Shown one piece after another: positions 1 through 64,000 of a stretch of 64,000 nt of DNA; within the stretch, counting starts at the first letter, position 1, and each line of letters opens with the position of its first letter. Origin of the DNA: Teichococcus aestuarii (GTDB lineage Bacteria; Pseudomonadota; Alphaproteobacteria; Acetobacterales; Acetobacteraceae). The DNA lies in the NCBI RefSeq assembly GCF_003116135.1, contig NZ_PDOA01000002.1, positions 310,001 to 374,000 on the forward strand, given 5' to 3'. The translations under genes were made by a program, and so were the position numbers. The notes under the pieces were generated by a model. It did no database searches. It had not been told where the DNA came from and saw only the letters and a list, made by a program, of their open reading frames with translations.

Positions 1-536
1 CCCTTCAGCGGGCCGGAGGTGAGCATCTCGGCGCGGATGCCGAGGGTGCGCATCAGCTCGCCCACGTCGAAGGACTGCAGGATGACGCCGATCGAGCCGG
101 TGAGGGTGGACTCGCGGGCGAAGACGCGCTGCGCCGGCATGGCGATCATGTAGCCGGCCGAGGCGGCGGTGCCGCGCATCACCGCCACCAGCGGCTTGCC
201 GGAGTCGCGGAAGCGGAGCAGCGCGGCGTGCAGCCCCTCGCCCCCCGCCACCGTGCCGCCGGGGCTGTCGATCGACAGGATCATGCCGCGCACCGCCGGG
301 TCCTTCGCCGCCCGGGCGATGGCCTCGGTCATCTTGCGGTCGTCGGTGATGGTGCCCTCGACCGAGAGGCGCAGCACATGGCCCCGCAGCCCGCCCACGC
401 CGCCTTCCAGGCCGGGCGCGAAGGCGGCGAACAGCGCCGCCAGCACCGCCAGCACGGCGAGCACCCGCCACAGCGCCAGGCGGCGCTTCAGGCGGCGGCG
501 GTCCACTAGCAGGTCGTGTTCGAGGGAGGCGCTCAT
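1..536 (-). CDS. sppA: Signal peptide peptidase SppA, C-terminal part cut by window edge
   Basis: Membrane-anchored serine protease (family S49) that degrades cleaved signal peptides. The reading frame starts at the ATG at 536-534 and runs off the left edge after 178 codons, so only the N-terminal part is here. A cytoplasmic basic stretch is followed by one transmembrane segment (about residues 21-42). The S49 core follows: SIDSPGG near residue 88, the nucleophile Ser126 in GTAASAGYM, then GSIGVI. Lys178 in SGPLK aligns with the general-base lysine of short SppA enzymes, so both catalytic residues lie in the window. It sits downstream of rpsA and katE on the same strand. Confidence 0.9.
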   Translation of the reverse strand, partial: MSASLEHDLLVDRRRLKRRLALWRVLAVLAVLAALFAAFAPGLEGGVGGLRGHVLRLSVEGTITDDRKMTEAIARAAKDPAVRGMILSIDSPGGTVAGGEGLHAALLRFRDSGKPLVAVMRGTAASAGYMIAMPAQRVFARESTLTGSIGVILQSFDVGELMRTLGIRAEMLTSGPLK

Positions 537-599
537 GCTGCCGGCATCAATGCCGGGGCGCGGGGCGGCGGGTCAAGCATGGGAGCGACCGCCCGGGGC

Positions 600-626
600 C
601 GGGGCGGCGGATTTCCCGCCGCCCCG
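600..626 (-). terminator. GC-rich hairpin after katE
   Basis: A perfect 11-bp stem (600-610 with 616-626) closes a 5-nt loop directly after the katE stop codon. There is no U-tract, so it may be a pause or 3'-end-stabilising hairpin rather than a full intrinsic terminator. Confidence 0.45.
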
Positions 627-641
627 CACCTCCGGCCGGCC

Positions 642-2765
<2,124 letters not shown>

Positions 2766-2918
2766 GGCAGGTCTCCCTTGGGCCTTGCCGCCGCCAGGGA
2801 ACCCGCAGGAGGGAGCGGGCGCGGCAGCACTCGCGGGGGAGAACGCGGCCTAGCCCCAGTCGTTGAGGCGTGAGGCCAGCCATCGGTGCGGAAAAGTCGC
2901 CGGGCCCCGAAACGCGGA

Positions 2919-2947
2919 CGCCCCGGGTGGAGGGTCCACCCGGGGCG
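2919..2947 (-). terminator. rpsA terminator hairpin
   Basis: A perfect 13-bp stem (2919-2931 with 2935-2947) with a 3-nt loop lies 46 bp past the rpsA stop. A short GTTTC follows in the direction of transcription. A second, weaker hairpin (about 2959-2976) precedes it. Confidence 0.7.
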
Positions 2948-2992
2948 CCGCGCAACCCGCCCGGCACGAGGCCGGGCGCGCTGGTCTGAGGA

Positions 2993-4702
2993 TCAGTCCT
3001 CGGAGGCCATCTGGTTGCGGCGGCGGATGGCCGCGCCCAGGATGTCGCCCAGCGAGGCGCCGGAGTCGGCGGTGCCGTACTCCTTCATCGCCTCGCGCTC
3101 CTCCTCCACTTCCTTGCCCTTGATGGTCAGGGCCAGGCGGCGGGCGGCGCGGTCCACGGCAGTCACCTTCGCATCGACCTTCTCGCCGATGGCGAACTTG
3201 TCGGGGCGCTGGTCGCCACGGTCACGGGCCAGCTCGGCGCGGCGGATGAAGCCGGTCAGCACCTCGTCCACGCGGACCTCGATGCCGTTCTGCTCGACCT
3301 TCGTCACCACGCAGGTGACGACGTCGCCCTTGCGGACGCGGTCCAGCACCTCGGCGGCCGGGTCGGCCTGGAGCTGCTTGATGCCGAGCGAGATGCGCTC
3401 CTTCTCGACGTCAACGTCCAGCACCTTGGCCTTGACGATGTCGCCCTTCTTGTAGGCGGCCATCGCCTGCTCGCCCGGGATCTCCCAGGAGAGGTCGGAC
3501 ATGTGGACCATGCCGTCGATCTCGGGCGCCAGGCCCACGAACAGACCGAACTCGGTGATGTTGCGGATCTCGCCCTCGACCATCGAGCCGGGGCCATGGC
3601 TCTCCAGGAACAGCTCCCAGGGGTTGCCCTGGGCCTGCTTCAGGCCGAGCGAGATGCGGCGCTTCGGCTCGTCCACGTCCAGGATCATCACGTCGACTTC
3701 CTGCGAAGTGGCGACGATCTTGCCCGGGTGGACGTTCTTCTTGGTCCAGCTCATCTCGGAGACGTGGACCAGGCCCTCGACGCCCGGCTCCAGCTCCACG
3801 AAGGCGCCGTAGTCGGTGATGTTGGTCACGCGGCCCGAGAACTTGGCGCCCACCGGGTACTTGATGGACACGCCCTCCCACGGGTCGGACATCAGCTGCT
3901 TCATGCCGAGGCTGATACGCTGCGTCTCGGAGTTGAAGCGGATGACCTGCACGCGGACCTGCTGACCGATGGTCAGGGCCTCGGAGGGGTGGTTGATGCG
4001 GCGCCAGGCGATGTCGGTGACATGCAGCAGGCCGTCCACGCCGCCAAGGTCGACGAACGCACCGTAGTCGGTGATGTTCTTGACCACGCCGTCGAGGATC
4101 ATGCCCTCCTTCAGGCCCTGGATCAGCTCCGAGCGCTGCTCGGCGCGCGTCTCTTCCAGAACAGCGCGGCGCGAGACCACGATGTTGCCGCGGGCGCGGT
4201 CCATCTTCAGGATCTGGAAGGGCTGCGGCGAGCCCATCAGGGGACCCACGTCGCGCACCGGGCGGATATCGACCTGGGAGCCGGGCAGGAAGGCCACGGC
4301 GCCGCCGAGGTCGACGGTGAAGCCACCCTTCACGCGGCCGAAGATGACGCCGTTGACGCGCTGCTGCGCGTTGAACGCCTTCTCCAGGTTGGTCCAGGCC
4401 TCCTCGCGGCGGGCCTTCTCGCGCGAGAGCACGATGGAGCCGTCACGGTCCTCGTAGCGCTCGACGAACAGCTCGATCACGTCGCCGGGCTGCACCTCGG
4501 CCCGCTGCCCCTGGGGGGCGAATTCCTTGAGGGGCACGCGCCCCTCGGACTTCAGCCCGACATCCACGACCGCGAAGTCATCGTCCACCCGGATCACCTT
4601 GCCGGTGACGACGGAGCCGGCGAAGCCGGTATCGGCGCCCAGGGTCTCGTCCAGCAGGGCGGCGAAGTCTTCGGTCATGGACGGGCTGTTGGCATTAGCC
4701 AT
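2993..4702 (-). CDS. rpsA: 30S ribosomal protein S1
   Basis: Binds the mRNA leader on the 30S subunit and helps place and unfold mRNA at initiation. At 569 residues it has the usual length for six S1 (OB-fold) repeats. They begin roughly at residues 30, 115, 200, 285, 372 and 459. Repeats 3-5 carry the canonical ITDYGAFV or ITEFGLFV strand and HVSEMSW or HMSDLSW turns; repeats 1, 2 and 6 are more divergent, as is normal for the ribosome-docking and terminal repeats. It follows cmk after a 404-bp non-coding stretch, the conserved aroA-cmk-rpsA order. Confidence 0.98.
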   Translation of the reverse strand: MANANSPSMTEDFAALLDETLGADTGFAGSVVTGKVIRVDDDFAVVDVGLKSEGRVPLKEFAPQGQRAEVQPGDVIELFVERYEDRDGSIVLSREKARREEAWTNLEKAFNAQQRVNGVIFGRVKGGFTVDLGGAVAFLPGSQVDIRPVRDVGPLMGSPQPFQILKMDRARGNIVVSRRAVLEETRAEQRSELIQGLKEGMILDGVVKNITDYGAFVDLGGVDGLLHVTDIAWRRINHPSEALTIGQQVRVQVIRFNSETQRISLGMKQLMSDPWEGVSIKYPVGAKFSGRVTNITDYGAFVELEPGVEGLVHVSEMSWTKKNVHPGKIVATSQEVDVMILDVDEPKRRISLGLKQAQGNPWELFLESHGPGSMVEGEIRNITEFGLFVGLAPEIDGMVHMSDLSWEIPGEQAMAAYKKGDIVKAKVLDVDVEKERISLGIKQLQADPAAEVLDRVRKGDVVTCVVTKVEQNGIEVRVDEVLTGFIRRAELARDRGDQRPDKFAIGEKVDAKVTAVDRAARRLALTIKGKEVEEEREAMKEYGTADSGASLGDILGAAIRRRNQMASED

Positions 4703-5106
4703 GAAGCAGAGTGTTCCTGATCCGCCCCGGCGGCGCCGCGGGAGGATTCCTGCGCCCCCGCTCGCGCGGGCACGGCTTGACCGAGCGCCCGCTCCGGCAG
4801 GAGGGACGCCCTTCGGTCCAGATCATGACAGGCGGAGTGTCGGCCCGCCTTTTCCGGTCCGGGAAGGTGGGAAGCCCGAGGGCCGCCCGCCAGGGTCCGG
4901 ACTTCCCGCCGCCCTGCGGCAGCGGGAATGGGGGACTCGCCTAGGCCAGTTGGGCCGCGAGCGTCAAGCGGATTCTGTCAAAGGCGCAACAATCCGGCGG
5001 GGGAGGATTTCAGGCGGCAGAATGAATTCTCCCGCCCGGCCTCCCTTCTTCTTCCTTTGGAAAGTTCTCGGCCGCGTCAGCCAGGGTGTTGTCAGGCCGG
5101 GCGTTG
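4703..5106. other. Non-coding stretch between cmk and rpsA (rpsA leader)
   Basis: 404 bp without a credible gene; open frames here only continue neighbours' antisense frames. It should hold the rpsA promoter and a leader of about 230 nt. A candidate promoter is listed separately. Near the cmk end there is a short imperfect repeat (gttgtcag at about 5090 and 5105). I see no clear terminator for cmk, so some read-through into rpsA is possible. Confidence 0.6.
4939..4967 (-). promoter_or_regulatory. Candidate housekeeping promoter for rpsA
   Basis: Read on the minus strand: -35 TTGACG (4967-4962), 17-nt spacer, -10 CTAGGC (4944-4939). The -35 is good and the -10 weak, in the style of strong alphaproteobacterial promoters that tolerate a GC-rich -10. 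An overlapping TTGACA lies just upstream. Not verified. Confidence 0.35.
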
Positions 5107-5769
5107 TCAGCCCAGGCGTTCGCGCACCAGCGCCCAGGCGGCGGCGAAGGCCGCCTCGGCGTCCAGCGCGGTGGTGTCCAGCAGCAGCGCGTCCCCGGCG
5201 GGCTTCATCGGCGCGGTGGCGCGGCTGGCATCCTGCGCGTCCCGCGCCCGCAGCTCGGCCAGCACCTGCGCCGGGTCGGCCTCCACGCCGCGGCCGCGCA
5301 GCTCCAGCCAGCGGCGGCGGGCACGCTCCTCGTCGCTCGCGGTGACGAACAGCTTCACCGGCGCCTCGGGGAAGACCACGGTGCCGATGTCCCGCCCGTC
5401 CAGCACCGCGCCATGGGTGCGGCCGAAATCCCGCTGCCAGTCCAGCAGCGCGGCGCGCACGGCGGGGATGGCGGCCACGGCGCTGGCGGCCCGATCGGCC
5501 GCCGGGCCGCGCAGGTCGGGGCGGCGCAGGTCCTCCGGCGTCAGCGCGCGGGCAGCGGCCTCGGCGCGGGCCGGATCGGCCGGGTCGGCACCCTCGTCCA
5601 GCAGGCGGCGGCCGGTGGCGCGGTAGAGCAGGCCGGTGTCCAGGTAGGACAGGCCGAGCGACTCGGCCAGGCGCCGCGCCAGCGTGCCCTTGCCCGCCGC
5701 CGCCGGCCCGTCCACCGCGATCACCACCCCGGCGAGGCTGCGCGCGGGCGCCGGCTGCGCCCCGCTCAT
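5107..5769 (-). CDS. cmk: Cytidylate kinase
   Basis: Phosphorylates CMP and dCMP with ATP in pyrimidine nucleotide metabolism. 220 residues, the normal length. The P-loop is [10 protein letters not shown] near the N-terminus, with [10 protein letters not shown] (NMP-binding region) after it and the [11 protein letters not shown] motif in the middle. The frame stays open far upstream, but the true start is the ATG at 5769, whose ATGA overlaps the aroA stop, so the two genes are translationally coupled. Part of aroA-cmk-rpsA. Confidence 0.96.
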
Positions 5770-7151
5770 GCGGTGGCCGGGTGGTTCAGCCGGCGCAGGG
5801 CATCGCCCCCCGCCGCGCGGTTGATGAGGTCGGCGAAGCCGGGGAAGGAGGTGTCGATGAAGCTGGCATCGTCCACCGTCACCGGCTGCGCGGTGGCCAG
5901 GCCCAGCACCAGCGCGCTCATGGCGATGCGGTGGTCCATATGGGTGACGACGGTGCCGCCGCCCGGCGGCGGCGCGCCGGTGCCATGCACCAGCATGTCG
6001 TCGCCCTCGATCTCGACGCGGATGCCGTTGGCCTCCAGCAGCGCGGCCGTGGCGGCCACGCGGTCGCTCTCCTTCACCCGCAGCTCGGCCAGGCCGCGGA
6101 AGCGGCTGATGCCGCTGGCGCAGGCGGCGGCGACGGCCAGGATGGGGTATTCGTCCACCATCGAGGGCACCCGCTCCGGCGGCACGTCCACGGCGCGCAG
6201 CGCGCCGAAGCGGGCGGTCAGGTCGCCCACCGGCTCGCCGCCCTCGGTGCGGGCATTCTCCACCACGAGGTCGGCGCCCATCTCGCGCAGCGTGGTGAAC
6301 AGGCCGGTGCGCAGCGGGTTCAGCCCGACATGCGCCACCGTCAAGGCCGAGCCCGGCACCAGCAGCGCCGCCACCAGCGGGAAGGCGGCGGAGGAGGGGT
6401 CGCCCGGCACCGCCACGGGGGCGGCCACCAGCTCCGGCTGGCCGTCCAGCTCGATGACGCGGCGGTGGCCATCGGCCTCCACCTGCACCGTGGCGCCGAA
6501 ATGGCGCAGCATGTTCTCGGTGTGGTCGCGCGTCGCCTCCGGCTCCACCACGCGGGTCACGCCGCGGGCGCAGAGGCCGGCCAGCATCACCGCCGACTTC
6601 ACCTGCGCCGAGGCCATGGGCAGGGTGTAGTCCAGCGGCATCGGCTGGGCGGCACCCTCGATGGCGAGCGGCAGCCGGCCGCCGGCGCGGCCGGTGAAGC
6701 GCGCGCCCGAGGCCGAGAGCGGGTCCGTCACCCGCTTCATCGGCCGCTTGCGCAGGCTGGCGTCGCCGGTCAGCACGGCGAAGAGCGGGTGGCCGGCGAG
6801 CAGGCCGCAGATCAGCCGCGCGGCGGTGCCGGAATTGCCCATGTCCAGCACGTCCGCCGGCTCCACCAGCCCGCCGACGCCGCGGCCGGAGACCTGCCAC
6901 TGGCCTTCGCCCAGCCGCTCCACCGTGGCGCCCAGCGCCCGCATGGCGGCGGCGGTGCGCAGCACGTCCTCCCCCTCCAGCAGGCCGGAGATCTCGGTGC
7001 GGCCAACGGCCAGCGCGCCGAACATCAGCGCGCGGTGGCTGATCGACTTGTCGCCGGCGACCGTCAGGCGGCCGGAGAGGCCCTGAAGCGGCCGGGAGGC
7101 GCGCAGCGGCCTTGCATTCGTTCCATGTTCCACAAGGGCGGGGTTTGACAT
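5766..7151 (-). CDS. aroA: 3-phosphoshikimate 1-carboxyvinyltransferase (EPSP synthase)
   Basis: Sixth step of the shikimate pathway: joins phosphoenolpyruvate to shikimate-3-phosphate on the way to chorismate. With the ATG at 7151 it is 461 residues. Motifs: GDKSISHRA near residue 35, [10 protein letters not shown] in the first domain, and RVKESDRV in the second. A longer frame reaches an ATG at 7199 with a weak AAAGGCGG-like upstream site. I prefer 7151 because homologues start close to the AGDKSISHR strand and the extra residues look non-conserved. It diverges from the TIGR02300 gene, so the promoters lie between about 7152 and 7232. The stop overlaps the cmk start. Confidence 0.95.
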
Positions 7152-7232
7152 GGGGGCGGGGTGCGTGGCAATGCGCCCCGTGTTTTTCAGCCGGCCCATC
7201 CCTGGCCCGCCTTTCCCGGGATACTCACGCTG

Positions 7233-7553
7233 ATGGCCAAGCCCGAACTGGGTCTGAAACGCACTTGCGTCGCCTGCGGTGCCAAGTTCTACGATCTGAC
7301 CCGCCAGCCGGCGGTGTGCCCCAAGTGCGGCACCGAGCAGCCCGCCGAGCAGCCGCGCCTGCGCCGCGCCGCCGCCGTGGTCGAGGAGAAGGTCAAGAAG
7401 CGGCCCGTCCCGGTCGAGGCCGATGGCGACGAGGTCGAGATCGAGGACGTCGACGCCGATGACGCGATCGACGACGCCGAGGATCTCGATGACGCCGAGG
7501 ACGACATCGACGCCGAGATCGAGGTCGAGACCGACCGCGAGGAAGAGAACTGA
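7233..7553 (+). CDS. TIGR02300 family (FYDLN acid domain) protein
   Basis: Small conserved protein of unknown function, widespread in Alphaproteobacteria. 106 residues. The N-terminus holds two CxxC pairs (Cys12/Cys15 and Cys29/Cys32), a likely zinc ribbon, with the family signature KFYDL between them. The C-terminal half is extremely acidic (runs such as [18 protein letters not shown]). The ATG at 7233 was chosen because conservation begins at [12 protein letters not shown]; upstream in-frame sequence is non-conserved. Followed by a strong terminator, so probably monocistronic. Its commonly found position beside aroA is kept. Confidence 0.92.
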
Positions 7554-7597
7554 CCGCCTCCGGGCGCGCCGACTCGCAGGAATGACGATTTGGAGCT

Positions 7598-7624
7598 GGG
7601 GGAATTCATTCCCCCGGCTTTTTT
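7598..7624 (+). terminator. Intrinsic terminator of the TIGR02300 gene
   Basis: Stem GGGGGAAT (7598-7605) with ATTCCCCC (7608-7615), then GGC and six T (7619-7624). It belongs to the GGGGGAATTC-type terminator family that recurs at 21403, 31697, 55578 and 57935. Confidence 0.85.
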
Positions 7625-7808
7625 ATTGGCGCCCCTACTGGCGCTCCATCGCGAACATCGCGATCCGCACCAGCGCGCTGACCACGAGCAGGACCAGGAC
7701 GATCCGGGAGAGGGTGGAGATCGGCGGCATGCCCTCCACATGGTTCCTGGCGGCCCGGCATGGAAGGCTCGCTGGCGCGGCGCCGCGGCATCGCCTATCC
7801 GGTGGGGC

Positions 7809-9064
7809 ATGGACGCCACCGATGCCCATCTCGCCGCCCAGTACGAGGCCTACCCCTACCCGCAGCGCGACCCGCGCGAGGAGGCGAAGCGCCTGATCGT
7901 CGGCAGCCCGAGCCACCTGCGGGAGATCGACCACTGGATCTTCGGCGCCCGCCGCCCGGCCACGCAGCCGCTGCGGGCGCTGATGGCGGGCGGCGGCAGC
8001 GGCGACGGCACGATGATGCTGGCGCAGCAGATGCAATGGGCCGGCAGATGCAATGGGCCGGCCGCCCCGGCGAGGTGGTGTGGCTCGACCGCTCCGCCGC
8101 CGCCTGCCAGGTGGCCGAGGCGCGGGCCAGGCAGCGCGGCCTCGCCAACATCCGCTTCGTCAACGGCTCGCTGCTCGACCTGCCGACGCTGGGCCTCGGC
8201 GAATTCGACTACATCGATTGCTGCGGCGTGCTGCACCACCTGCCGGACCCGGCGGCGGGGCTGGCGGCGCTGGCGGGCGCGCTGGCGCCGGGGGGCGGCA
8301 TCGGGCTGATGGTCTATGCCCCGCATGGCCGCACCGGCGTCTACATGCTGCAGGACGCGCTGCGCCTGCTGGCACCGGAGGAGGAGCCCCCCGCCGCCCG
8401 CGTGGAGGCCGCCCGCCGCCTCTGGAAGCACCTGCCCGAGACCGCCTGGCTGCGCCGCAACCCCTGGATCACCGACCATCTCGATGGCGGCGATGCCGGG
8501 CTCTACGACCTGCTGCTCAACCCGCGCGATGTGTCCTTCAGCGTGCCGCAGCTCGCCGCGCTGATCGGGGGGGCCGGGCTCAGGCTCCGCTGCTTCGTCG
8601 AGCCGCTGCGCTACGACCCGGACCGCTATCTGCCGGACCCGCGCCTGCGCGCCCGCACCGCCGCGCTGGACCCCGTGGCCCGCGCGGCGCTCGCCGAGTC
8701 GATCTGCGGCAACATGGGCATCCACATCGCCTATGTGACGCGCGACGAGGCCCCGGAACCCGCCTGGGACGACCCCGCTGCCATCCCGGTCCTGCGCGAG
8801 CTGGACGGCGCGGCGCTGGCCAAGGGGCTGCCCCGGGACGGGGTGCTGCGCGTCACCTTCGACGACATCCGCCTCGGCATCCCGCTGCCGCGCCTCGCCG
8901 CCGCCATCCTGGCGCGGGTGGACGGGCAACGCCGCATCGGCGAGATCGGCGACGCGCTGGCGGCCAACGGCATCCCGCGCGAGGCCTTCGCGCGGGACTG
9001 GGCGGCGCTGCGCGATGCCATGGAGCCGCTCAACCGCCTGCTGCTGGCCGCCCCGCCCGGATGA
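7809..9064 (+). pseudogene. Class I SAM-dependent methyltransferase, frameshifted by a 17-bp tandem duplication
   Basis: The first 78 or so codons from the ATG at 7809 read as a methyltransferase N-terminus with SAM motif I (LMAGGGSGDGT, residues 58-68). The frame then breaks and the rest (GEVVWLDRSAAA, then DYIDCCGVLHHLPDP and onward) continues in another frame to the stop at 9064. The cause is visible: CAGATGCAATGGGCCGG occurs twice in tandem (8028-8044 and 8045-8061). Removing one 17-nt unit gives one uninterrupted frame of 412 codons. The C-terminal third looks like a separate small domain (GIPLPRLAAAILARVDG). The stop overlaps the start of the next gene. It could be a true mutation, a reversible slippage site or an assembly error. 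Confidence 0.85.
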
Positions 9065-9606
9065 GCGATCCCCTGGAGCAGCGGCCGGCCATCGTCATCT
9101 TCGGCGCCGCCGTGCGCGCCGATGGCGGCCCGAGCCTGACGCTGCGCCGCCGCGTGATGGCCGCCGCCGCCTTCGGCGCCACCCTGCCCAGCCCGCTCTA
9201 CGTGCCCACCGGCGCCAAGGGCCGCCACGGCCCGGCCGAGGCCGAGGTGATGGGCCGCCTGCTGCAGGATCTCGGCGTGCCCGCCGCCGCCATCCGGCTG
9301 GAACCCACGGGGACGGACACGCTCTCCTCCGCCCGCGCCTGCGCCGCTTTGCTGCGCGGGCATGAGGGGCCGGTCTATGCCGCCAGCAGCGGCTACCACC
9401 TGCCGCGCTGCGTCATGCTGCTGCGGCTCTACGGCCTGCGGGCGCGCGCCGCGCCGCCGCCCGAGGCCGCCCATGCCTGGCGGGAGCGCTGGTGGTGGCG
9501 CGGGCGGGAGGCGCTGGCCCTGCCCTACGACGCGGCATTGGCCTGGTGGGAGGTGCGCCGCGCCCCGGCCGCCCCGCCCTCTGCCCCTCCCCCTGGCCAG
9601 GGCTGA
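9061..9606 (+). CDS. YdcF/SanA-like DUF218 protein
   Basis: 181 residues of the DUF218 (YdcF/SanA) superfamily, a Rossmann-like fold linked in some members to cell-envelope metabolism; substrate unknown. Recognisable segments are IVIFGAAV at the N-terminus, VPTGAKGRHGPAEAEVM, LEPTGTDTLSSA and ASSGYHLPRCVMLLRLYG. It has no signal peptide or clear membrane anchor, unlike E. coli SanA. Its ATG overlaps the TGA of the frameshifted methyltransferase (ATGA), so it is probably co-transcribed and translationally coupled to it. Loss of frame upstream may lower its translation. Confidence 0.85.
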   Translation: MSDPLEQRPAIVIFGAAVRADGGPSLTLRRRVMAAAAFGATLPSPLYVPTGAKGRHGPAEAEVMGRLLQDLGVPAAAIRLEPTGTDTLSSARACAALLRGHEGPVYAASSGYHLPRCVMLLRLYGLRARAAPPPEAAHAWRERWWWRGREALALPYDAALAWWEVRRAPAAPPSAPPPGQG

Positions 9607-9772
9607 GGCTCCCGGTGTAGAAGCCGCGCCAGCATCGCGAGTCGGGCCCCGCCCCGACGCCAACCTGCCCCGTCCGTGGCAAGGTGGCACCCCGGCGACG
9701 GGGGATGTGGCCGCGCTCGGCAATCCAACGGCGCCCACCTCGATGCGGAGCATGGAAGGAAGGGCGCCGCCG

Positions 9773-10816
9773 ATGGACCAGCAATTCGCCAGCGACAACT
9801 ATGCGGGCCTCTGCCCCGAGGCCTGGCAGGCCATGGCCGAGGCCAATGCCGGCCACGCCCCCGCCTATGGCGACGACCCCTGGACCGCCCGCGCCGCCGA
9901 CCGCTTCCGTGCCCTGTTCGGCACGGAATGCGAGGTGTTCTTCGTGTTCAACGGCACGGCGGCCAATGCGCTGGCCCTGGCCGCGCTGTGCCAGAGCTAC
10001 CACAGCGTGATCTGCGCCGAGGCCGCGCATGTCGAGACCGACGAGTGCGGCGCGCCGGAATTCTTCTCCAACGGCTCCAAGCTGCTGGTGGCGCCCGCCA
10101 GCGGCGGCCGGCTGACGCCGCACGCCATCCGCACGCTGGCCACCGCGCGGGGCGACATCCACTACCCCAAGCCGCGCGCCGTCACGATCACCCAGCCCAC
10201 CGAGACGGGCGAGGTCTATTCGCTGGCGGAGATCCGCGCCATCGCCGCCGAGTGCCGGGCGCTTGGGCTGCGCCTGCACATGGATGGCGCGCGCTTCGCC
10301 AATGCCTGCGCCAGCCTCGGCTGCTCCCCGGCCGAGATGACCTGGCAGGCGGGGGTGGACGTGCTCTGCTTCGGCGGCACCAAGAACGGCATGGCGGTGG
10401 GCGAGGCGGTGATCTTCTTCAACCGCGCCCTGGCCGAGGATTTCGACTACCGCTGCAAGCAGGCGGGGCAGCTCGCCTCCAAGATGCGCTTCCTGGCCGC
10501 GCCCTGGGTGGGCATGCTGGAAAGCGGCGCCTGGCTGCGCAACGCCGCGCACGGCAATGCCTGCGCGCGGGACTTCGCCGCCATGCTCGACGGCATCCCC
10601 GGCGTGGCGCCGATGTTCCCCGTGCAGTCCAACGCCGTCTTCCTCCAGGCGCCGCCGGCGGTGCTGGAGGGGCTGAAGGAAAGGGGCTGGCGCTTCTACA
10701 CCTTCATCGGCGGCGGGGCGCGCTTCATGTTCGCCTGGGATGCCCGGCCGGAGCGGATGCGGGCGCTGGCCGACGACCTCCGCGCCCTGGCCGCCGGGGC
10801 CATCTGCCAGGGATAG
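9773..10816 (+). CDS. Low-specificity threonine aldolase / beta-eliminating lyase family
   Basis: PLP enzyme of the threonine-aldolase-like family (fold type I), which typically cleaves L-threonine or L-allo-threonine to glycine and acetaldehyde. 347 residues. Start of the PLP domain: ASDNYAGLCPE; phosphate loop FNGTAANALAL near residue 60; HMDGAR at 169-174 (Asp171 to the pyridine nitrogen); catalytic Lys204 in CFGGTKNGM. An AAGGAAGGG ribosome site sits 9-10 nt before the ATG at 9773. Stereo-preference cannot be read from sequence. It stands alone between the DUF218 gene and the SMP-30 gene. Confidence 0.92.
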   Translation: MDQQFASDNYAGLCPEAWQAMAEANAGHAPAYGDDPWTARAADRFRALFGTECEVFFVFNGTAANALALAALCQSYHSVICAEAAHVETDECGAPEFFSNGSKLLVAPASGGRLTPHAIRTLATARGDIHYPKPRAVTITQPTETGEVYSLAEIRAIAAECRALGLRLHMDGARFANACASLGCSPAEMTWQAGVDVLCFGGTKNGMAVGEAVIFFNRALAEDFDYRCKQAGQLASKMRFLAAPWVGMLESGAWLRNAAHGNACARDFAAMLDGIPGVAPMFPVQSNAVFLQAPPAVLEGLKERGWRFYTFIGGGARFMFAWDARPERMRALADDLRALAAGAICQG

Positions 10817-10885
10817 TGCCGCGCCACGCCCCGTGCCAGTCTGCTCAGCAGCAGTCTGCTCATCAGACGAGTGAGGGAGAACACC

Positions 10886-11850
<965 letters not shown>

Positions 11851-11851
<1 letters not shown>

Positions 11852-11976
11852 GAATCTTCTTTTTCTGAAGAAAAAGAAGCAAAAAAACTTTGTCAGTTTG
11901 GCGGTGCGCTGGTTGAGAAGCGTGACGCCAAACTGACAAAAAGTTTTTGGTTCTTTTTTTAAAAAGAACTTCTTTC
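11851..11976. repeat. Three-hairpin convergent-junction repeat, copy A
   Basis: AT-rich 126-bp element between the convergent SMP-30 and deaminase genes. Hairpin 1: CTTCTTTTTC/GAAAAAGAAG (11856-11879). Hairpin 2: perfect 12-bp stem 11892-11903 with 11926-11937, extended outward by AAAACTTT/AAAAGTTTT. Hairpin 3: 11950-11958 with 11961-11969. T-tracts occur on both strands, so it can end transcripts from both sides. Copies B and C are at 20225 and 37857. Confidence 0.9.
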
Positions 11977-13062
11977 TGACTCTTTCACCTCTCGCATGAT
12001 GGCGAGATCCAGCCTGCGGTCTTCCGGGTCCAGCGCCGCCTCCAGCGCATCCAGCCGCGCGCTGAACTCGGCGCGCAGTTCGGCCTTGCGCGCCTCCGGC
12101 AGCCAACTCGCCTCCACCCCGGCCAGGCTGAGCTGCCGGGCCTGCGCCGGCTGCCAGCCCAGCGCGTCGAACAGGGTGCGCCAGCAATGGCCCATGCTGG
12201 TGTGGAAGAAGGTCGGGTCGTCCGTGCCCAGCACGATGTTCACCCCCGCCTCGTAGAGCCGGCGGATGCGCTGCTGGCGCGGCGCCCGGTTGGCCGGGAT
12301 GGAGGACCAGCAGGCCATGGTGAAGGGCACCTGCTCCGCCGCCGCGCGGGCCAGGATCGCCGGGTCGGCCAGCATGTTGTAGCCGTGGTCGAGCCGGTCG
12401 CAGCCCAGCGCGTCGCGGCAATGGGTGAAGTGGGCGGGCGGGCCCTCGAACAGCGTCTGGTTGTCCTCGCAGACATGGGCGGTGCGGCGCAGCCCGGCGC
12501 GGCCGGCGCGGCGCCACGCCTCCACCCACACCAGCGGCGGCCCGGCGCGCTCGGCGCCATCCAGCCCGATGCCCACCACCTGCGGGCGCGGGTGGCGCTG
12601 CACCCAGTCCAGCATCTCCAGCGCCTCGGAAGGCAGGCAGACGCTGCGGTCGATGCAGGCGATGAGCAGGGCGGAGGTGCCGAACTCCGCCTCGGCGCGG
12701 GACAGCCCGTCGATCAGCCCATCGACGATCTCCGGGTAGGTGGCGCCGTTCGGCGTGTAGTAGTGCGGGTTGAAGAAAATCTCGGCGTGGCGGACATTGC
12801 CGTGCCGGTGCAAATCCTCGATGCACTCATAGGCCACGCGGGCGAACTCCTCGCGCCGCCGCACCGCCAGGGCGCCGAGCCGCAGCACCTCGAGGAAGCC
12901 GTAGAAATCCAGCCACTGGTAGAGCGTCTCCGCCGGGCGCGGCAGGCGCACGCCATTGGCCGCCGCCAGCTCCACCAGCGTGGTGGCGCGCACCGCGCCG
13001 GCGATGTGCAGGTGCAGCTCGACCTTCGGCACGAGGTCGAGATAGTCGGAATAGCCCAGCAT
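11959..13062 (-). CDS. Adenosine/adenine deaminase-like amidohydrolase
   Basis: Metal-dependent amidohydrolase of the adenosine deaminase family, predicted to hydrolyse the 6-amino group of a purine-like substrate. 367 residues. Ligand pattern intact: HLH (near 19-21), His-Glu in AHVCEDNQ, RLDHGYNML, and tandem Asp in LGTDDPTFF. Differences: the usual HLDG or HLEG, whose acidic residue contacts the substrate, reads HIAG here, and the usual HAGE reads HVCE. The substrate may therefore not be adenosine. The start is 13062, 5 bp after the stop of the upstream binding-protein gene, so the two form an operon. The last codons and the stop lie inside repeat copy A. Confidence 0.85.
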   Translation of the reverse strand: MLGYSDYLDLVPKVELHLHIAGAVRATTLVELAAANGVRLPRPAETLYQWLDFYGFLEVLRLGALAVRRREEFARVAYECIEDLHRHGNVRHAEIFFNPHYYTPNGATYPEIVDGLIDGLSRAEAEFGTSALLIACIDRSVCLPSEALEMLDWVQRHPRPQVVGIGLDGAERAGPPLVWVEAWRRAGRAGLRRTAHVCEDNQTLFEGPPAHFTHCRDALGCDRLDHGYNMLADPAILARAAAEQVPFTMACWSSIPANRAPRQQRIRRLYEAGVNIVLGTDDPTFFHTSMGHCWRTLFDALGWQPAQARQLSLAGVEASWLPEARKAELRAEFSARLDALEAALDPEDRRLDLAIMREVKESERSSF

Positions 13063-13067
13063 GGCGC

Positions 13068-14645
13068 TCAGCGCCCCCCGCGGGCGATGTTCCAGAGGAA
13101 CATGGCCGGGCCGGTGGGCACGCCGGTCAGCTCGGCGCGCCAGGCGGAGGCGGCGACGAACTGGCCGAGCGGCATGTAGAAGCCGGCCTCGGCGGCGCGG
13201 GCATGGATCTCGCCCGCCAGCCGCTTGCGTTCCTCCTCGCTGCCGGCGGCGGCGAAGGCGGCGCGCAGCCGCTCCACCGCCTCGTCCTTCGGCCAGCCGG
13301 CGAAGCCCGCCGGGCCGGGGCCGGCGCCGTTCAGATAGACGTTCTGCAGCGGCGTCTGCATGTCCGGCACGGTGTTGGTGGTGTGGAAGATGTGCCAGCC
13401 CTCCGGCCGGGCGCGGCGGCCGAAGAAGGTGTTCAGGTCCATCGACTGCAGGTCCACGGTGAAGCCGAGCCGGGTCAGCAGATCCTGCGTCACCAGCCCC
13501 AGCGCGGCGATGCCAGGGGCGTCGGCCGGGTGCAGGATGACGATGGGCTTCGAGAGATCGGCCCCGCTTTCCGCCAGCAGGCGGCGGGCGCCTTCGAAAT
13601 CGGGCGCGGCGGGCATGCCGGCGGCGGTCTCGTAGGGCGTGCCGCAGCCGTAGAAGCTGCGGCATTCCCGCCCGTATTCGGCGCGGCCCGCGACGCCGGG
13701 CAGGTAGTCGGCCTGGTTCACCGCCAGCATCACGGCGCGGCGCACCTGCACGTTGTCGAACGGCGCCTGGAGGTGGTTGAAGCGCAGGATGCCCTGGTAG
13801 CCGAAGGGGCTCACCACCTGCACCTTCACCTGCCGGTTCCGCTCCAGGATGGGCAGCACATCGGCCGGCAGCCGCTCCAGATAATCCACCTCGCCGGTGG
13901 AGAGCGCGCTCACCTGGCTGGAGACATCCGGCATGGCGATCAGCTCGATCCGCTCGAAGCGCGGATGCTTGGCCCCGCTGGCCCAGACGGAGGGCTCCGG
14001 GCGCGGCCGGTAGCCGGCATGGCGGGCGAGCACGATGCGGTCGCCGGGGCGGTATTCCTCCGCCACGAAGCGGTAGGGGCCGGAGCCGATCGGCTCGGTG
14101 ACCGGGCGGGTGGCGGGCGTCTCGGCCAGGCGCTTCGGCATGATCATCGGCACCATGGCGCCCGGCTTGGCCAGCGCCTCCAGCACCAGCCCGAAGGGCT
14201 CGCGCAGCACCAGGCGGAAGGTGGCGGAATCCACCGGCTCCAGCGTGGCGGTGGCGCGCAGCAGCTGGCCACCCAGCGCGTCCCGCGCGCCCCAGCGGCG
14301 CAGGCTGGCCACGCAATCCTCGGCGGTGACGGGGGCGCCGTCGTGGAAGACCAGCCCTTCGCGCAGGGTGAAGCGCCATTCCAGCCCGTTCCCGCTGCGC
14401 TCCCAGCGCTCCACCATCTGCGGCCGGGGCCGCCACTGGTCGTCCACCGCGAAGAGTGTGTCGAAGACGAGGTAGGAAAAATCCCGCGCGGTGAAGCTGG
14501 TGGTGAAGTGCGGGTCGAGGATGGTGGTCAGCGTCTCCGGCACGACGCGCAGCGTGCCGGCGCGGCCCGGCGACTGCGCCCGCGCGGCGGTGGAGAGCAG
14601 GGCGGGCACGCCAAGGGGAGCGGCGAGGAGGGTGCGGCGGAGCAT
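13068..14645 (-). CDS. ABC transporter substrate-binding protein, family 5 (peptide/nickel type)
   Basis: Periplasmic solute-binding protein of the DppA/OppA family. 525 residues with a Sec signal peptide (MLRRTLLAAPLGVPALLSTA, cleavage after ARAQ). Family features: LTTILDPHFTTSFTARDF at the mature N-terminus, the family-5 signature region WRFTLREGLVFHDGAPVTAED near residue 90-110, and IGSGPYRF near 195. No permease or ATPase gene is nearby, so it must use a transporter encoded elsewhere. It lies directly upstream of the deaminase-like gene (5-bp gap), which suggests a purine- or peptide-like ligand processed after uptake; that link is inference. Confidence 0.92.
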   Translation of the reverse strand: MLRRTLLAAPLGVPALLSTAARAQSPGRAGTLRVVPETLTTILDPHFTTSFTARDFSYLVFDTLFAVDDQWRPRPQMVERWERSGNGLEWRFTLREGLVFHDGAPVTAEDCVASLRRWGARDALGGQLLRATATLEPVDSATFRLVLREPFGLVLEALAKPGAMVPMIMPKRLAETPATRPVTEPIGSGPYRFVAEEYRPGDRIVLARHAGYRPRPEPSVWASGAKHPRFERIELIAMPDVSSQVSALSTGEVDYLERLPADVLPILERNRQVKVQVVSPFGYQGILRFNHLQAPFDNVQVRRAVMLAVNQADYLPGVAGRAEYGRECRSFYGCGTPYETAAGMPAAPDFEGARRLLAESGADLSKPIVILHPADAPGIAALGLVTQDLLTRLGFTVDLQSMDLNTFFGRRARPEGWHIFHTTNTVPDMQTPLQNVYLNGAGPGPAGFAGWPKDEAVERLRAAFAAAGSEEERKRLAGEIHARAAEAGFYMPLGQFVAASAWRAELTGVPTGPAMFLWNIARGGR

Positions 14646-14770
14646 CGCGGGGGAACCTCTACAAAGCGGGCGGGCGGGGCGCCGCGCCGGTCATGTCCGG
14701 CGCAGCAAGAATCATGCGCGAGAACCATGGGGCAAGAACCATGCCCGGCGGCCCGTGAAAACCCGCCCTC

Positions 14771-16402
14771 TCACTCCGCGCGGATGCGCCCCTCCGTCGC
14801 GGCGCGCGCGGCGCCCCCGGCGGCGAGGTGGCGGGCCACCGCCTCGTCCATGGGCAGGCCGTTGTCGCGGGCCATCAGCGCCCGGTCGCGGAAGGGCAGG
14901 TAGCCATCGCCGCCGCGGCGCAGGAAGTCGTTGGTGACGAGGCGGTAGGCCCGCTCCGGCTCCAGCGGCCGGCCGCCGATGGTCACCGCCGCCACCCGCT
15001 CGCCCACCGGCGCCTGCGGGCGGATGCGCAGCGCCATCCCCGCCACCTGCGGGAAGGCGCCGCCCGAGCCGGCGCGGGAGAGACCGATCTCCAGCGCCGC
15101 GCGCAGGTCGGCACCGCGCAGCACCAGGAAGGCGAGGGTGTTGCCGAAGGGCAGCGCCTCCAGCACCGCGCCGCGGCTGATCATCCCCTCCGGCAGGCCG
15201 GCGCGCAGCCCGCCGCCATTGGTCAGCGCGATCTCGGCCTCCGGCTCGGCGGCCAGCATGGCGTCGGCCACCAAATTGCCGAGGGCGCATTCGCCGCCGC
15301 GGCAGCCCTCTGGCGTCAGGCCCGGGGCGCCGGGGCCGGCGGGGCTGGCGCGCAGCGCCGCCAGCGGCGCGGCGAAGCCGGCCAGCAGCGCCGCCACCGC
15401 CGCATCCTCGGCCAGGGCGGCGGTGACGGGCCGCACCGCGCCGCCATGCGCCAGCACCCGCCCATCCGCCGCGAGGTCCAGCGAGAGCCGGCCGAGCCAG
15501 CGCCCGTAGGAGCCCGCCTGCACGATGCGGACGGCGCGGTCCGGCCCGTCCGCCAGCAGGGGGTGCGGGCCTTCCGCGCCGGGCAGGCCATCGGCCAGCA
15601 GGGTATGGGAATGGCCGCCGACGATGAGGTCGAGGCCCGGCACGGCGGCGGCCAAAGCGAGGTCGCTGGCCAGGCCCAGATGCGAGAGCACGAGGATGGT
15701 GCCGGCCCCCTGCGCCCGCAGCACGGCGGCCTGCCGGGCGGCGGCCTCCTGCGCGTCGGTGAAGGCGAGGTCGGGGCCGGGGCTGGAGGCGCGCGGCGTG
15801 GTCTCCGTCGTCAGGCCGATGACGCCGATCCGCGCGCCGCCGCGCTCGAACAGGGCCGAGGGGCGGATGCGCGCGGCCAGCGCCGGCATCCGGCGGGCGT
15901 CGAGATTGGCCGAGAGCAGCGGGAACTCCACCGCCGCCGCGTAGCGCAGCAGCCCCTGCGGCCCGTGGTCGAACTCGTGGTTGCCGAGCGCCATGGCCTC
16001 GCAGCCCGTGGCGCGCTGCACCGCCGCCTCGGCCAGCCCGCCATGGGCGGTGTGGTAGAGGCTGCCGGTGAACTGGTCGCCGGCGTCGAGTTGCAGCACG
16101 GCGCGGCCGGCGGCGGCGGCCTCGGCGCGGGCCTCCGCCAGGGCGGTGGCCAGCCGTGCGCTGCCGCCCAGGCAGTCCCGCCCCGGCGCGCAGGCGGCGC
16201 CGCTCGGCTGCTGGCCCTCGTGCCGGGCGTGGAAGTCGTTCAGGTGCAGCAGCGCGAGCCGCGCCGCCGCCTCAGCGCGGGGCCGGCGCAGGGCGGGAAG
16301 GGCCAGCGCCAAGCCGAGCGGCGCGACGCGCAGCAGGGCGCGGCGCGGCAGGCCGGGCCGGGCGGGGGCGGCGGGGGAGGGGGCAGGAGAGTCGGGCGGC
16401 AT
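14771..16402 (-). CDS. Secreted 5'-nucleotidase / bifunctional metallophosphatase (UshA-like)
   Basis: Two-domain metallophosphoesterase releasing phosphate from nucleotides outside the cytoplasm. 543 residues. The N-terminus has a twin-arginine-like pattern (PRRALLRVAPLGLALALPAL). Metal-binding motifs of the calcineurin-like domain: LLHLNDFHARHE near residue 52, LDAGDQFTGS, ALGNHEFDHG and GGHSHTLL. The C-terminal 5'-nucleotidase domain shows LTNGGGLRAGLPEGMI and LPFGNTLAFL. It diverges from the TauE gene with 126 bp between the starts. With the deaminase-like and PfkB-kinase genes nearby it could feed nucleoside salvage, but they are not in one operon. Confidence 0.93.
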   Translation of the reverse strand: MPPDSPAPSPAAPARPGLPRRALLRVAPLGLALALPALRRPRAEAAARLALLHLNDFHARHEGQQPSGAACAPGRDCLGGSARLATALAEARAEAAAAGRAVLQLDAGDQFTGSLYHTAHGGLAEAAVQRATGCEAMALGNHEFDHGPQGLLRYAAAVEFPLLSANLDARRMPALAARIRPSALFERGGARIGVIGLTTETTPRASSPGPDLAFTDAQEAAARQAAVLRAQGAGTILVLSHLGLASDLALAAAVPGLDLIVGGHSHTLLADGLPGAEGPHPLLADGPDRAVRIVQAGSYGRWLGRLSLDLAADGRVLAHGGAVRPVTAALAEDAAVAALLAGFAAPLAALRASPAGPGAPGLTPEGCRGGECALGNLVADAMLAAEPEAEIALTNGGGLRAGLPEGMISRGAVLEALPFGNTLAFLVLRGADLRAALEIGLSRAGSGGAFPQVAGMALRIRPQAPVGERVAAVTIGGRPLEPERAYRLVTNDFLRRGGDGYLPFRDRALMARDNGLPMDEAVARHLAAGGAARAATEGRIRAE

Positions 16403-16528
16403 GACGGATTCCCCACGGGCAGCCCCGCTTTAGCCCAAGTCCCGCCGCATTCGGAATGTCCCTTGTCTGCCGGGCATGACGGGTCCAAACCGGAAGCCTG
16501 TCCTTCTGGCGTAAAGACTGGAACCGCG

Positions 16529-17443
16529 ATGCAGGTCTACCTGCCGATCGCCGAAATGTCGGTGGATGCCCTGCTGCTGCTGGGCATTGGCTTTGGCGTG
16601 GGCTGGCTCTCGGGGCTGTTCGGCGTGGGAGGCGGCTTCCTGCTCACCCCGCTGCTGATCCTGATCGGCATTCCCGCCCCGGTGGCGGTGGCCTCGGGCG
16701 CCAACCAGACGCTGGGTGCCTCGGTTTCCGGCCTCATCGCGCAGTGGCGGCGCGGCAATGTCGACCCCCGCATGGGCGGCGTGCTGCTGGTGGGCGGCTT
16801 CATCGGCTCCGGCCTCGGCGTGCAGCTCTTCGCCTGGCTGCGAAGGCTGGGGCAGGTCGATCTCGCCGTCTCGATCTTCTACGTCGTCATCCTGGGCAGC
16901 GTCGGCGCGCTGATGGTGCGCGAGAGCGTGCGCGCCATCCTGCGCCGGCGGCGGCAGGGCGGCCCCGCCCGGCTGCACGCGCATTTCTGGATGCACGGCC
17001 TGCCCTTCAAGCTGCGCTTCCGCAAGTCGCGCCTGTACATCTCGGTCATCCCGCCGCTGCTGGTGGGGCTGGCCATCGGCGTGCTCTCGGCGATCATGGG
17101 CGTCGGCGGCGGCTTCATGCTGGTGCCGGCGATGATCTATCTGCTGGGCATGCCCACCGCCGTGGTCATCGGCACCTCGCTGTTCCAGGTGGTGTTCGTC
17201 GCCGCCAACGTCACGCTGCTGCAGGCGGTGCAGACCGGCAGCGTCGACATCGTGCTGACGCTGCTGCTGCTGATCGGCGGCGTGGCGGGGGCGCAGTTCG
17301 GCGCCAGCATGGGCACCCGCCTGCGTGGCGAGGAGACGCGCGCCCTGCTCGGCCTGCTGGTGCTGGGCGTGGCGCTGAGCCTGCTCTGGGGCCTGGTGGT
17401 GACGCCGGACAGCCAGTTCGCCGTGGGCCCGATGCCCCTATGA
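16529..17443 (+). CDS. TauE/SafE family membrane permease
   Basis: Polytopic inner-membrane protein of the TauE/SafE (sulfite exporter) family, thought to move sulfur-containing or organic anions; substrate unproven. 304 residues with about eight membrane segments. It contains the family's paired glycine motifs, SGLFGVGGGFLLTPLL in the first half and SAIMGVGGGFMLVPAM in the second, an internal duplication. A cytoplasmic basic loop (RAILRRRRQGG) lies between. First gene of a three-gene operon: its TGA overlaps the next start (ATGA at 17440). Confidence 0.93.
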   Translation: MQVYLPIAEMSVDALLLLGIGFGVGWLSGLFGVGGGFLLTPLLILIGIPAPVAVASGANQTLGASVSGLIAQWRRGNVDPRMGGVLLVGGFIGSGLGVQLFAWLRRLGQVDLAVSIFYVVILGSVGALMVRESVRAILRRRRQGGPARLHAHFWMHGLPFKLRFRKSRLYISVIPPLLVGLAIGVLSAIMGVGGGFMLVPAMIYLLGMPTAVVIGTSLFQVVFVAANVTLLQAVQTGSVDIVLTLLLLIGGVAGAQFGASMGTRLRGEETRALLGLLVLGVALSLLWGLVVTPDSQFAVGPMPL

Positions 17444-18339
17444 GCCTGTGGCGGCCAGCGGGGGCGCGGGCGCGCCCGGCGGGAGCGGCGCGCGCCGGCT
17501 GCCGCGCCGGTCTCCATGCCGCTCTGGCCATGGCGCTCGGCCTGCTGCTCGCCGCTCCCGTGGCGGAGGCCCAGGCACCCGCCCCGCCGCCGCGCCGCCC
17601 CGCCGCCCAGGCGCCGCTGCCACCGCCGCCGCCGGCGCCGCCCGCCCTCCCCGCCGCCGCCCGCCCGCCGCTGGTGGCGGAGCTGTCCCAGGCGCAGGTG
17701 GCCATCACCACCGGCTTCAGCGGCACGGAGGTGCTGGTGTTCGGCGCCACCGAGCGGCTGCTCGGCGCCGGCGGCGACGACGTGCTGGTGATCGCCCAGG
17801 GGCCGGCGCAGCCCATGGTGGTGCGCCGCAAGGTCCGCGTGCTGGGCCTGTGGCTCAACGGCGCCTCGGCCCGCTTCTGGCGGGTGCCGGGCTACTACCT
17901 GCTCGCCGGCACGCGCCCGCTGGCGGAGGTGCTGAGCGAGGAGGAGCGCGCCGCCAAGCGCATCGGCCTCGAGGCGCTGCCGCTGGAAGCGGCGGGCAAC
18001 CAGCAGAGCGAGTTCCGCGAGGCGCTGATGGAGCTCAAGCAGGCGGCCGGGCTGTGGGGGGAGGCGGGCAGCATGCACATCGCCGGCGCCCGGCTGTTCC
18101 GCGCCAGCCTGCCGCTGCCCGCCACCGTGCCGACCGGCGACTACCTGGTGCAGGTGCTGCTGGTGCGCGAGGGGCGCGTGGTGGCGCGGCAGGAGCTGGG
18201 CTTCCGCGTCGGGCGCGTCGGCACGGCCGCCCGCATCGCCAATGTCGCCAAGGTGCAGCCGGTGGTATACGGCCTGCTCTGCATCCTGCTGGCCGCCCTG
18301 GCGGGCTGGCTCGGCAGCGTGCTGTTCCGGAGGGGATGA
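17440..18339 (+). CDS. TIGR02186 family membrane protein
   Basis: Conserved alphaproteobacterial protein of unknown function (TIGR02186, putative transmembrane protein), regularly found beside TauE-type permeases. 299 residues: an N-terminal signal or membrane segment ending near AEAQA, a Pro/Ala-rich linker (residues about 45-75), an extracytoplasmic domain starting ELSQAQVAITTGFSGTEV, and a C-terminal membrane helix (VYGLLCILLAALAGWLG). The topology suggests a periplasmic domain held by one or two helices, perhaps an accessory subunit of the permease. Start codon overlaps the permease stop; it directly abuts the Usp gene. Confidence 0.88.
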   Translation: MSLWRPAGARARPAGAARAGCRAGLHAALAMALGLLLAAPVAEAQAPAPPPRRPAAQAPLPPPPPAPPALPAAARPPLVAELSQAQVAITTGFSGTEVLVFGATERLLGAGGDDVLVIAQGPAQPMVVRRKVRVLGLWLNGASARFWRVPGYYLLAGTRPLAEVLSEEERAAKRIGLEALPLEAAGNQQSEFREALMELKQAAGLWGEAGSMHIAGARLFRASLPLPATVPTGDYLVQVLLVREGRVVARQELGFRVGRVGTAARIANVAKVQPVVYGLLCILLAALAGWLGSVLFRRG

Positions 18340-18819
18340 ATGCCCGAAGCCGCGCGACGCGACCGTGTCTTCCTGGTGGTGGTCGATGACAGCCCGGAGC
18401 TGCGCATCGCGCTGCGCTATGCCTGCCTGCGCGCCAAATACGGCGGCGGCCGCGTGGCGCTGCTGCGCGTGGTGGAGGAGGCCGGCACGGTGGAATGGGC
18501 CGGCGTCGGCGCCATGCTGCAGGAGGAGCGGCGCGACGAGGCGGAGAAGCTGCTCTCGGCGCTGGCCGCCGAGGTGCAGGAGATCACCGGCGGCATCCCC
18601 ATCCTGCTGATCCGCGAGGGCAACCCGCGCGACGAGCTGCTGGCGCTGCTGGAGGAGGACCCGCGCATGTCCATCCTGATCCTCGCCACCGCCGCCAATG
18701 GCAGCGGGCCGGGGCCGCTGATCACCGCGCTGACCGGCCGCTACGCCCCGCGCCTGCGCGTGCCCATGACCATCGTGCCTGGCACGCTGGACGAGAAGGA
18801 CCTGGAACGCGTCACCTGA
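18340..18819 (+). CDS. Universal stress protein (UspA) family
   Basis: Single-domain cytoplasmic Usp protein, 159 residues. It has the first beta-strand and Asp of the nucleotide site (VFLVVVDDSPE near residue 10-20), and a C-terminal region VPMTIVPG typical of the last Usp strand. The glycine-rich ATP loop of ATP-binding members (GxxGxxxxxxxxG-S/T) is only partly recognisable (GSGPGPLITALTG), so nucleotide binding is uncertain. Its ATG immediately follows the TGA of the TIGR02186 gene, so it is the third gene of the TauE operon. Confidence 0.9.
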   Translation: MPEAARRDRVFLVVVDDSPELRIALRYACLRAKYGGGRVALLRVVEEAGTVEWAGVGAMLQEERRDEAEKLLSALAAEVQEITGGIPILLIREGNPRDELLALLEEDPRMSILILATAANGSGPGPLITALTGRYAPRLRVPMTIVPGTLDEKDLERVT

Positions 18820-18928
18820 GGGCCAGCCCGGCCCCCGGCGCGGGCCCGGGCCGGTTGCACGCGGCGCCCCGACCGCCCAAATCCCGGCACAAGACCAGAG
18901 CCGACCTCACACGGAAAAGCCCAGAACA

Positions 18929-19492
18929 ATGTTCATCGAGACCGAAGCCACCCCGAACCCCGCCACCCTGAAGTTCCTGCCGGGCCAGGACGTGATGGGC
19001 GGGCGCGGCACGGCCGATTTCACCAGCGCCGAGGGCGCCGGCCGCAGCCCGCTGGCCGAGCGGCTCTTCGCGCTGGAGGGTGTCGCCCGCGTCTTCCTCG
19101 GCGCCGACTTCGTCACCGTCACCAAGACCGAGGCGGTGGACTGGCAGGCGCTGAAGCCGATGGTGCTGGGCGGCATCATGGAGCACTACATGGCCGGCCG
19201 CCCCGTGGTGCTGGAAGCCGAGGGCGAGGACGCGGTCGAGGACAGCGACCCGGCCGATGCCGAGATCGTCGCCCAGATCAAGGAGCTGCTCGACACCCGC
19301 GTGCGCCCGGCGGTGGCCGGCGATGGCGGGGACATCGTCTTCCGCGGCTTCCGCGACGGCGTCGTCAAGCTGCACCTGCAGGGCGCCTGCTCCGGCTGCC
19401 CCTCCTCCCGCGCCACGCTGAAGCATGGCGTCGAGAACATGCTGCGCCACTACGTGCCGGAAGTGATGGCGGTGGAGCAGGTGGACGCCTGA
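18929..19492 (+). CDS. NifU/Nfu-type iron-sulfur scaffold protein
   Basis: Iron-sulfur cluster carrier that delivers clusters to apo-proteins. 187 residues. The N-terminal Nfu_N domain (MFIETEATPNPATLKFLPG) is followed by an acidic linker (GEDAVEDSDPADAE) and the C-terminal NifU domain, in which Cys154 and Cys157 (CSGCPSS) form the cluster-bridging CxxC. This is the N-plus-C layout of the alphaproteobacterial/mitochondrial Nfu1 group. It stands alone, with a strong palindrome after it. Confidence 0.95.
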   Translation: MFIETEATPNPATLKFLPGQDVMGGRGTADFTSAEGAGRSPLAERLFALEGVARVFLGADFVTVTKTEAVDWQALKPMVLGGIMEHYMAGRPVVLEAEGEDAVEDSDPADAEIVAQIKELLDTRVRPAVAGDGGDIVFRGFRDGVVKLHLQGACSGCPSSRATLKHGVENMLRHYVPEVMAVEQVDA

Positions 19493-19502
19493 GCCACTGA
19501 AC

Positions 19503-19536
19503 GGGTGGAGCCGGGCCGCGCGGCCCGGCTCCACCC
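19503..19536 (+). terminator. Perfect 34-bp palindrome after the Nfu gene
   Basis: A gap-free inverted repeat of 17 bp per arm starting 11 bp after the stop codon. There is no T-tract behind it. Probably a transcription end or mRNA-stabilising hairpin. Confidence 0.6.
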
Positions 19537-19633
19537 GGCTCCCATTCACGGGGCGAATGTCGGCCATCCGGGCGGGCCGATTGGCAGGCTCCCGCATCGG
19601 CACCATCCTGGGCGCAAGCACAGGAGCCACCCG

Positions 19634-20224
19634 ATGACCAACGCCCTCGACGACACCGCGCTCGACCAGCTGTTCCGCACGGCGCGCACCCACAACACGT
19701 GGCAGGACCGCCCCGTCAGCGACGAGACGCTGCGCCAGCTCTACGACCTGGTGAAGATGGCGCCGACCAGCGCCAATGCCTCCCCCGCCCGCTTCGTCTT
19801 CATCCGCACCCGCGAGGGCAAGGAGAAGCTGCGCCCCGCCCTCTCGGCCGGCAACCTGGAGAAGACGATGACGGCGCCGGTGACGGTGATCGTCGCCTGG
19901 GACCAGAAATTCTACGACAAGCTGCCGGTGCTGTTCCCGCACGCCGATGCCAAATCCTGGTTCACCGGCAGCGCCGCCTTCGCCGAGGCCACCGCCTTCC
20001 GCAACTCCTCCCTGCAGGCGGGCTACCTGATCATGGCGGCCCGCGCGCTGGGGCTGGATACCGGCCCGATGAGCGGCTTCGACAACGCCAAGGTGGACGA
20101 GGCCTTCCTCGCCAACACGGGCTGGAAGTCCAACCTGCTGGTCAATCTCGGCTATGGCGACGAGGCCGGGCTGTTCGGCCGGCTGCCGCGGCTGCCCTTC
20201 GACGAGGCGGCGGATCTGGTTTGA
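19634..20224 (+). CDS. Nitroreductase family protein, RutE-like (malonic semialdehyde reductase)
   Basis: FMN-dependent NAD(P)H oxidoreductase. 196 residues, the exact size class of RutE/HadB-like proteins, which reduce malonic semialdehyde to 3-hydroxypropionate. Recognisable: [16 protein letters not shown] near residue 17, [16 protein letters not shown] near 41, and [16 protein letters not shown] near 140. An AGGAG site lies 7-8 nt before the ATG. No rut pyrimidine-degradation genes are near. A beta-alanine-type aminotransferase 7 kb away (27377) would make malonic semialdehyde, a possible functional link that is inference only. Gene ends at repeat copy B. Confidence 0.88.
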
Positions 20225-20359
20225 GGATCTTCTTTTTCTGAAGAAAAAGAAGCAAAAAGACTTCTCGGGCTTGGCGCTGCGCCATCAACCAGCGCAGCGC
20301 CAGACCAACAAAAGTTTTTTGGTTCTTTTTTCCAAAAAAGAACCCTTCTTTTCTTCCTC
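20225..20359. repeat. Three-hairpin convergent-junction repeat, copy B
   Basis: Fills the gap between the convergent nitroreductase and TctC genes. Hairpin 1 at 20229-20252. Hairpin 2: perfect 11-bp stem 20272-20282 with 20292-20302 around the loop CATCAACCA. Hairpin 3: perfect 11-bp stem 20321-20331 with 20334-20344, flanked by T-runs. Outer hairpins nearly match copies A and C; the central stem differs in sequence but pairs fully. Confidence 0.92.
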
Positions 20360-21331
20360 TTAACTGTCCAGACGAATGCCAAGCTCGCGGATCAACGGCC
20401 GCCAGACGGCGTTCTCGCGCAGGACGAAATCGTTGAACTCCGCGGGCGACCAGGGCGCGCTCTCGATGCCCAGGTCGCGCATCCGCGCCTGCATCGCGGG
20501 GGCGGCGATGGCGGCGCGCATCTCCTGGTTCAGCCGCGCGATGACAAGCTGCGGCGTGCCGGCGGGGGCCGACATGGCCTGCCAGCCGAAGGCCACCGCC
20601 TGGCCGATGCCCAGTTCCAGCGCCGTCGGCACCTCCGGCGCCTGCGCCGAGCGCGCCTCGGAGAGCACCAGCAGCGCCCGCGCCTTGCCGTCGCGCAGGA
20701 AGGGCAGGCCGGTGGCGCAGTCGATCAGCACGCTGTCCAGCGTGCCGGCCAGCAAATCCTGCATCGCCGCCGGGCCGCCGCGATAGGGCACGTGCGTCGC
20801 GTCGAAGCCGGCGCGGCGCTTCAGCATCTCCATCGCCAGGTGGTGCGGCGAGGCGACGGCGGGGGAGCCATAGGTCGGCACCTGCTGGCGCGAGGCCGCC
20901 ACGTAGCCGGCGAAATCCGCCACCGCGCTGTCCGCCCGCACCACGAGGAAGAGGGGGAAGCGGCCGATGAAGCCCACGCCGGTCAGGTCGCGGTCCGGGT
21001 CGTAGGGCAGGCGGGCGTAGAGGGCGGGGTTGTAGACGAGGTTGCCATTGTCGGCGTGCAGCAGGGTGTAGCCATCCGGCGCGGCGCGGGAGACGGTCTC
21101 GCTGGCCAGCACGGCGCCGCCGCCGGGCCGGTTCTCCACCACCATGGTGTGCCCCAGCGCCGGCCCGATGCCGGCGGCGATGAGCCGCGCGAAGGTGTCG
21201 GACGGCCCGCCCGCCGGGTAGCCCACCACCCAGCGCAGCGGCCGCTCCGGCCAGCTGCCCTGGGCCTTGCCGCTGCGCGCGGCGAGGGCGCCCGCAAGGC
21301 CGAGGGCCAGGCTGCGTCGCTGTATGTTCAT
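20360..21331 (-). CDS. Tripartite tricarboxylate transporter substrate-binding protein (TctC/Bug)
   Basis: Periplasmic binding protein of the Bug/TctC family for carboxylates and similar small molecules. 323 residues from the ATG at 21331. It has a signal peptide (MNIQRRSLALGLAGALAARS, cleaved near GKAQG), then the family hallmark WPERPLRWVVGYPAGGPSD, and mid-protein RPGGGAVLASETV. A longer frame starts at 21373 but puts residues before a good signal peptide, so 21331 is preferred. It has no TctA/TctB partners here; such orphans are typical of genomes with large Bug families (Burkholderiales, Acetobacteraceae). Confidence 0.94.
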   Translation of the reverse strand: MNIQRRSLALGLAGALAARSGKAQGSWPERPLRWVVGYPAGGPSDTFARLIAAGIGPALGHTMVVENRPGGGAVLASETVSRAAPDGYTLLHADNGNLVYNPALYARLPYDPDRDLTGVGFIGRFPLFLVVRADSAVADFAGYVAASRQQVPTYGSPAVASPHHLAMEMLKRRAGFDATHVPYRGGPAAMQDLLAGTLDSVLIDCATGLPFLRDGKARALLVLSEARSAQAPEVPTALELGIGQAVAFGWQAMSAPAGTPQLVIARLNQEMRAAIAAPAMQARMRDLGIESAPWSPAEFNDFVLRENAVWRPLIRELGIRLDS

Positions 21332-21402
21332 GCTGTGCCGTCCCGCATCTGTCCGCCCCATCATGCGGCGCACAACCCCGCAGAAAAAGATGATGGGGGG
21401 TG

Positions 21403-21430
21403 CGGGGGGAAGAATTCCTTCTTCCCCCCG
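21403..21430 (-). terminator. Terminator of the AEC transporter gene
   Basis: Perfect 12-bp stem (21403-21414 with 21419-21430), loop TTCC. On the minus strand it is followed by CCATCATCTTTTTC, a U-rich tail. Same GGGGGAA/TTCCCCC family as at 7598, 31697, 55578 and 57935, with a longer arm. Confidence 0.8.
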
Positions 21431-21437
21431 CCCGATC

Positions 21438-22349
21438 TCAAAGCGCCAGCAGCGCCACCCAGAGCGGCAGCGTCACCATGGCGAGGAGGTGCTGCGTCGT
21501 GGTCATCGCCGCCATCAGCGGCGCGTCGCCGCCCATGGCGCGGGCCTGCACATAGGCGGTGGTGGCGGTGGGCTGGGCCATGAACAGCACGGCGACGGCC
21601 AGCGCCTGCGTCTCCAGCCCCAGGATGCGCCCCAGGCCCAGGGTGACCACCGGGACCACCAGCAGCTTCAGCGCCGCCGTCAGCCCCTGGGTGAGCGGGC
21701 TGGCCGCCAGCGCCCCCGGCGTCAGCGCCGCGCCGACGCAGAGCAGCCCGATGGCGAGCGAGCCCTGCGCCAGGCTGCGCAGCAGCCCGGCCACCCCCGG
21801 CGGCGCCCCGCCGACCAGCGAGAGCGCCAGCCCCACCGCGCAGGCCAGCAGCAGCGGGTTGGTAACCATCTGCCAGAGCACGCGCACCGGGTCCGGCCGG
21901 CGGGTGCCGCCCAGGCTGAACACCAGGGTGATGACGACCTGCACGAAGGGCACGATCAGCCCGGTGGCGATGCCGCCGAAGGCGATGCCGGCCGGCCCGT
22001 ACACCGACCCCGCCACGGCGAAGGCCAGCAGGGTGTTGAAGCGGATGCCGCCCTGCAGCACGGAGGTGGCGGTGGCATGGCTGTGCCCCAGCGCCCGCGC
22101 CAGCAGCAGCGACAGCGCCGCGCCGAGCAGCAGCGCGCCCCAGATGGCGCCGGCCATGCCGCCCAGCGGCAGCTCGGCCAGCCGCACCGCGCCGATGGAG
22201 GAGACCAGCAGCGCCGGCAGCAGCACGGTGAAGACCAGCTTCTCCATGCCGGCCCAGACGGCCACATCGGTGAGCACCCTGCGGCGCAGCAGCGCGCCGA
22301 GGCCGATCAGCCCGAAGGTGGCGACGAAGGCATCGAGCCACGCCCCCAT
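21438..22349 (-). CDS. AEC family (auxin efflux carrier-like) transporter
   Basis: Inner-membrane transporter of the AEC/MTR family; bacterial members carry malonate, malate or other organic acids. 303 residues with about ten hydrophobic helices. FVATFGLIGLGALLRRR opens the first helix, QGGIRFNTLLAFAV lies mid-protein, and KLLVVPVVTLGLGRIL and FMAQPTATTAYVQARAMGGD near the C-terminus are typical. It starts 28 bp after the stop of the PfkB kinase gene, so the two are probably co-transcribed; a terminator follows. Confidence 0.9.
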   Translation of the reverse strand: MGAWLDAFVATFGLIGLGALLRRRVLTDVAVWAGMEKLVFTVLLPALLVSSIGAVRLAELPLGGMAGAIWGALLLGAALSLLLARALGHSHATATSVLQGGIRFNTLLAFAVAGSVYGPAGIAFGGIATGLIVPFVQVVITLVFSLGGTRRPDPVRVLWQMVTNPLLLACAVGLALSLVGGAPPGVAGLLRSLAQGSLAIGLLCVGAALTPGALAASPLTQGLTAALKLLVVPVVTLGLGRILGLETQALAVAVLFMAQPTATTAYVQARAMGGDAPLMAAMTTTQHLLAMVTLPLWVALLAL

Positions 22350-22377
22350 GGTGGCCGCCTCCCGTGCCCGGCGGCCC

Positions 22378-23358
22378 TCAGGCGCCGACCAGCGCCTTCA
22401 GCTCGGCCTGCGGGCGGGCGCCGAAATGGCCGATGCACTCGGCCGCGGCGACCGAGCCCCAGCGGCCGCATTCCGGCAGGGCGTGGCCCTGGGTCAGCGC
22501 CGCCAGGAAGCCGGCGGCATAGGCGTCGCCCGCCCCGGTGGTGTCCACCACGGTGGTGGGCTCGGCGGCGATCTCGTGCGTCGCTTCGCCGGCGACGATG
22601 ATGCTGCCCTTCTCGGAGCGGGTGATGGCGGCCAGCCCCGCATCCCGCCGCACGGCCTCGATGGCCGCCTCCAGGCTCTCCGTCTCGTAGAGGCTCATGA
22701 TCTCCGCCTCGTTGGCGAAGACGATGTCCGCCTGGCGCGCCACGAAGGCGCGGAAGGCCTCGCGGTGGCGGCCGACGCAGAACGGGTCGGAGAGGCTGAT
22801 GGCCACCTGCCGGCCGGCCGCGTGCGCCAGGGCGGCGGCGCGGCGGAAGGCGGCCTGCGCCGCCGGCGGGTCGAACAGGTAGCCTTCCAGGTAGGTGACG
22901 GCGGCGGAGGCCACCATCGCCGCGTCCACATCCGCCTCGCCGAAGCTGACGCAGGCGCCGAGATAGGTGTTCATCGTCCGCTGCCCGTCGGGCGTGACGA
23001 GGATCAGGCAGCGCGCGGTGGGGTCGCCGCCCTGCAGCGGGGCGGTGGGGAAGGCCACGCCGGCGGCGCGGATGTCGTGCGCGAAGACGCGGCCCAGCGC
23101 GTCGTCCGCCACCTTGCCGAGGAAGCCCACGCGGGCGCCGAGCGCCGCGGCCACCGCGCAGGTGTTGCCGGCCGAGCCGCCGCTGCTCTCCACCCCCGGC
23201 CCCATGGCGCCGTAGATCGCCTCGGCGCGGCTGGTGTCGATCAGGGCCATGGCGCCCTTGGTCATGCCCTGCGCGGCCAGGAAGCCGTCCTCGGCGCGGG
23301 CCAGCACGTCCAGGATGGCGTTGCCGATGCCGAGGATGTCGAGGGTGGAGGCGGCCAT
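22378..23358 (-). CDS. PfkB family carbohydrate/adenosine kinase
   Basis: Ribokinase-fold kinase, 326 residues. It starts with LDILGIGNAILDVLAR, has SGGSAGNTCAVAAALGA near residue 60 (substrate loop), and ends with the PfkB signature DTTGAGDAYAAGFLAAL, whose Asp is the catalytic base. Overall it resembles the adenosine-kinase subgroup common in Alphaproteobacteria (EAIYGAMGPGVESSGGSAGNT), but sugar specificity cannot be proven from sequence. First gene of a probable operon with the AEC transporter. It diverges from the bactofilin gene across a 340-bp gap. Confidence 0.9.
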   Translation of the reverse strand: MAASTLDILGIGNAILDVLARAEDGFLAAQGMTKGAMALIDTSRAEAIYGAMGPGVESSGGSAGNTCAVAAALGARVGFLGKVADDALGRVFAHDIRAAGVAFPTAPLQGGDPTARCLILVTPDGQRTMNTYLGACVSFGEADVDAAMVASAAVTYLEGYLFDPPAAQAAFRRAAALAHAAGRQVAISLSDPFCVGRHREAFRAFVARQADIVFANEAEIMSLYETESLEAAIEAVRRDAGLAAITRSEKGSIIVAGEATHEIAAEPTTVVDTTGAGDAYAAGFLAALTQGHALPECGRWGSVAAAECIGHFGARPQAELKALVGA

Positions 23359-23698
23359 GTGCGAAACCCTGTGCTCTGGATGCGGCGGTGCCGCGCAGCC
23401 CCGCCGATAGCAGCCCCGCGCCGCCCGGCATAGGGCAGGGCGGGCCGGGGCCGGGGCCCGCCCAAACCTGGCGGCGCGAAAGTTTATTAACCGTTATGGA
23501 AGGATTGCCCCGCATTGTTCCCGCAGGGGGCGAGCCGGCCCGGCGAACTTCCGGAAGCTTCTGGAAAATCGGGGATTCGTTGCGCCCAGCCGGTTGTCCG
23601 GACGGGCCGCCGCGTGATAGCCGGAGTGAGGAGTGCGCCAGCCCATGATGGAGCTGGCGCGCAAGGCTTCATACCCAGCCGTTGCACAGGGGGAGCAG
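23359..23698. promoter_or_regulatory. Divergent intergenic region, PfkB kinase / bactofilin
   Basis: 340 bp without a gene. The clearest signal is an AT-rich island, AAAGTTTATTAACCGTTATGG at about 23479-23499, in a GC-rich setting. It is the likely bactofilin promoter zone and contains TTAACC (23487-23492), which resembles a CtrA half-site. In-frame starts upstream of the bactofilin ATG (GTG 23633, ATG 23645) make part of this region possibly coding. Confidence 0.4.
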
Positions 23699-24385
23699 AT
23701 GTCCATCTTCCGCCGCCGCGAAGAGCCCACACCGCCCGCGCCCGGCGCGGGAGGGGCAGAGGAAGGTTCCGGCGCGCCGACCACCGTTCCGGTGGCGCGC
23801 GATCCGGACCTTGCTGTTCCCCCCTTCCGCCCCGCGCCCAGCAAGGAGGCCGCCATGAACCTGCCGCCGAAGCCCAGCCAGCCCCCTGCCGGAATGGGCA
23901 TGCCGCCGCGGCCGCCGGTGAACGCCGGCATGAATGCCGGCATGAACGCGGGCGCCCAGCAGGCCCCGGCCGCCGCCGCCCGCGCCCCCGGCCCGGCCGC
24001 CGCCACCGAGCGCCGCACCATGGTGGTGGGCAAGGGCATCAGCCTGCAGGGCACCGTGACGGATGCCGAGCGGCTGGTGGTGGAAGGCACCATCGAGAGC
24101 CAGATGATGCAGGCGGCCGAGCTGTTCATCAGCCCGAGCGGCGTGTTCAAGGGCGAGGTCGAGGTGGACGACGCCGAGATCGCCGGCACCTTTGACGGCA
24201 CGCTGACGGCGCGCGGCAACCTGGTCATCCGCGGCACCGGCAAGGTGCTGGGCGTGGCCCGCTGCCGCAAGCTGCAGGTGGAGGAGGGCGGCCAGCTCTC
24301 CGGCCGCATGGAGATGCTGAGCGACAGCGCGCCGCAGCACAGCTACGCGCCCTCGCCGCTCGCCATCCCCGCCGCGGAGGTCTGA
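23699..24385 (+). CDS. Bactofilin (polymer-forming cytoskeletal protein)
   Basis: Self-assembling cytoskeletal scaffold. 228 residues from the ATG at 23699. The N-terminus is long, disordered and Pro/Ala-rich with an NAGMNAGMNAGA repeat (about residues 75-90). The bactofilin beta-helix follows from about residue 112 (VVGKGISLQGTVTDAERLVVEGTIE) to 205, with the repeating GxxxG-type coils expected. The start was chosen for the AGGGGGAG ribosome site a few nt upstream; ATG 23645 is an alternative. No M23 peptidase gene, the common partner, is adjacent. Confidence 0.9.
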   Translation: MSIFRRREEPTPPAPGAGGAEEGSGAPTTVPVARDPDLAVPPFRPAPSKEAAMNLPPKPSQPPAGMGMPPRPPVNAGMNAGMNAGAQQAPAAAARAPGPAAATERRTMVVGKGISLQGTVTDAERLVVEGTIESQMMQAAELFISPSGVFKGEVEVDDAEIAGTFDGTLTARGNLVIRGTGKVLGVARCRKLQVEEGGQLSGRMEMLSDSAPQHSYAPSPLAIPAAEV

Positions 24386-24439
24386 CCGGCGGCGCGGGCG
24401 GCCCGTCTCCGCGCCGGCCTTCCGCGCCATCCTCCTCCC

Positions 24440-24880
24440 ATGCGTCCCACCCTCCTGACCGCCCTTCTGCTGCTCGGCGCCTGCGCCGCGCAGCCCTCTC
24501 CGGCCGACCCGCACGCGGTTCTGCAGGAGGTGCTGGACAGCTACCGCGCCAACCTGGCCGGCATGCAGCCGACAACCGCCCCCGTCCTGCCACGGCTGGA
24601 AGGGGCACCCGAGCGTGCCGCCCAGCTTCTCGGCCAGTCGCCCGAGGCGCTGCGCCGCTGGCTGGGCGAGCCGCGCCTGCGCCGCACCGAGGGCGCGGCG
24701 CAGATCTGGCTCTACCAGACCCCCTTCTGCCATCTCGACGTGGTGCTGGACCGCGACGACGCGCCCGGCTCGCCCCTGCGGGTCAGCTACGCCGCCGCCC
24801 GCGCCTCGGGCACCGAACGGCGCACCGAGGCCGCCTGCCTGCGGCAGCTCGCCGGAGGCATGCGGAGCGCCGCGAATTGA
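24440..24880 (+). CDS. Putative lipoprotein, unknown function
   Basis: 146 residues. A short signal ending in the lipobox LLGAC (Cys15) predicts a lipid-anchored envelope protein. The mature part has [27 protein letters not shown], a pattern resembling the small BamE/SmpA-like fold seen in short alphaproteobacterial lipoproteins, then [11 protein letters not shown]. No catalytic motif. It sits 54 bp after the bactofilin gene and 67 bp before rph on the same strand. Envelope location is well supported; function is not known. Confidence 0.8.
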
Positions 24881-24947
24881 CAAGGCGGCGGCCATCGCCC
24901 CATTCCCGGCGGGTCCCGCCGCCGCAGATATCGAAAGCTCCCCGCCC

Positions 24948-25664
24948 ATGCGCCCCTCCGGCCGTGCCCCCGACGCGTTGCGCCCCGTCAGCCTGGAGGT
25001 CGGCGTGGCCCGGCATGCGGAAGGCTCCTGCCGCATCCGGATGGGCCACACCGAGGTGCTCTGCACCGCCAGCGTGGAAGGGCGCGTGCCCTCCTTCCTG
25101 CGCGGCAAGGGCGAGGGCTGGGTGACGGCCGAGTACGGCATGCTGCCGCGCGCCACCCACAGCCGCGGCGAGCGCGAGGCGGCGCGCGGCAAGCAGTCCG
25201 GCCGCACGCAAGAGATCCAGCGCCTGATCGCCCGCAGCCTGCGCGCGGTGGTGGACCGCAGGGCGATGGGCGAGCTGGCCGTGGTGCTGGATTGCGACGT
25301 GCTGACGGCCGATGGCGGCACGCGCTGCGCCGCCATCACCGGCGCCTGGGTGGCGCTGCACCAGGCCTTCGAGCATTGCGTGCTGAAGAACATGATCAGC
25401 GGCAACCCGATCCGCGACCAGGTGGCCGCCATCTCCTGCGGGCTGTGGAAGGGCGAGCCGGTGCTCGACCTCGACTATGCCGAGGACAAGGACGCCCAGG
25501 CGGACGGCAATTTCGTGCTGACCGGCAAGGGTGGCATCGTCGAGGTGCAGGGCACGGCCGAGGGCGCGCCCTTCTCCGACGCGCAGCTCACCGCCATGCT
25601 CGGGCTGGCGCGGCAGGGCACGGCGGCGCTGTTCGCCGCCCAGCGCCGGGCGGTCGGCCAGTGA
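24948..25664 (+). CDS. rph: Ribonuclease PH
   Basis: Phosphorolytic 3'-to-5' exoribonuclease that trims tRNA 3' ends. 238 residues, the family length. [17 protein letters not shown] starts the protein; [17 protein letters not shown] (near 57-73) and the basic [20 protein letters not shown] segment (substrate and phosphate-binding arginines) follow; [19 protein letters not shown] holds the phosphate/metal site. Its TGA overlaps the GTG start of rdgB. The rph-rdgB pair is conserved in Alphaproteobacteria. Confidence 0.97.
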
Positions 25665-26296
25665 ACGGCGCCCCGGTGAACGGAACCCCGCACCGCCGCC
25701 TGACGGAGCGGCGCATCGTCATGGCCAGCCACAATGCCGGCAAGGTGGCGGAGAACGCCGCGCTGCTGGCCGAGTACGGCATCGGCATCGTCAGCGCCAA
25801 GGAACTCGGCCTGCCGGTGCCGGAGGAGACCGAGACCAGCTTCCTCGGCAACGCCACGCTGAAGGCGCTGGCCGCCGCGCGCGCCTCCAGGCTGGTGGCG
25901 CTGGCCGATGACAGCGGCTTCTCGGTCGCCGCGCTGGACGGCGCGCCGGGCGTCCACACCGCCGACTGGGCGGAGCTGCCCGGCGGCGGGCGGGACTACG
26001 CCGCGGCCATGGCGAAGGTGCGTGACCTCGCCGCCCCGCATGCCGACCGCACCGCCTGGTTCACCTGCGCCCTGGTGCTGGCCTGGCCGGATGGCCATGT
26101 GGAAGGCTTCGAGGGCCGGGCGATGGGCGAGTGGGTCTGGCCGCCGCGCGGCCCGGGCGGCTTCGGCTACGACCCGATGTTCCAGCCCGCCGGCCAGGCG
26201 CTGACCTTCGCGGAGATGGACAAGGCCGGCAAGCACGCCATCAGCCACCGCGCCAACGCCTTCCGGATGCTGGCCGAGGCCTGCCTGAAGGGCTGA
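25661..26296 (+). CDS. rdgB: XTP/dITP diphosphatase (RdgB/HAM1)
   Basis: Removes non-canonical purine triphosphates (dITP, XTP) from the nucleotide pool. 211 residues from a GTG at 25661 that overlaps the rph stop (GTGA). An in-frame GTG at 25676 is equally possible. The ATG at 25721 is excluded because it would remove the first core strand [12 protein letters not shown]. Motifs: [31 protein letters not shown] and the substrate region [12 protein letters not shown] with SHRANAF at the end. Confidence 0.95.
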
Positions 26297-26321
26297 GGCG
26301 TGGTGGGAAGGGGGCCGGGGC

Positions 26322-27215
26322 TCAGCCGGCCGCCACCGCCATCACGGCGCGCGCGAATTCCTCCGGCGCCTCCTGCGGCACATTGTGCCCGATGCCCGGC
26401 AGGATGCGGCGCGCATAGGGCCCGGCGAAATGCGCCGCGTTCCTGTCCTCCGCCGGCAGCGGCCCCTCCACGCCATCCGCCGCGCCCTGCAGCACGATGG
26501 CGGGCACAGGGATGCGGGGTTGCGCGGCCAGCCGCGCCTCGATCTCCTCCAGCGCCGGGTCGCCGGGGGCGCCGCCATGGCGGTGCCGGTAGGAGTGGAT
26601 GACGACCTCCACGAAGTCGGGGTTGTCGAAGGCCGCGGCGCTGCGGGCGAAGGTGGCTTCGTCGAACGCCCATTCCGGCGACCACAGCCGCCAGAGGAGG
26701 CGGCACAGGTCGCGCCGGTTCTGCGCCAGGCCGGCGCGGCCCCGCCCGGTCTGGAAGTAGTACTGGTACCAGTGGCGGAGCTCCTTCTCCGGCGCCGCCG
26801 GCTCCCCGGCACGGGCGAGGTCCTGGATGTTGTAGCCGGTGCCGCAGCTGACCAGGCCGCGCGCCCGCTCCGGCCACAGCGCCGCGGCGACGCAGGCGGC
26901 GCGGCCGCCCCAGTCATACCCCGCCAGCACCGCGCGCGGGATCCGCAGCGCCTCCATCAGGGCCAGCAGGTCCGCCCCCAGCGCCGCCTGCTGGCCGGAG
27001 CGCGGCGTCCCGGCCGAGAGGAACCGCGTGCCGCCATAGCCGCGCAGGAAGGGGATGACGCAGCGCCACCCGGCCGCCGCCAGCATCTCCGCCACGGCGT
27101 CATAGGCATGGATGTCATAGGGAAAGCCGTGCAGCAGGATCGCCACCGGCCCCTCGGCCGGGCCCGCCTCCCGATAGGCCACCGACAGGCCGCCCGCCTC
27201 GATCCGCCGCATCAT
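26322..27215 (-). CDS. Alpha/beta hydrolase, epoxide hydrolase-like
   Basis: Cytoplasmic alpha/beta-fold hydrolase, 297 residues from the ATG at 27215. An AGGGGAGG site precedes tandem ATGs at 27215 and 27212. HGFPYD (near residue 28) forms the oxyanion region. The nucleophile elbow is GYDWGG, an aspartate nucleophile as in epoxide hydrolases and haloalkane dehalogenases rather than a serine esterase. The catalytic His is in GIGHNVPQEAPEEF near the C-terminus. A cap region with paired Tyr (WYQYYFQTG) fits epoxide hydrolase. Substrate unknown. Convergent with rdgB (25-bp gap), divergent from the aminotransferase. Confidence 0.88.
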   Translation of the reverse strand: MMRRIEAGGLSVAYREAGPAEGPVAILLHGFPYDIHAYDAVAEMLAAAGWRCVIPFLRGYGGTRFLSAGTPRSGQQAALGADLLALMEALRIPRAVLAGYDWGGRAACVAAALWPERARGLVSCGTGYNIQDLARAGEPAAPEKELRHWYQYYFQTGRGRAGLAQNRRDLCRLLWRLWSPEWAFDEATFARSAAAFDNPDFVEVVIHSYRHRHGGAPGDPALEEIEARLAAQPRIPVPAIVLQGAADGVEGPLPAEDRNAAHFAGPYARRILPGIGHNVPQEAPEEFARAVMAVAAG

Positions 27216-27376
27216 CGCCCCGCCTCCCCTCTGGCCGGGCGGCAGGATAGGCCGGGCCGGCGTTTCGCGCGCCCCGTCCCGCCGAGTCGCGCGCCGATCG
27301 CCGGAAGCCTCTCGCCTTCCGGCCGCAAGGGGCCTAGCCTTTTCCGCCATCCGCCCCCGGCTGTGCAGGATCGACC

Positions 27377-28702
<1,326 letters not shown>

Positions 28703-28709
28703 GCAGCCT

Positions 28710-28735
28710 CCGGGGAAGGCGCGCGCCTTCCCCGG
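28710..28735 (+). terminator. Terminator between aminotransferase and LysE genes
   Basis: Perfect 26-bp palindrome (13 bp per arm) 8 bp after the aminotransferase stop, followed on the plus strand by CCCCTTCTTCTC. It sits between convergent genes. Confidence 0.7.
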
Positions 28736-28747
28736 GACCCCTTCTTC

Positions 28748-29380
28748 TCAGCGGGACAGCAGCAGGCGCAGGCCCAGCGCGGCCATCGCCGCGCCCGCCA
28801 GGCGGTCCAGCCAGCCCTTGCCGCGCAGATAGGCGGCGCGCGGCGCGGCGGTGGAAAGAGCCAGGGCCACCAGCCCGTACCACCCGGCCTCCACCGCCAG
28901 CACCAGCGGCGGCAGCACGACGGCAAGCCAGAACGGCGCCTCCGCCGGCAGCAGGGCGGCAAAGATGCCGGCATAGACCAGCGCGGTTTTCGGGTTGCTC
29001 AGCTGCGTCGCCAGCGCCAGCAGGAAGGTGCGGCCCAGCCCCGCCTGCGCCCTCTCTCCCGCCGGGGCGCTCCCCTCCTGGGCCAGCGGCACATCCGCGC
29101 CACGCCAGATGCGCCAGCCCAGCCAGACGAGGTAGAGCCCGCCCGCCACCCGGACCAGGAGGGACAGCGCCTCCACCTGCGCCAGTAGCGCGGTGAGGCC
29201 CAGCAGCGCCAGGGTGGCGAAGGCGGCACCCCCCACCCCCATGCCAAGCGCCGCCGCCAGCCCGCACAGGCGGGATCGCGTGACGGCGATGCGGCTCACC
29301 AGGACGAAGCTCGGGCCGGGGCTGATCGCCCCCAGCAGGAGCGCCCCCAGAATGGCCATCAGGGCTGTGGTCGCGGACAT
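28748..29380 (-). CDS. LysE/RhtB family amino acid exporter
   Basis: Inner-membrane exporter of amino acids or their analogues. 210 residues and about six membrane segments, the LysE/RhtB size. GAISPGPSFVLVS near residue 17 is the family signature; GGLYLVWLGWRIWRG and FLLALATQLSNPKTALVYAG are also typical. The ATG at 29380 follows a GGAGAG site; the frame extends upstream to 29461 without support. Substrate cannot be told from sequence. Confidence 0.92.
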   Translation of the reverse strand: MSATTALMAILGALLLGAISPGPSFVLVSRIAVTRSRLCGLAAALGMGVGGAAFATLALLGLTALLAQVEALSLLVRVAGGLYLVWLGWRIWRGADVPLAQEGSAPAGERAQAGLGRTFLLALATQLSNPKTALVYAGIFAALLPAEAPFWLAVVLPPLVLAVEAGWYGLVALALSTAAPRAAYLRGKGWLDRLAGAAMAALGLRLLLSR

Positions 29381-29570
29381 GACAATCTCTCCGTCAGGGA
29401 GGGTGGATTGCCCAGGCGAGCGGCATGCGGCATGGCCCCGCACTCCCCGATGGTGCTCCATCTTTTCTCGCCAGTTGCGCGGGAGGGCAGGCTAAGCCAG
29501 GGCGGCGGCCCGCGTCCAGCACAGGCGTGGGATGCTCTTCGCGGCGCCCCCCGTGACCTTCGGAGGGAAC

Positions 29571-29586
29571 CGTATCATATAACATG
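29571..29586 (+). promoter_or_regulatory. Possible Zur-type operator upstream of the GTPase gene
   Basis: CGTATCATATAACATG is an AT-rich imperfect palindrome centred on ATAT. Its right half TATAACAT matches the common Zur half-site; the left half matches only in part. It lies 40 bp before the GTPase ATG. COG0523 GTPases are often zinc-regulated, which makes a Zur site plausible but unproven. Confidence 0.35.
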
Positions 29587-29625
29587 GCCGAACGACGTCC
29601 CCCTCCCGGCAGGAGACCGCGCGCC

Positions 29626-30609
29626 ATGAGCGAGACCAGCGACACCATCCCCGTCACCGTGCTGACCGGCTATCTCGGCGCCGGCAAGACCACGCTGCTG
29701 AACCGCATCCTCACCGAGAACCACGGCAAGAAATTCGCGGTGGTGATCAACGAGTTTGGTGAGCTCGGCGTGGACAACGACCTCGTCATCGACGCCGACG
29801 AGGAAGTGTTCGAGATGAACAACGGCTGCATCTGCTGCACCGTGCGCGGCGACCTCGTCCGCATCCTCGGCGGGCTGATGAAGCGGCGCGGCAAGTTCGA
29901 CGGCATCATCGTCGAGACCACCGGCCTGGCCAACCCGGCCCCCGTGGCGCAGACCTTCTTCATGGACGAGGACGTCAAGCGGGCCACGCGGCTCGACGCC
30001 ATCGTGACCGTGGTGGACGCCAAGAACCTCATCGCCCGGCTGGCCGACAGCACCGAGGCCGAGGAGCAGATCGCCTTTGCCGACCTCATCGTGCTCAACA
30101 AGATGGACCTGGTGAGCGAGGAGGAGGCCGCCGAGGTGGAGCGCCGCATCAAGGCGATCAACCCCTATGCCGAGATCCAGCGCGCCACCAAGTCGGCCGT
30201 GCCGGTGGAGAGCGTCATCGGGCGGGACGCCTTCAAGCTGGAGCGCATCCTGGAGCGCGAGCCGGACTTCCTCACCTCCGACGAGCACGAGCACAATGAC
30301 GAGGTGATGAGCATGTCCTTCGAGGTGTCGCAGCCGATCGACGCCGAGAAGTTCAATGCCTGGATCAGCCAGCTCCTCCAGGCCAAGGGGCAGGACCTGC
30401 TGCGCACCAAGGGCATCCTGGCCTACAAGGACGAGCCCAACCGCTTCGCCTTCCAGGCCGTGCACATGATCGCCGATGGCGATTTCATCGGGCCGTGGAA
30501 GGAAGGCGACCCGCGCAAGTCCAAGATCGTCTTCATCGGCCGCAACCTGAACCGGCCGCAGCTGCGCCGCGGCTTCGAGGGCTGCGTGGCTTCCCCGGGG
30601 GTGGCATGA
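29626..30609 (+). CDS. CobW/COG0523 family GTP-binding metallochaperone
   Basis: G3E GTPase of the CobW/ZNG family, thought to hand zinc or another metal to client proteins. 327 residues. Walker A GYLGAGKT (15-22), the metal-binding CICC (Cys68-Cys71), ETTGLANPAPV (switch/G3 region) and LNKMDL (G4) are all present. A short acidic-His stretch (SDEHEHND) and a CobW C-terminal domain follow (GILAYKDEPNRFAFQAVHM). The ATG at 29626 has AGGAGA 9-10 nt upstream; a more upstream ATG at 29584 would overlap the putative operator. Its TGA overlaps the WD40 gene start, so the two are coupled. Confidence 0.93.
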   Translation: MSETSDTIPVTVLTGYLGAGKTTLLNRILTENHGKKFAVVINEFGELGVDNDLVIDADEEVFEMNNGCICCTVRGDLVRILGGLMKRRGKFDGIIVETTGLANPAPVAQTFFMDEDVKRATRLDAIVTVVDAKNLIARLADSTEAEEQIAFADLIVLNKMDLVSEEEAAEVERRIKAINPYAEIQRATKSAVPVESVIGRDAFKLERILEREPDFLTSDEHEHNDEVMSMSFEVSQPIDAEKFNAWISQLLQAKGQDLLRTKGILAYKDEPNRFAFQAVHMIADGDFIGPWKEGDPRKSKIVFIGRNLNRPQLRRGFEGCVASPGVA

Positions 30610-31673
30610 GCGAAAGCCTGAGCGGCGGCGCCATGGGAAGCGTCGAGGACGCCGACTTCCTGCTCTCCACGCGCGGGGCGGGGCATGAGCTGGGCGCCTG
30701 GGTGGTGAGCGCCGCCTTCGGCCGGGACGGCCAGGGCGCCGCCTTCGGCCTGGGCGACGGCACGCTGCACCTGGCCGACCCGGCGCAGCCCGCCGCCCCC
30801 TGGCGGAAGCTGGAGGCGCATGACGGCGCCTGCCTGACCGTGGTGCCCGACTTCGCCGCCGGCTTCCTCTCGGGCGGCGACGACGGCAAGCTGCTGCGCG
30901 TGCTGCCCGACGGCAGCACCGCCACGCTGGCCGATTTCGGCATGATGAAGTGGGTGGAACATATCGCCGCCCACGCCTCCGGCCTGCGCGCCGTGGGTGT
31001 GGGCAAGGCGGTGCACCTGCTGGACAAGGGCGGCGCGACGCTCAAGACGCTGGCGCACCCCTCCACCGTGGGCGGCGTGGCCTTCGACGCCAAGGGCAAG
31101 CGCGTGGCGGCCGGGCACTACAACGGCGTCAGCCTGTGGTTCGTCAACAGCAAGGAGGACAAGCCGCGCGTGCTGCCGTGGAAGGGCAGCCACCAGCTCG
31201 TGGCCTTCAGCCCGGACGGCACGCATGTCGTCTCCACCATGCAGGAGAACGCGCTGCATGGCTGGCGGCTGACCGACCAGCAGGACATGCGGATGTCCGG
31301 CTACCCCGCCAAGATCAAGTCCTTCTCCTTCACCGCCAAGGGCCGCTGGATGGCCACGGCGGGGGCGGATTGCGTGGTGCTGTGGCCCTTCTTCGCCGGC
31401 GGCCCGATGGGCAAGCCGCCGATGGAGCTGGCGGGGGGCGATGGCGTGCTCTGCACCCAGGTGGCCTGCCACCCGCAGCACGAGGTGGTGGCCGCCGGCT
31501 TCCAGGACGGGCTGGTGCTGATGGCCGAGATCGGCAGCGGCAAGATCGTCCCCGTGGCCGCGCCCGGCCGCGGTGCCGTCTCGGCGCTGGCCTGGAACGC
31601 CACCGGCACGCAGCTGGCCTTCGGCACCGAGACCGGCTTCGCCGGCCTGGTGGACCTCTCGAAGCGCGGCTGA
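30606..31673 (+). CDS. WD40 repeat protein, partner of the GTPase
   Basis: Cytoplasmic beta-propeller of 355 residues built from WD40-like repeats (for example AFSPDGTHVVSTMQENALHGWRL and AFDAKGKRVAAGHYNGVSLWFV). No signal peptide or enzymatic motif. Coupled to the COG0523 GTPase by an ATGA overlap at 30606. As a propeller it may be a scaffold or a client of the metallochaperone; that role is inference. Followed by a bidirectional terminator. Confidence 0.9.
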   Translation: MSESLSGGAMGSVEDADFLLSTRGAGHELGAWVVSAAFGRDGQGAAFGLGDGTLHLADPAQPAAPWRKLEAHDGACLTVVPDFAAGFLSGGDDGKLLRVLPDGSTATLADFGMMKWVEHIAAHASGLRAVGVGKAVHLLDKGGATLKTLAHPSTVGGVAFDAKGKRVAAGHYNGVSLWFVNSKEDKPRVLPWKGSHQLVAFSPDGTHVVSTMQENALHGWRLTDQQDMRMSGYPAKIKSFSFTAKGRWMATAGADCVVLWPFFAGGPMGKPPMELAGGDGVLCTQVACHPQHEVVAAGFQDGLVLMAEIGSGKIVPVAAPGRGAVSALAWNATGTQLAFGTETGFAGLVDLSKRG

Positions 31674-31696
31674 ACCGATAGAAAAAAGATGGGGGT

Positions 31697-31718
31697 CCGG
31701 GGGAATTCCTTCCCCCGG
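31697..31718. terminator. Bidirectional terminator, WD40 / GATase junction
   Basis: Stem CCGGGGGAA (31697-31705) with TTCCCCCGG (31710-31718), loop TTCC. T-rich tails on both sides (CCTTTCTTT to the right; CCCCATCTTTTTTC on the minus strand) serve the convergent genes. Confidence 0.85.
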
Positions 31719-31729
31719 CCTTTCTTTGC

Positions 31730-32392
31730 CTACAGCCCGACCAGCCGCAGCATCTCCGCGAACAGCGCCTCCCGCTGCCCCTTGAGGCTGCCATCCCGCT
31801 CCCGCGTCAGCGCGACGATCTCCTCGGGCACGATCCCCTTCGCCGCCAGCCGCTCGGGCGGCGTGAAGCCGATCCATTCCGCCACGCAGCCCGCATTCGC
31901 CTCCGGGTGGAACTGCACCCCCAGCGCCCGCCGGTGGCGGAAGGCCTGGATGGTGCCTTCCGAGCGGGCCAGCACCTCGGCCTCCGGCGGCAACGCCACA
32001 TGGTCGCCATGCCAGCGCAGCCAGGGGCCGCGCCAGAGGGGCGCGCTGGCCTCGGCCGTCTCCATCCACCCCTCATGGAAGGTGCCCGTGGGCGCCACGC
32101 TGCCACCGATGGCGGAGGCGATCATCTGCGCCCCGAAGCAGATGCCGATGGCGGGCCGCCCTTCGCCGATCCAGCGGGCCAGCAGGTCGCGCTGGGTGTC
32201 GATCCAGCCATCCCCGTCATAGGCCGCCCTGGGCGAGCCGAGCGTGACCAGGAGATCCGCCTCCGGCAGCGGGCCGGGGGTCAGGTCCGGCCCGGCGAGG
32301 GTGGCCAGGGCGGCGCCGTGGCGGGCCGCCAGCCAGTCGCCGAAATGGCCGACCGGCGCCAGGGGGGAGTTCTCGAGGACCAGGACGCGCAT
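31730..32392 (-). CDS. Type 1 glutamine amidotransferase-like protein
   Basis: Class I GATase domain protein, 220 residues, similar to stand-alone GuaA-like amidotransferase proteins. Nucleophile Cys85 in GICFGAQ, with His162 and Glu164 in GVQFHPEAN completing the triad. Acceptor or true substrate unknown; free-standing members include gamma-glutamyl hydrolases acting on polyamine conjugates. The ATG at 32392 is set by homologous starts (MRVLVLEN); the long upstream frame is antisense to the CLC gene. Divergent from the CLC channel gene. Confidence 0.9.
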   Translation of the reverse strand: MRVLVLENSPLAPVGHFGDWLAARHGAALATLAGPDLTPGPLPEADLLVTLGSPRAAYDGDGWIDTQRDLLARWIGEGRPAIGICFGAQMIASAIGGSVAPTGTFHEGWMETAEASAPLWRGPWLRWHGDHVALPPEAEVLARSEGTIQAFRHRRALGVQFHPEANAGCVAEWIGFTPPERLAAKGIVPEEIVALTRERDGSLKGQREALFAEMLRLVGL

Positions 32393-32530
32393 CAGACTCG
32401 GTTCCGCAGGAAGCTGCGGGACGATGCCATTCCGGTGGCGGGGCGCAAGGCAGCCTCCGCCACTTTCCGCTTCGCAGGGCGCGCCATGCGGCGCAGACAG
32501 GGCCTTCCACCCTTCCGGAGTGCACCGCCC

Positions 32531-33850
32531 ATGCCCGCCGAACGCTTCCGCGCCCTGAACCGCCGCCGGCTGCGGCGCCTGCCGCTGCTCTCGCCGCGGC
32601 AATGGCGGCGGCGGCTGCTGTTCTGGCTGGGCGCGGCGCTGATCGGGCTGGTGGCGGTGGCCTTCGCCGAGCTGGCGGATGCGGCGCAGCACCTGTTCCT
32701 GCGCGTCGCGGCGGTGCATCCGCTGCTGGTGTTCCTGGTGGCGCCGGCGGGGCTGGCGCTCTCCCTGGTGCTGACGCGGCGCCTCTTCCCCGGCGCCCAG
32801 GGCAGCGGCATCCCGCAGGTCATCGCCGCGCTGCACGAGCCGGACCCAGCGCGGGCGGGGGCGCTGCTGACGCTGCGCATCGCCTTCGGCAAGGTGCTGC
32901 TGACGCTGCTCGGCATGGCCAGCGGCGCCTCGATCGGGCGCGAGGGGCCGACGGTGCAGGTGGGCGCCGCCATCATGCATGCCCTCTCGCGCTGGCAGCG
33001 CCTGCCGCGGCCGGAGATGGTGCGGGTGCTGGTTCTGGCGGGCGGCGCGGCGGGGGTGGCGGCGGCCTTCAACACGCCGCTGGCCGGGCTGGTCTTCGCC
33101 ATCGAGGAGCTGAGCCACTCCTTCCGCTCCCGCAGCGGCGGCATGACGCTGACGGCGGTGGTCATCGCCGGCATCACCGCCACCGCCGTGCTGGGCAACT
33201 ACGTCTATTTCGGCGTCAGCGAGGCGCAGCTGGCGCTGGGCCCGGCCTGGCTGGCGGTGGTGGTCTGCGGCGTGGCGGGCGGGCTGGCGGGGGGGCTGTT
33301 CTCCTCGGCGCTGCTGCACCTGCCGCGCCTGCTGCCGGGGGCGGTGCGGCGCTTCGCCGGGCGGCGGCCGGCAGGCTTCGCGGCGCTGTGCGGCGTGCTG
33401 CTCGCGCTGATCGGCTGGCTCTCGGGAGGCACCAGCTACGGCACGGGCTACGAGCAGGCGCGGATGCTGCTGGAGATGCAGCCCGGCCTGCCAGCCGATT
33501 TCGCGCTGTGGAAGCTGCTGGCCACCGTGGTCTCCTACCTCAGCGGCATCCCGGGCGGCATCTTCGCGCCCTCGCTCTCGGTGGGGGCGGGCATCGGCGC
33601 GCTGCTGCCGCCGCTGCTGCCGGGGGCGCCGGCCGCGGCGGTGGTGCTGCTCGGCATGGTGGCCTATTTCGCCGGGGTGGTGCAGGCGCCCATCACCGCC
33701 GCCGTCATCGTGCTGGAGATGACCAGCAACCACGCCATGGCGGTGCCGCTGATGGCCACCGCCCTGGTGGCGCTGCTGGTCTCCCGCCTGGTCTGCCGCC
33801 GGCCGCTCTACAGCACCATGGCGACGCGCTTCATGGCCGCGCAGCGCTGA
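32531..33850 (+). CDS. CLC-type chloride channel / proton-chloride antiporter
   Basis: Membrane protein of the CLC family, 439 residues with about ten to twelve helices. The anion-selectivity motifs are in order: GSGIP (91-95), GREGP (136-140, gating Glu138) and GIPGGIFAPSLSVG near the C-terminus. Presence of the gating glutamate fits an exchanger or gated channel. A very basic N-terminus (RFRALNRRRLRRL) precedes the first helix. No CBS domains. Ends only 12 bp before the stop of the convergent catalase-like gene. Confidence 0.95.
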   Translation: MPAERFRALNRRRLRRLPLLSPRQWRRRLLFWLGAALIGLVAVAFAELADAAQHLFLRVAAVHPLLVFLVAPAGLALSLVLTRRLFPGAQGSGIPQVIAALHEPDPARAGALLTLRIAFGKVLLTLLGMASGASIGREGPTVQVGAAIMHALSRWQRLPRPEMVRVLVLAGGAAGVAAAFNTPLAGLVFAIEELSHSFRSRSGGMTLTAVVIAGITATAVLGNYVYFGVSEAQLALGPAWLAVVVCGVAGGLAGGLFSSALLHLPRLLPGAVRRFAGRRPAGFAALCGVLLALIGWLSGGTSYGTGYEQARMLLEMQPGLPADFALWKLLATVVSYLSGIPGGIFAPSLSVGAGIGALLPPLLPGAPAAAVVLLGMVAYFAGVVQAPITAAVIVLEMTSNHAMAVPLMATALVALLVSRLVCRRPLYSTMATRFMAAQR

Positions 33851-33862
33851 AGCGGCAATGCC

Positions 33863-34933
33863 TCAGCCCTGGCGCGGCTCGTGGACGGGGCAGCCGTTGC
33901 GGGTGCCGCGGAAGCGCGCGGAATCCTCGTAGGCCGGCCGGCGGGCGCGCATGATGCCGCCCAGCGGCCGGTGCGCCTCCAGCCCGTGCCAGGGGCTGAA
34001 GGCCATGCCGTCGTCGATCTCCCGCACCCGCTCCGCGTCCCAGGCCGGCTGCGGCGGCACGATGATGCGCGCCACGGCGATGTAGGGGCTCTCCTCCTCC
34101 GGCCAGGGCACCGAGGCATCCTCGACCGGCATGGTCTCGCGATTGGTGAGAAGCTGCACCCGCAGTTCCCACTCGCCTCCCTGCTCGCGGAAGAAGGCCT
34201 TCACCTCCTCGCGCAGCGCGTCCGGCCGGCCGCCGGTCTCCACCTTGGCGTCCTTCAGCGCCAGCAGCGCCGGGGAAAGCGGAGCGACGGAATACTTGGC
34301 CACATAGTCGCCGTGGCGCAGCGGCACCTGGCTCCAGAAGGTCTCGCCCAGGATGTGGGTGCTGGGATGGCCGCCCATGCTCTTCAGCATGGCGCTCTCG
34401 CCGCCGAAGGTCTCCACCACCGCCTCGGCACCGCGCAGCACGGTAGACACCATCTTCTTCAGCCCCTGCGGCGTGTCCGTGGTGCGGGCCAGCAGCTTCA
34501 GGCTGCCGGCGAAGGCCTTGGGGTCGGGCGCCAGGAAGGCCGGCGCGTTGGCCATGACGAAATCCTGCGTCGCATCCGCCTCCGAGCCGGGCAGCCGCTC
34601 CCCCTCGACGCCGATCACCTTCACCGCCAGGCCACGCGGCACGGTGATGCTGTCATCCAGCACGTCGCCGGGGTTGGTGGAGAAGCGCAGTACCGCCGGA
34701 TACTCCGCCGGATGCGCGAACAGCCCCTGCGCCAGGGTGGGCGGCAGGTGGCCCAGCACCCGCAGCGTGCCCTTCAGCAGGCCGTGGCCCTTGGCGTGCA
34801 CGCTGCGCACGGCGTGGCCATAATCCTCGAAGGTGGTCTCGCTGATCTTGCGCAGGCTGCCGGTGAGGGAGGCGATGGTCTCGGCCTCGTCGGGCTGCAC
34901 CTGTTCCAGCGAGGGGTCGTAGCGCACGGGCAT
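33863..34933 (-). CDS. Catalase-like haem protein (catalase family)
   Basis: 356 residues of the small, divergent catalase superfamily branch (y4iL-like), distinct from the true catalase at 642. It has the catalase-like stretch AVLRFSTNPGDVLDDSITVPRGLAVKVIGV and a distal His region (SVHAKGHGLLKGTLR), but not the full catalytic set seen in KatE. Activity could be peroxidase- or lipoxygenase-like; unknown. The ATG at 34933 follows GGAGAACG; the longer frame from 34993 adds only a poorly conserved leader. Same strand as, and 90 bp downstream of, hemE, a haem-biosynthesis gene. Confidence 0.82.
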   Translation of the reverse strand: MPVRYDPSLEQVQPDEAETIASLTGSLRKISETTFEDYGHAVRSVHAKGHGLLKGTLRVLGHLPPTLAQGLFAHPAEYPAVLRFSTNPGDVLDDSITVPRGLAVKVIGVEGERLPGSEADATQDFVMANAPAFLAPDPKAFAGSLKLLARTTDTPQGLKKMVSTVLRGAEAVVETFGGESAMLKSMGGHPSTHILGETFWSQVPLRHGDYVAKYSVAPLSPALLALKDAKVETGGRPDALREEVKAFFREQGGEWELRVQLLTNRETMPVEDASVPWPEEESPYIAVARIIVPPQPAWDAERVREIDDGMAFSPWHGLEAHRPLGGIMRARRPAYEDSARFRGTRNGCPVHEPRQG

Positions 34934-35023
34934 GGGGCGTTCTCCAGGGGGGTCACCCCGGAAAACGCCGCTCCCCCCGCCGCTGTTGCCCACAGGGCCG
35001 CCAGCGGCCCGCCAGGAGGCTTC

Positions 35024-36067
35024 TCAGCCCATGCGGATGACGCGTGCCAGCGCCGCCACATGCTCCGGCGGCGTCGGCGGGACGATGCCGTGGCCCAGGT
35101 TGAACACGAAGGGCCGGCCGCGCATGGCGGCCAGGATCGAGCGCGCCTCGGCCTCCATCGCCGCGCCGCCGGCCACCACCGCCTGCGGGTCCAGGTTGCC
35201 CTGCAGCGCCACCTCGGCCGGCACCGCCGTGGCGGCCCAGCGCGGGTCCATGGCGGTGTCCATTGCCACGGTGGAGACACCGGTGCGCTGCGCGTATTCC
35301 GGCAGCAGCGGCCCCGCCAGGCGCGGGAAGCCGATCAGCGGAATGTCCGGCCGGACCTTGCGGATGTTGCGGACGATGGCGGCGCTGGGCTCGATCGACC
35401 AGCGGCGGAACTGGGCGGGGGAGAGCAGGCCGGCCCAGCTGTCGAACAGCATCAGCGCCTCGGCCCCCGCCTCGGCCTGGGCGAGCAGATATTCCGTCGT
35501 CGAATCGACAAGCAGGCGGATCAGCTTCCCGAACAGCGCTGGGTCGGCATAGGCCATGCGCCGGGCATGGGCGAACTCGCCGCCGCCGCGGCCTTCCACC
35601 ATGTAGCAGGCGACCGTGAACGGGCTGCCCGCGAAGCCGATCAACGCCGCCTTCGGCGCCTCCTGAGCCAGCCCGGCCCGCACCCGCGACACCGTCTCGT
35701 AGATCGGCGCCAGCCGTGCCGCCGCCCCTGCCGGGTCCAGCTTCGCCAGCCCTTCCGCGTCGCGGATCGGCTCCAGCAGCGGCCCCTCGCCCTCGGCGTA
35801 GCGCAGCGGCTGCCCCATGGCCCAGGGCAGCATCAGGATGTCGCTGAACAGGATGGCGCCATCCATCCCGTAGCGGCGCAGCGGTTGCAGCGTCACCTCG
35901 GCGGCGAGGGCGGGGTTCGTGCACAGGCGGATGAAGTCGCCCGCCTGGGCCCGCAGCGCCCGGTATTCCGGCAGGTACCGCCCGGCCTGGCGCATCAGCC
36001 AGAAGGGTGGCGGCCAGACCGCCTCGCCGGAGAGGGCGCGCAGCAAGGGCTTCGGTGCGTTTTCCAT
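35024..36067 (-). CDS. hemE: Uroporphyrinogen decarboxylase
   Basis: Decarboxylates the four acetate side chains of uroporphyrinogen III to coproporphyrinogen III in haem synthesis. 347 residues, family length. The N-terminal signature PPFWLMRQAGRYLPEYRALR (near 20-40) carries the substrate-binding arginines; DILMLPWAMGQPL (near 76) holds the catalytic Asp; GFAGSPFTVACYMVEG is the second signature; NLGHGI near the C-terminus has the conserved His. Divergent from ppsR across the putative replication origin, the arrangement known from Caulobacter and Rickettsia. Confidence 0.97.
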   Translation of the reverse strand: MENAPKPLLRALSGEAVWPPPFWLMRQAGRYLPEYRALRAQAGDFIRLCTNPALAAEVTLQPLRRYGMDGAILFSDILMLPWAMGQPLRYAEGEGPLLEPIRDAEGLAKLDPAGAAARLAPIYETVSRVRAGLAQEAPKAALIGFAGSPFTVACYMVEGRGGGEFAHARRMAYADPALFGKLIRLLVDSTTEYLLAQAEAGAEALMLFDSWAGLLSPAQFRRWSIEPSAAIVRNIRKVRPDIPLIGFPRLAGPLLPEYAQRTGVSTVAMDTAMDPRWAATAVPAEVALQGNLDPQAVVAGGAAMEAEARSILAAMRGRPFVFNLGHGIVPPTPPEHVAALARVIRMG

Positions 36068-36398
36068 GGCGCCCCTTTCTATGAAAAAGAGTCTTTAAGA
36101 AAGATGGGGGACTCGTAGGGCCTGTGGATAAGGGGGACGCAGTGGACGCAATTCCTGTCCACAAAGTTCTCCACAGGCGCGAATCGGGCACAAAGCCAGC
36201 TCAAAGGCCGGTTTCCGGCGTTTTCCACAGAGTCTCGCGCCACGCTGTGCCCAACAAACCCCAGCCCCCCGGAAATGCGGATTCCATCCCCGCTTATCCC
36301 AGGGGGGGTTCCGGTGGGGCAAGGTTTTCCCCAATCTCCACAGCAATCCCCGTTATTCTCCACCGCGCAAAAACGCCGCACGAGGCCGATCGGAGCCG
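36068..36398. other. oriC: Putative chromosomal replication origin (oriC)
   Basis: 331 bp between hemE and ppsR without a gene. A perfect DnaA box TTATCCACA is on the minus strand at 36123-36131. Near-matches on the plus strand: 36155 CTGTCCACA, 36167 TTCTCCACA, 36221 TTTTCCACA, 36334 ATCTCCACA, 36356 TTCTCCACC. Five GANTC sites (CcrM-type methylation) occur in 196 bp: 36089, 36110, 36181, 36230, 36280. An AT-rich stretch at about 36077-36104 could be the unwinding element. The hemE-oriC-RP001 homologue order is the established origin context in Caulobacter and Rickettsia; ppsR is that homologue. Confidence 0.85.
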
Positions 36399-37265
36399 AT
36401 GTCAAACCGTAGCTTCAACCTGCATCTCGTCTCCGACAGCACGGGTGAGACGCTGAACTCCATCGCGCGCGCCACGCTGGCGCGCTTCGCGGACCCGCAT
36501 GTCATCCATCACCGCTGGTCGCTGGTCCGCTCCCATTTGCAGCTCGAGCAGGTGCTGGAGGGCATCAAGGCGGAGCCGGGGCCGGTGATGTTCACCCTGG
36601 TGGACCGCTCGCTGCGGCATTCGCTGGAGGAGGTGTGCCAGCAGCTCGGCGTGCCCTGCCTCTCGGTGCTGGACCCGGTGATGGACCTGCTGCAGACCCA
36701 GCTCGGCCAGCAGGCGCGGGAGAAGCGCGCCGCGCAGTACGTGCTGGACGCCGACTATTTCCGCCGCATCGACGCCATGCACTACGTGCTGGCGCATGAC
36801 GACGGCCAGGGCGTTGCCGGCATCGAGGAGGCCGACTGCGTGCTGGTGGGCGTCTCCCGCTCCTCCAAGACGCCGACCTGCTTCTACCTCGCCAATCGCG
36901 GCATCAAGGCCGCCAACGTGCCGATCGTGCCGACCTCCCCCCTGCCGGAGGAGCTGGAGAACCCGCCCTGCCCGGTGATCGGCCTCACCATCGACGTGGC
37001 GGCGCTGATCGACATCCGCCGCCACCGGCTGAAGATCATCGGCGCCGGCGGCGTGCGGCAGGACACCAACGACTATGTGGACCACGAGGCGGTGAAGGCG
37101 GAGATCCAGGCGGCGCGGCGGCTCTGCACCAGCCATGGCTGGCCGGTGATCGACGTCACGCGCCGCTCGATCGAGGAGACGGCCGCCACCGTGCTGCAGC
37201 TGATGGAGGCCTGGCACGCCCGCCGCAGCCAGGGCGGGCCGAAGCCCGGCGGCATCGGCGCATGA
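36399..37265 (+). CDS. ppsR: Pyruvate, phosphate dikinase regulatory protein (DUF299)
   Basis: Bifunctional kinase/pyrophosphorylase that switches PEP synthase or pyruvate phosphate dikinase off and on by ADP-dependent phosphorylation of a threonine. 288 residues. The family N-terminus [18 protein letters not shown] and P-loop GVSRSSKTP (151-159) are clear, with [22 protein letters not shown] before the loop. Homologue of the RP001/CC0001-type gene that flanks oriC in other Alphaproteobacteria. Its TGA overlaps the maf start (ATGA at 37262). Confidence 0.95.
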
Positions 37266-37855
37266 TCCGGCTGGTCCTGGCCTCCGGCTCCGCCACGCGG
37301 GCGGCGCTGCTGCGCGCGGCGGGGCTTGACTTCACCGCGCAGCCCGCGCCCGTGGACGAGGCCAGCCTGAAGGAGGCCGCCCGGGCCGAGGGCATACCGC
37401 CGGCCGATGCCGCCATCCTGCTGGCCGAGGCCAAGGCCATGCGCGTGGCGCGGCGGGAGCCGGAGGCGCTGGTGATCGGCGCCGACCAGCTCCTGGTGTG
37501 CGAGGGGGCGTGGTTCGACAAGCCGGAGGACCTGGCCGGCGCCCGCGCCCAGCTTCAGGCGCTGCGCGGGCGCACGCACACGCTGTTCACCGCCATGGTG
37601 CTGTGGCGGCATGGCCAGCGCGTCTGGCAGCACGTCGCCACACCACGGCTGACCATGCGCGACTTCTCCGACAGCTTCCTGGACCGCTACCTGGCGCTGG
37701 AGGGGGAGGCGGTGACGCACTCCGTCGGCGCCTACCGGCTGGAGGGGCCGGGCATCCAGCTCTTCCGCGAGGTGGAGGGGGAGCACAGCGCCATCCTCGG
37801 CCTGCCGCTGCTGCCGCTGCTGGGGTTCCTGCGGCAGCACGGGGCGTTGGATTAA
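37262..37855 (+). CDS. maf: Maf family nucleotide pyrophosphatase
   Basis: House-cleaning nucleoside triphosphate pyrophosphatase (dTTP/UTP or modified nucleotides). 197 residues. The N-terminal [14 protein letters not shown] carries the substrate-binding Ser-x-Ser-x-x-Arg; VIGADQLL has the catalytic Asp; [12 protein letters not shown] and [15 protein letters not shown] are family motifs. Translationally coupled to ppsR. Ends at repeat copy C. In Caulobacter maf is followed by aroE, coaE and dnaQ; here that run is absent and recR converges instead. Confidence 0.95.
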
Positions 37856-37856
37856 G

Positions 37857-37985
37857 GAAGAATCTTCTTTTTCTGAAGAAAAAGAAGCAAAAAGACTTTT
37901 CGATTCTGGCGCCGCGCCATCAACCAGCGCGGCGCCAGACTGACAAAAGTTTTTTGGTTCTTTTTTCCAAAAAGGAACCCTTTCC
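37857..37985. repeat. Three-hairpin convergent-junction repeat, copy C
   Basis: Between convergent maf and recR. Hairpin 1 at 37864-37887. Hairpin 2: perfect 12-bp stem 37906-37917 with 37927-37938 around the loop CATCAACCA, the same loop as copy B but with a C-G pair replacing T-A in the stem. Hairpin 3: 37956-37966 with 37969-37979, containing one G-U wobble where copy B has A-U. Confidence 0.92.
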
Positions 37986-37991
37986 CTTCTT

Positions 37992-38588
37992 CTACGCCGG
38001 CCGCCGCGCCTTCAGCGCCGCGGCCAATGTCCCGTCATCCATCACATCCAGCGCGCCGCCCATCGGCACGCCCTGGGCCAGCCGCGTGACGATGACGCCG
38101 GTGGGGCGCAGCCGGTCGGTCAGGTAATGCGCGGTGGTGGCGCCATCGACCGTGGCGGGCAGCGCCAGGATCACCTCGCGCGCCTCACCCTCCGCCACGC
38201 GGGCCAGCAGATCCGCCACGCGCAGATCGTCCGGCCCGACGCCGGAGAGCGCCGAGAGCACGCCGCCCAGCACATGGTAGAGGCCGCGGTGCACATGCGC
38301 CCGCTCCAGCGCCCAGAGGTCGGAGACGCCCTCCACCACGCAGAGCACGTCGTGCTCCCGCGCCGGGTCGGTGCAGATGCGGCAGGGGTCCTGGGTGTCG
38401 AGATTGCCGCAGACGCGGCAGGGGCGGACGGCCTCCGCCGTCTCGCGCAGGGCCTGGGCGAGCGGCAGCATCAGCCCGCCCGGGTCCTGCAGCAGCTTCA
38501 GCGCGGCGCGGCGGGCGCTGCGGCGGCCGAGCCCCGGCAGCCGCGCCAGCATGGCGACGAGCCGCTCGACCTGGTCCGGCCCGCGCAC
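37992..38588 (-). CDS. recR: Recombination mediator RecR
   Basis: Partner of RecF/RecO in loading RecA at gaps. About 198 residues. The helix-hairpin-helix ARLPGLGRRSARRAA is near the N-terminus, the four-cysteine zinc finger (CRVCGNLDTQDPCRIC) follows, then the Toprim domain (VLCVVEGVSDLWALE) and a C-terminal GVPMGGALDVMDDGTL. Start is uncertain: GTG at 38588 gives a usual-length N-terminus; TTG at 38594 or ATG at 38639 (overlapping ybaB by 35 bp) are alternatives. Last gene of dnaX-ybaB-recR. Confidence 0.93.
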   Translation of the reverse strand: MRGPDQVERLVAMLARLPGLGRRSARRAALKLLQDPGGLMLPLAQALRETAEAVRPCRVCGNLDTQDPCRICTDPAREHDVLCVVEGVSDLWALERAHVHRGLYHVLGGVLSALSGVGPDDLRVADLLARVAEGEAREVILALPATVDGATTAHYLTDRLRPTGVIVTRLAQGVPMGGALDVMDDGTLAAALKARRPA

Positions 38589-38604
38589 GCTCAAGGCCGG
38601 CGGC

Positions 38605-38952
38605 TCAGAACGGCAGCTTGAAGCCGCCGAGGCCGCCACCGCCGCCCATGCCGGGGATGTTCAGCCCGGAGGTGGCCTTCTGCATCTCCTCGGCCATCAT
38701 CGCCTCCACCTTCGCCTTGGCGTCGGCATGGGCGGCGACGATCAGGTCCTCCAGCACCTCGCGCTCATCGGCCGCCATCAGGCTGGGGTCGATGGCCAGG
38801 CGCTTCAGGTCGCCCTTGCCGGAGAGCGTCACCTTGACCATGCCGGCGCCGGCGGCGCCCTCCACGGTCATGGCGTCCAGCTTGGCCTGCATCTCCTGCA
38901 TCTTGGCCTGCATCTGCTGGGCCTGCTTCATCATCGAGGCAAGGTTCTTCAT
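38605..38952 (-). CDS. ybaB: YbaB/EbfC family nucleoid-associated protein
   Basis: Small DNA-binding protein, 115 residues, forming a dimer on the nucleoid. The N-terminal half is a coiled-coil-like helix ([20 protein letters not shown]), then [19 protein letters not shown] and a C-terminal Gly-rich tail ([10 protein letters not shown]). Its ATG overlaps the dnaX stop (ATGA at 38952-38949), and recR follows, the standard dnaX-ybaB-recR cluster. Confidence 0.96.
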
Positions 38953-40889
38953 GCGTCCTCCCCATAGGGATCAGAGGAATGGAAATCGTCGAGATCGGCC
39001 GGCTCGGCATCGGGCGGCGCGAATTCGGGGCCGTCGTCGGGCGCCTCGGGCGCCGGCGGCAGGCCGTATTCATCCAGGCTGTCGTCGCGCAGCGCCTCCA
39101 CCTGGGCGCCGGGGAAGGCGAGCAGGATGGATTGCACCAGCGGGTGGGCCTTCGCCATCTCCAGCCGCTCGCTCGCCACGTGGCTGCGCTGCTGCGCGAT
39201 GGTCGGCTCGCCCTCGGCGTTGGAGAGGCTGATGGTCCAGCGCCGCCCCGTCTGCTCCAGCAGCAGGCCGGCGAGCTGGGCGGCGAGGTCGCGCGGCGCC
39301 TCGGGCCGCTGGCGGATCTCGATGCGGCCGGGCGCGAAGGCCACCAGATGCACATTGTGCAGCAGGTGGGCGTGCAGCATCGGCGCGCGGCCCGAGGCCA
39401 GCGCCACCACCTCGCGGAAGCCGCGCGGCTGGGCCAGGGTGGGCTGCGCCTCCATCACCGTCGTTGCCACGGGGGCACCATTGGCCGTGGCGCGGCTGCC
39501 GCCGCCCATGGGACCACCCGGGGCGCCGGAGGGCAGGGGGCCGCCCGCCGCCGCGGTGGCGCCGCCCTCGGTCAGGCGGCGCACGAGGTCGCCCGGCGTC
39601 GGCATTTCGGCGAGGTGGGCGAGGCGGATCAGCACCATCTCGGCCGCCGCGCGCCGGTCCGGCGCCTCGGCCACCTCGGAGATGCCCTTCAGCAGCACCT
39701 GCCAGGCGCGGCCGAGCACCGGGATGCTCAGCGCCCCGGCCAGGGCGGTGCCGCGCACCCGCTCGGCCTCGGGCAGCGAGGGGTCCTGGCGCAGCGCCGG
39801 CACGGCGCGCAGGCGGGTGAGGGTGTGGGTCAGCTCCAGCAGGTCGGCCAGCACCACGCCGGGGTCGGCGCCGCGCTCATGCCCGGCATCCATCGCCGAG
39901 AGCACGCCGGCGATGTCGCCGCGGAAGGCGGCTTCCAGCAGGTCGAACAGCAGGGTGCGGTCGGCCAGGCCCAGCATGTCCCGCACCAGCTCCGCCTGCA
40001 CCCCCTCCGGGCTGCCGGCGGCCTGGGCGATCGCCTGGTCGAGCAGCGAGAGGCCGTCGCGCACCGAGCCGTCGGCGGCGCGGGCGATCATCGCCAGCGC
40101 TTCCGGCGTGGCGGGCACGGCCTCGGCCTCGGCGATGCGGGCGAAGTGGGCGCGCAACACCTCCTGCGGCACGCGCTTCAGGTCGAAGCGCTGGCAGCGG
40201 GAGAGGATGGTGGCCGGCACCTTGCGGATTTCCGTCGTCGCGAACAGGAACTTCACCTGTGGCGGCGGTTCCTCGAGCGTCTTGAGCAGCGCGTTGAACG
40301 CCGCCGTCGACAGCATGTGCACCTCGTCGAGGATGTACACCTTGAAGCGCGCGCGGGCCGGGCGGTAGCGCACCGCCTCGCGCAGCTCGCGGATGTTGTC
40401 CACGCCGTTGTTGGAGGCGGCGTCCAGCTCCAGCACGTCCGGGTGGCGGTCGGCCAGGATCGCCTGGCACTCGGCGCAGACGCCGCAGGGCTCGGCGGTG
40501 GGGCCGCCATTTCCGTCCGGCCCGACGCAGTTCAGCGCGCGGGCGATGATGCGGGCGGTGGTGGTCTTGCCGACGCCGCGCACGCCGGTGAGCATGAAGG
40601 CATGCGCCACGCGGTTCTGCGCGAAGGCGTTGCGCAGGGTGCGCACCAGCGCGTCCTGGCCGATCAGGTCGGCGAAGCTCTGCGGGCGGTACTTGCGGGC
40701 GAGCACCCGGTAGGGCGTGGCGGCCGGCTCGGGCGCCGGAGCAGCGGGAGAGGGGGCGGGCTCCGCCTCGCCGAACAGGCCCGGCCCCTCGGGGGGCGGC
40801 GGGTCGCCGAATAGGCCGGGGCCTTCGGGCGCCGGGGGCTGCTCGAAGGCGGGCTGTGCAAGCTCGTCGGGGCGGGTGTCGCTTGGCAT
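38949..40889 (-). CDS. dnaX: DNA polymerase III subunit gamma/tau
   Basis: Clamp-loader ATPase of the replicase, 646 residues. Walker A GVRGVGKT (102-109), the zinc module with [10 protein letters not shown], Walker [10 protein letters not shown] and sensor [10 protein letters not shown] are in order in the AAA+ domain, then the collar and tau region. The first 60 residues are an unusual Pro-rich, acidic extension in which EGPGLFG occurs twice; the normal family start is near [11 protein letters not shown]. No obvious slippery A-run, so production of a separate gamma form is unclear. The SRP RNA gene lies just upstream. Confidence 0.95.
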
Positions 40890-40954
40890 GGCGCGCGGCG
40901 GATCCGATGCTGGCCGCGGCGGGCCATTCAGCGAGAGGTGAAAACCTCAGAAGG

Positions 40955-41060
40955 TGGAAGACCGGCGGAACGACCCAGACGGGAACTCGCTGCGGCTGCT
41001 TCCTTCCGGACCTGACCGGGTTGGCAAGGCGCCTGTCCGCCGCCGACCTTCCGAGGGCAC
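40955..41060 (-). ncRNA. ffs: Signal recognition particle RNA, small bacterial type
   Basis: Read on the minus strand the region contains GGTCAGGTCCGGAAGGAAGC (about 41016-40997), the invariant SRP RNA domain IV with the GGAA tetraloop and Ffh-binding internal loop. Flanks GGAAGGTCGGCGG (from about 41053) and CCGCCGGTCTTCC (to about 40956) pair with G-U wobbles to close a long hairpin of about 100 nt. Exact ends are estimated. A GAGGT/ACCTC hairpin lies just beyond the 3' end. Position upstream of dnaX is conserved. Confidence 0.92.
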
Positions 41061-41152
41061 CATATCATGCCGCCCCCCCTCCGCGGCAAGGGGGGCATCC
41101 CCGATCGGGCCGAGTTGCCGTGCGCGCCGGCCCATGGCAGGGTCGCGGCCGC

Positions 41153-42079
41153 ATGCTGTCCATCCCGGCTTCCCGTCCCAACGCCTACACCGGCAGCCCC
41201 CTCGACCGCGCCTCGGGCCGGCGGGAGGAGGCCGATTTCATCGCCGCCGCCATGGCCTCGCCGCAGGCGCTGTTCGTGCCGGTCTGGCGCAGCCGCAGCC
41301 TGATGCGCGGGGTCGAGGAGGGCCGGCCCGAGGCCGTGCTGCTCTCGGCCGAGGCGGCCGAGGCGGTGCGCATGGCCGGCGGCCCCTGGGCCTTCCTGGG
41401 CTTCTGGGAGGGCCGGCCGGTCTTCAGCGTGGATTGCTCCGCCGCCGAGGACCCGCTGCCGCTGCTGCCCGAGGGCTTCGGCGCCTTCGCCGACCTGCGC
41501 GCCGTGGCCGGGCTGCTGCCGGCGGGCGAGGCCAGCGTGCTGGCGCATGCGCGCGGGCTGATGCACTGGCGCGTGCGGCACCGCTTCTGCGGCGTCTGCG
41601 GCGGGGTGTGCGAGCCGCGCAGCGCCGGCAACGCCATGGCCTGCACCGCCTGCGGCGCGCAGCACTTCCCGCGCACCGACCCGGCGGTGATCATGCTGGT
41701 GACGGATGGCGCGCGCGCCCTGCTCGGCCATTCCACCCGCTTTCCCACCACCACCATGTACTCCACCCTGGCCGGCTTCGTGGAGCCGGGCGAGAGCCTG
41801 GAGGAGGCGGTGCGCCGCGAGGTGCTGGAGGAGGTGGGCGTCCAGGTGGGCGAGGTGCACTACCATTCCTCGCAGCCCTGGCCCTTCCCGGCCTCGATCA
41901 TGCTGGGCTTCCATGCCGAGGCGCTCTCCCACGAGATCACCATCGACCCGGAGGAGCTGCGGGATGCCCGCTGGTTCACCCGCGCCGAGCTGCGCGCGCA
42001 TGAGCAGCACGGCTTCAGCCTGCCGCGGCTGGATTCCATCGCGCGCCGGCTGATCGAGGACTGGCTGGAGGCCGAATGA
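41153..42079 (+). CDS. nudC: NAD+ diphosphatase / mRNA NAD-decapping Nudix hydrolase
   Basis: Cleaves NAD(H) to NMN(H) and AMP, and NAD caps from RNA. 308 residues. An N-terminal NUDIX-like region is followed by a zinc ribbon (CGVCGGVCEP and CTACGAQHFPRTDP) near residue 150-175, then the Nudix box GFVEPGESLEEAVRREVLEE with EEVGV. SQPWPFPASIM directly after the box is the NudC-specific signature. ATG at 41153; the frame is open upstream over the SRP RNA only by chance. Overlaps the next small gene (ATGA). Confidence 0.95.
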   Translation: MLSIPASRPNAYTGSPLDRASGRREEADFIAAAMASPQALFVPVWRSRSLMRGVEEGRPEAVLLSAEAAEAVRMAGGPWAFLGFWEGRPVFSVDCSAAEDPLPLLPEGFGAFADLRAVAGLLPAGEASVLAHARGLMHWRVRHRFCGVCGGVCEPRSAGNAMACTACGAQHFPRTDPAVIMLVTDGARALLGHSTRFPTTTMYSTLAGFVEPGESLEEAVRREVLEEVGVQVGEVHYHSSQPWPFPASIMLGFHAEALSHEITIDPEELRDARWFTRAELRAHEQHGFSLPRLDSIARRLIEDWLEAE

Positions 42080-42363
42080 TGCGCCCGACCCGAGCCCTTC
42101 TGCTGCTGCCCCTCCTGGCCGCCTGCGCCACCCCGCCGCCGGCCCCGCCCACGCCGCCCGAGCCGCCGGGCCATGCCGCCTGCCGCGCCGAGGCGCGCAA
42201 CGACCCCGCCGTGCAGGCGCTGGGGCGGCAGGAGAACCCGCTGAACTGGGGCAACCGCGAGCGCGTGCAGAACGATTTGCGCGTGGCCGAATTGCGGGCA
42301 TTCCGGGACTGCCTGCGGCGCAACGGGCTGGCCGCGCCGGGAGGCGTCGAGCCCGCCCGCTGA
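42076..42363 (+). CDS. Small lipoprotein, unknown function
   Basis: 95 residues. Signal ending in the lipobox LLAAC (Cys17), then a Pro-rich linker (ATPPPAPPTPPEPPG) and a short domain with two cysteines (HAACRAEARNDPAV, AFRDCLRRNG). The start overlaps the nudC stop, so it is co-transcribed; a second ATG at 42079 is in frame. The conserved spacing of the two cysteines suggests a disulfide in the periplasm. I do not recognise a named family. Confidence 0.8.
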   Translation: MMRPTRALLLLPLLAACATPPPAPPTPPEPPGHAACRAEARNDPAVQALGRQENPLNWGNRERVQNDLRVAELRAFRDCLRRNGLAAPGGVEPAR

Positions 42364-42397
42364 GGCGCGGCCGGCCACGCCACGCTTCGCCCGGCGA

Positions 42398-42414
42398 TGG
42401 CACGGAAATTGCAT
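42398..42414 (+). promoter_or_regulatory. Sigma-54 promoter of the amino-acid ABC transporter operon
   Basis: TGGCACGGAAATTGCAT matches the sigma-54 -24/-12 consensus (TGGCAC-N5-TTGCW) at every defined base, with the required 10 nt between GG and GC. Expected transcription start is about 42424, some 58 nt before the ATPase ATG at 42482. Nearby AT-rich sequence (about 42415-42428) contrasts with the surroundings. An upstream NtrC-type activator site was not identified with confidence. Confidence 0.85.
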
Positions 42415-42481
42415 AGCGATATTTTGCCCCGCTTCCGCAACTGGCCTATGAGGCTCCCCGCGGAACAGCCGAGGAGCCGCC

Positions 42482-43255
42482 ATGACCCGTCCCGCCCCTT
42501 CCCCCGCCGCCGCGGCCACCCGGCCGATCGTCGACGCGCGGGGCCTGTGGAAGCGCTTCGGCCCGCTGACGGTGCTGAAGGGCGTCGACCTCAGCGTGGC
42601 GGAGCGCGAGCTGGTCTTCATCATCGGCCCCTCCGGCTCCGGCAAGTCCACCCTGCTGCGCTGCCTGAACCGGCTGGAGGAGCCGGATGACGGCTCCATC
42701 CATGTCGACGGCATCGAGCTGCTGAGCCGCGCCACCGACATCAACGCGGCGCGCCGGCGCATCGGCATGGTGTTCCAGAGCTTCAACCTCTACCCGCACA
42801 TGACGGCGCGGCAGAACGTGATGCTGGCGCTGCGCAAGGTGCTGAAGCAGGAGCGCGCCCAGGCCGAGGAGGCCGCCGCCCGGGCGCTCGACCGCGTCGG
42901 CCTGGCCGAGCGGATGGACCACTACCCGGCGCAGCTCTCGGGCGGGCAGCAGCAGCGCGTGGCCATCGCCCGCGCCATCGCGCTGGAGCCGCGCGTCATG
43001 CTGTTCGACGAGCCGACCAGCGCACTGGACCCCGAGCTGGTGGGCGGCGTGCTGGCGGTGATGCGCGAGCTGCGGCAGGACGGCATGACCATGGTGGTGG
43101 TGAGCCACGAGATGGCCTTCGCCAAGGCCGCCGCCGACCGCGTGGTGTTCATGGCCGATGGCGAGAAGCTGGAGGAAGGGCCGCCCGCCCAGATCTTCGG
43201 CGACCCGCGGCACGAGCGCACCCGCGCCTTCATCCGCCAGATCGACCGGCACTGA
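42482..43255 (+). CDS. Polar amino acid ABC transporter ATP-binding protein
   Basis: Cytoplasmic ATPase of a GlnQ/HisP-type importer, 257 residues. Walker [10 protein letters not shown] (near 48-56), Q-loop VFQSFNLYPHMT, ABC signature [15 protein letters not shown], Walker [14 protein letters not shown] and the switch His in VVVSHEMAFA are complete. Directly downstream of a sigma-54 promoter, so nitrogen regulation is likely. Two permease genes follow in the same operon. No periplasmic binding protein gene is present beside them. Confidence 0.95.
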   Translation: MTRPAPSPAAAATRPIVDARGLWKRFGPLTVLKGVDLSVAERELVFIIGPSGSGKSTLLRCLNRLEEPDDGSIHVDGIELLSRATDINAARRRIGMVFQSFNLYPHMTARQNVMLALRKVLKQERAQAEEAAARALDRVGLAERMDHYPAQLSGGQQQRVAIARAIALEPRVMLFDEPTSALDPELVGGVLAVMRELRQDGMTMVVVSHEMAFAKAAADRVVFMADGEKLEEGPPAQIFGDPRHERTRAFIRQIDRH

Positions 43256-43273
43256 GGCGGCGGGGCGCGCGCC

Positions 43274-43954
43274 ATGGGCGGTCTTGAAAGCTTCCTCTTC
43301 TCCTTCTTCAACCTGAAGGTGATGGGCACCTACCTGCCGCTGATCGCGCAGGGGCTGGGGCTCACCGTCATCCTGGCGCTGCTGATCGTGGTGTCCGGCC
43401 TCGCCCTCGGGCTGGCGCTGGCGCTGCTGCGCGCCTGCGGCATCCGGCCGCTGAACTGGCTGATCATCTTCGTGGTCGACCTGTTCCGCGCCCTGCCGCC
43501 GCTGGTCATCATCGTGCTGCTGTTCTTCGGGCTGCCGGCCATGGGGCTCGGCATGTCGGGCTTCGCCGCCACCTGGCTCTCGCTGACCCTGGTGCTGATG
43601 GCCTTCGCCGAGGAAATCTACTGGGCCGGCATCACCGCCGTGCCGAAGGGGCAGTGGGAGGCGGCGCGCTCCACCGGCCTCGGCTTCTTCCAGACGCTGC
43701 GGCTGGTGGTGCTGCCGCAGGCGCTGCGCATCACCATCCCGCCGCTGACCAACCGCACCATCGCCATCACCAAGGGCACGGCGCTGGGCTCGGTGGTGGG
43801 AGTCGCCGAGATCCTGGGCGCCGCGCAGAGCGCCATGTCCTTCTCGGCCAACCCCTCGCCGCTGACGCTCGGCGCCATCGCCTACCTGATCCTGTTCATC
43901 CCCGTCGTCGCGCTCGGCCGCTGGGTCGAGACGCGCTTCGCCTGGAAGCGCTGA
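43274..43954 (+). CDS. Polar amino acid ABC transporter permease (first)
   Basis: HisMQ-type membrane subunit, 226 residues with about five helices. LTVILALLIVVSGLALGLAL begins the permease fold, FRALPPLVIIVLLFFGLP is the typical third-helix segment, and the EAA loop reads EAARSTGLGFFQTLRLVVLPQA. It pairs with the next permease as a heterodimer on the ATPase encoded upstream (19-bp gap). Confidence 0.93.
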   Translation: MGGLESFLFSFFNLKVMGTYLPLIAQGLGLTVILALLIVVSGLALGLALALLRACGIRPLNWLIIFVVDLFRALPPLVIIVLLFFGLPAMGLGMSGFAATWLSLTLVLMAFAEEIYWAGITAVPKGQWEAARSTGLGFFQTLRLVVLPQALRITIPPLTNRTIAITKGTALGSVVGVAEILGAAQSAMSFSANPSPLTLGAIAYLILFIPVVALGRWVETRFAWKR

Positions 43955-43968
43955 GGGAACCGCCACCC

Positions 43969-44640
43969 ATGGAAGAGTTCCTCTTCGCCTTCCTCAACGG
44001 CGACATCCTGCGCGAGGCCTGGCCGATCCTGTGGCAGGGCTTCCTATACACCCTGGCGCTCTCCGCCATCACCGTGCCGCTCGGCCTCGCGGGGGGCGTC
44101 ATCCTGGCGCTGCTCTCCACCTCCGGGCCGCGCGGCATCCGCCTCGCCGCGGCGGCGTGGACCGACCTGTTCCGCGCCATCCCGCCGCTGGTGCTGCTGG
44201 TGTTCCTCTATGCCGGGCTGCCCTTCGCCGGCATCGATGTCGGCGCCTGGGGGGCGGTGGCCATCGGCTTCTTCCTCAATACCGGCGCCTATTACGGCGA
44301 GGTGCTGCGCGCCGGCATCGGCAGCGTGCCGGCGGGGCAGATGGAGGCGGCGCGCTCCACCGGCCTCACGCGCGGGCAGGCACTGCGCCATGTCATCCTG
44401 CCGCAGGCGGTGCGCAACGTGCTGCCCGACCTGGTGAGCAACACGCTGGAGGTGGTGAAGCTCACCTCCATCGCCTCCGTCGTCGCGCTGCCGGAGCTGC
44501 TGTTCCAGGCGCGGCAGGCGCAGAACGCCACCTACAACGCCACCCCCATCGTGGCGGCGGCGGTGGCCTACTTCCTGCTGCTCTGGCCGCTGGTGCGGCT
44601 GATCTCGCGGCTGGAGAACAAGGCGATGGCCGGGCGTTAG
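43969..44640 (+). CDS. Polar amino acid ABC transporter permease (second)
   Basis: Second HisMQ-type permease, 223 residues. FRAIPPLVLLVFLYAGLPF and the EAA loop EAARSTGLTRGQALRHVILP mark the family. The ATG at 43969 (14 bp after the first permease) was chosen; the open frame upstream is antisense of no interest. Last transporter gene of the sigma-54 operon; the bestrophin gene starts 73 bp downstream and may be co-transcribed. Confidence 0.93.
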   Translation: MEEFLFAFLNGDILREAWPILWQGFLYTLALSAITVPLGLAGGVILALLSTSGPRGIRLAAAAWTDLFRAIPPLVLLVFLYAGLPFAGIDVGAWGAVAIGFFLNTGAYYGEVLRAGIGSVPAGQMEAARSTGLTRGQALRHVILPQAVRNVLPDLVSNTLEVVKLTSIASVVALPELLFQARQAQNATYNATPIVAAAVAYFLLLWPLVRLISRLENKAMAGR

Positions 44641-44713
44641 CGCCCGGCGCGGGAGGGAAACCGCGCCGGGGTGGCTTCCCTCCCGCCCCCGGCGGGAGGA
44701 TGGTGCGGCCGCC

Positions 44714-45628
44714 ATGATCCTGCGCCCCCGCCCCGGCCCGCTCGGCCTGCTCTTCATCCTGCGCGGCTCCATCGTGCCGCGCATCGCCAGCCGGCTGGCC
44801 GTCGTCACCACGCTGGCCACGCTGCTGACCCTCGCCGACCTCAGCTATCCGCACCTCTTTCCGCAGGTGACGGCGGTGCCCTTCACCTTCATGGGGCTGG
44901 CGCTGTCCATCTTCCTCGGCTTCCGCACCAATACCTGCTACGCGCGCTGGTGGGAGGCGCGCGGCCTGTTGGGTGCGCTGGTGATCGCGGCGCGCGACCT
45001 GGCGCGGGAGGTCACCACCCTGTTCGCGGCGGATGCGGCGCTGCGGCAGCGCGTGCTGTACCGCGTGGCGGGCTTCGCGCGCGGCCTGGCGGCGCAGCTG
45101 CGCGGGGAGGATGCCACCGCCGCCCTCGGCCCCTGGCTGCCGGTGGCGGAGGCCGCGGCGCTCCCCGGCACGCGCAACCCGCTGCAGGCGGCGCTGCGCG
45201 CCTGCGCCGCCGATTTCGCCGCCTGCCGGGCGGAGGGACGGCTGGGCGATGTGCTCTATGCCCGGCTCGACGGCCACCTCGCGGCGCTGAACGCGGTGCA
45301 GACGGGCTGCGAGCGCATCCGCAACACGCCCACCCCCTTCGCCTACTGGCTGCTGCTGAACCGCACCGCCTGGCTGTTCTGCCTGCTGCTGCCCTTCGGC
45401 TTCGTCGGCACGCTGGGGCTGGCGACGCCGGTGGTGGTGGCGATCCTGGCCTACACCTTCTTCGGCCTGGACGAGCTGGCCGACGAGCTGGAGGACCCCT
45501 TCGGCCGCGCCGCCAACGACCTGCCGCTGGACGCCATCGCACGGGTGGTGGAGATCGACCTGCGCGAGGCGCTGGGCGAGGCGGCCCTGCCCGAGCCGCT
45601 GCAGCCGGAGAGATACGTGCTGCTGTGA
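44714..45628 (+). CDS. Bestrophin family ion channel protein
   Basis: Bacterial bestrophin (UPF0187) membrane protein, 304 residues. Two N-terminal helices are followed by FRTNTCYARWWEAR (near 70-83, the family RxNxxYxRWWE motif), and two C-terminal helices by the hallmark DPFGRAANDLPLD near residue 260. Family members conduct monovalent ions. No obvious link to amino-acid uptake apart from position. Ends at a clear hairpin. Confidence 0.92.
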   Translation: MILRPRPGPLGLLFILRGSIVPRIASRLAVVTTLATLLTLADLSYPHLFPQVTAVPFTFMGLALSIFLGFRTNTCYARWWEARGLLGALVIAARDLAREVTTLFAADAALRQRVLYRVAGFARGLAAQLRGEDATAALGPWLPVAEAAALPGTRNPLQAALRACAADFAACRAEGRLGDVLYARLDGHLAALNAVQTGCERIRNTPTPFAYWLLLNRTAWLFCLLLPFGFVGTLGLATPVVVAILAYTFFGLDELADELEDPFGRAANDLPLDAIARVVEIDLREALGEAALPEPLQPERYVLL

Positions 45629-45637
45629 GGTAAGCTC

Positions 45638-45661
45638 TGGCCCGGCGTTCCCGCCGGGCCA
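45638..45661. terminator. Hairpin between bestrophin and SGNH hydrolase genes
   Basis: 10-bp perfect stem (45638-45647 with 45652-45661), loop TTCC, between convergent genes. No strong T-tract. Same loop as the GGGGGAA family but a different stem. Confidence 0.6.
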
Positions 45662-45669
45662 AGGCCCGC

Positions 45670-47028
45670 TCAGCCCTTCGGCAGCACCGCCCCGGGCGGC
45701 ACCGCCATGCCCATGGCGAGGTAGCCGGCGCGGTTGGGGTGCAGCTTGTCGCCCGCGGCGCCGGTGGTCGAGTCGGGCACCATCTCGGGCTTCAGCCCGC
45801 CGGTGGCGGGGTCGCGCGTGGCGGCGTCGAAATCCACCACCGCGTCGAACAGCCCGCCCTCGCGGATGAAGGCGTTGAGCTGCCGGCGCTTCTCGTCCTG
45901 CTCGGCATGGCCATGCGCGGCGCTGGTGCTGCCCAGCGCCGGCGTCACCGTGGCGCCCACCACCCGCAGGCCGGGGATGGCGGCGCGCAGCCGCTCCACC
46001 CCCTGGCGCATCCCGTCGCGCACCGCCTCGAAGCTGGCATTGCCGTTGCGGCTGAAATCGTTGGTGCCCTCCAGCCAGACCACGGTGCGGATGCCGGAGA
46101 GGGAGATGATGTCCCGCTCCAGCCGCGCCAGCGCCGAGGGGCCGCCGGGGAAGGGTTTTTCCGGGCTGTATTCGGCGGGGCCGACCACCTGGTTGCCGCC
46201 GATGCCGGCATTCACCACCGCCACCCGGCTGCCCAGCGTGGCGTGCAGCCGGCGGGAGAGCACGTCCGGCCAGCGGTCGTCGCCATTCATGGTGGAGGCG
46301 GTGCCGTCGGTGATCGAATCGCCGAAGCAGAGCACCACGGGCGTGCCGGCGGGCGCCGCCATATCCACGGCGTCGAGGAAGAACCAGGAGGCGGTGGAGT
46401 AGGGGAAGGCGGCCTCGCCCTCCTCCGCGCCCTGCGCGCCGCTGCCGGGGGGCGAGACATAGGAGGTCTGCAACGCCTTGGCGTGCCAGGTCATCGGGCC
46501 CGAGGGGCCGGGGACGTGGAAGGAGACGGCCAGCTTGCGGCCCATCAGCAGGGCGGCGTCCGGCTCGGCGGCGAAGGGCAGCTCCACGGCGTCCGACCAG
46601 AGCTGGCCGCCGGGCGGGATGGTGGCCTCGGCCGCGCCGCCGAACAGCACGGGTCGGTTGCTGCCCGGCACCAGCGCCGCGCCGCCGAAGTGCAGGCCCG
46701 CATGCACGCCGGCGAGGCGCAGCGGCCGCGTGCCGAAGGCGTTGGTGAAGCGGAGCCGCGCCCGCCGGCCCCAGAGATCGGGGCGCAGCACCAGGCGGAA
46801 GGTCTGGTCCCGCGCGCCTTCCGCCGGATCGGGGAAGGCGAAGGACTGGTTGGGCTGGGCCGAGGGGTTGCCCACCGGGTAGGGCCCCTGGGCCGAGCCG
46901 GTCCAGGCCGTCGTCCAGGCTTCCGGCCCGGCGCCGGCCGTTTGCGCGCGGGCCGGGGCGGCGAGGCCCCCCGTGCCCAGGATGGTGCCGGCCAGAATCA
47001 TCCCCTGCGCCAGTTCCCTGCGGTTCAT
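45670..47028 (-). CDS. Secreted SGNH/GDSL-family hydrolase
   Basis: Exported esterase-type hydrolase, 452 residues. MNRRELAQGMILAGTILGTG is a twin-arginine-like signal with cleavage after APARAQ. A beta-rich N-terminal half (residues about 35-235) precedes the SGNH domain: nucleophile Ser in CFGDSITDG, oxyanion Gly in VNAGIGGNQ, Asn in LEGTNDFS, and Asp/His in DKLHPNRAGY. Resembles the two-domain GDSL proteins that remove acyl groups from carbohydrates or lipids. Start at 47028 with GGGAGGAAC upstream. Confidence 0.92.
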   Translation of the reverse strand: MNRRELAQGMILAGTILGTGGLAAPARAQTAGAGPEAWTTAWTGSAQGPYPVGNPSAQPNQSFAFPDPAEGARDQTFRLVLRPDLWGRRARLRFTNAFGTRPLRLAGVHAGLHFGGAALVPGSNRPVLFGGAAEATIPPGGQLWSDAVELPFAAEPDAALLMGRKLAVSFHVPGPSGPMTWHAKALQTSYVSPPGSGAQGAEEGEAAFPYSTASWFFLDAVDMAAPAGTPVVLCFGDSITDGTASTMNGDDRWPDVLSRRLHATLGSRVAVVNAGIGGNQVVGPAEYSPEKPFPGGPSALARLERDIISLSGIRTVVWLEGTNDFSRNGNASFEAVRDGMRQGVERLRAAIPGLRVVGATVTPALGSTSAAHGHAEQDEKRRQLNAFIREGGLFDAVVDFDAATRDPATGGLKPEMVPDSTTGAAGDKLHPNRAGYLAMGMAVPPGAVLPKG

Positions 47029-47133
47029 GCGTTCCTCCCGCCCCTTGCCCGGGGCTTTCCGGCTGCATTCCACGCCCGAACGGGGCGGAAAAGAAGAGGC
47101 CGGCAGGAGGAACCCCCGGCCCCCGCGCGTTTG

Positions 47134-47763
47134 TTACGCCTTTTCCCGCGCCGGCACCCCGGAGACGGTGGCGCCCGCCGGCACATCCCCCACCACCGCC
47201 GCGCCGAGCGCGATGGTGGCGCCATCCCCCACGGCGGTTCCCGGCTTGATTCCCGCCAGGATGCCGACCAGCACCTCCGCCCCGAGCCGGACGCCGCCGC
47301 CCAGCACCGCCCCGGGGGCGATGTGGCAGCCCGGCCCGGTCACGGCGTCATGCTCCAGGATGGCGCCGGTGTTCAGGATGGAATGCGCCCCGAGCCGGGC
47401 CGCCGCCCCCGCCACGCTGCGCGGCATGGCCACGCTGCCCGCGCCCAGAGTGGCGGAGCCGGCGACGATGGCGGAAGGGTGGCGCAGCGCCGGCAGGGCG
47501 TAGCCGAGCGCGAGCAGCGCCTCGCCCAGCCGGCGCCGCGTGGCGTTGTGGCCGAGCGCCACATGGGCGGCGGCGGCGCCCTCCGCCCGCAGCGCCGCCA
47601 TGCGGGAGAGCGGCCCGAGATGCGGCACGCCGGGCAGGCCGGGGCTGGCCGGGCCGTCGTCCAGCACGCCGAGGGGAGGCGGGAAGCCGGCGTCCCGCAG
47701 CAGCTCCAGCACGGCGCGGCCATGCCCCCCGGCGCCGAGGATCAGCAGCCGGGGGCGCTCCAT
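47134..47763 (-). CDS. NeuD/PglD-type sugar O- or N-acyltransferase
   Basis: Acyl-CoA-dependent transferase of the NeuD/PglD/WbbJ family, 209 residues. An N-terminal Rossmann-like piece (RLLILGAGGHGRAVLELL, the GAGGHG loop) is followed by a left-handed beta-helix of hexapeptide repeats (SATLGAGSVAMPRSVAG onward) ending VSGVPAREKA. Acts on nucleotide-amino sugars in known cases; the substrate here is unknown and no sugar-biosynthesis genes adjoin it. It starts 4 bp after the kup stop on the same strand, so the two are likely co-transcribed. Confidence 0.9.
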   Translation of the reverse strand: MERPRLLILGAGGHGRAVLELLRDAGFPPPLGVLDDGPASPGLPGVPHLGPLSRMAALRAEGAAAAHVALGHNATRRRLGEALLALGYALPALRHPSAIVAGSATLGAGSVAMPRSVAGAAARLGAHSILNTGAILEHDAVTGPGCHIAPGAVLGGGVRLGAEVLVGILAGIKPGTAVGDGATIALGAAVVGDVPAGATVSGVPAREKA

Positions 47764-47766
47764 GGC

Positions 47767-49647
47767 TCAGATGGCCACCCGCACGCCCAGCTCCACCACC
47801 CGGTCGCTCGGGATGCGGAAGAACTCGGTGGCGGGCATGGAATTGCGGCTCATCACCGAGAACAGCCATTGCCGCCAGGCGGCCATCTTCGGCACGGAGG
47901 AGGCCACCAGCGTCTCGCGGCCGAGGAAGTAGCTGGCCTGCATGGCCTCGAACTGCACGCCGTATTCGTGCAGCGCCTCCAGCTCGCGCGGGATGTTGGG
48001 GCTCTCCTGGAAGCCGTAGCGCAGCATGACGCGGTGGATGCCGGGCGCCAGCTCGGTCACCTCCCGCCGCTGCGGCGCCTGGGGCACGTCCAGGTTCTCC
48101 ACCGTGACGAACAGCACCCGCTCGTGCAGCACCTTGTTGTGCTTGAGGTTGTGCAGCAGGGCGGCGGGCACGTAGTCGGCCTGGCCGGTCATGAACACGG
48201 CGATGCCCGGCACGCGGATGGTGCGGGACTGCGGCAGCCGCGCCAGGAAGGATTTCAGCGGCAGGCTGTCCTGCCGGAAGCGGGCGAAGAGCAGCTCCCG
48301 CCCGCGCCGCCAGGTGAGCATCAGCACGAACAGCCCGGCGCCCAGCAGCAGCGGCACCCAGCCGCCATCCGGCACCTTCAGCACGTTGGAAATGAAGAAG
48401 CCGGAATCGAGCAGGAACAGGGGCACGATGATCGCCCCCACCGCCAGGCGCGACCAGCCGAACTGCCGCCGCAGCACCAGCCCCGCCAGCGAGGTGGTAC
48501 AGAGGAAGGTGCCGGTGACGGCGATGCCATAGGCCGCCGCCAGGCTGTCCGAGTCGTGGAAGCTGACCACCAGGATGACGACGCCGACGAGCAGGGCGAG
48601 GTTGATCTGCGGCATGTAGATCTGCCCCTCCTCCGTCTCGGAGGTGTGGCAGACGACGAGGCGCGGCAGCAGGCCGAGCTGCACGCATTGCCGGGCGATG
48701 GAGTAGGCGCCCGAGATCATGGCCTGGCTGGCGATGATGGTGGCGCAGGTGGCCAGCACCACCAGCGGCAGCCGGAACCAGGCGGGGGCGAGCAGGTAGA
48801 AGGGGTTCTCCAGCGCCGCGCGATCGGTCAGCAGCAGGGCGCCCTGGCCGAAATAGTTCAGCGTCAGCGCCGGCAGCACCGCCCAGAGCCAGACGAGGCG
48901 GATGGGGCGGGCGCCGAAATGGCCCATGTCGGCATAGAGCGCCTCCGCCCCCGTCACCGCCAGCACCACCGAGCCGAGGGCGATGAAGGCGGCGAGGTGG
49001 TAGTTCACGCAGAACTCGACGGCGTAGTAGGGCGAGAGCGCCAGCAGCACCTTGGGCTGCACCGCGATCTCGACCAGGCCGAGGATGGCCAGGCTGCCGA
49101 ACCAGAGCGCCGTGACCGGGCCGAACACCTTCCCGATGACATGCGTGCCCTTGTACTGCACCAGGAACAGCGCCAGCAGCACGCCGAGCGAGATGGGGAT
49201 GACCGCGCCGGTGAAGGCGGGGGAGATGACCTTCAGCCCCTCCACCGCCGAGAGCACCGAGATGGCGGGGGTGATGATGCCGTCGCCGAAGAACAGCGAG
49301 GCGCCGGCGATGCCCACCAGCAGCACCAGCATGCGGCCGCGCTCGCCGCGCGTCACGCGCTGGGCCAGCGCCATCAGCGCCAGGATGCCGCCTTCGCCGC
49401 GGTTGTCGGCCCGCAGCACGAGGAGCACGTACTTGATCGTGACCACCAGGATCAGCGACCAGAAGATCAGGCTGAGGACGCCGAGGATCTCCCAATCCTC
49501 CAGCCCGTCCGCCGCGAAATGCAGCAGCGAGGCGCGGAGCGCGTAGAGCGGGCTGGTGCCGATGTCACCATAGACCACCCCCAGCACGCCAAGCAGCAGC
49601 GCGGGGGTGAGGGGGCGCGAGGCCGGGGATGAAGGGTGCTGGGACAC
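47767..49647 (-). CDS. kup: Potassium transporter Kup
   Basis: Low-affinity proton-coupled K+ uptake protein of the KUP/HAK family, 626 residues with about twelve helices. The N-terminal signature [17 protein letters not shown] (near 20-36) carries the conserved Asp and the [10 protein letters not shown] motif; [20 protein letters not shown] follows. The C-terminal cytoplasmic part has [24 protein letters not shown] and [16 protein letters not shown]. Second gene after it on the strand is NeuD-like, 3 bp away. Confidence 0.96.
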
Positions 49648-49761
49648 TGCCGTGCTGTGAGGATGCCGGGCGGCAAGGTCTAGGATGCCACCGGGCGCCG
49701 CCGCAAGAGGCAGCTCCGTGAGCGGCCGGGGGCGGCTGCCCGCCCCCGGCCCGCCCGCGGC

Positions 49762-50565
<804 letters not shown>

Positions 50566-50604
50566 GCGTGCGGTCCCTGGGTGAGGATGGTCATGGCCGG
50601 CATC

Positions 50605-51759
50605 TCAGCGGACGCGGTGGCGGTTCAGCTCCGCCTCCAGCCCCTGGCTGTAGCGGGACATGGCGAAGCAGAAGACGAAGTAGATCAGCCCGACCGTGAC
50701 GTAGATCTCGATGCCGAAGCCCTGCCAGGCCGGCTCGACGATGGCGGTCTTGCCGGCGGTCAGCAGGTCGAAGATGCCGATGATCAGCACCAGCGAGGTG
50801 TCCTTGAAGAAGCCGATGAAGGTGTTCACCAGCGGCGGGATCACCAGCCGCAGCGCCTGCGGCAGGATGATGAAGCCGGTCTTCTGCCAGTAGGTGAGGC
50901 CGAGCGCGTCGGCCGCCTCGTACTGGCCGCGCGGCAGGGCCTGCAGGCCGGCGCGCACCACCTCCGCCAGGTAGGCGGCGGCGAAGAGGATGATGGCGAT
51001 CTGCGCGCGCAGCAGCTTGTCGATGTTCATGCCCTCCGGGAGGAAGAGCGGGAACATGACGCTGGCCATGAACAGCAGGCTGATGAGCGGCACGCCGCGG
51101 ATCAGCTCCACATACAGCACGCAGAGCGTCTTGATGGCCGGCATGCTGGAGCGCCGGCCGAGCGCCACCAGGATGGAGAGCGGGAAGGCGAGCGCGATGC
51201 CGAAGGTGGCCAGGATGAGCGTGATGACGAGGCCGCCCCAGCGCTCCTGCGGCACATAGGAGAGGCCGAGCATGCCGCCCCACATCAGCACGCCGATCAC
51301 CGCCAGCGTGGCCAGCCAGATCAGCGCCAGCGCCGGCCGCCAGAAGCGGCGCATGGCGGAGACGATGTAGAGGCCGATGAACAGCAGGACGCAGATGGCC
51401 GGCCGCCAGTGCTCCTCATAGGGGTAGGTGCCGAACAGGATGAAGCGGTGCTTCTCCGTCACCACCGCCCAGCAGGCGCCGGTGCCGCCCAGCGCGCGGC
51501 AGGCCTGGGTCTGCGCCCCCTGGGGCGTGACGGGCACCGACCAGATGGCGTTGATGAAGGCCCAGTCGATGAAGCCCATCGTCCAGCGGACGAGCAGGTA
51601 GCCCAGCGCCAGGGTGACGGCGGTGGAGATCCAGGAGGAGAACAGGTTCGCCTTCGCCCAGGCCAGCGGCCCCACCGCCAGCAGCGGCGGGCGGCGGTGG
51701 CCGAGCTCGGCGTCCTGCGCCGGGCGTGGGGCGGTGGCTTCGGCGGTGATCTCGGCCAT
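50605..51759 (-). CDS. aapM: General L-amino acid ABC transporter permease AapM
   Basis: Membrane subunit, 384 residues. Longer than ordinary HisMQ permeases because of the family-specific N-terminal extension with additional helices (residues about 20-180). The conserved permease core is C-terminal: GLVITLILATFGIALAFPL, ELIRGVPLISLLFMASVMFP and the EAA loop EAADALGLTYWQKTGFIILP. The ATG at 51759 has GGAG 10 nt upstream; that GGAG lies inside a 27-bp sequence duplicated from the aapQ 3' end. Confidence 0.94.
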   Translation of the reverse strand: MAEITAEATAPRPAQDAELGHRRPPLLAVGPLAWAKANLFSSWISTAVTLALGYLLVRWTMGFIDWAFINAIWSVPVTPQGAQTQACRALGGTGACWAVVTEKHRFILFGTYPYEEHWRPAICVLLFIGLYIVSAMRRFWRPALALIWLATLAVIGVLMWGGMLGLSYVPQERWGGLVITLILATFGIALAFPLSILVALGRRSSMPAIKTLCVLYVELIRGVPLISLLFMASVMFPLFLPEGMNIDKLLRAQIAIILFAAAYLAEVVRAGLQALPRGQYEAADALGLTYWQKTGFIILPQALRLVIPPLVNTFIGFFKDTSLVLIIGIFDLLTAGKTAIVEPAWQGFGIEIYVTVGLIYFVFCFAMSRYSQGLEAELNRHRVR

Positions 51760-51762
51760 GGT

Positions 51763-51942
51763 TCAGCGCTCCACCAGCGCGATCCGCGCCGCGTAGCCGG
51801 CCCTTGGGCCGGCGAAGCCAGACATCGCGTAGCCGGCCCTTGGGCCGGCGAAGCCGGGCGAAGACTTGCCGGCCCTTGGGCCGGCGAAGCCCGGGGACTG
51901 CACGATGCGCGGGCCGTGGCCCGGAAGGTTCGGCATGCCCAT
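51763..51942 (-). other. 36-bp tandem repeat and duplicated aapQ 3' end (possible 59-codon ORF)
   Basis: Between aapQ and aapM. Three exact 24-nt cores (51796-51819, 51832-51855, 51868-51891) recur at a 36-nt period; each contains the hairpin GCCGGCCC-TT-GGGCCGGC. The final 27 nt of aapQ (51945-51971) are repeated exactly at 51763-51789. Because 36 is a multiple of three, an ORF stays open from the ATG at 51942: 59 residues with three GFAGPRAG repeats, ending in the AapQ tail ARIALVER. Whether it is translated is unknown. Best read as a repeat insertion. Confidence 0.85.
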
Positions 51943-51944
51943 GC

Positions 51945-53147
51945 TCAGCGCTCCACCAGCGCGATCCGCGCATTGTACCAGTTCATGAAGAGGCTGATCG
52001 ACAGGCTGATGGTCAGGTAGACCACCATGATGATGGCGATGCCCTCGATCGCCTGGCCGGTCTGGTTCAGCGTGGTGTTCGAGATCGAGACGATGTCCTG
52101 GTAGCCGATGGCCACCGCCAGGGAGGAGTTCTTGGTCAGGTTCAGGTACTGGCTGGTCATCGGCGGCACGATCACGCGCAGCGCCTGCGGCAGCACGATC
52201 ATGCGCAGGATGCGGCCGCGCTGCAGGCCGAGCGCCTCCGCCGCCTCCCACTGCCCCTTGGCCACCGAGAGGATGCCGGCGCGGACGATCTCGGCGATGA
52301 AGGCGGCGGTGTACATCACCAGGCCGATCAGCAGCGCGAAGTATTCCGGCGTGATGGTCAGGCCGCCCTGGAAGTTGAAGCCGCGCAGCGCCGGGATGTC
52401 GCCCTGCCAGGGGGCGCCGAGGCCGGCCCAGATCAGCACCGGCAGGCCGAGGACCAGCCCCGCCGCCACCGGCCACACCTTGCGCGGCTGGCCATCGGCC
52501 ATCTGCTTCGCGCGGGCGGAGCGGGCGTAGAACACGGCGCCGACGATGCCGAGGATGAGGCCCAGCAACGCGAAGCTGTGCGCGTCCTGCCACTGGATCC
52601 AGGGCAGCTTCAGGCCGCGGTTGGAGAGGAACACGCCCTCCACCGGGTGCAGCGCCTGGCGCGGGGCCGGCAGGCCCTGCAGGATGGCGTACCAGAACAG
52701 CAGCTGCAGCAGCAGCGGCAGGTCGCGCACCACCTCGATATAGGCGGCGGCGATGCGCGAGAGCAGCCAGTTCTTCGACAGCCGGGCGATGCCGACCATC
52801 GTGCCGAGAATGGTGGCCACCACCACGCCGACCACGGCGATCTTCAGCGTGTTCAGCACGCCCACCATCAGGGCGCGGGCATAGGTGTCGGTCGGGCTGT
52901 AGGGGATCAGGCTCTCGGCGACCGGCAGCCCGGCCTCGCGCGAGAGGAAGCCCCAGCCCGTGGCGATGCGCCGGACCTCGAGGTTGTGCGCCGTGTTGCG
53001 GACCAGCCACCAGACGATGCCGACCACCACGCCCACCACCAGGATCTGCCAGATGATGGAGCGGAACCGTTCATCGGCCCAGGAAAGCCGGATTCCTCGC
53101 TTGGGTGGCGCGCGCAGCAGCCGGGGATCGGCGGCGGTGTCGGACAT
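51945..53147 (-). CDS. aapQ: General L-amino acid ABC transporter permease AapQ
   Basis: Membrane subunit of the Aap importer, 400 residues. The N-terminal helix IIWQILVVGVVVGIVWWLV is followed by the long family-specific insertion between helices. Core motifs: VAKGQWEAAEALGLQRGRIL (EAA loop), IVLPQALRVIVPPMTSQYLNL and SISNTTLNQTGQAIEGIAI. It forms a heterodimer with AapM. Its last nine codons (ARIALVER and stop) occur again 182 bp downstream as part of the 51763-51942 repeat region. Confidence 0.95.
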   Translation of the reverse strand: MSDTAADPRLLRAPPKRGIRLSWADERFRSIIWQILVVGVVVGIVWWLVRNTAHNLEVRRIATGWGFLSREAGLPVAESLIPYSPTDTYARALMVGVLNTLKIAVVGVVVATILGTMVGIARLSKNWLLSRIAAAYIEVVRDLPLLLQLLFWYAILQGLPAPRQALHPVEGVFLSNRGLKLPWIQWQDAHSFALLGLILGIVGAVFYARSARAKQMADGQPRKVWPVAAGLVLGLPVLIWAGLGAPWQGDIPALRGFNFQGGLTITPEYFALLIGLVMYTAAFIAEIVRAGILSVAKGQWEAAEALGLQRGRILRMIVLPQALRVIVPPMTSQYLNLTKNSSLAVAIGYQDIVSISNTTLNQTGQAIEGIAIIMVVYLTISLSISLFMNWYNARIALVER

Positions 53148-53299
53148 GCGTTGAAGCCCCGTTGTGTGTCTCTTTGCCCGCTCGGTCGGTCCGCCCCGCC
53201 TGCACCCCCGGCTGCCCGCAGCGGGACGAGGAACGGGGGGCGGGGCGGGAGCGCGGGGCCGGCCATGCCGCCGGCCCCGCTTCGTTCAGCCGCCCGCGC

Positions 53300-54343
53300 T
53301 CAGCGGAACGGCGGCGAGTACTGCAGGCCGCCCTGCGTCCACTGCGCGTTCGGGCCGCGCTGGATGCCGAGCGGGGTCAGGTGCTTCTCGAAGATCTCGC
53401 CGTAGTTGCCGACCGCCTTGATGACGTTGACCGCCCAGGCGTCGCTCACGCCCAGCATCTGGCCCAGGCCGCCGGTCTTGCCGAGCAGGCGCTGCGCCTC
53501 GGGGCGCTGGTCGTTCGCCACCGCCTGGTCGACGTTCTTGCTGGAGATGCCGAGCTCCTCGGCGGCCACCAGGACGTTGTGCGTCCAGCGGACGAGGTCG
53601 GCCCAGCGCTGGTCGCCATGGCGCACGGACGGGCCGAGCGGCTCCTTGGAGATGACCTCGGGCAGGATCACGTGCTCGCCCGGGTTGGGCTGGGCGGAGC
53701 GGGTGGCGGCGAGGCCGGAGACATCCGTCGTGTAGGCGTCGCAGCGGCCGGCCACATAGGCGGAGACCAGCTCCTCCAGCCGCTCGATGATGACGGGCGT
53801 GAACTTCAGGTTGCTGGCGCGGAACCAGTCCGTCAGGTTCTGCTCGGTGGTGGTGCCGGGCTGCACGCAGACCGTGGCGCCGTCCAGCTCCTTGGCCGAC
53901 TTCACGCCGAGCGAGGCCTTCACCATGAAGCCCTGGCCGTCATAGAAGTTGATGGCCGGGAAATCGAGGCCGAGCGAGGTGTCGCGCGAGAGCGTCGCCG
54001 TCGTGTTGCGCGGCAGCACGTCGATCTCGCCGGACTGCAGCGCCGTGAAGCGGTTCTGCGCCGTGGTCGGCACGTAGCGCACCTTGCTGGCGTCGTTGAA
54101 CAGGGCGACCGCCAGGGCGCGGCAGTACTCCACGTCGAAGCCCTGCCAGCGGCCCTGGCTGTCGGGCTGCGCGAAGCCGGCCAGGCCGGTGTTCACGCCG
54201 CAGCTCAGCGTGCCGCGTGACTTCACGGCATCCATGGTGGCGGCGTTCTGGGCCGGCTGCTGGGCCATGGCCGGCGCCGCGAGGGCGGTGGCCAGGGCAG
54301 CCGCGCCGAGTGCGCGGAAGGTCGAAAGCCGCATGGGCTTCAT
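53300..54343 (-). CDS. aapJ: General L-amino acid ABC transporter substrate-binding protein AapJ
   Basis: Periplasmic receptor for a broad range of L-amino acids. 347 residues from the ATG at 54343 (GGGAGAGAG upstream). Signal peptide MKPMRLSTFRALGAAALAT to about AMAQQ. TLSCGVNTGLAGFAQPDSQG starts the mature ligand domain; GIDVLPRNTT-like (SGEIDVLPRNTTATL), TVCVQPGTTTEQNL and LEELVSAYVAGRCDAYTTD are family hallmarks. First gene of aapJQMP. A candidate sigma-54 promoter lies upstream at 54498-54512. Confidence 0.96.
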   Translation of the reverse strand: MKPMRLSTFRALGAAALATALAAPAMAQQPAQNAATMDAVKSRGTLSCGVNTGLAGFAQPDSQGRWQGFDVEYCRALAVALFNDASKVRYVPTTAQNRFTALQSGEIDVLPRNTTATLSRDTSLGLDFPAINFYDGQGFMVKASLGVKSAKELDGATVCVQPGTTTEQNLTDWFRASNLKFTPVIIERLEELVSAYVAGRCDAYTTDVSGLAATRSAQPNPGEHVILPEVISKEPLGPSVRHGDQRWADLVRWTHNVLVAAEELGISSKNVDQAVANDQRPEAQRLLGKTGGLGQMLGVSDAWAVNVIKAVGNYGEIFEKHLTPLGIQRGPNAQWTQGGLQYSPPFR

Positions 54344-54497
54344 AAACTCTCTCCCAATTCTTATCCGCCATCCGGCTGTTTGCCGGCGGCTCCTCCCCTG
54401 AGTCCGGCGAGGCGGCACCGGGGACCGGGGCATTCCGCCGCGCTGGGCGCGCAGCGATACCGCCCAGATTGCCCGTTAGCCTTGCAGGGCACGCGGC

Positions 54498-54512
54498 GCA
54501 ATGATCACGCCA
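54498..54512 (-). promoter_or_regulatory. Candidate sigma-54 promoter for aapJQMP
   Basis: TGGCGTGATCATTGC on the minus strand keeps the essential GG-N10-GC and TTGC but differs from consensus at two bases of the -24 element. It would give a leader of about 140 nt before aapJ. Weaker match than the one at 42398. It shares the divergent interval with the ornithine-cyclodeaminase-family gene. Confidence 0.4.
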
Positions 54513-54637
54513 TGTTTCCGCCCCGAAGGCTTTGCCGTCCGCCGAGTTTAGCAATCGGTATGCCATGCGGTGCAACGGCTTTCCCTGCCCGCGCGCCGGC
54601 CTAGGATGGCCACCTGGAGCGAGGAGAACCGTGCCCG

Positions 54638-55570
54638 ATGCGCCTGATGGACAAGGCCGAGACGGAAGCCAGGCTGCCCTGGCCGGCATTGCGTGACGCG
54701 CTGGAAGGCATCTTCCGCCAGGGCTGCGAGGCGCCGCTGCGGCACCGCCATCCGCTGCCGCAAAAAGAGGCAGCGGAAGGCTCGCTGCTGCTGATGCCGG
54801 CCTGGCAGGCGCACCGCTACACCGGCGTGAAGATTGTGCATGTGAACCCGGCCAATGCCCGCCAGCCGGGGCTGCAGGCGGTGCATTCCGTCTACCTGCT
54901 CTCCGATGGCGAATCGGGGCGGCCGCTGGCGATTCTCGATGGCGGCACGCTGACCGACCGCCGCACCGCCGCCGCCAGCGTGCTGGCCGCCGGCTTCCTG
55001 GCGCGCCCGGAAAGCCGCCGGCTGCTGCTGCTGGGCAGCGGCAAGGTGGCGCATGCCCTGGCCCAGGCCTATGCCGCGCGCTTCCCGCTGGAGGAGATCC
55101 GCGTCTGGTCGCGCCGGCCGGAGAGCGCGGCGAGGCTCTCCGCCACCCTGGCGGCCGAGGGGCTGCCGGCCCGCGCTGTGGACAGCCCCGACCCCGCCGG
55201 GGCCGACATCGTCTCGGCCGCCACCCTCTCCACCCTGCCGCTGCTGCGCGGCGCGGATGTGGCGCCGGGCACGCATGTCGATCTCGTCGGCGCCTTCCGG
55301 CCCGACATGCGGGAGAGCGATGCTGGCCTGGTGGCGCGCGCCAGCCTGTTCGTGGACACGCGCCCGGGCGCGCTGGCCGAGGCGGGGGATGTGGTGCAGG
55401 CCATCGCGGAAGGGGCGATCGGGCCGGGGCATATCGCCGCCGACCTGTTCCAGCTCTGCCGCGGGGAGCATCCGGGGCGGCGCTCGGCGGCGGAGGTCAC
55501 CCTGTTCAAGTCGGTGGGCTGGGCGGGGGAGGATCTGGCGGCGGCCGTGCTGGCTTACGAGACGGCATGA
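54638..55570 (+). CDS. Ornithine cyclodeaminase / mu-crystallin family protein
   Basis: NAD(P)-dependent enzyme, 310 residues. Members convert ornithine to proline, or act as alanine dehydrogenases or ketimine reductases. GVKIVHVNPANARQ near 62 and AILDGGTLTDRRTAAASVLA near 100 match the family; the Rossmann loop is LLLGSGKVAHALAQAY near 130; DLVGAFRPDMRESD near 215 is the second signature. The ornithine-binding Asp in the DLVGA region is kept but true substrate is not certain. Divergent from the aap amino-acid uptake operon, fitting a catabolic role. Confidence 0.88.
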   Translation: MRLMDKAETEARLPWPALRDALEGIFRQGCEAPLRHRHPLPQKEAAEGSLLLMPAWQAHRYTGVKIVHVNPANARQPGLQAVHSVYLLSDGESGRPLAILDGGTLTDRRTAAASVLAAGFLARPESRRLLLLGSGKVAHALAQAYAARFPLEEIRVWSRRPESAARLSATLAAEGLPARAVDSPDPAGADIVSAATLSTLPLLRGADVAPGTHVDLVGAFRPDMRESDAGLVARASLFVDTRPGALAEAGDVVQAIAEGAIGPGHIAADLFQLCRGEHPGRRSAAEVTLFKSVGWAGEDLAAAVLAYETA

Positions 55571-55577
55571 AAAAAGC

Positions 55578-55599
55578 CCGGGGGAATGAATTCCCCCGG
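55578..55599. terminator. Bidirectional terminator, OCD / rpsO junction
   Basis: Stem CCGGGGGAA (55578-55586) with TTCCCCCGG (55591-55599), loop TGAA. ATCTTTTTTCTG lies to the right on the plus strand and an A-run (55570-55575) gives a U-run for the minus strand. It ends both convergent transcripts. Same family as the 31697 element. Confidence 0.88.
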
Positions 55600-55654
55600 A
55601 CCCCCATCTTTTTTCTGTTCGTTTCCGGGCGCGCTGTGGCGGCGCCCGGAGCCG

Positions 55655-55933
55655 TCAGCGGCGCAGGCCGAGACGCTCGATCAGGCTCTGGTAGCGGGCC
55701 TGGTTCTTGCGCTTCACATAGTCCAGCAGGCCACGGCGCTGGCCGACCAGCACCAGCAGGCCACGGCGGCTGTGGAAATCCTTCGGGTGCGCCTTCAGGT
55801 GCTCCGTCAGGGAGGAGATGCGGTCGGAGAGCAGGGCGACCTGCACTTCCGGGCTGCCCGTGTCGCCTTCCTTCATCGCGTACTCGGCGATGATCTTCGC
55901 GCGGCGCTCGATCTCGGTCACGTCGGTCGACAT
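55655..55933 (-). CDS. rpsO: 30S ribosomal protein S15
   Basis: Small ribosomal subunit protein binding 16S rRNA, 92 residues, near the family length of 89. [21 protein letters not shown] and [25 protein letters not shown] are the diagnostic core. The ATG at 55933 was preferred over an upstream in-frame ATG at 55963, which overlaps the truB end. Last gene of the rbfA-truB-rpsO stretch. The usual next gene, pnp, is not here: a terminator and a convergent gene follow. Confidence 0.97.
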
Positions 55934-55946
55934 CGGCTTGTGCCTT

Positions 55947-56936
55947 TCAGTCTGTCTCGCCATCCGGCATCGGCTGGACGGGGAGGAGGGTGTTGTCGCC
56001 CGGGCTGAGCCAGCGCTCCGGCTTCACCAAGCCGGAATCGAGGCGCACGAGACCCTTCAGGCGCTCCCCCGCCATTGCCCGCACAAGCCCACCATCGGGG
56101 CTGGCGTCGCCGGGTATCCGCCCCATGAACTCGACCATGGAGATGGTCTGTCCGTAGGAGAGGCGTGCGGCCTCGGCTTCGGTGAGGGCCAGTGCCGGGA
56201 TGTCGGCCAGCGCGGTCGTCACGGGAAGCAGAAGGTCCGGGGAAGGAGGCGGGGTATCCTCCGAACCCGTCAGCTTGTCCAGCGGAATCGCCGCATCCTC
56301 CAGGAAGGGGCCGACGCGCATCCGCCGCAGCACGGCGATGTGCCCGACGCTGCCCGCCGCGCGCGCGATGTCCCGCGCCAGGGAGCGCATGTAGACGCCC
56401 TTGCCGGACTGCACGGTGAACACCGCCGTGTCCGCGTCGGGGCGGGATTCCAGCTCGAACTTGTCCACCCGCGCCGGGCGCGCCGCCATCTCCGGGATCT
56501 GGCCGTCGCGCGCGAGATCATAGGCGCGGGCACCGTTGATCTTGATGGCCGAGAAGATCGGCGGCACCTGCATGATGTCGCCGATGAAGGCGGGCAGGGC
56601 GGCGCGGATCTGCGCGTCTGTCGGGCGCGCGTCGCTGGTCTCGATGACCTGGCCCTCGGCGTCGTCCGTGTCGCGCGCCTCGCCGAACCGCAGCGTGAAG
56701 CGGTAGGTCTTGGTGCCGTCCATGACGTAGGGCACCATCTTGGTGGCGGCGCCGAAGGCGATCGGCAGCACGCCCGTGGCCAGCGGGTCCAGCGTGCCGC
56801 CATGGCCCACCTTCTGCGCGTTGAAGGCGCGCTTCAGCTTGTTCACCACATCGGTGGAGCCGATGCCCGAAGGCTTGTCGACAATGAGCCAGCCATCCAT
56901 CGGACGGCCCTTCGGCTTGCGGTTCGGGCGTGCCAT
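55947..56936 (-). CDS. truB: tRNA pseudouridine(55) synthase TruB
   Basis: Makes pseudouridine 55 in the T-loop of tRNAs. 329 residues. The catalytic Asp50 is in [32 protein letters not shown] follows, and [14 protein letters not shown] is the third conserved motif. The C-terminal PUA-like portion ends [11 protein letters not shown]. It follows the thioesterase gene (87-bp gap) and precedes rpsO by 13 bp. Confidence 0.97.
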
Positions 56937-57023
56937 GAAATTCTCTTTGAATGCGTCGTGTCTGCGGAAGGGCGCCGCCCTCCCGCGATCTCCCGCGGGA
57001 AACCGGGGTTCCCCGGCCTTCCC

Positions 57024-57413
57024 TCAGCTCGCGGGGACGGGGCGGGGCCGGCCGGTGGCGTCCAGCGCGACGAAGGTGAACACCGCCTCCGTCACGCGGT
57101 TGGTGTGGTCGCTCTCCCGCTCCCGCCGCCAGGCCTGCACGCGGATGCGCATGGAGGTGCGGCCGGTGTGCAGCACCTCGGCGTAGAGGCTCACCTCGTC
57201 GCCGACGCGCACGGGGGAGTGGAAGGTGATGGCCTCCACCGCCACGGTGGCGCATCGGCCGCGCGCGCGGCGGGCGGCGGCGTTGCCGGCGGCAAGGTCC
57301 ATCTGCGCCATCAGCCAGCCGCCGAAGATGTCGCCCGCCGGGTTGGTGTCGGCCGGCATGGCGATGGTGCGGATCATCGGCGCCACGTCCGGCGGCGCGT
57401 CAGGGATTGTCAC
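57024..57413 (-). CDS. Hotdog-fold acyl-CoA thioesterase (YciA-like)
   Basis: 129 residues. The YciA/BACH signature is ADTNPAGDIFGGWLMAQMD near residue 22, with the catalytic Asp in NPAGDIFGG; VAVEAITFHSPVRVGDEVSLYAEV and GRTSMRIRVQAW complete the hotdog domain. Starts with GTG at 57413 overlapping the rbfA stop (GTGA), with GAGG upstream. It sits between rbfA and truB, an unusual insertion in this translation cluster. Confidence 0.92.
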   Translation of the reverse strand: MTIPDAPPDVAPMIRTIAMPADTNPAGDIFGGWLMAQMDLAAGNAAARRARGRCATVAVEAITFHSPVRVGDEVSLYAEVLHTGRTSMRIRVQAWRRERESDHTNRVTEAVFTFVALDATGRPRPVPAS

Positions 57414-57844
57414 GCCTCGTCATCCTCCTGCGGCGCGCCAGGCTTCCCTGGAGGGGGCGCGAGATCCTGCTGGACCTCGGGGCGGCGCATCACCGCGTCG
57501 ATCTTCATCGCATAGTCCAGCGCCGTGTCGGGCTGGAAATGCATCTCGGGGGCGAATCTCAGCCGCACCGCCCGCGCCACCTGGGTGCGCAGATAGGGCT
57601 GCACGCGGCGCAGCCCCTGCAGCTCCTCCTTCGTCACGGCGCGCCCGAGGGCGGCGACGAAGCAGGTCATGTGCCTGAGGTCGGGCGAGGCGCGCACCTC
57701 GGTGACGGTGATGTGCCGCCCGTCGAGATCGGGGTCGTGCATCTCGCCGCGCAGGAATACGGCGGAGAGGGCGTGGCGCACCTCTTCGGCGACGCGGAGC
57801 ATGCGCTGGCTGGGAGCGCCGGCGGTGGCAGGTTTCTTGGCCAT
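57410..57844 (-). CDS. rbfA: Ribosome-binding factor A
   Basis: Helps 16S rRNA 5'-end maturation and cold adaptation by binding immature 30S subunits. 144 residues. SQRMLRVAEEVRHALSAVFLRGE starts the KH-like domain; ITVTEVRASPDLRHMTCFVA and LRTQVARAVRLRFAPEMHFQPD follow. The ATG at 57844 was chosen; the frame upstream runs across a terminator. That terminator between infB and rbfA implies its own promoter or read-through. Confidence 0.96.
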   Translation of the reverse strand: MAKKPATAGAPSQRMLRVAEEVRHALSAVFLRGEMHDPDLDGRHITVTEVRASPDLRHMTCFVAALGRAVTKEELQGLRRVQPYLRTQVARAVRLRFAPEMHFQPDTALDYAMKIDAVMRRPEVQQDLAPPPGKPGAPQEDDEA

Positions 57845-57934
57845 GGTATGTCCGGGGAACAGCTCCGGCCCCTTGGCGTTGATGGGACCCTGTCCCGACC
57901 CTGACCGGCAGCTTGCAGAAAAAAGAAGGGGGTG

Positions 57935-57956
57935 CCGGGGGAATTCCTTCCCCCGG
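57935..57956 (-). terminator. infB terminator
   Basis: Stem CCGGGGGAA (57935-57943) with TTCCCCCGG (57948-57956), loop TTCC, 11 bp past the infB stop; on the minus strand a CACCCCCTTCTTTTTTC tail follows. It cuts the usual infB-rbfA continuity. Confidence 0.85.
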
Positions 57957-57966
57957 CGCTTTCCGT

Positions 57967-60714
57967 TCAGACGGCGGCCACCGTCTCGGTCTCGTAGCAC
58001 TCGATCTGGTCGCCGACCTTGATGGCGTCGTAGTTGGCGAAGCTCATGCCACACTCGTAGCCATTGGTGACTTCCTTGACGTCGTCCTTGAAGCGGCGGA
58101 GCGTCGCCAGCTCGCCCTGATGGATGACGATGCCATCCCGCAGCAGGCGGACGCCACAGCCGCGGCGCACCACGCCCTCGGTGACGCGGCAGCCCGCGAT
58201 GTTGCCCAGGCGCTTGACCTCGAACACCTCGAGGATCTGCGCGTAGCCCAGGAACTTCTCGCGCTGGATCGGCGCCAGCTTGCCGCGCACCAGCTGCTCC
58301 ACGTCGTCCGCCACCTCGTAGATGATCGAGTAGTAGCGGATGTCGACGCCCTCGCGCTGCGCCAGCTCCCGCGCCTGCGCCGTGGCGCGGACGTTGAAGG
58401 CGACAACGATGGCGTTGGAGGCCTTGGCGAGCTGGATGTCGCTCTCGGTGATCTGGCCGACCGCCGAGTGCAGCACCCGCACCTTCACCTCGTCGCGCGA
58501 CAGCTTGTTCAGGGTCACGCCGAGCGCCTCGGCCGAACCCTGCACATCCGCCTTCACGACGACGGCCACTTCCTTCTGCTCGCCGGCGGCGACGCGGGCC
58601 ATCATGTCGGCCAGCGTGCCACGGGCGGCGCCGGCGGCGGCCGCCTGCTTCTCCCGCAGCTTGCGCTGGCGGAACTCGCTGATCTCGCGCGCCCGGCCCT
58701 CATCCTCGACGAAGGAGAGCGGCTCGCCCGCCGCCGGAACCCCGGACAGGCCCAGGATCTCGACCGGGAGGCTCGGATCGGCCTCCTTCAGCTGGCGGCC
58801 CTTGTCGTCGAGCATGGCGCGCACGCGGCCCCACTCGGCGCCGGCCACCACCATGTCGCCCTGGCGCAGCGTGCCCTTCTGCACCAGCACCGTGGCCACC
58901 GGCCCGCGGCCCTTGTCCAGCTTGGACTCGATCACCGTGCCCTCGGCGCCCCGGTTCGGGTTCGCCTTCAGGTCCAGCACCTCGGCCTGCAGCAGGATGG
59001 CTTCCAGCAGCTTGTCGAGGTTCATCGCCTTGGTGGCGGAGACCTGGATCTCCATGGTGTCGCCGCCCAGGCTCTCCACCACGATCTCGTGCTGCAGCAG
59101 CTCCTGCCGCACGCGGTCGAGGTTGACGCCCGGCTTGTCGATCTTGTTGACCGCCACGATCAGCGGCACGCCGGCCGCCTTCGCGTGGTGGATCGCCTCG
59201 ATCGTCTGCGGCATCACGCCGTCATCGGCGGCCACCACCAGCACCACCATGTCCGTCACGCTGGCGCCGCGGGCGCGCATGGCGGTGAAGGCGGCGTGGC
59301 CCGGCGTGTCGATGAAGGTGACCTTCTGGCCGCCCTGCACCGTCACCTGGTAGGCGCCGATATGCTGGGTGATGCCACCCGCCTCGCGCGCCGCCACGTC
59401 GGTCTTGCGCAGCGCGTCCAGCAGGCTGGTCTTGCCGTGGTCGACATGGCCCATGATGGTGACGACCGGCGGACGCGGCAGCATGTCCTCGTCGGCATCG
59501 ACGGTGCCTTCCAGCCCCTGCTCGACATCCGACTCGGAGACGCGGCGCACGCGGTGGCCGAACTCGTTGACCACCAGCTCCGCCGTATCGGCGTCGATGG
59601 TCTGGGTCAGCGTCGCCATCACGCCCATGCGGAACAGCGCCTTCACCACCTCGCCGCCACGGGCGGCCATGCGGTTGGCGAGCTCCTGCACGGTGATGGC
59701 TTCCGGCACCACCACGTCGCGCACCACCTTCACGCCGTCCGAGCGGAGGCGCTGCAGCTCCTGCTGCCGGCGCTCGCGCTCACGGGCGCGGCGGACGGAG
59801 GCCATGGAGCGGCTGCGCTCGTCCTCGCCCTCGATCGCGGCGGCGACGTCGATCTTGCCGTCGCGGCGGCGGTCGCCACCGGCGGCCGGCTTCTTGGTCG
59901 GCGCGGCGGCCGGCTTCTTGGCCGGCATGGCAGGCATGCCGGGGCGGCGGATGGCGGGGCGGCGCTCCTCCTCCTCGCCCTCGCGGCCACGCAGCGTCAG
60001 GCGCGGCGCGGCGCCGGCCGGCGCGGCGGCGGGCGCCGCGGCGGGGCCACCCGGGCGGCGCGGCGCGCCACCGGGGCCGGCATTCGGGCCGGCGGCCGGA
60101 CGCGGCCCCATCGGGCGCGCGCTGCCCGGCGCGGCGGCCGGACGTGCGGCGGCGGGCGGCTGCGGCGCGTTGCGGCGGGCCTCCTCCTCCACCTTGCGGC
60201 GGGCCTCGGCCTCGATCTTCTCGCGCGCTTCCTGCTCGGCGCGCAGCGCGGCCTCCTCGGCGGCGCGGCGGTCCTCTTCCGCCTTGCGGGCGGCTTCCTC
60301 GGCGGCGCTGCGCACCATCAGGGCCTGGCGCTCGCGCTCCTCGCGCTGGCGCTGGGCCTCCTGGCGGCGCATCTCCTCCAGCACGCGCAGGCGGTTCGCC
60401 TGCTCGGCCTGGGTCAGCGGCCGGCCGGTGGCCGAGCCGCTGCCGCCCCGGTTGACGGGGCCGCTGGCGCGCTGCGGGCCGCCCGCCGGGCGGGGGCCGC
60501 TGGCCTGCTGTGGGCCGCCGGCGGGCTTGGCGCCCGGCGCGGGCGGGCCACCGGCGCGCTTCTTCACCACTTCAACCTGCACGGTCTTGCCGCGACCATG
60601 GCTGAAGGACTGCCGCACAGTCCCGGCAGCCTCGGTCTTCCCACGGTCCATGAGACCGCTGGGCCGAAGGCTCAGCCGGCCCTTGGCAGCATCCTGTTCA
60701 TTCTGGTCGCTCAT
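57967..60714 (-). CDS. infB: Translation initiation factor IF-2
   Basis: GTPase that brings fMet-tRNA to the 30S complex. 915 residues from the ATG at 60714. The N-terminal 380 or so residues hold charged and Ala/Pro/Gly-rich, low-complexity stretches (for example [35 protein letters not shown]). The G domain has [17 protein letters not shown] and NKIDKPG, followed by domains II, III and C2 ([18 protein letters not shown]). An upstream in-frame ATG at 60750/60747 is possible but homologues start at MSDQNEQD. Between rnpM and the terminator at 57935. Confidence 0.97.
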
Positions 60715-60774
60715 TCGTTCGCCTGAACCCGATCCGTCTTGTGCCATCAATCCTATCGCGAGCCGTTGCCGGGC

Positions 60775-61426
60775 TCACGTCCCCGCTCCGTTCGCGATAC
60801 CGGAGACGGCGGCCAGACGGCCCGCCTCCTGCACCAACATGTCGGCGATCCGTCCGGGGGCTATCGCCACGTGTACCGCATGATCCCGTCCGAACACCGC
60901 GCCCAATTCCTTTGCCGTCAGAACATCAATCAGGGGAGCCTTGCGGCTTCCCATCAGCCTCGCCCGCTCGGCGGGGCTGCCGTCACTCGCCTCGACCAGC
61001 GCGGCGGCCCGTCCGGCCTTCAGCCATTCGCGCACCTGCTGGAAGCCGCTCACGGCCTGTCCGGCCCTGCGCGCAAGCCCCACCTGGTCGCGGATGCGAA
61101 CCTTGAGGCCAGTCTCAATCCGGGCGCGAAGGTCGGGGGGCAATTGCACCTGCCCGCGGGCCGCCCTCGAGAAGGCGCCCTTGGTCAGGCCGCGTTCTAG
61201 CACATCGGCCCGCGCGCTCAACCACATTCCCCGCCCGGGCAGCCGCCCGGCGAGATCGGGCACGACCTGCCGGTCCGGCCCCAGCACGAAGCGGATCATC
61301 GCTTCCTTGGGCAGGCTCTCCCGCGTCACGATACAGCGGCGCAGCGGGCCTTTCAGTTCCGGCTCGGGCCCTTCCCCCTCGGCGGTCTCCAGGGAGACAT
61401 CCTCGGGGGGCGGGGCCGGCACGGTA

Positions 61427-61446
<20 letters not shown>
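60775..61446 (-). CDS. rnpM: YlxR/RnpM family RNA-binding protein
   Basis: RNA-binding protein of the nusA-infB cluster, 223 residues. The N-terminal YlxR (DUF448) domain has [21 protein letters not shown] and [17 protein letters not shown]; a C-terminal L7Ae-like domain begins near [21 protein letters not shown]. YlxR/RnpM of Bacillus modulates RNase P; the two-domain form is usual in Alphaproteobacteria. Overlaps the nusA 3' end by 20 bp, so translation is coupled. Confidence 0.93.
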
Positions 61447-62983
<1,537 letters not shown>

Positions 62984-62988
62984 GGTCC

Positions 62989-63570
62989 TCAGTTCCTCCT
63001 GGCGTGGGGCGGGCGGCCGGGTTCCTCGTCGGAGTCGTCCTCCGCCTCCCGGAACCGGGCGGCCTCGGCCGCGGTGGCAGCGATCAGTTCATCGGTCAGC
63101 ACCAGCTTGGCGCGGCGCATGTCGGCCCGGGGCAGCGCCACCTCGGCGCCATCCTCCAGCCGCAGCCGCACCACCGCCTCGTCCGCGCCAAGCGCGATGC
63201 CGCGGAAGCGGCGCCGACCCTCGAAGGGAATGCTCATCTCCACCGTCGCCACATGGCCGGCGAAGCGCTGCCAGTCCCTGGTGCGGGTCAGCGGGCGGTC
63301 GATGCCGGGCGAGGAAACCTCGAGGTTCCACTCGCCGGTGAAGGGGTCGTCCACGTCCAGCACGGCGCCGGCGGCATGGCTGATCGCCTCGCAGTCCCCC
63401 ACCCCGATCGGCCGGCCGTCCGTGCGGTCGGCCATGATCTGGACGGTGGGAGTCTGCTTGCCCTGGATCTGCACGCGCACGATCTCGTAGCCCATCGCCG
63501 ACAGCGTCGGCTGGATGGTGGCGGCAATGCGGGCCTCAAGGCCCTCATTCTGTGGCAGATCGTCTTCCAA
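62989..63570 (-). CDS. rimP: Ribosome maturation factor RimP
   Basis: Assists 30S subunit assembly. About 193 residues. The core runs [27 protein letters not shown], then [26 protein letters not shown] and [21 protein letters not shown]. Start is uncertain: TTG at 63570 gives the usual N-terminus (then [14 protein letters not shown]); GTG at 63600 is an alternative but would lie inside a terminator stem. The TTG sits at the end of that terminator's U-tract, with no good ribosome site. First gene of rimP-nusA-rnpM-infB. Confidence 0.93.
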
Positions 63571-63581
63571 AAAACAAAAAA

Positions 63582-63601
63582 GGCGGCCCGCTAAGGCCAC
63601 C
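63582..63601 (-). terminator. Intrinsic terminator at the rimP start
   Basis: On the minus strand GGTGGCC-TTAGCG-GGCCGCC (7-bp stem with one G-U) is followed by TTTTTTGTTTTTTGG. The U-tract abuts the rimP start codon. It lies about 27 nt downstream of the predicted -10-based start point, so it could act as an attenuator as well as ending upstream transcripts. Confidence 0.8.
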
Positions 63602-63634
63602 CCCCTGACTGTGCAGCGAAGATGTTCTGCGCCT

Positions 63635-63663
63635 CATATAATCCTGTGTGCCGGTAAATACAA
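63635..63663 (-). promoter_or_regulatory. Promoter candidate for the rimP-nusA operon
   Basis: Minus strand -35 TTGTAT (63663-63658), 17-nt spacer, -10 TATATG (63640-63635). Predicted start about 63628, only about 27 nt before the terminator hairpin at 63601. It is the best housekeeping-type promoter match in the interval. Confidence 0.55.
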
Positions 63664-63736
63664 GAAAACCCGCGCTTCGCCCGGCTTGCCCCGGCAAGGT
63701 CCGGGCCGGGGGCCGGGGGCCGGGGGCCGGCGCCGG

Positions 63737-64000
63737 TCAGCCCTGCGGCAGCGCCCGCTCCAGCCGCGCCACATGCGTCACGCGGCAGAGACCGTGCGTG
63801 TGGACGGAGAGCACGGCGCCGGACAGGCGGTTGTCGTGCACCTGCGCCAGGCCAAAGCCATGCAGCCGCAGCAGCAGGAAATGGCCGGTCACCCGCACGA
63901 GGTAGAGGCCTTCCTCCAGCCCGCCGCGCCGCGCCAGGCCGATCAGGGTGGGGCGGCGGGAGAAGGGGAGGGCGGAGAGGGGAAGCGGCGTGCAGCGCAC
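63737..64000 (-). CDS. Unrecognised protein, 5' end outside the window
   Basis: The open frame enters from the right edge and ends at 63737; at least 86 C-terminal codons are here. The visible part (for example RGGLEEGLYLVRVTGHFLLL and HDNRLSGAVLSVHTHGLCRV) looks like a plausible folded domain, with alternating polar and hydrophobic residues, but I do not recognise a family. Same strand as rimP and upstream of its promoter region. Could be a genuine gene or part of a larger one beyond the edge; support is limited. Confidence 0.45.
   Translation of the reverse strand: MRCTPLPLSALPFSRRPTLIGLARRGGLEEGLYLVRVTGHFLLLRLHGFGLAQVHDNRLSGAVLSVHTHGLCRVTHVARLERALPQG

Follow-up and report, generated by a model that had tools for sequence, protein, structure and literature searches.

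Does chromosome replication start in the short spacer between hemE and ppsR, as an earlier note on this DNA had proposed, or do the DnaA boxes and methylation sites found there serve another function? The window, i.e. the whole stretch of 64,000 nucleotides analysed here, corresponds to positions 310001–374000 of contig C30 (C30:310001–374000) in a 5.2-Mb genome assembled into 106 contigs. The two divergently oriented genes, hemE with its start codon ending at 36067, enclose a spacer of 331 bp with a GC content of 59.5% (36068–36398 of the window). Family matches on both flanks bear out the predicted position between hemE and the RP001 homologue, ppsR, whose PRK05339-type product we take to be of the COG1806/RP001 type. 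PpsR is 92% identical to its counterpart in Pseudoroseomonas deserti (filed as Teichococcus deserti, Roseomonadaceae), and the host is therefore probably close to that group. The features of the locus are as follows (window coordinates; sites without strand are marked as such).

35024–36067, minus strand: hemE, uroporphyrinogen decarboxylase, left flank (TIGR01464, 372.9 bits, cut-off 302.95)
36068–36398, no strand: candidate oriC, entire hemE–ppsR spacer (boxes, contig scan, skew)
36076–36105, no strand: AT-rich, least stable stretch (stability scan), putative DNA unwinding element
36089–36093, no strand: GAGTC (GANTC, CcrM-type site) within the AT-rich element, in 16/16 aligned same-genus spacers
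36110–36114, no strand: GANTC site, common to fewer than 4/16 aligned spacers
36123–36131, minus strand: perfect DnaA box TTATCCACA (match and alignment)
36155–36163, plus strand: DnaA box, 7/9, with TCCACA (36158–36163) invariant in 16/16
36167–36175, plus strand: DnaA box, 8/9 (consensus match)
36181–36185, no strand: GANTC site, retained in 11/16
36221–36229, plus strand: DnaA box, 8/9 (consensus match)
36230–36234, no strand: GANTC site, retained in 15/16 with three different middle bases (6 G, 6 T, 3 C)
36280–36284, no strand: GANTC site, retained in 9/16
36325–36333, plus strand: DnaA box, 7/9 (consensus match)
36334–36342, plus strand: DnaA box, 7/9 (consensus match)
36356–36364, plus strand: DnaA box, 7/9 (consensus match)
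36399–37265, plus strand: ppsR, right flank (PRK05339, 310.7 bits, cut-off 225)
37262–37855, plus strand: gene of a Maf-like protein (PRK02478 as best model with 216.7 bits, under the cut-off of 269)

The array is asymmetric, the AT-rich element on the hemE side being followed by the perfect minus-strand box and then by weaker plus-strand boxes up to the end of the spacer. The earlier note had counted one perfect box at 36123–36131, at least five matches of 7/9 to 8/9, five GANTC sites in 196 bp where about one was expected, and an AT-rich stretch towards hemE; all of these were recovered. Besides the perfect box, the spacer contains two of 8/9 and four of 7/9, thus three with up to one mismatch (mean in shuffles 0.03) and seven with up to two (mean 0.47), and neither number was reached in any of 2000 first-order Markov shuffles, which were made from the spacer region and approximately keep its neighbour frequencies. 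The same shuffles contain 1.12 GANTC sites on average and five or more in 0.65% of cases, compared with the five found, which start at 36089, 36110, 36181, 36230 and 36280. The sole perfect box of the 64-kb window and both its 8/9 boxes all lie within the spacer. When the entire contig C30 (542,226 bp) was scanned in 331-bp windows with 20-bp steps, the next best windows held three boxes with up to two mismatches versus seven in the spacer, and five GANTC per 331 bp occurred at the spacer only. Among 252 windows of similar GC content (0.55–0.64, 50-bp steps), four contain at least four GANTC sites; they overlap mutually and all lie on the spacer. The 30-mer 36076–36105 belongs to the 76 least stable of the 542,197 30-mers of the contig, and these 76 fall at four distinct places.

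Two long runs, GAAAAAGAGTCTTTAAG (36083–36099) and CCTGTGGATAA (36121–36131), are invariant in all 16 aligned same-genus spacers and are both present in a 17th outside the aligned set. A further GANTC position is retained in 14 of the 16, the window being without that site. The gene pair itself is widely kept: ppsR is present in 42 of the 58 relatives' genomes searched, and hemE adjoins it in 28 of 30 loci listed from these 42 genomes (own genome included), in 68 of 80 loci from named genomes and in 9 of 11 additional loci. The loci not counted are L008 and L016 in the first set (no HemE match), 11 without a HemE match in the examined stretch (some end at a contig end) plus L194 (2360-bp gap) in the second, and L218 and L219 (1 kb only examined for the latter) in the third. 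At least one DnaA box with up to one mismatch was found in 27/28 and 57/68 of the hemE–ppsR spacers of the first two sets, and none in 1/28 and 11/68, respectively. Four relatives, G029, G024, G025 and the more distant G055, are devoid of ppsR. Upstream of their hemE genes, G029 has three boxes and G024 one at this threshold, and G025 and G055 none. The next reading frame in G024 is Maf-like as judged by eye, suggesting that the origin may have stayed at hemE there when ppsR disappeared. The segments upstream of hemE in the ppsR-less G029, G024 and G025 (L085, L086, L090) also carry repeated TGTACA and GGTACC words, and in 12 of 54 compared segments, counted by eye, GGGTACC stands after the conserved box.

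The earlier note had named the GC skew as a check, a minimum elsewhere counting against an origin at this place, and the outcome is in its favour. In this genome, the skew was read over two of the 106 contigs, C30 and C63. On C30, where the spacer occupies 346068–346398, the cumulative skew reaches its minimum 8.7 kb away, at 354941. Mean skew is negative on the left side and positive on the right, and none of 5000 block permutations attains the difference seen between the two sides at the spacer. The skew is weak (about 1%), and a one-break fit is near-flat between 356 and 386 kb, with 386 kb, 40 kb off the spacer, very slightly preferred over 356 kb. On the 3.78-Mb contig C4 of the same-genus genome G015, a sparse sampling (53 stretches of 20 kb, 28%) yielded two skew sign changes with a fit that was matched by none of 500 permutations and best breaks at 0.99–1.06 and 3.09–3.16 Mb. 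From the second break, dnaA at 3.18 Mb is less distant than the orthologous spacer at 2.92 Mb. With the 2.82–3.22 Mb stretch read fully, the best weighted break moved to 2.94–2.96 Mb, 20–40 kb from the orthologous spacer, and the minimum within these contiguous 400 kb is at 2944099, 24 kb from it. This refined fit is flat: 2.94–3.23 Mb and 2.55 Mb all score 93–100% of the best (2.55 Mb and 3.10–3.12 Mb 98–99%, the dnaA position 96.5%), and G015 therefore backs the region rather than an exact position. The skew turns at the site on its own contig and G015 is compatible but flat, the resolution being tens of kilobases at best. If G015:C4 were circular, the two halves between the spacer and the second skew change at about 1.02 Mb would measure approximately 1.88 and 1.90 Mb.

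The genome contains only two exact parS-like sites, at C30:392058 and 392104, 46 kb from the spacer; with one mismatch allowed, the reversed control pattern matched three times on each strand. Their surroundings, as read by eye from translations, look like ferrochelatase, rho, trmE, gidA, gidB and parA. Relatives likewise carry two exact parS sites on the contig of the spacer, at distances of 102 kb (G015), 32 kb (G008) and 89 kb (G001). According to an excerpt of a survey (PMC8116508), parAB lies near the origin in almost all surveyed genomes with exceptions in Rhodospirillales, and the parS position consequently supports the assignment without deciding it.

Exact TTWTCCACA occurs 18 times in the 5.2 Mb, whereas the reversed control pattern yields 10 matches. 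Two such boxes fall within 331 bp of each other only in the spacer and on the contigs C23, C41 and C63. Neither these three pairs nor the single boxes on C24, C32 and C74, each inspected over 4.4–9 kb around the site, lie in a 331-bp window that exceeds three boxes when two mismatches are allowed. The C63 site has three boxes of up to one mismatch, including two perfect ones, within 331 bp and ties with the spacer at that threshold and not on the total; one of its boxes falls in the end of an open reading frame. As an origin it was discarded, the skew climbing almost throughout C63 with no minimum near the boxes. The C23 pair, ahead of an open reading frame that resembles (by eye) a plasmid initiator, was rejected as a chromosomal origin. 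Its two perfect boxes (C23:1–6000, L057) are 197 bp apart, with a ParA-like frame nearby on the opposite strand, and C23 is, by eye, a probable plasmid contig. The C41 pair, compared on boxes only, is situated close to one end of its contig (2.4 kb), beside a frame that resembles, by eye, a transposase.

Three other explanations of the locus have to be weighed. The boxes and GANTC sites might regulate transcription of hemE and ppsR, with DnaA as transcription factor or by means of a GcrA/CcrM-type hemE promoter, and oriC would then be located elsewhere within tens of kilobases. The invariant AT-rich element indeed lies 16–32 bp upstream of the hemE start, a promoter or leader position, the genome encodes homologues of both CcrM (E 1.5e-149 to 6pbd) and GcrA (family match), and the skew alone permits an origin up to 40 kb off the spacer. 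However, seven boxes together with an unstable element exceed the needs of a promoter, the 542-kb contig offers no comparable box cluster, and a simple sigma-70 consensus scan of 35900–38100 found no match, a result of little weight in an alphaproteobacterium. Moreover, the experimentally identified Caulobacter oriC is flanked by this gene pair too, as described in the cited part of PMC1914354, and a purely regulatory role appears very improbable. Use of the spacer as hemE promoter and as origin is not mutually exclusive.

Much less can be said for a pure accident, in which a short AT-richer spacer collects box-like words by chance or as a low-GC artefact: the spacer is AT-richer than the surrounding DNA, but its own shuffles never reach the box counts, windows of similar GC fall short of the GANTC count and the positions are conserved across the genus, so that we consider the probability of this explanation negligible. 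In many bacteria the origin is next to dnaA. The dnaA gene of this genome is found on another contig (C21:6119–7519), and the proximity of the G015 dnaA gene to the sparse-sampling break, together with its score close to the best, would fit an origin there; yet C21 lacks any exact TTWTCCACA whereas C30 has the skew turn, and the refined G015 sampling favours 2.94–2.96 Mb, which makes an origin adjoining dnaA very improbable. Based on the agreement of boxes, skew, parS, gene pair and conserved boxes, all read from sequence, we assign the hemE–ppsR spacer with high confidence as the chromosomal oriC of this Roseomonas/Teichococcus-like alphaproteobacterium, in support of the earlier note.

For the origin assigned here, we propose a first scenario. 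DnaA-ATP would bind to the strong box and then fill the weaker ones; the invariant box beside the AT-rich element would anchor a DnaA oligomer that melts the element (36076–36105), where helicases might be loaded for bidirectional replication. More speculatively, the GANTC sites might be methylated by the CcrM homologue of the genome, and hemimethylated GANTC might, after firing, affect re-initiation or the neighbouring hemE promoter. A Caulobacter-type CtrA-controlled origin was discarded, as neither the CtrA (TTAA-N7-TTAA) nor the IHF consensus occurs in the spacer at up to one mismatch. The DnaA-trio pattern (BUS) was likewise rejected. As given in an excerpt of PMC8287927, its rules demand an uninterrupted row of three or more NAN trios that is no farther than 16 bp from a box; three trios appear in the window only at a spacing of 17, outside this limit, and the pattern is rarer than chance in relatives (7 of 42 versus 17.7 in letter shuffles; spacings 0–18, 42 of 47 representative spacers anchored on the conserved box). 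TAG alone is enriched beside the conserved box in that test (54 versus 28.9). No Rfam family matched 34900–38200 at its gathering score. Elsewhere in the window, an identical 20-mer, GTTTTTTGGTTCTTTTTTCC, stands at 20314–20333 and 37949–37968 and is found in none of the shuffles; the second copy overlaps a hairpin (37956–37979), and another hairpin is located at 37864–37887.

GANTC sites outnumber those of dinucleotide shuffles 3.6-fold in the 16 same-genus spacers (80 versus 22.4 expected), 2.6-fold in 36 Acetobacteraceae-like spacers (134 versus 50.8; L128–L171, including L128 and L148, which are very close to the genus of the window), 1.8-fold in 32 more distant spacers (120 versus 67.3) and 1.3-fold in the 12 remaining more distant ones (28 versus 22.0). 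Six other palindromic pentamers served as comparison, and none went above 1.2-fold in any set apart from AGNCT, whose matches can overlap GAGTCT. The 36 spacers have 11.3 GANTC per kb, versus 1.03 per kb in the rest of the loci, an excess that is partly general because that rest is mostly coding and GANTC is favoured in intergenic DNA (cited portion of PMC3973325). The most AT-rich 25-mer, extended by four bases on each side, contains GANTC in 27 of 47 representative Acetobacteraceae-like spacers, which share phylogeny and are not independent, compared with 4.0 in letter shuffles; with 20 of the 47 devoid of the site, the feature is not universal. These 47 are the Acetobacteraceae-like set of 64, picked by family label or rank (to L169), minus near-duplicates. 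Some spacers are particularly GANTC-rich: Roseomonas aerilata (L133) has 12 sites in 331 bp versus 5 in the other 8.5 kb of the locus, R. sp. SXEYE001 (L134) 14 in 338 bp versus 8 and R. harenae (L135) 13 in 351 bp versus 14, both again in the other 8.5 kb, and G019 (L216) 13 in its 626-bp spacer as called. By eye, such sites are mostly GAGTC/GACTC, often in a TGAGTC/GACTCA context resembling an iteron array, and the usual strong box is degenerate. At C52:243475–243572, an 8/9 DnaA box, TTTTCCACA, is located about 90 bp ahead of the GcrA-family match.

The 13-mers of E. coli oriC begin with GATC, and the position of a methylation site inside the AT-rich element is a feature common to both origins. 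Methylation sites are also overrepresented in both, GATC there (PMC4285127, in the part cited) and GANTC here, although methylase and site differ from the Dam/SeqA system. Caulobacter crescentus Cori, in the cited description (PMC1914354), is a hemE/COG1806 spacer of 404 bp that has, besides an AT-rich region and several DnaA boxes, five sites for CtrA and one for IHF; Caulobacter origins hold several GANTC sites, and initiation control is intact without CcrM, as stated in an excerpt of PMC3973325. The present spacer shares with Cori the boundary genes, the AT-rich region, several boxes, several GANTC sites and CcrM, but differs in its length of 331 bp, in having no CtrA or IHF match at up to one mismatch and in its best box, which is the E. 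coli-type TTATCCACA in contrast to the high-affinity box TGATCCACA of Caulobacter (PMC4285127, same part). The predicted oriC of Rickettsia prowazekii (hemE/RP001) has the same gene pair, yet is 82.55% AT in the cited account (PMC1914354), and, according to a passage of PMC11514494, CcrM does not operate in Rickettsiales. For ori2 (repABC) of Agrobacterium tumefaciens, the authors propose in that source that hemimethylated GANTC restrains re-firing (PMC11514494); unlike the present locus, ori2 is a RepC origin and not a DnaA origin. The GANTC sites of Caulobacter origins and the hemimethylation model for ori2 are thus already known, and the new detail is the GANTC in the most AT-rich 25-mer. 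We tentatively raise a possibility, which we hold to be rather less than probable, that the Acetobacteraceae/Roseomonadaceae origin is directly CcrM-controlled: GANTC would be retained inside the melting element, where its methylation state (full, hemi or none) would alter opening by DnaA. An alphaproteobacterial origin that depends on DnaA would then have acquired, by convergence, its own equivalent of Dam/SeqA, with the three Roseomonas spacers of 12–14 sites as the strongest form. A hemE promoter reading of the same AT-rich/GANTC element is equally open.

A search of the open-licence literature, with matches judged by title, listed no description of an Acetobacteraceae or Roseomonas oriC; DoriC or subscription papers may hold one. 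The present assignment, skew test included, places the origin in a group without a description in that literature. With a conserved GANTC in the putative melting element, a role of CcrM at DnaA-dependent origins in alphaproteobacteria other than Caulobacter becomes testable.
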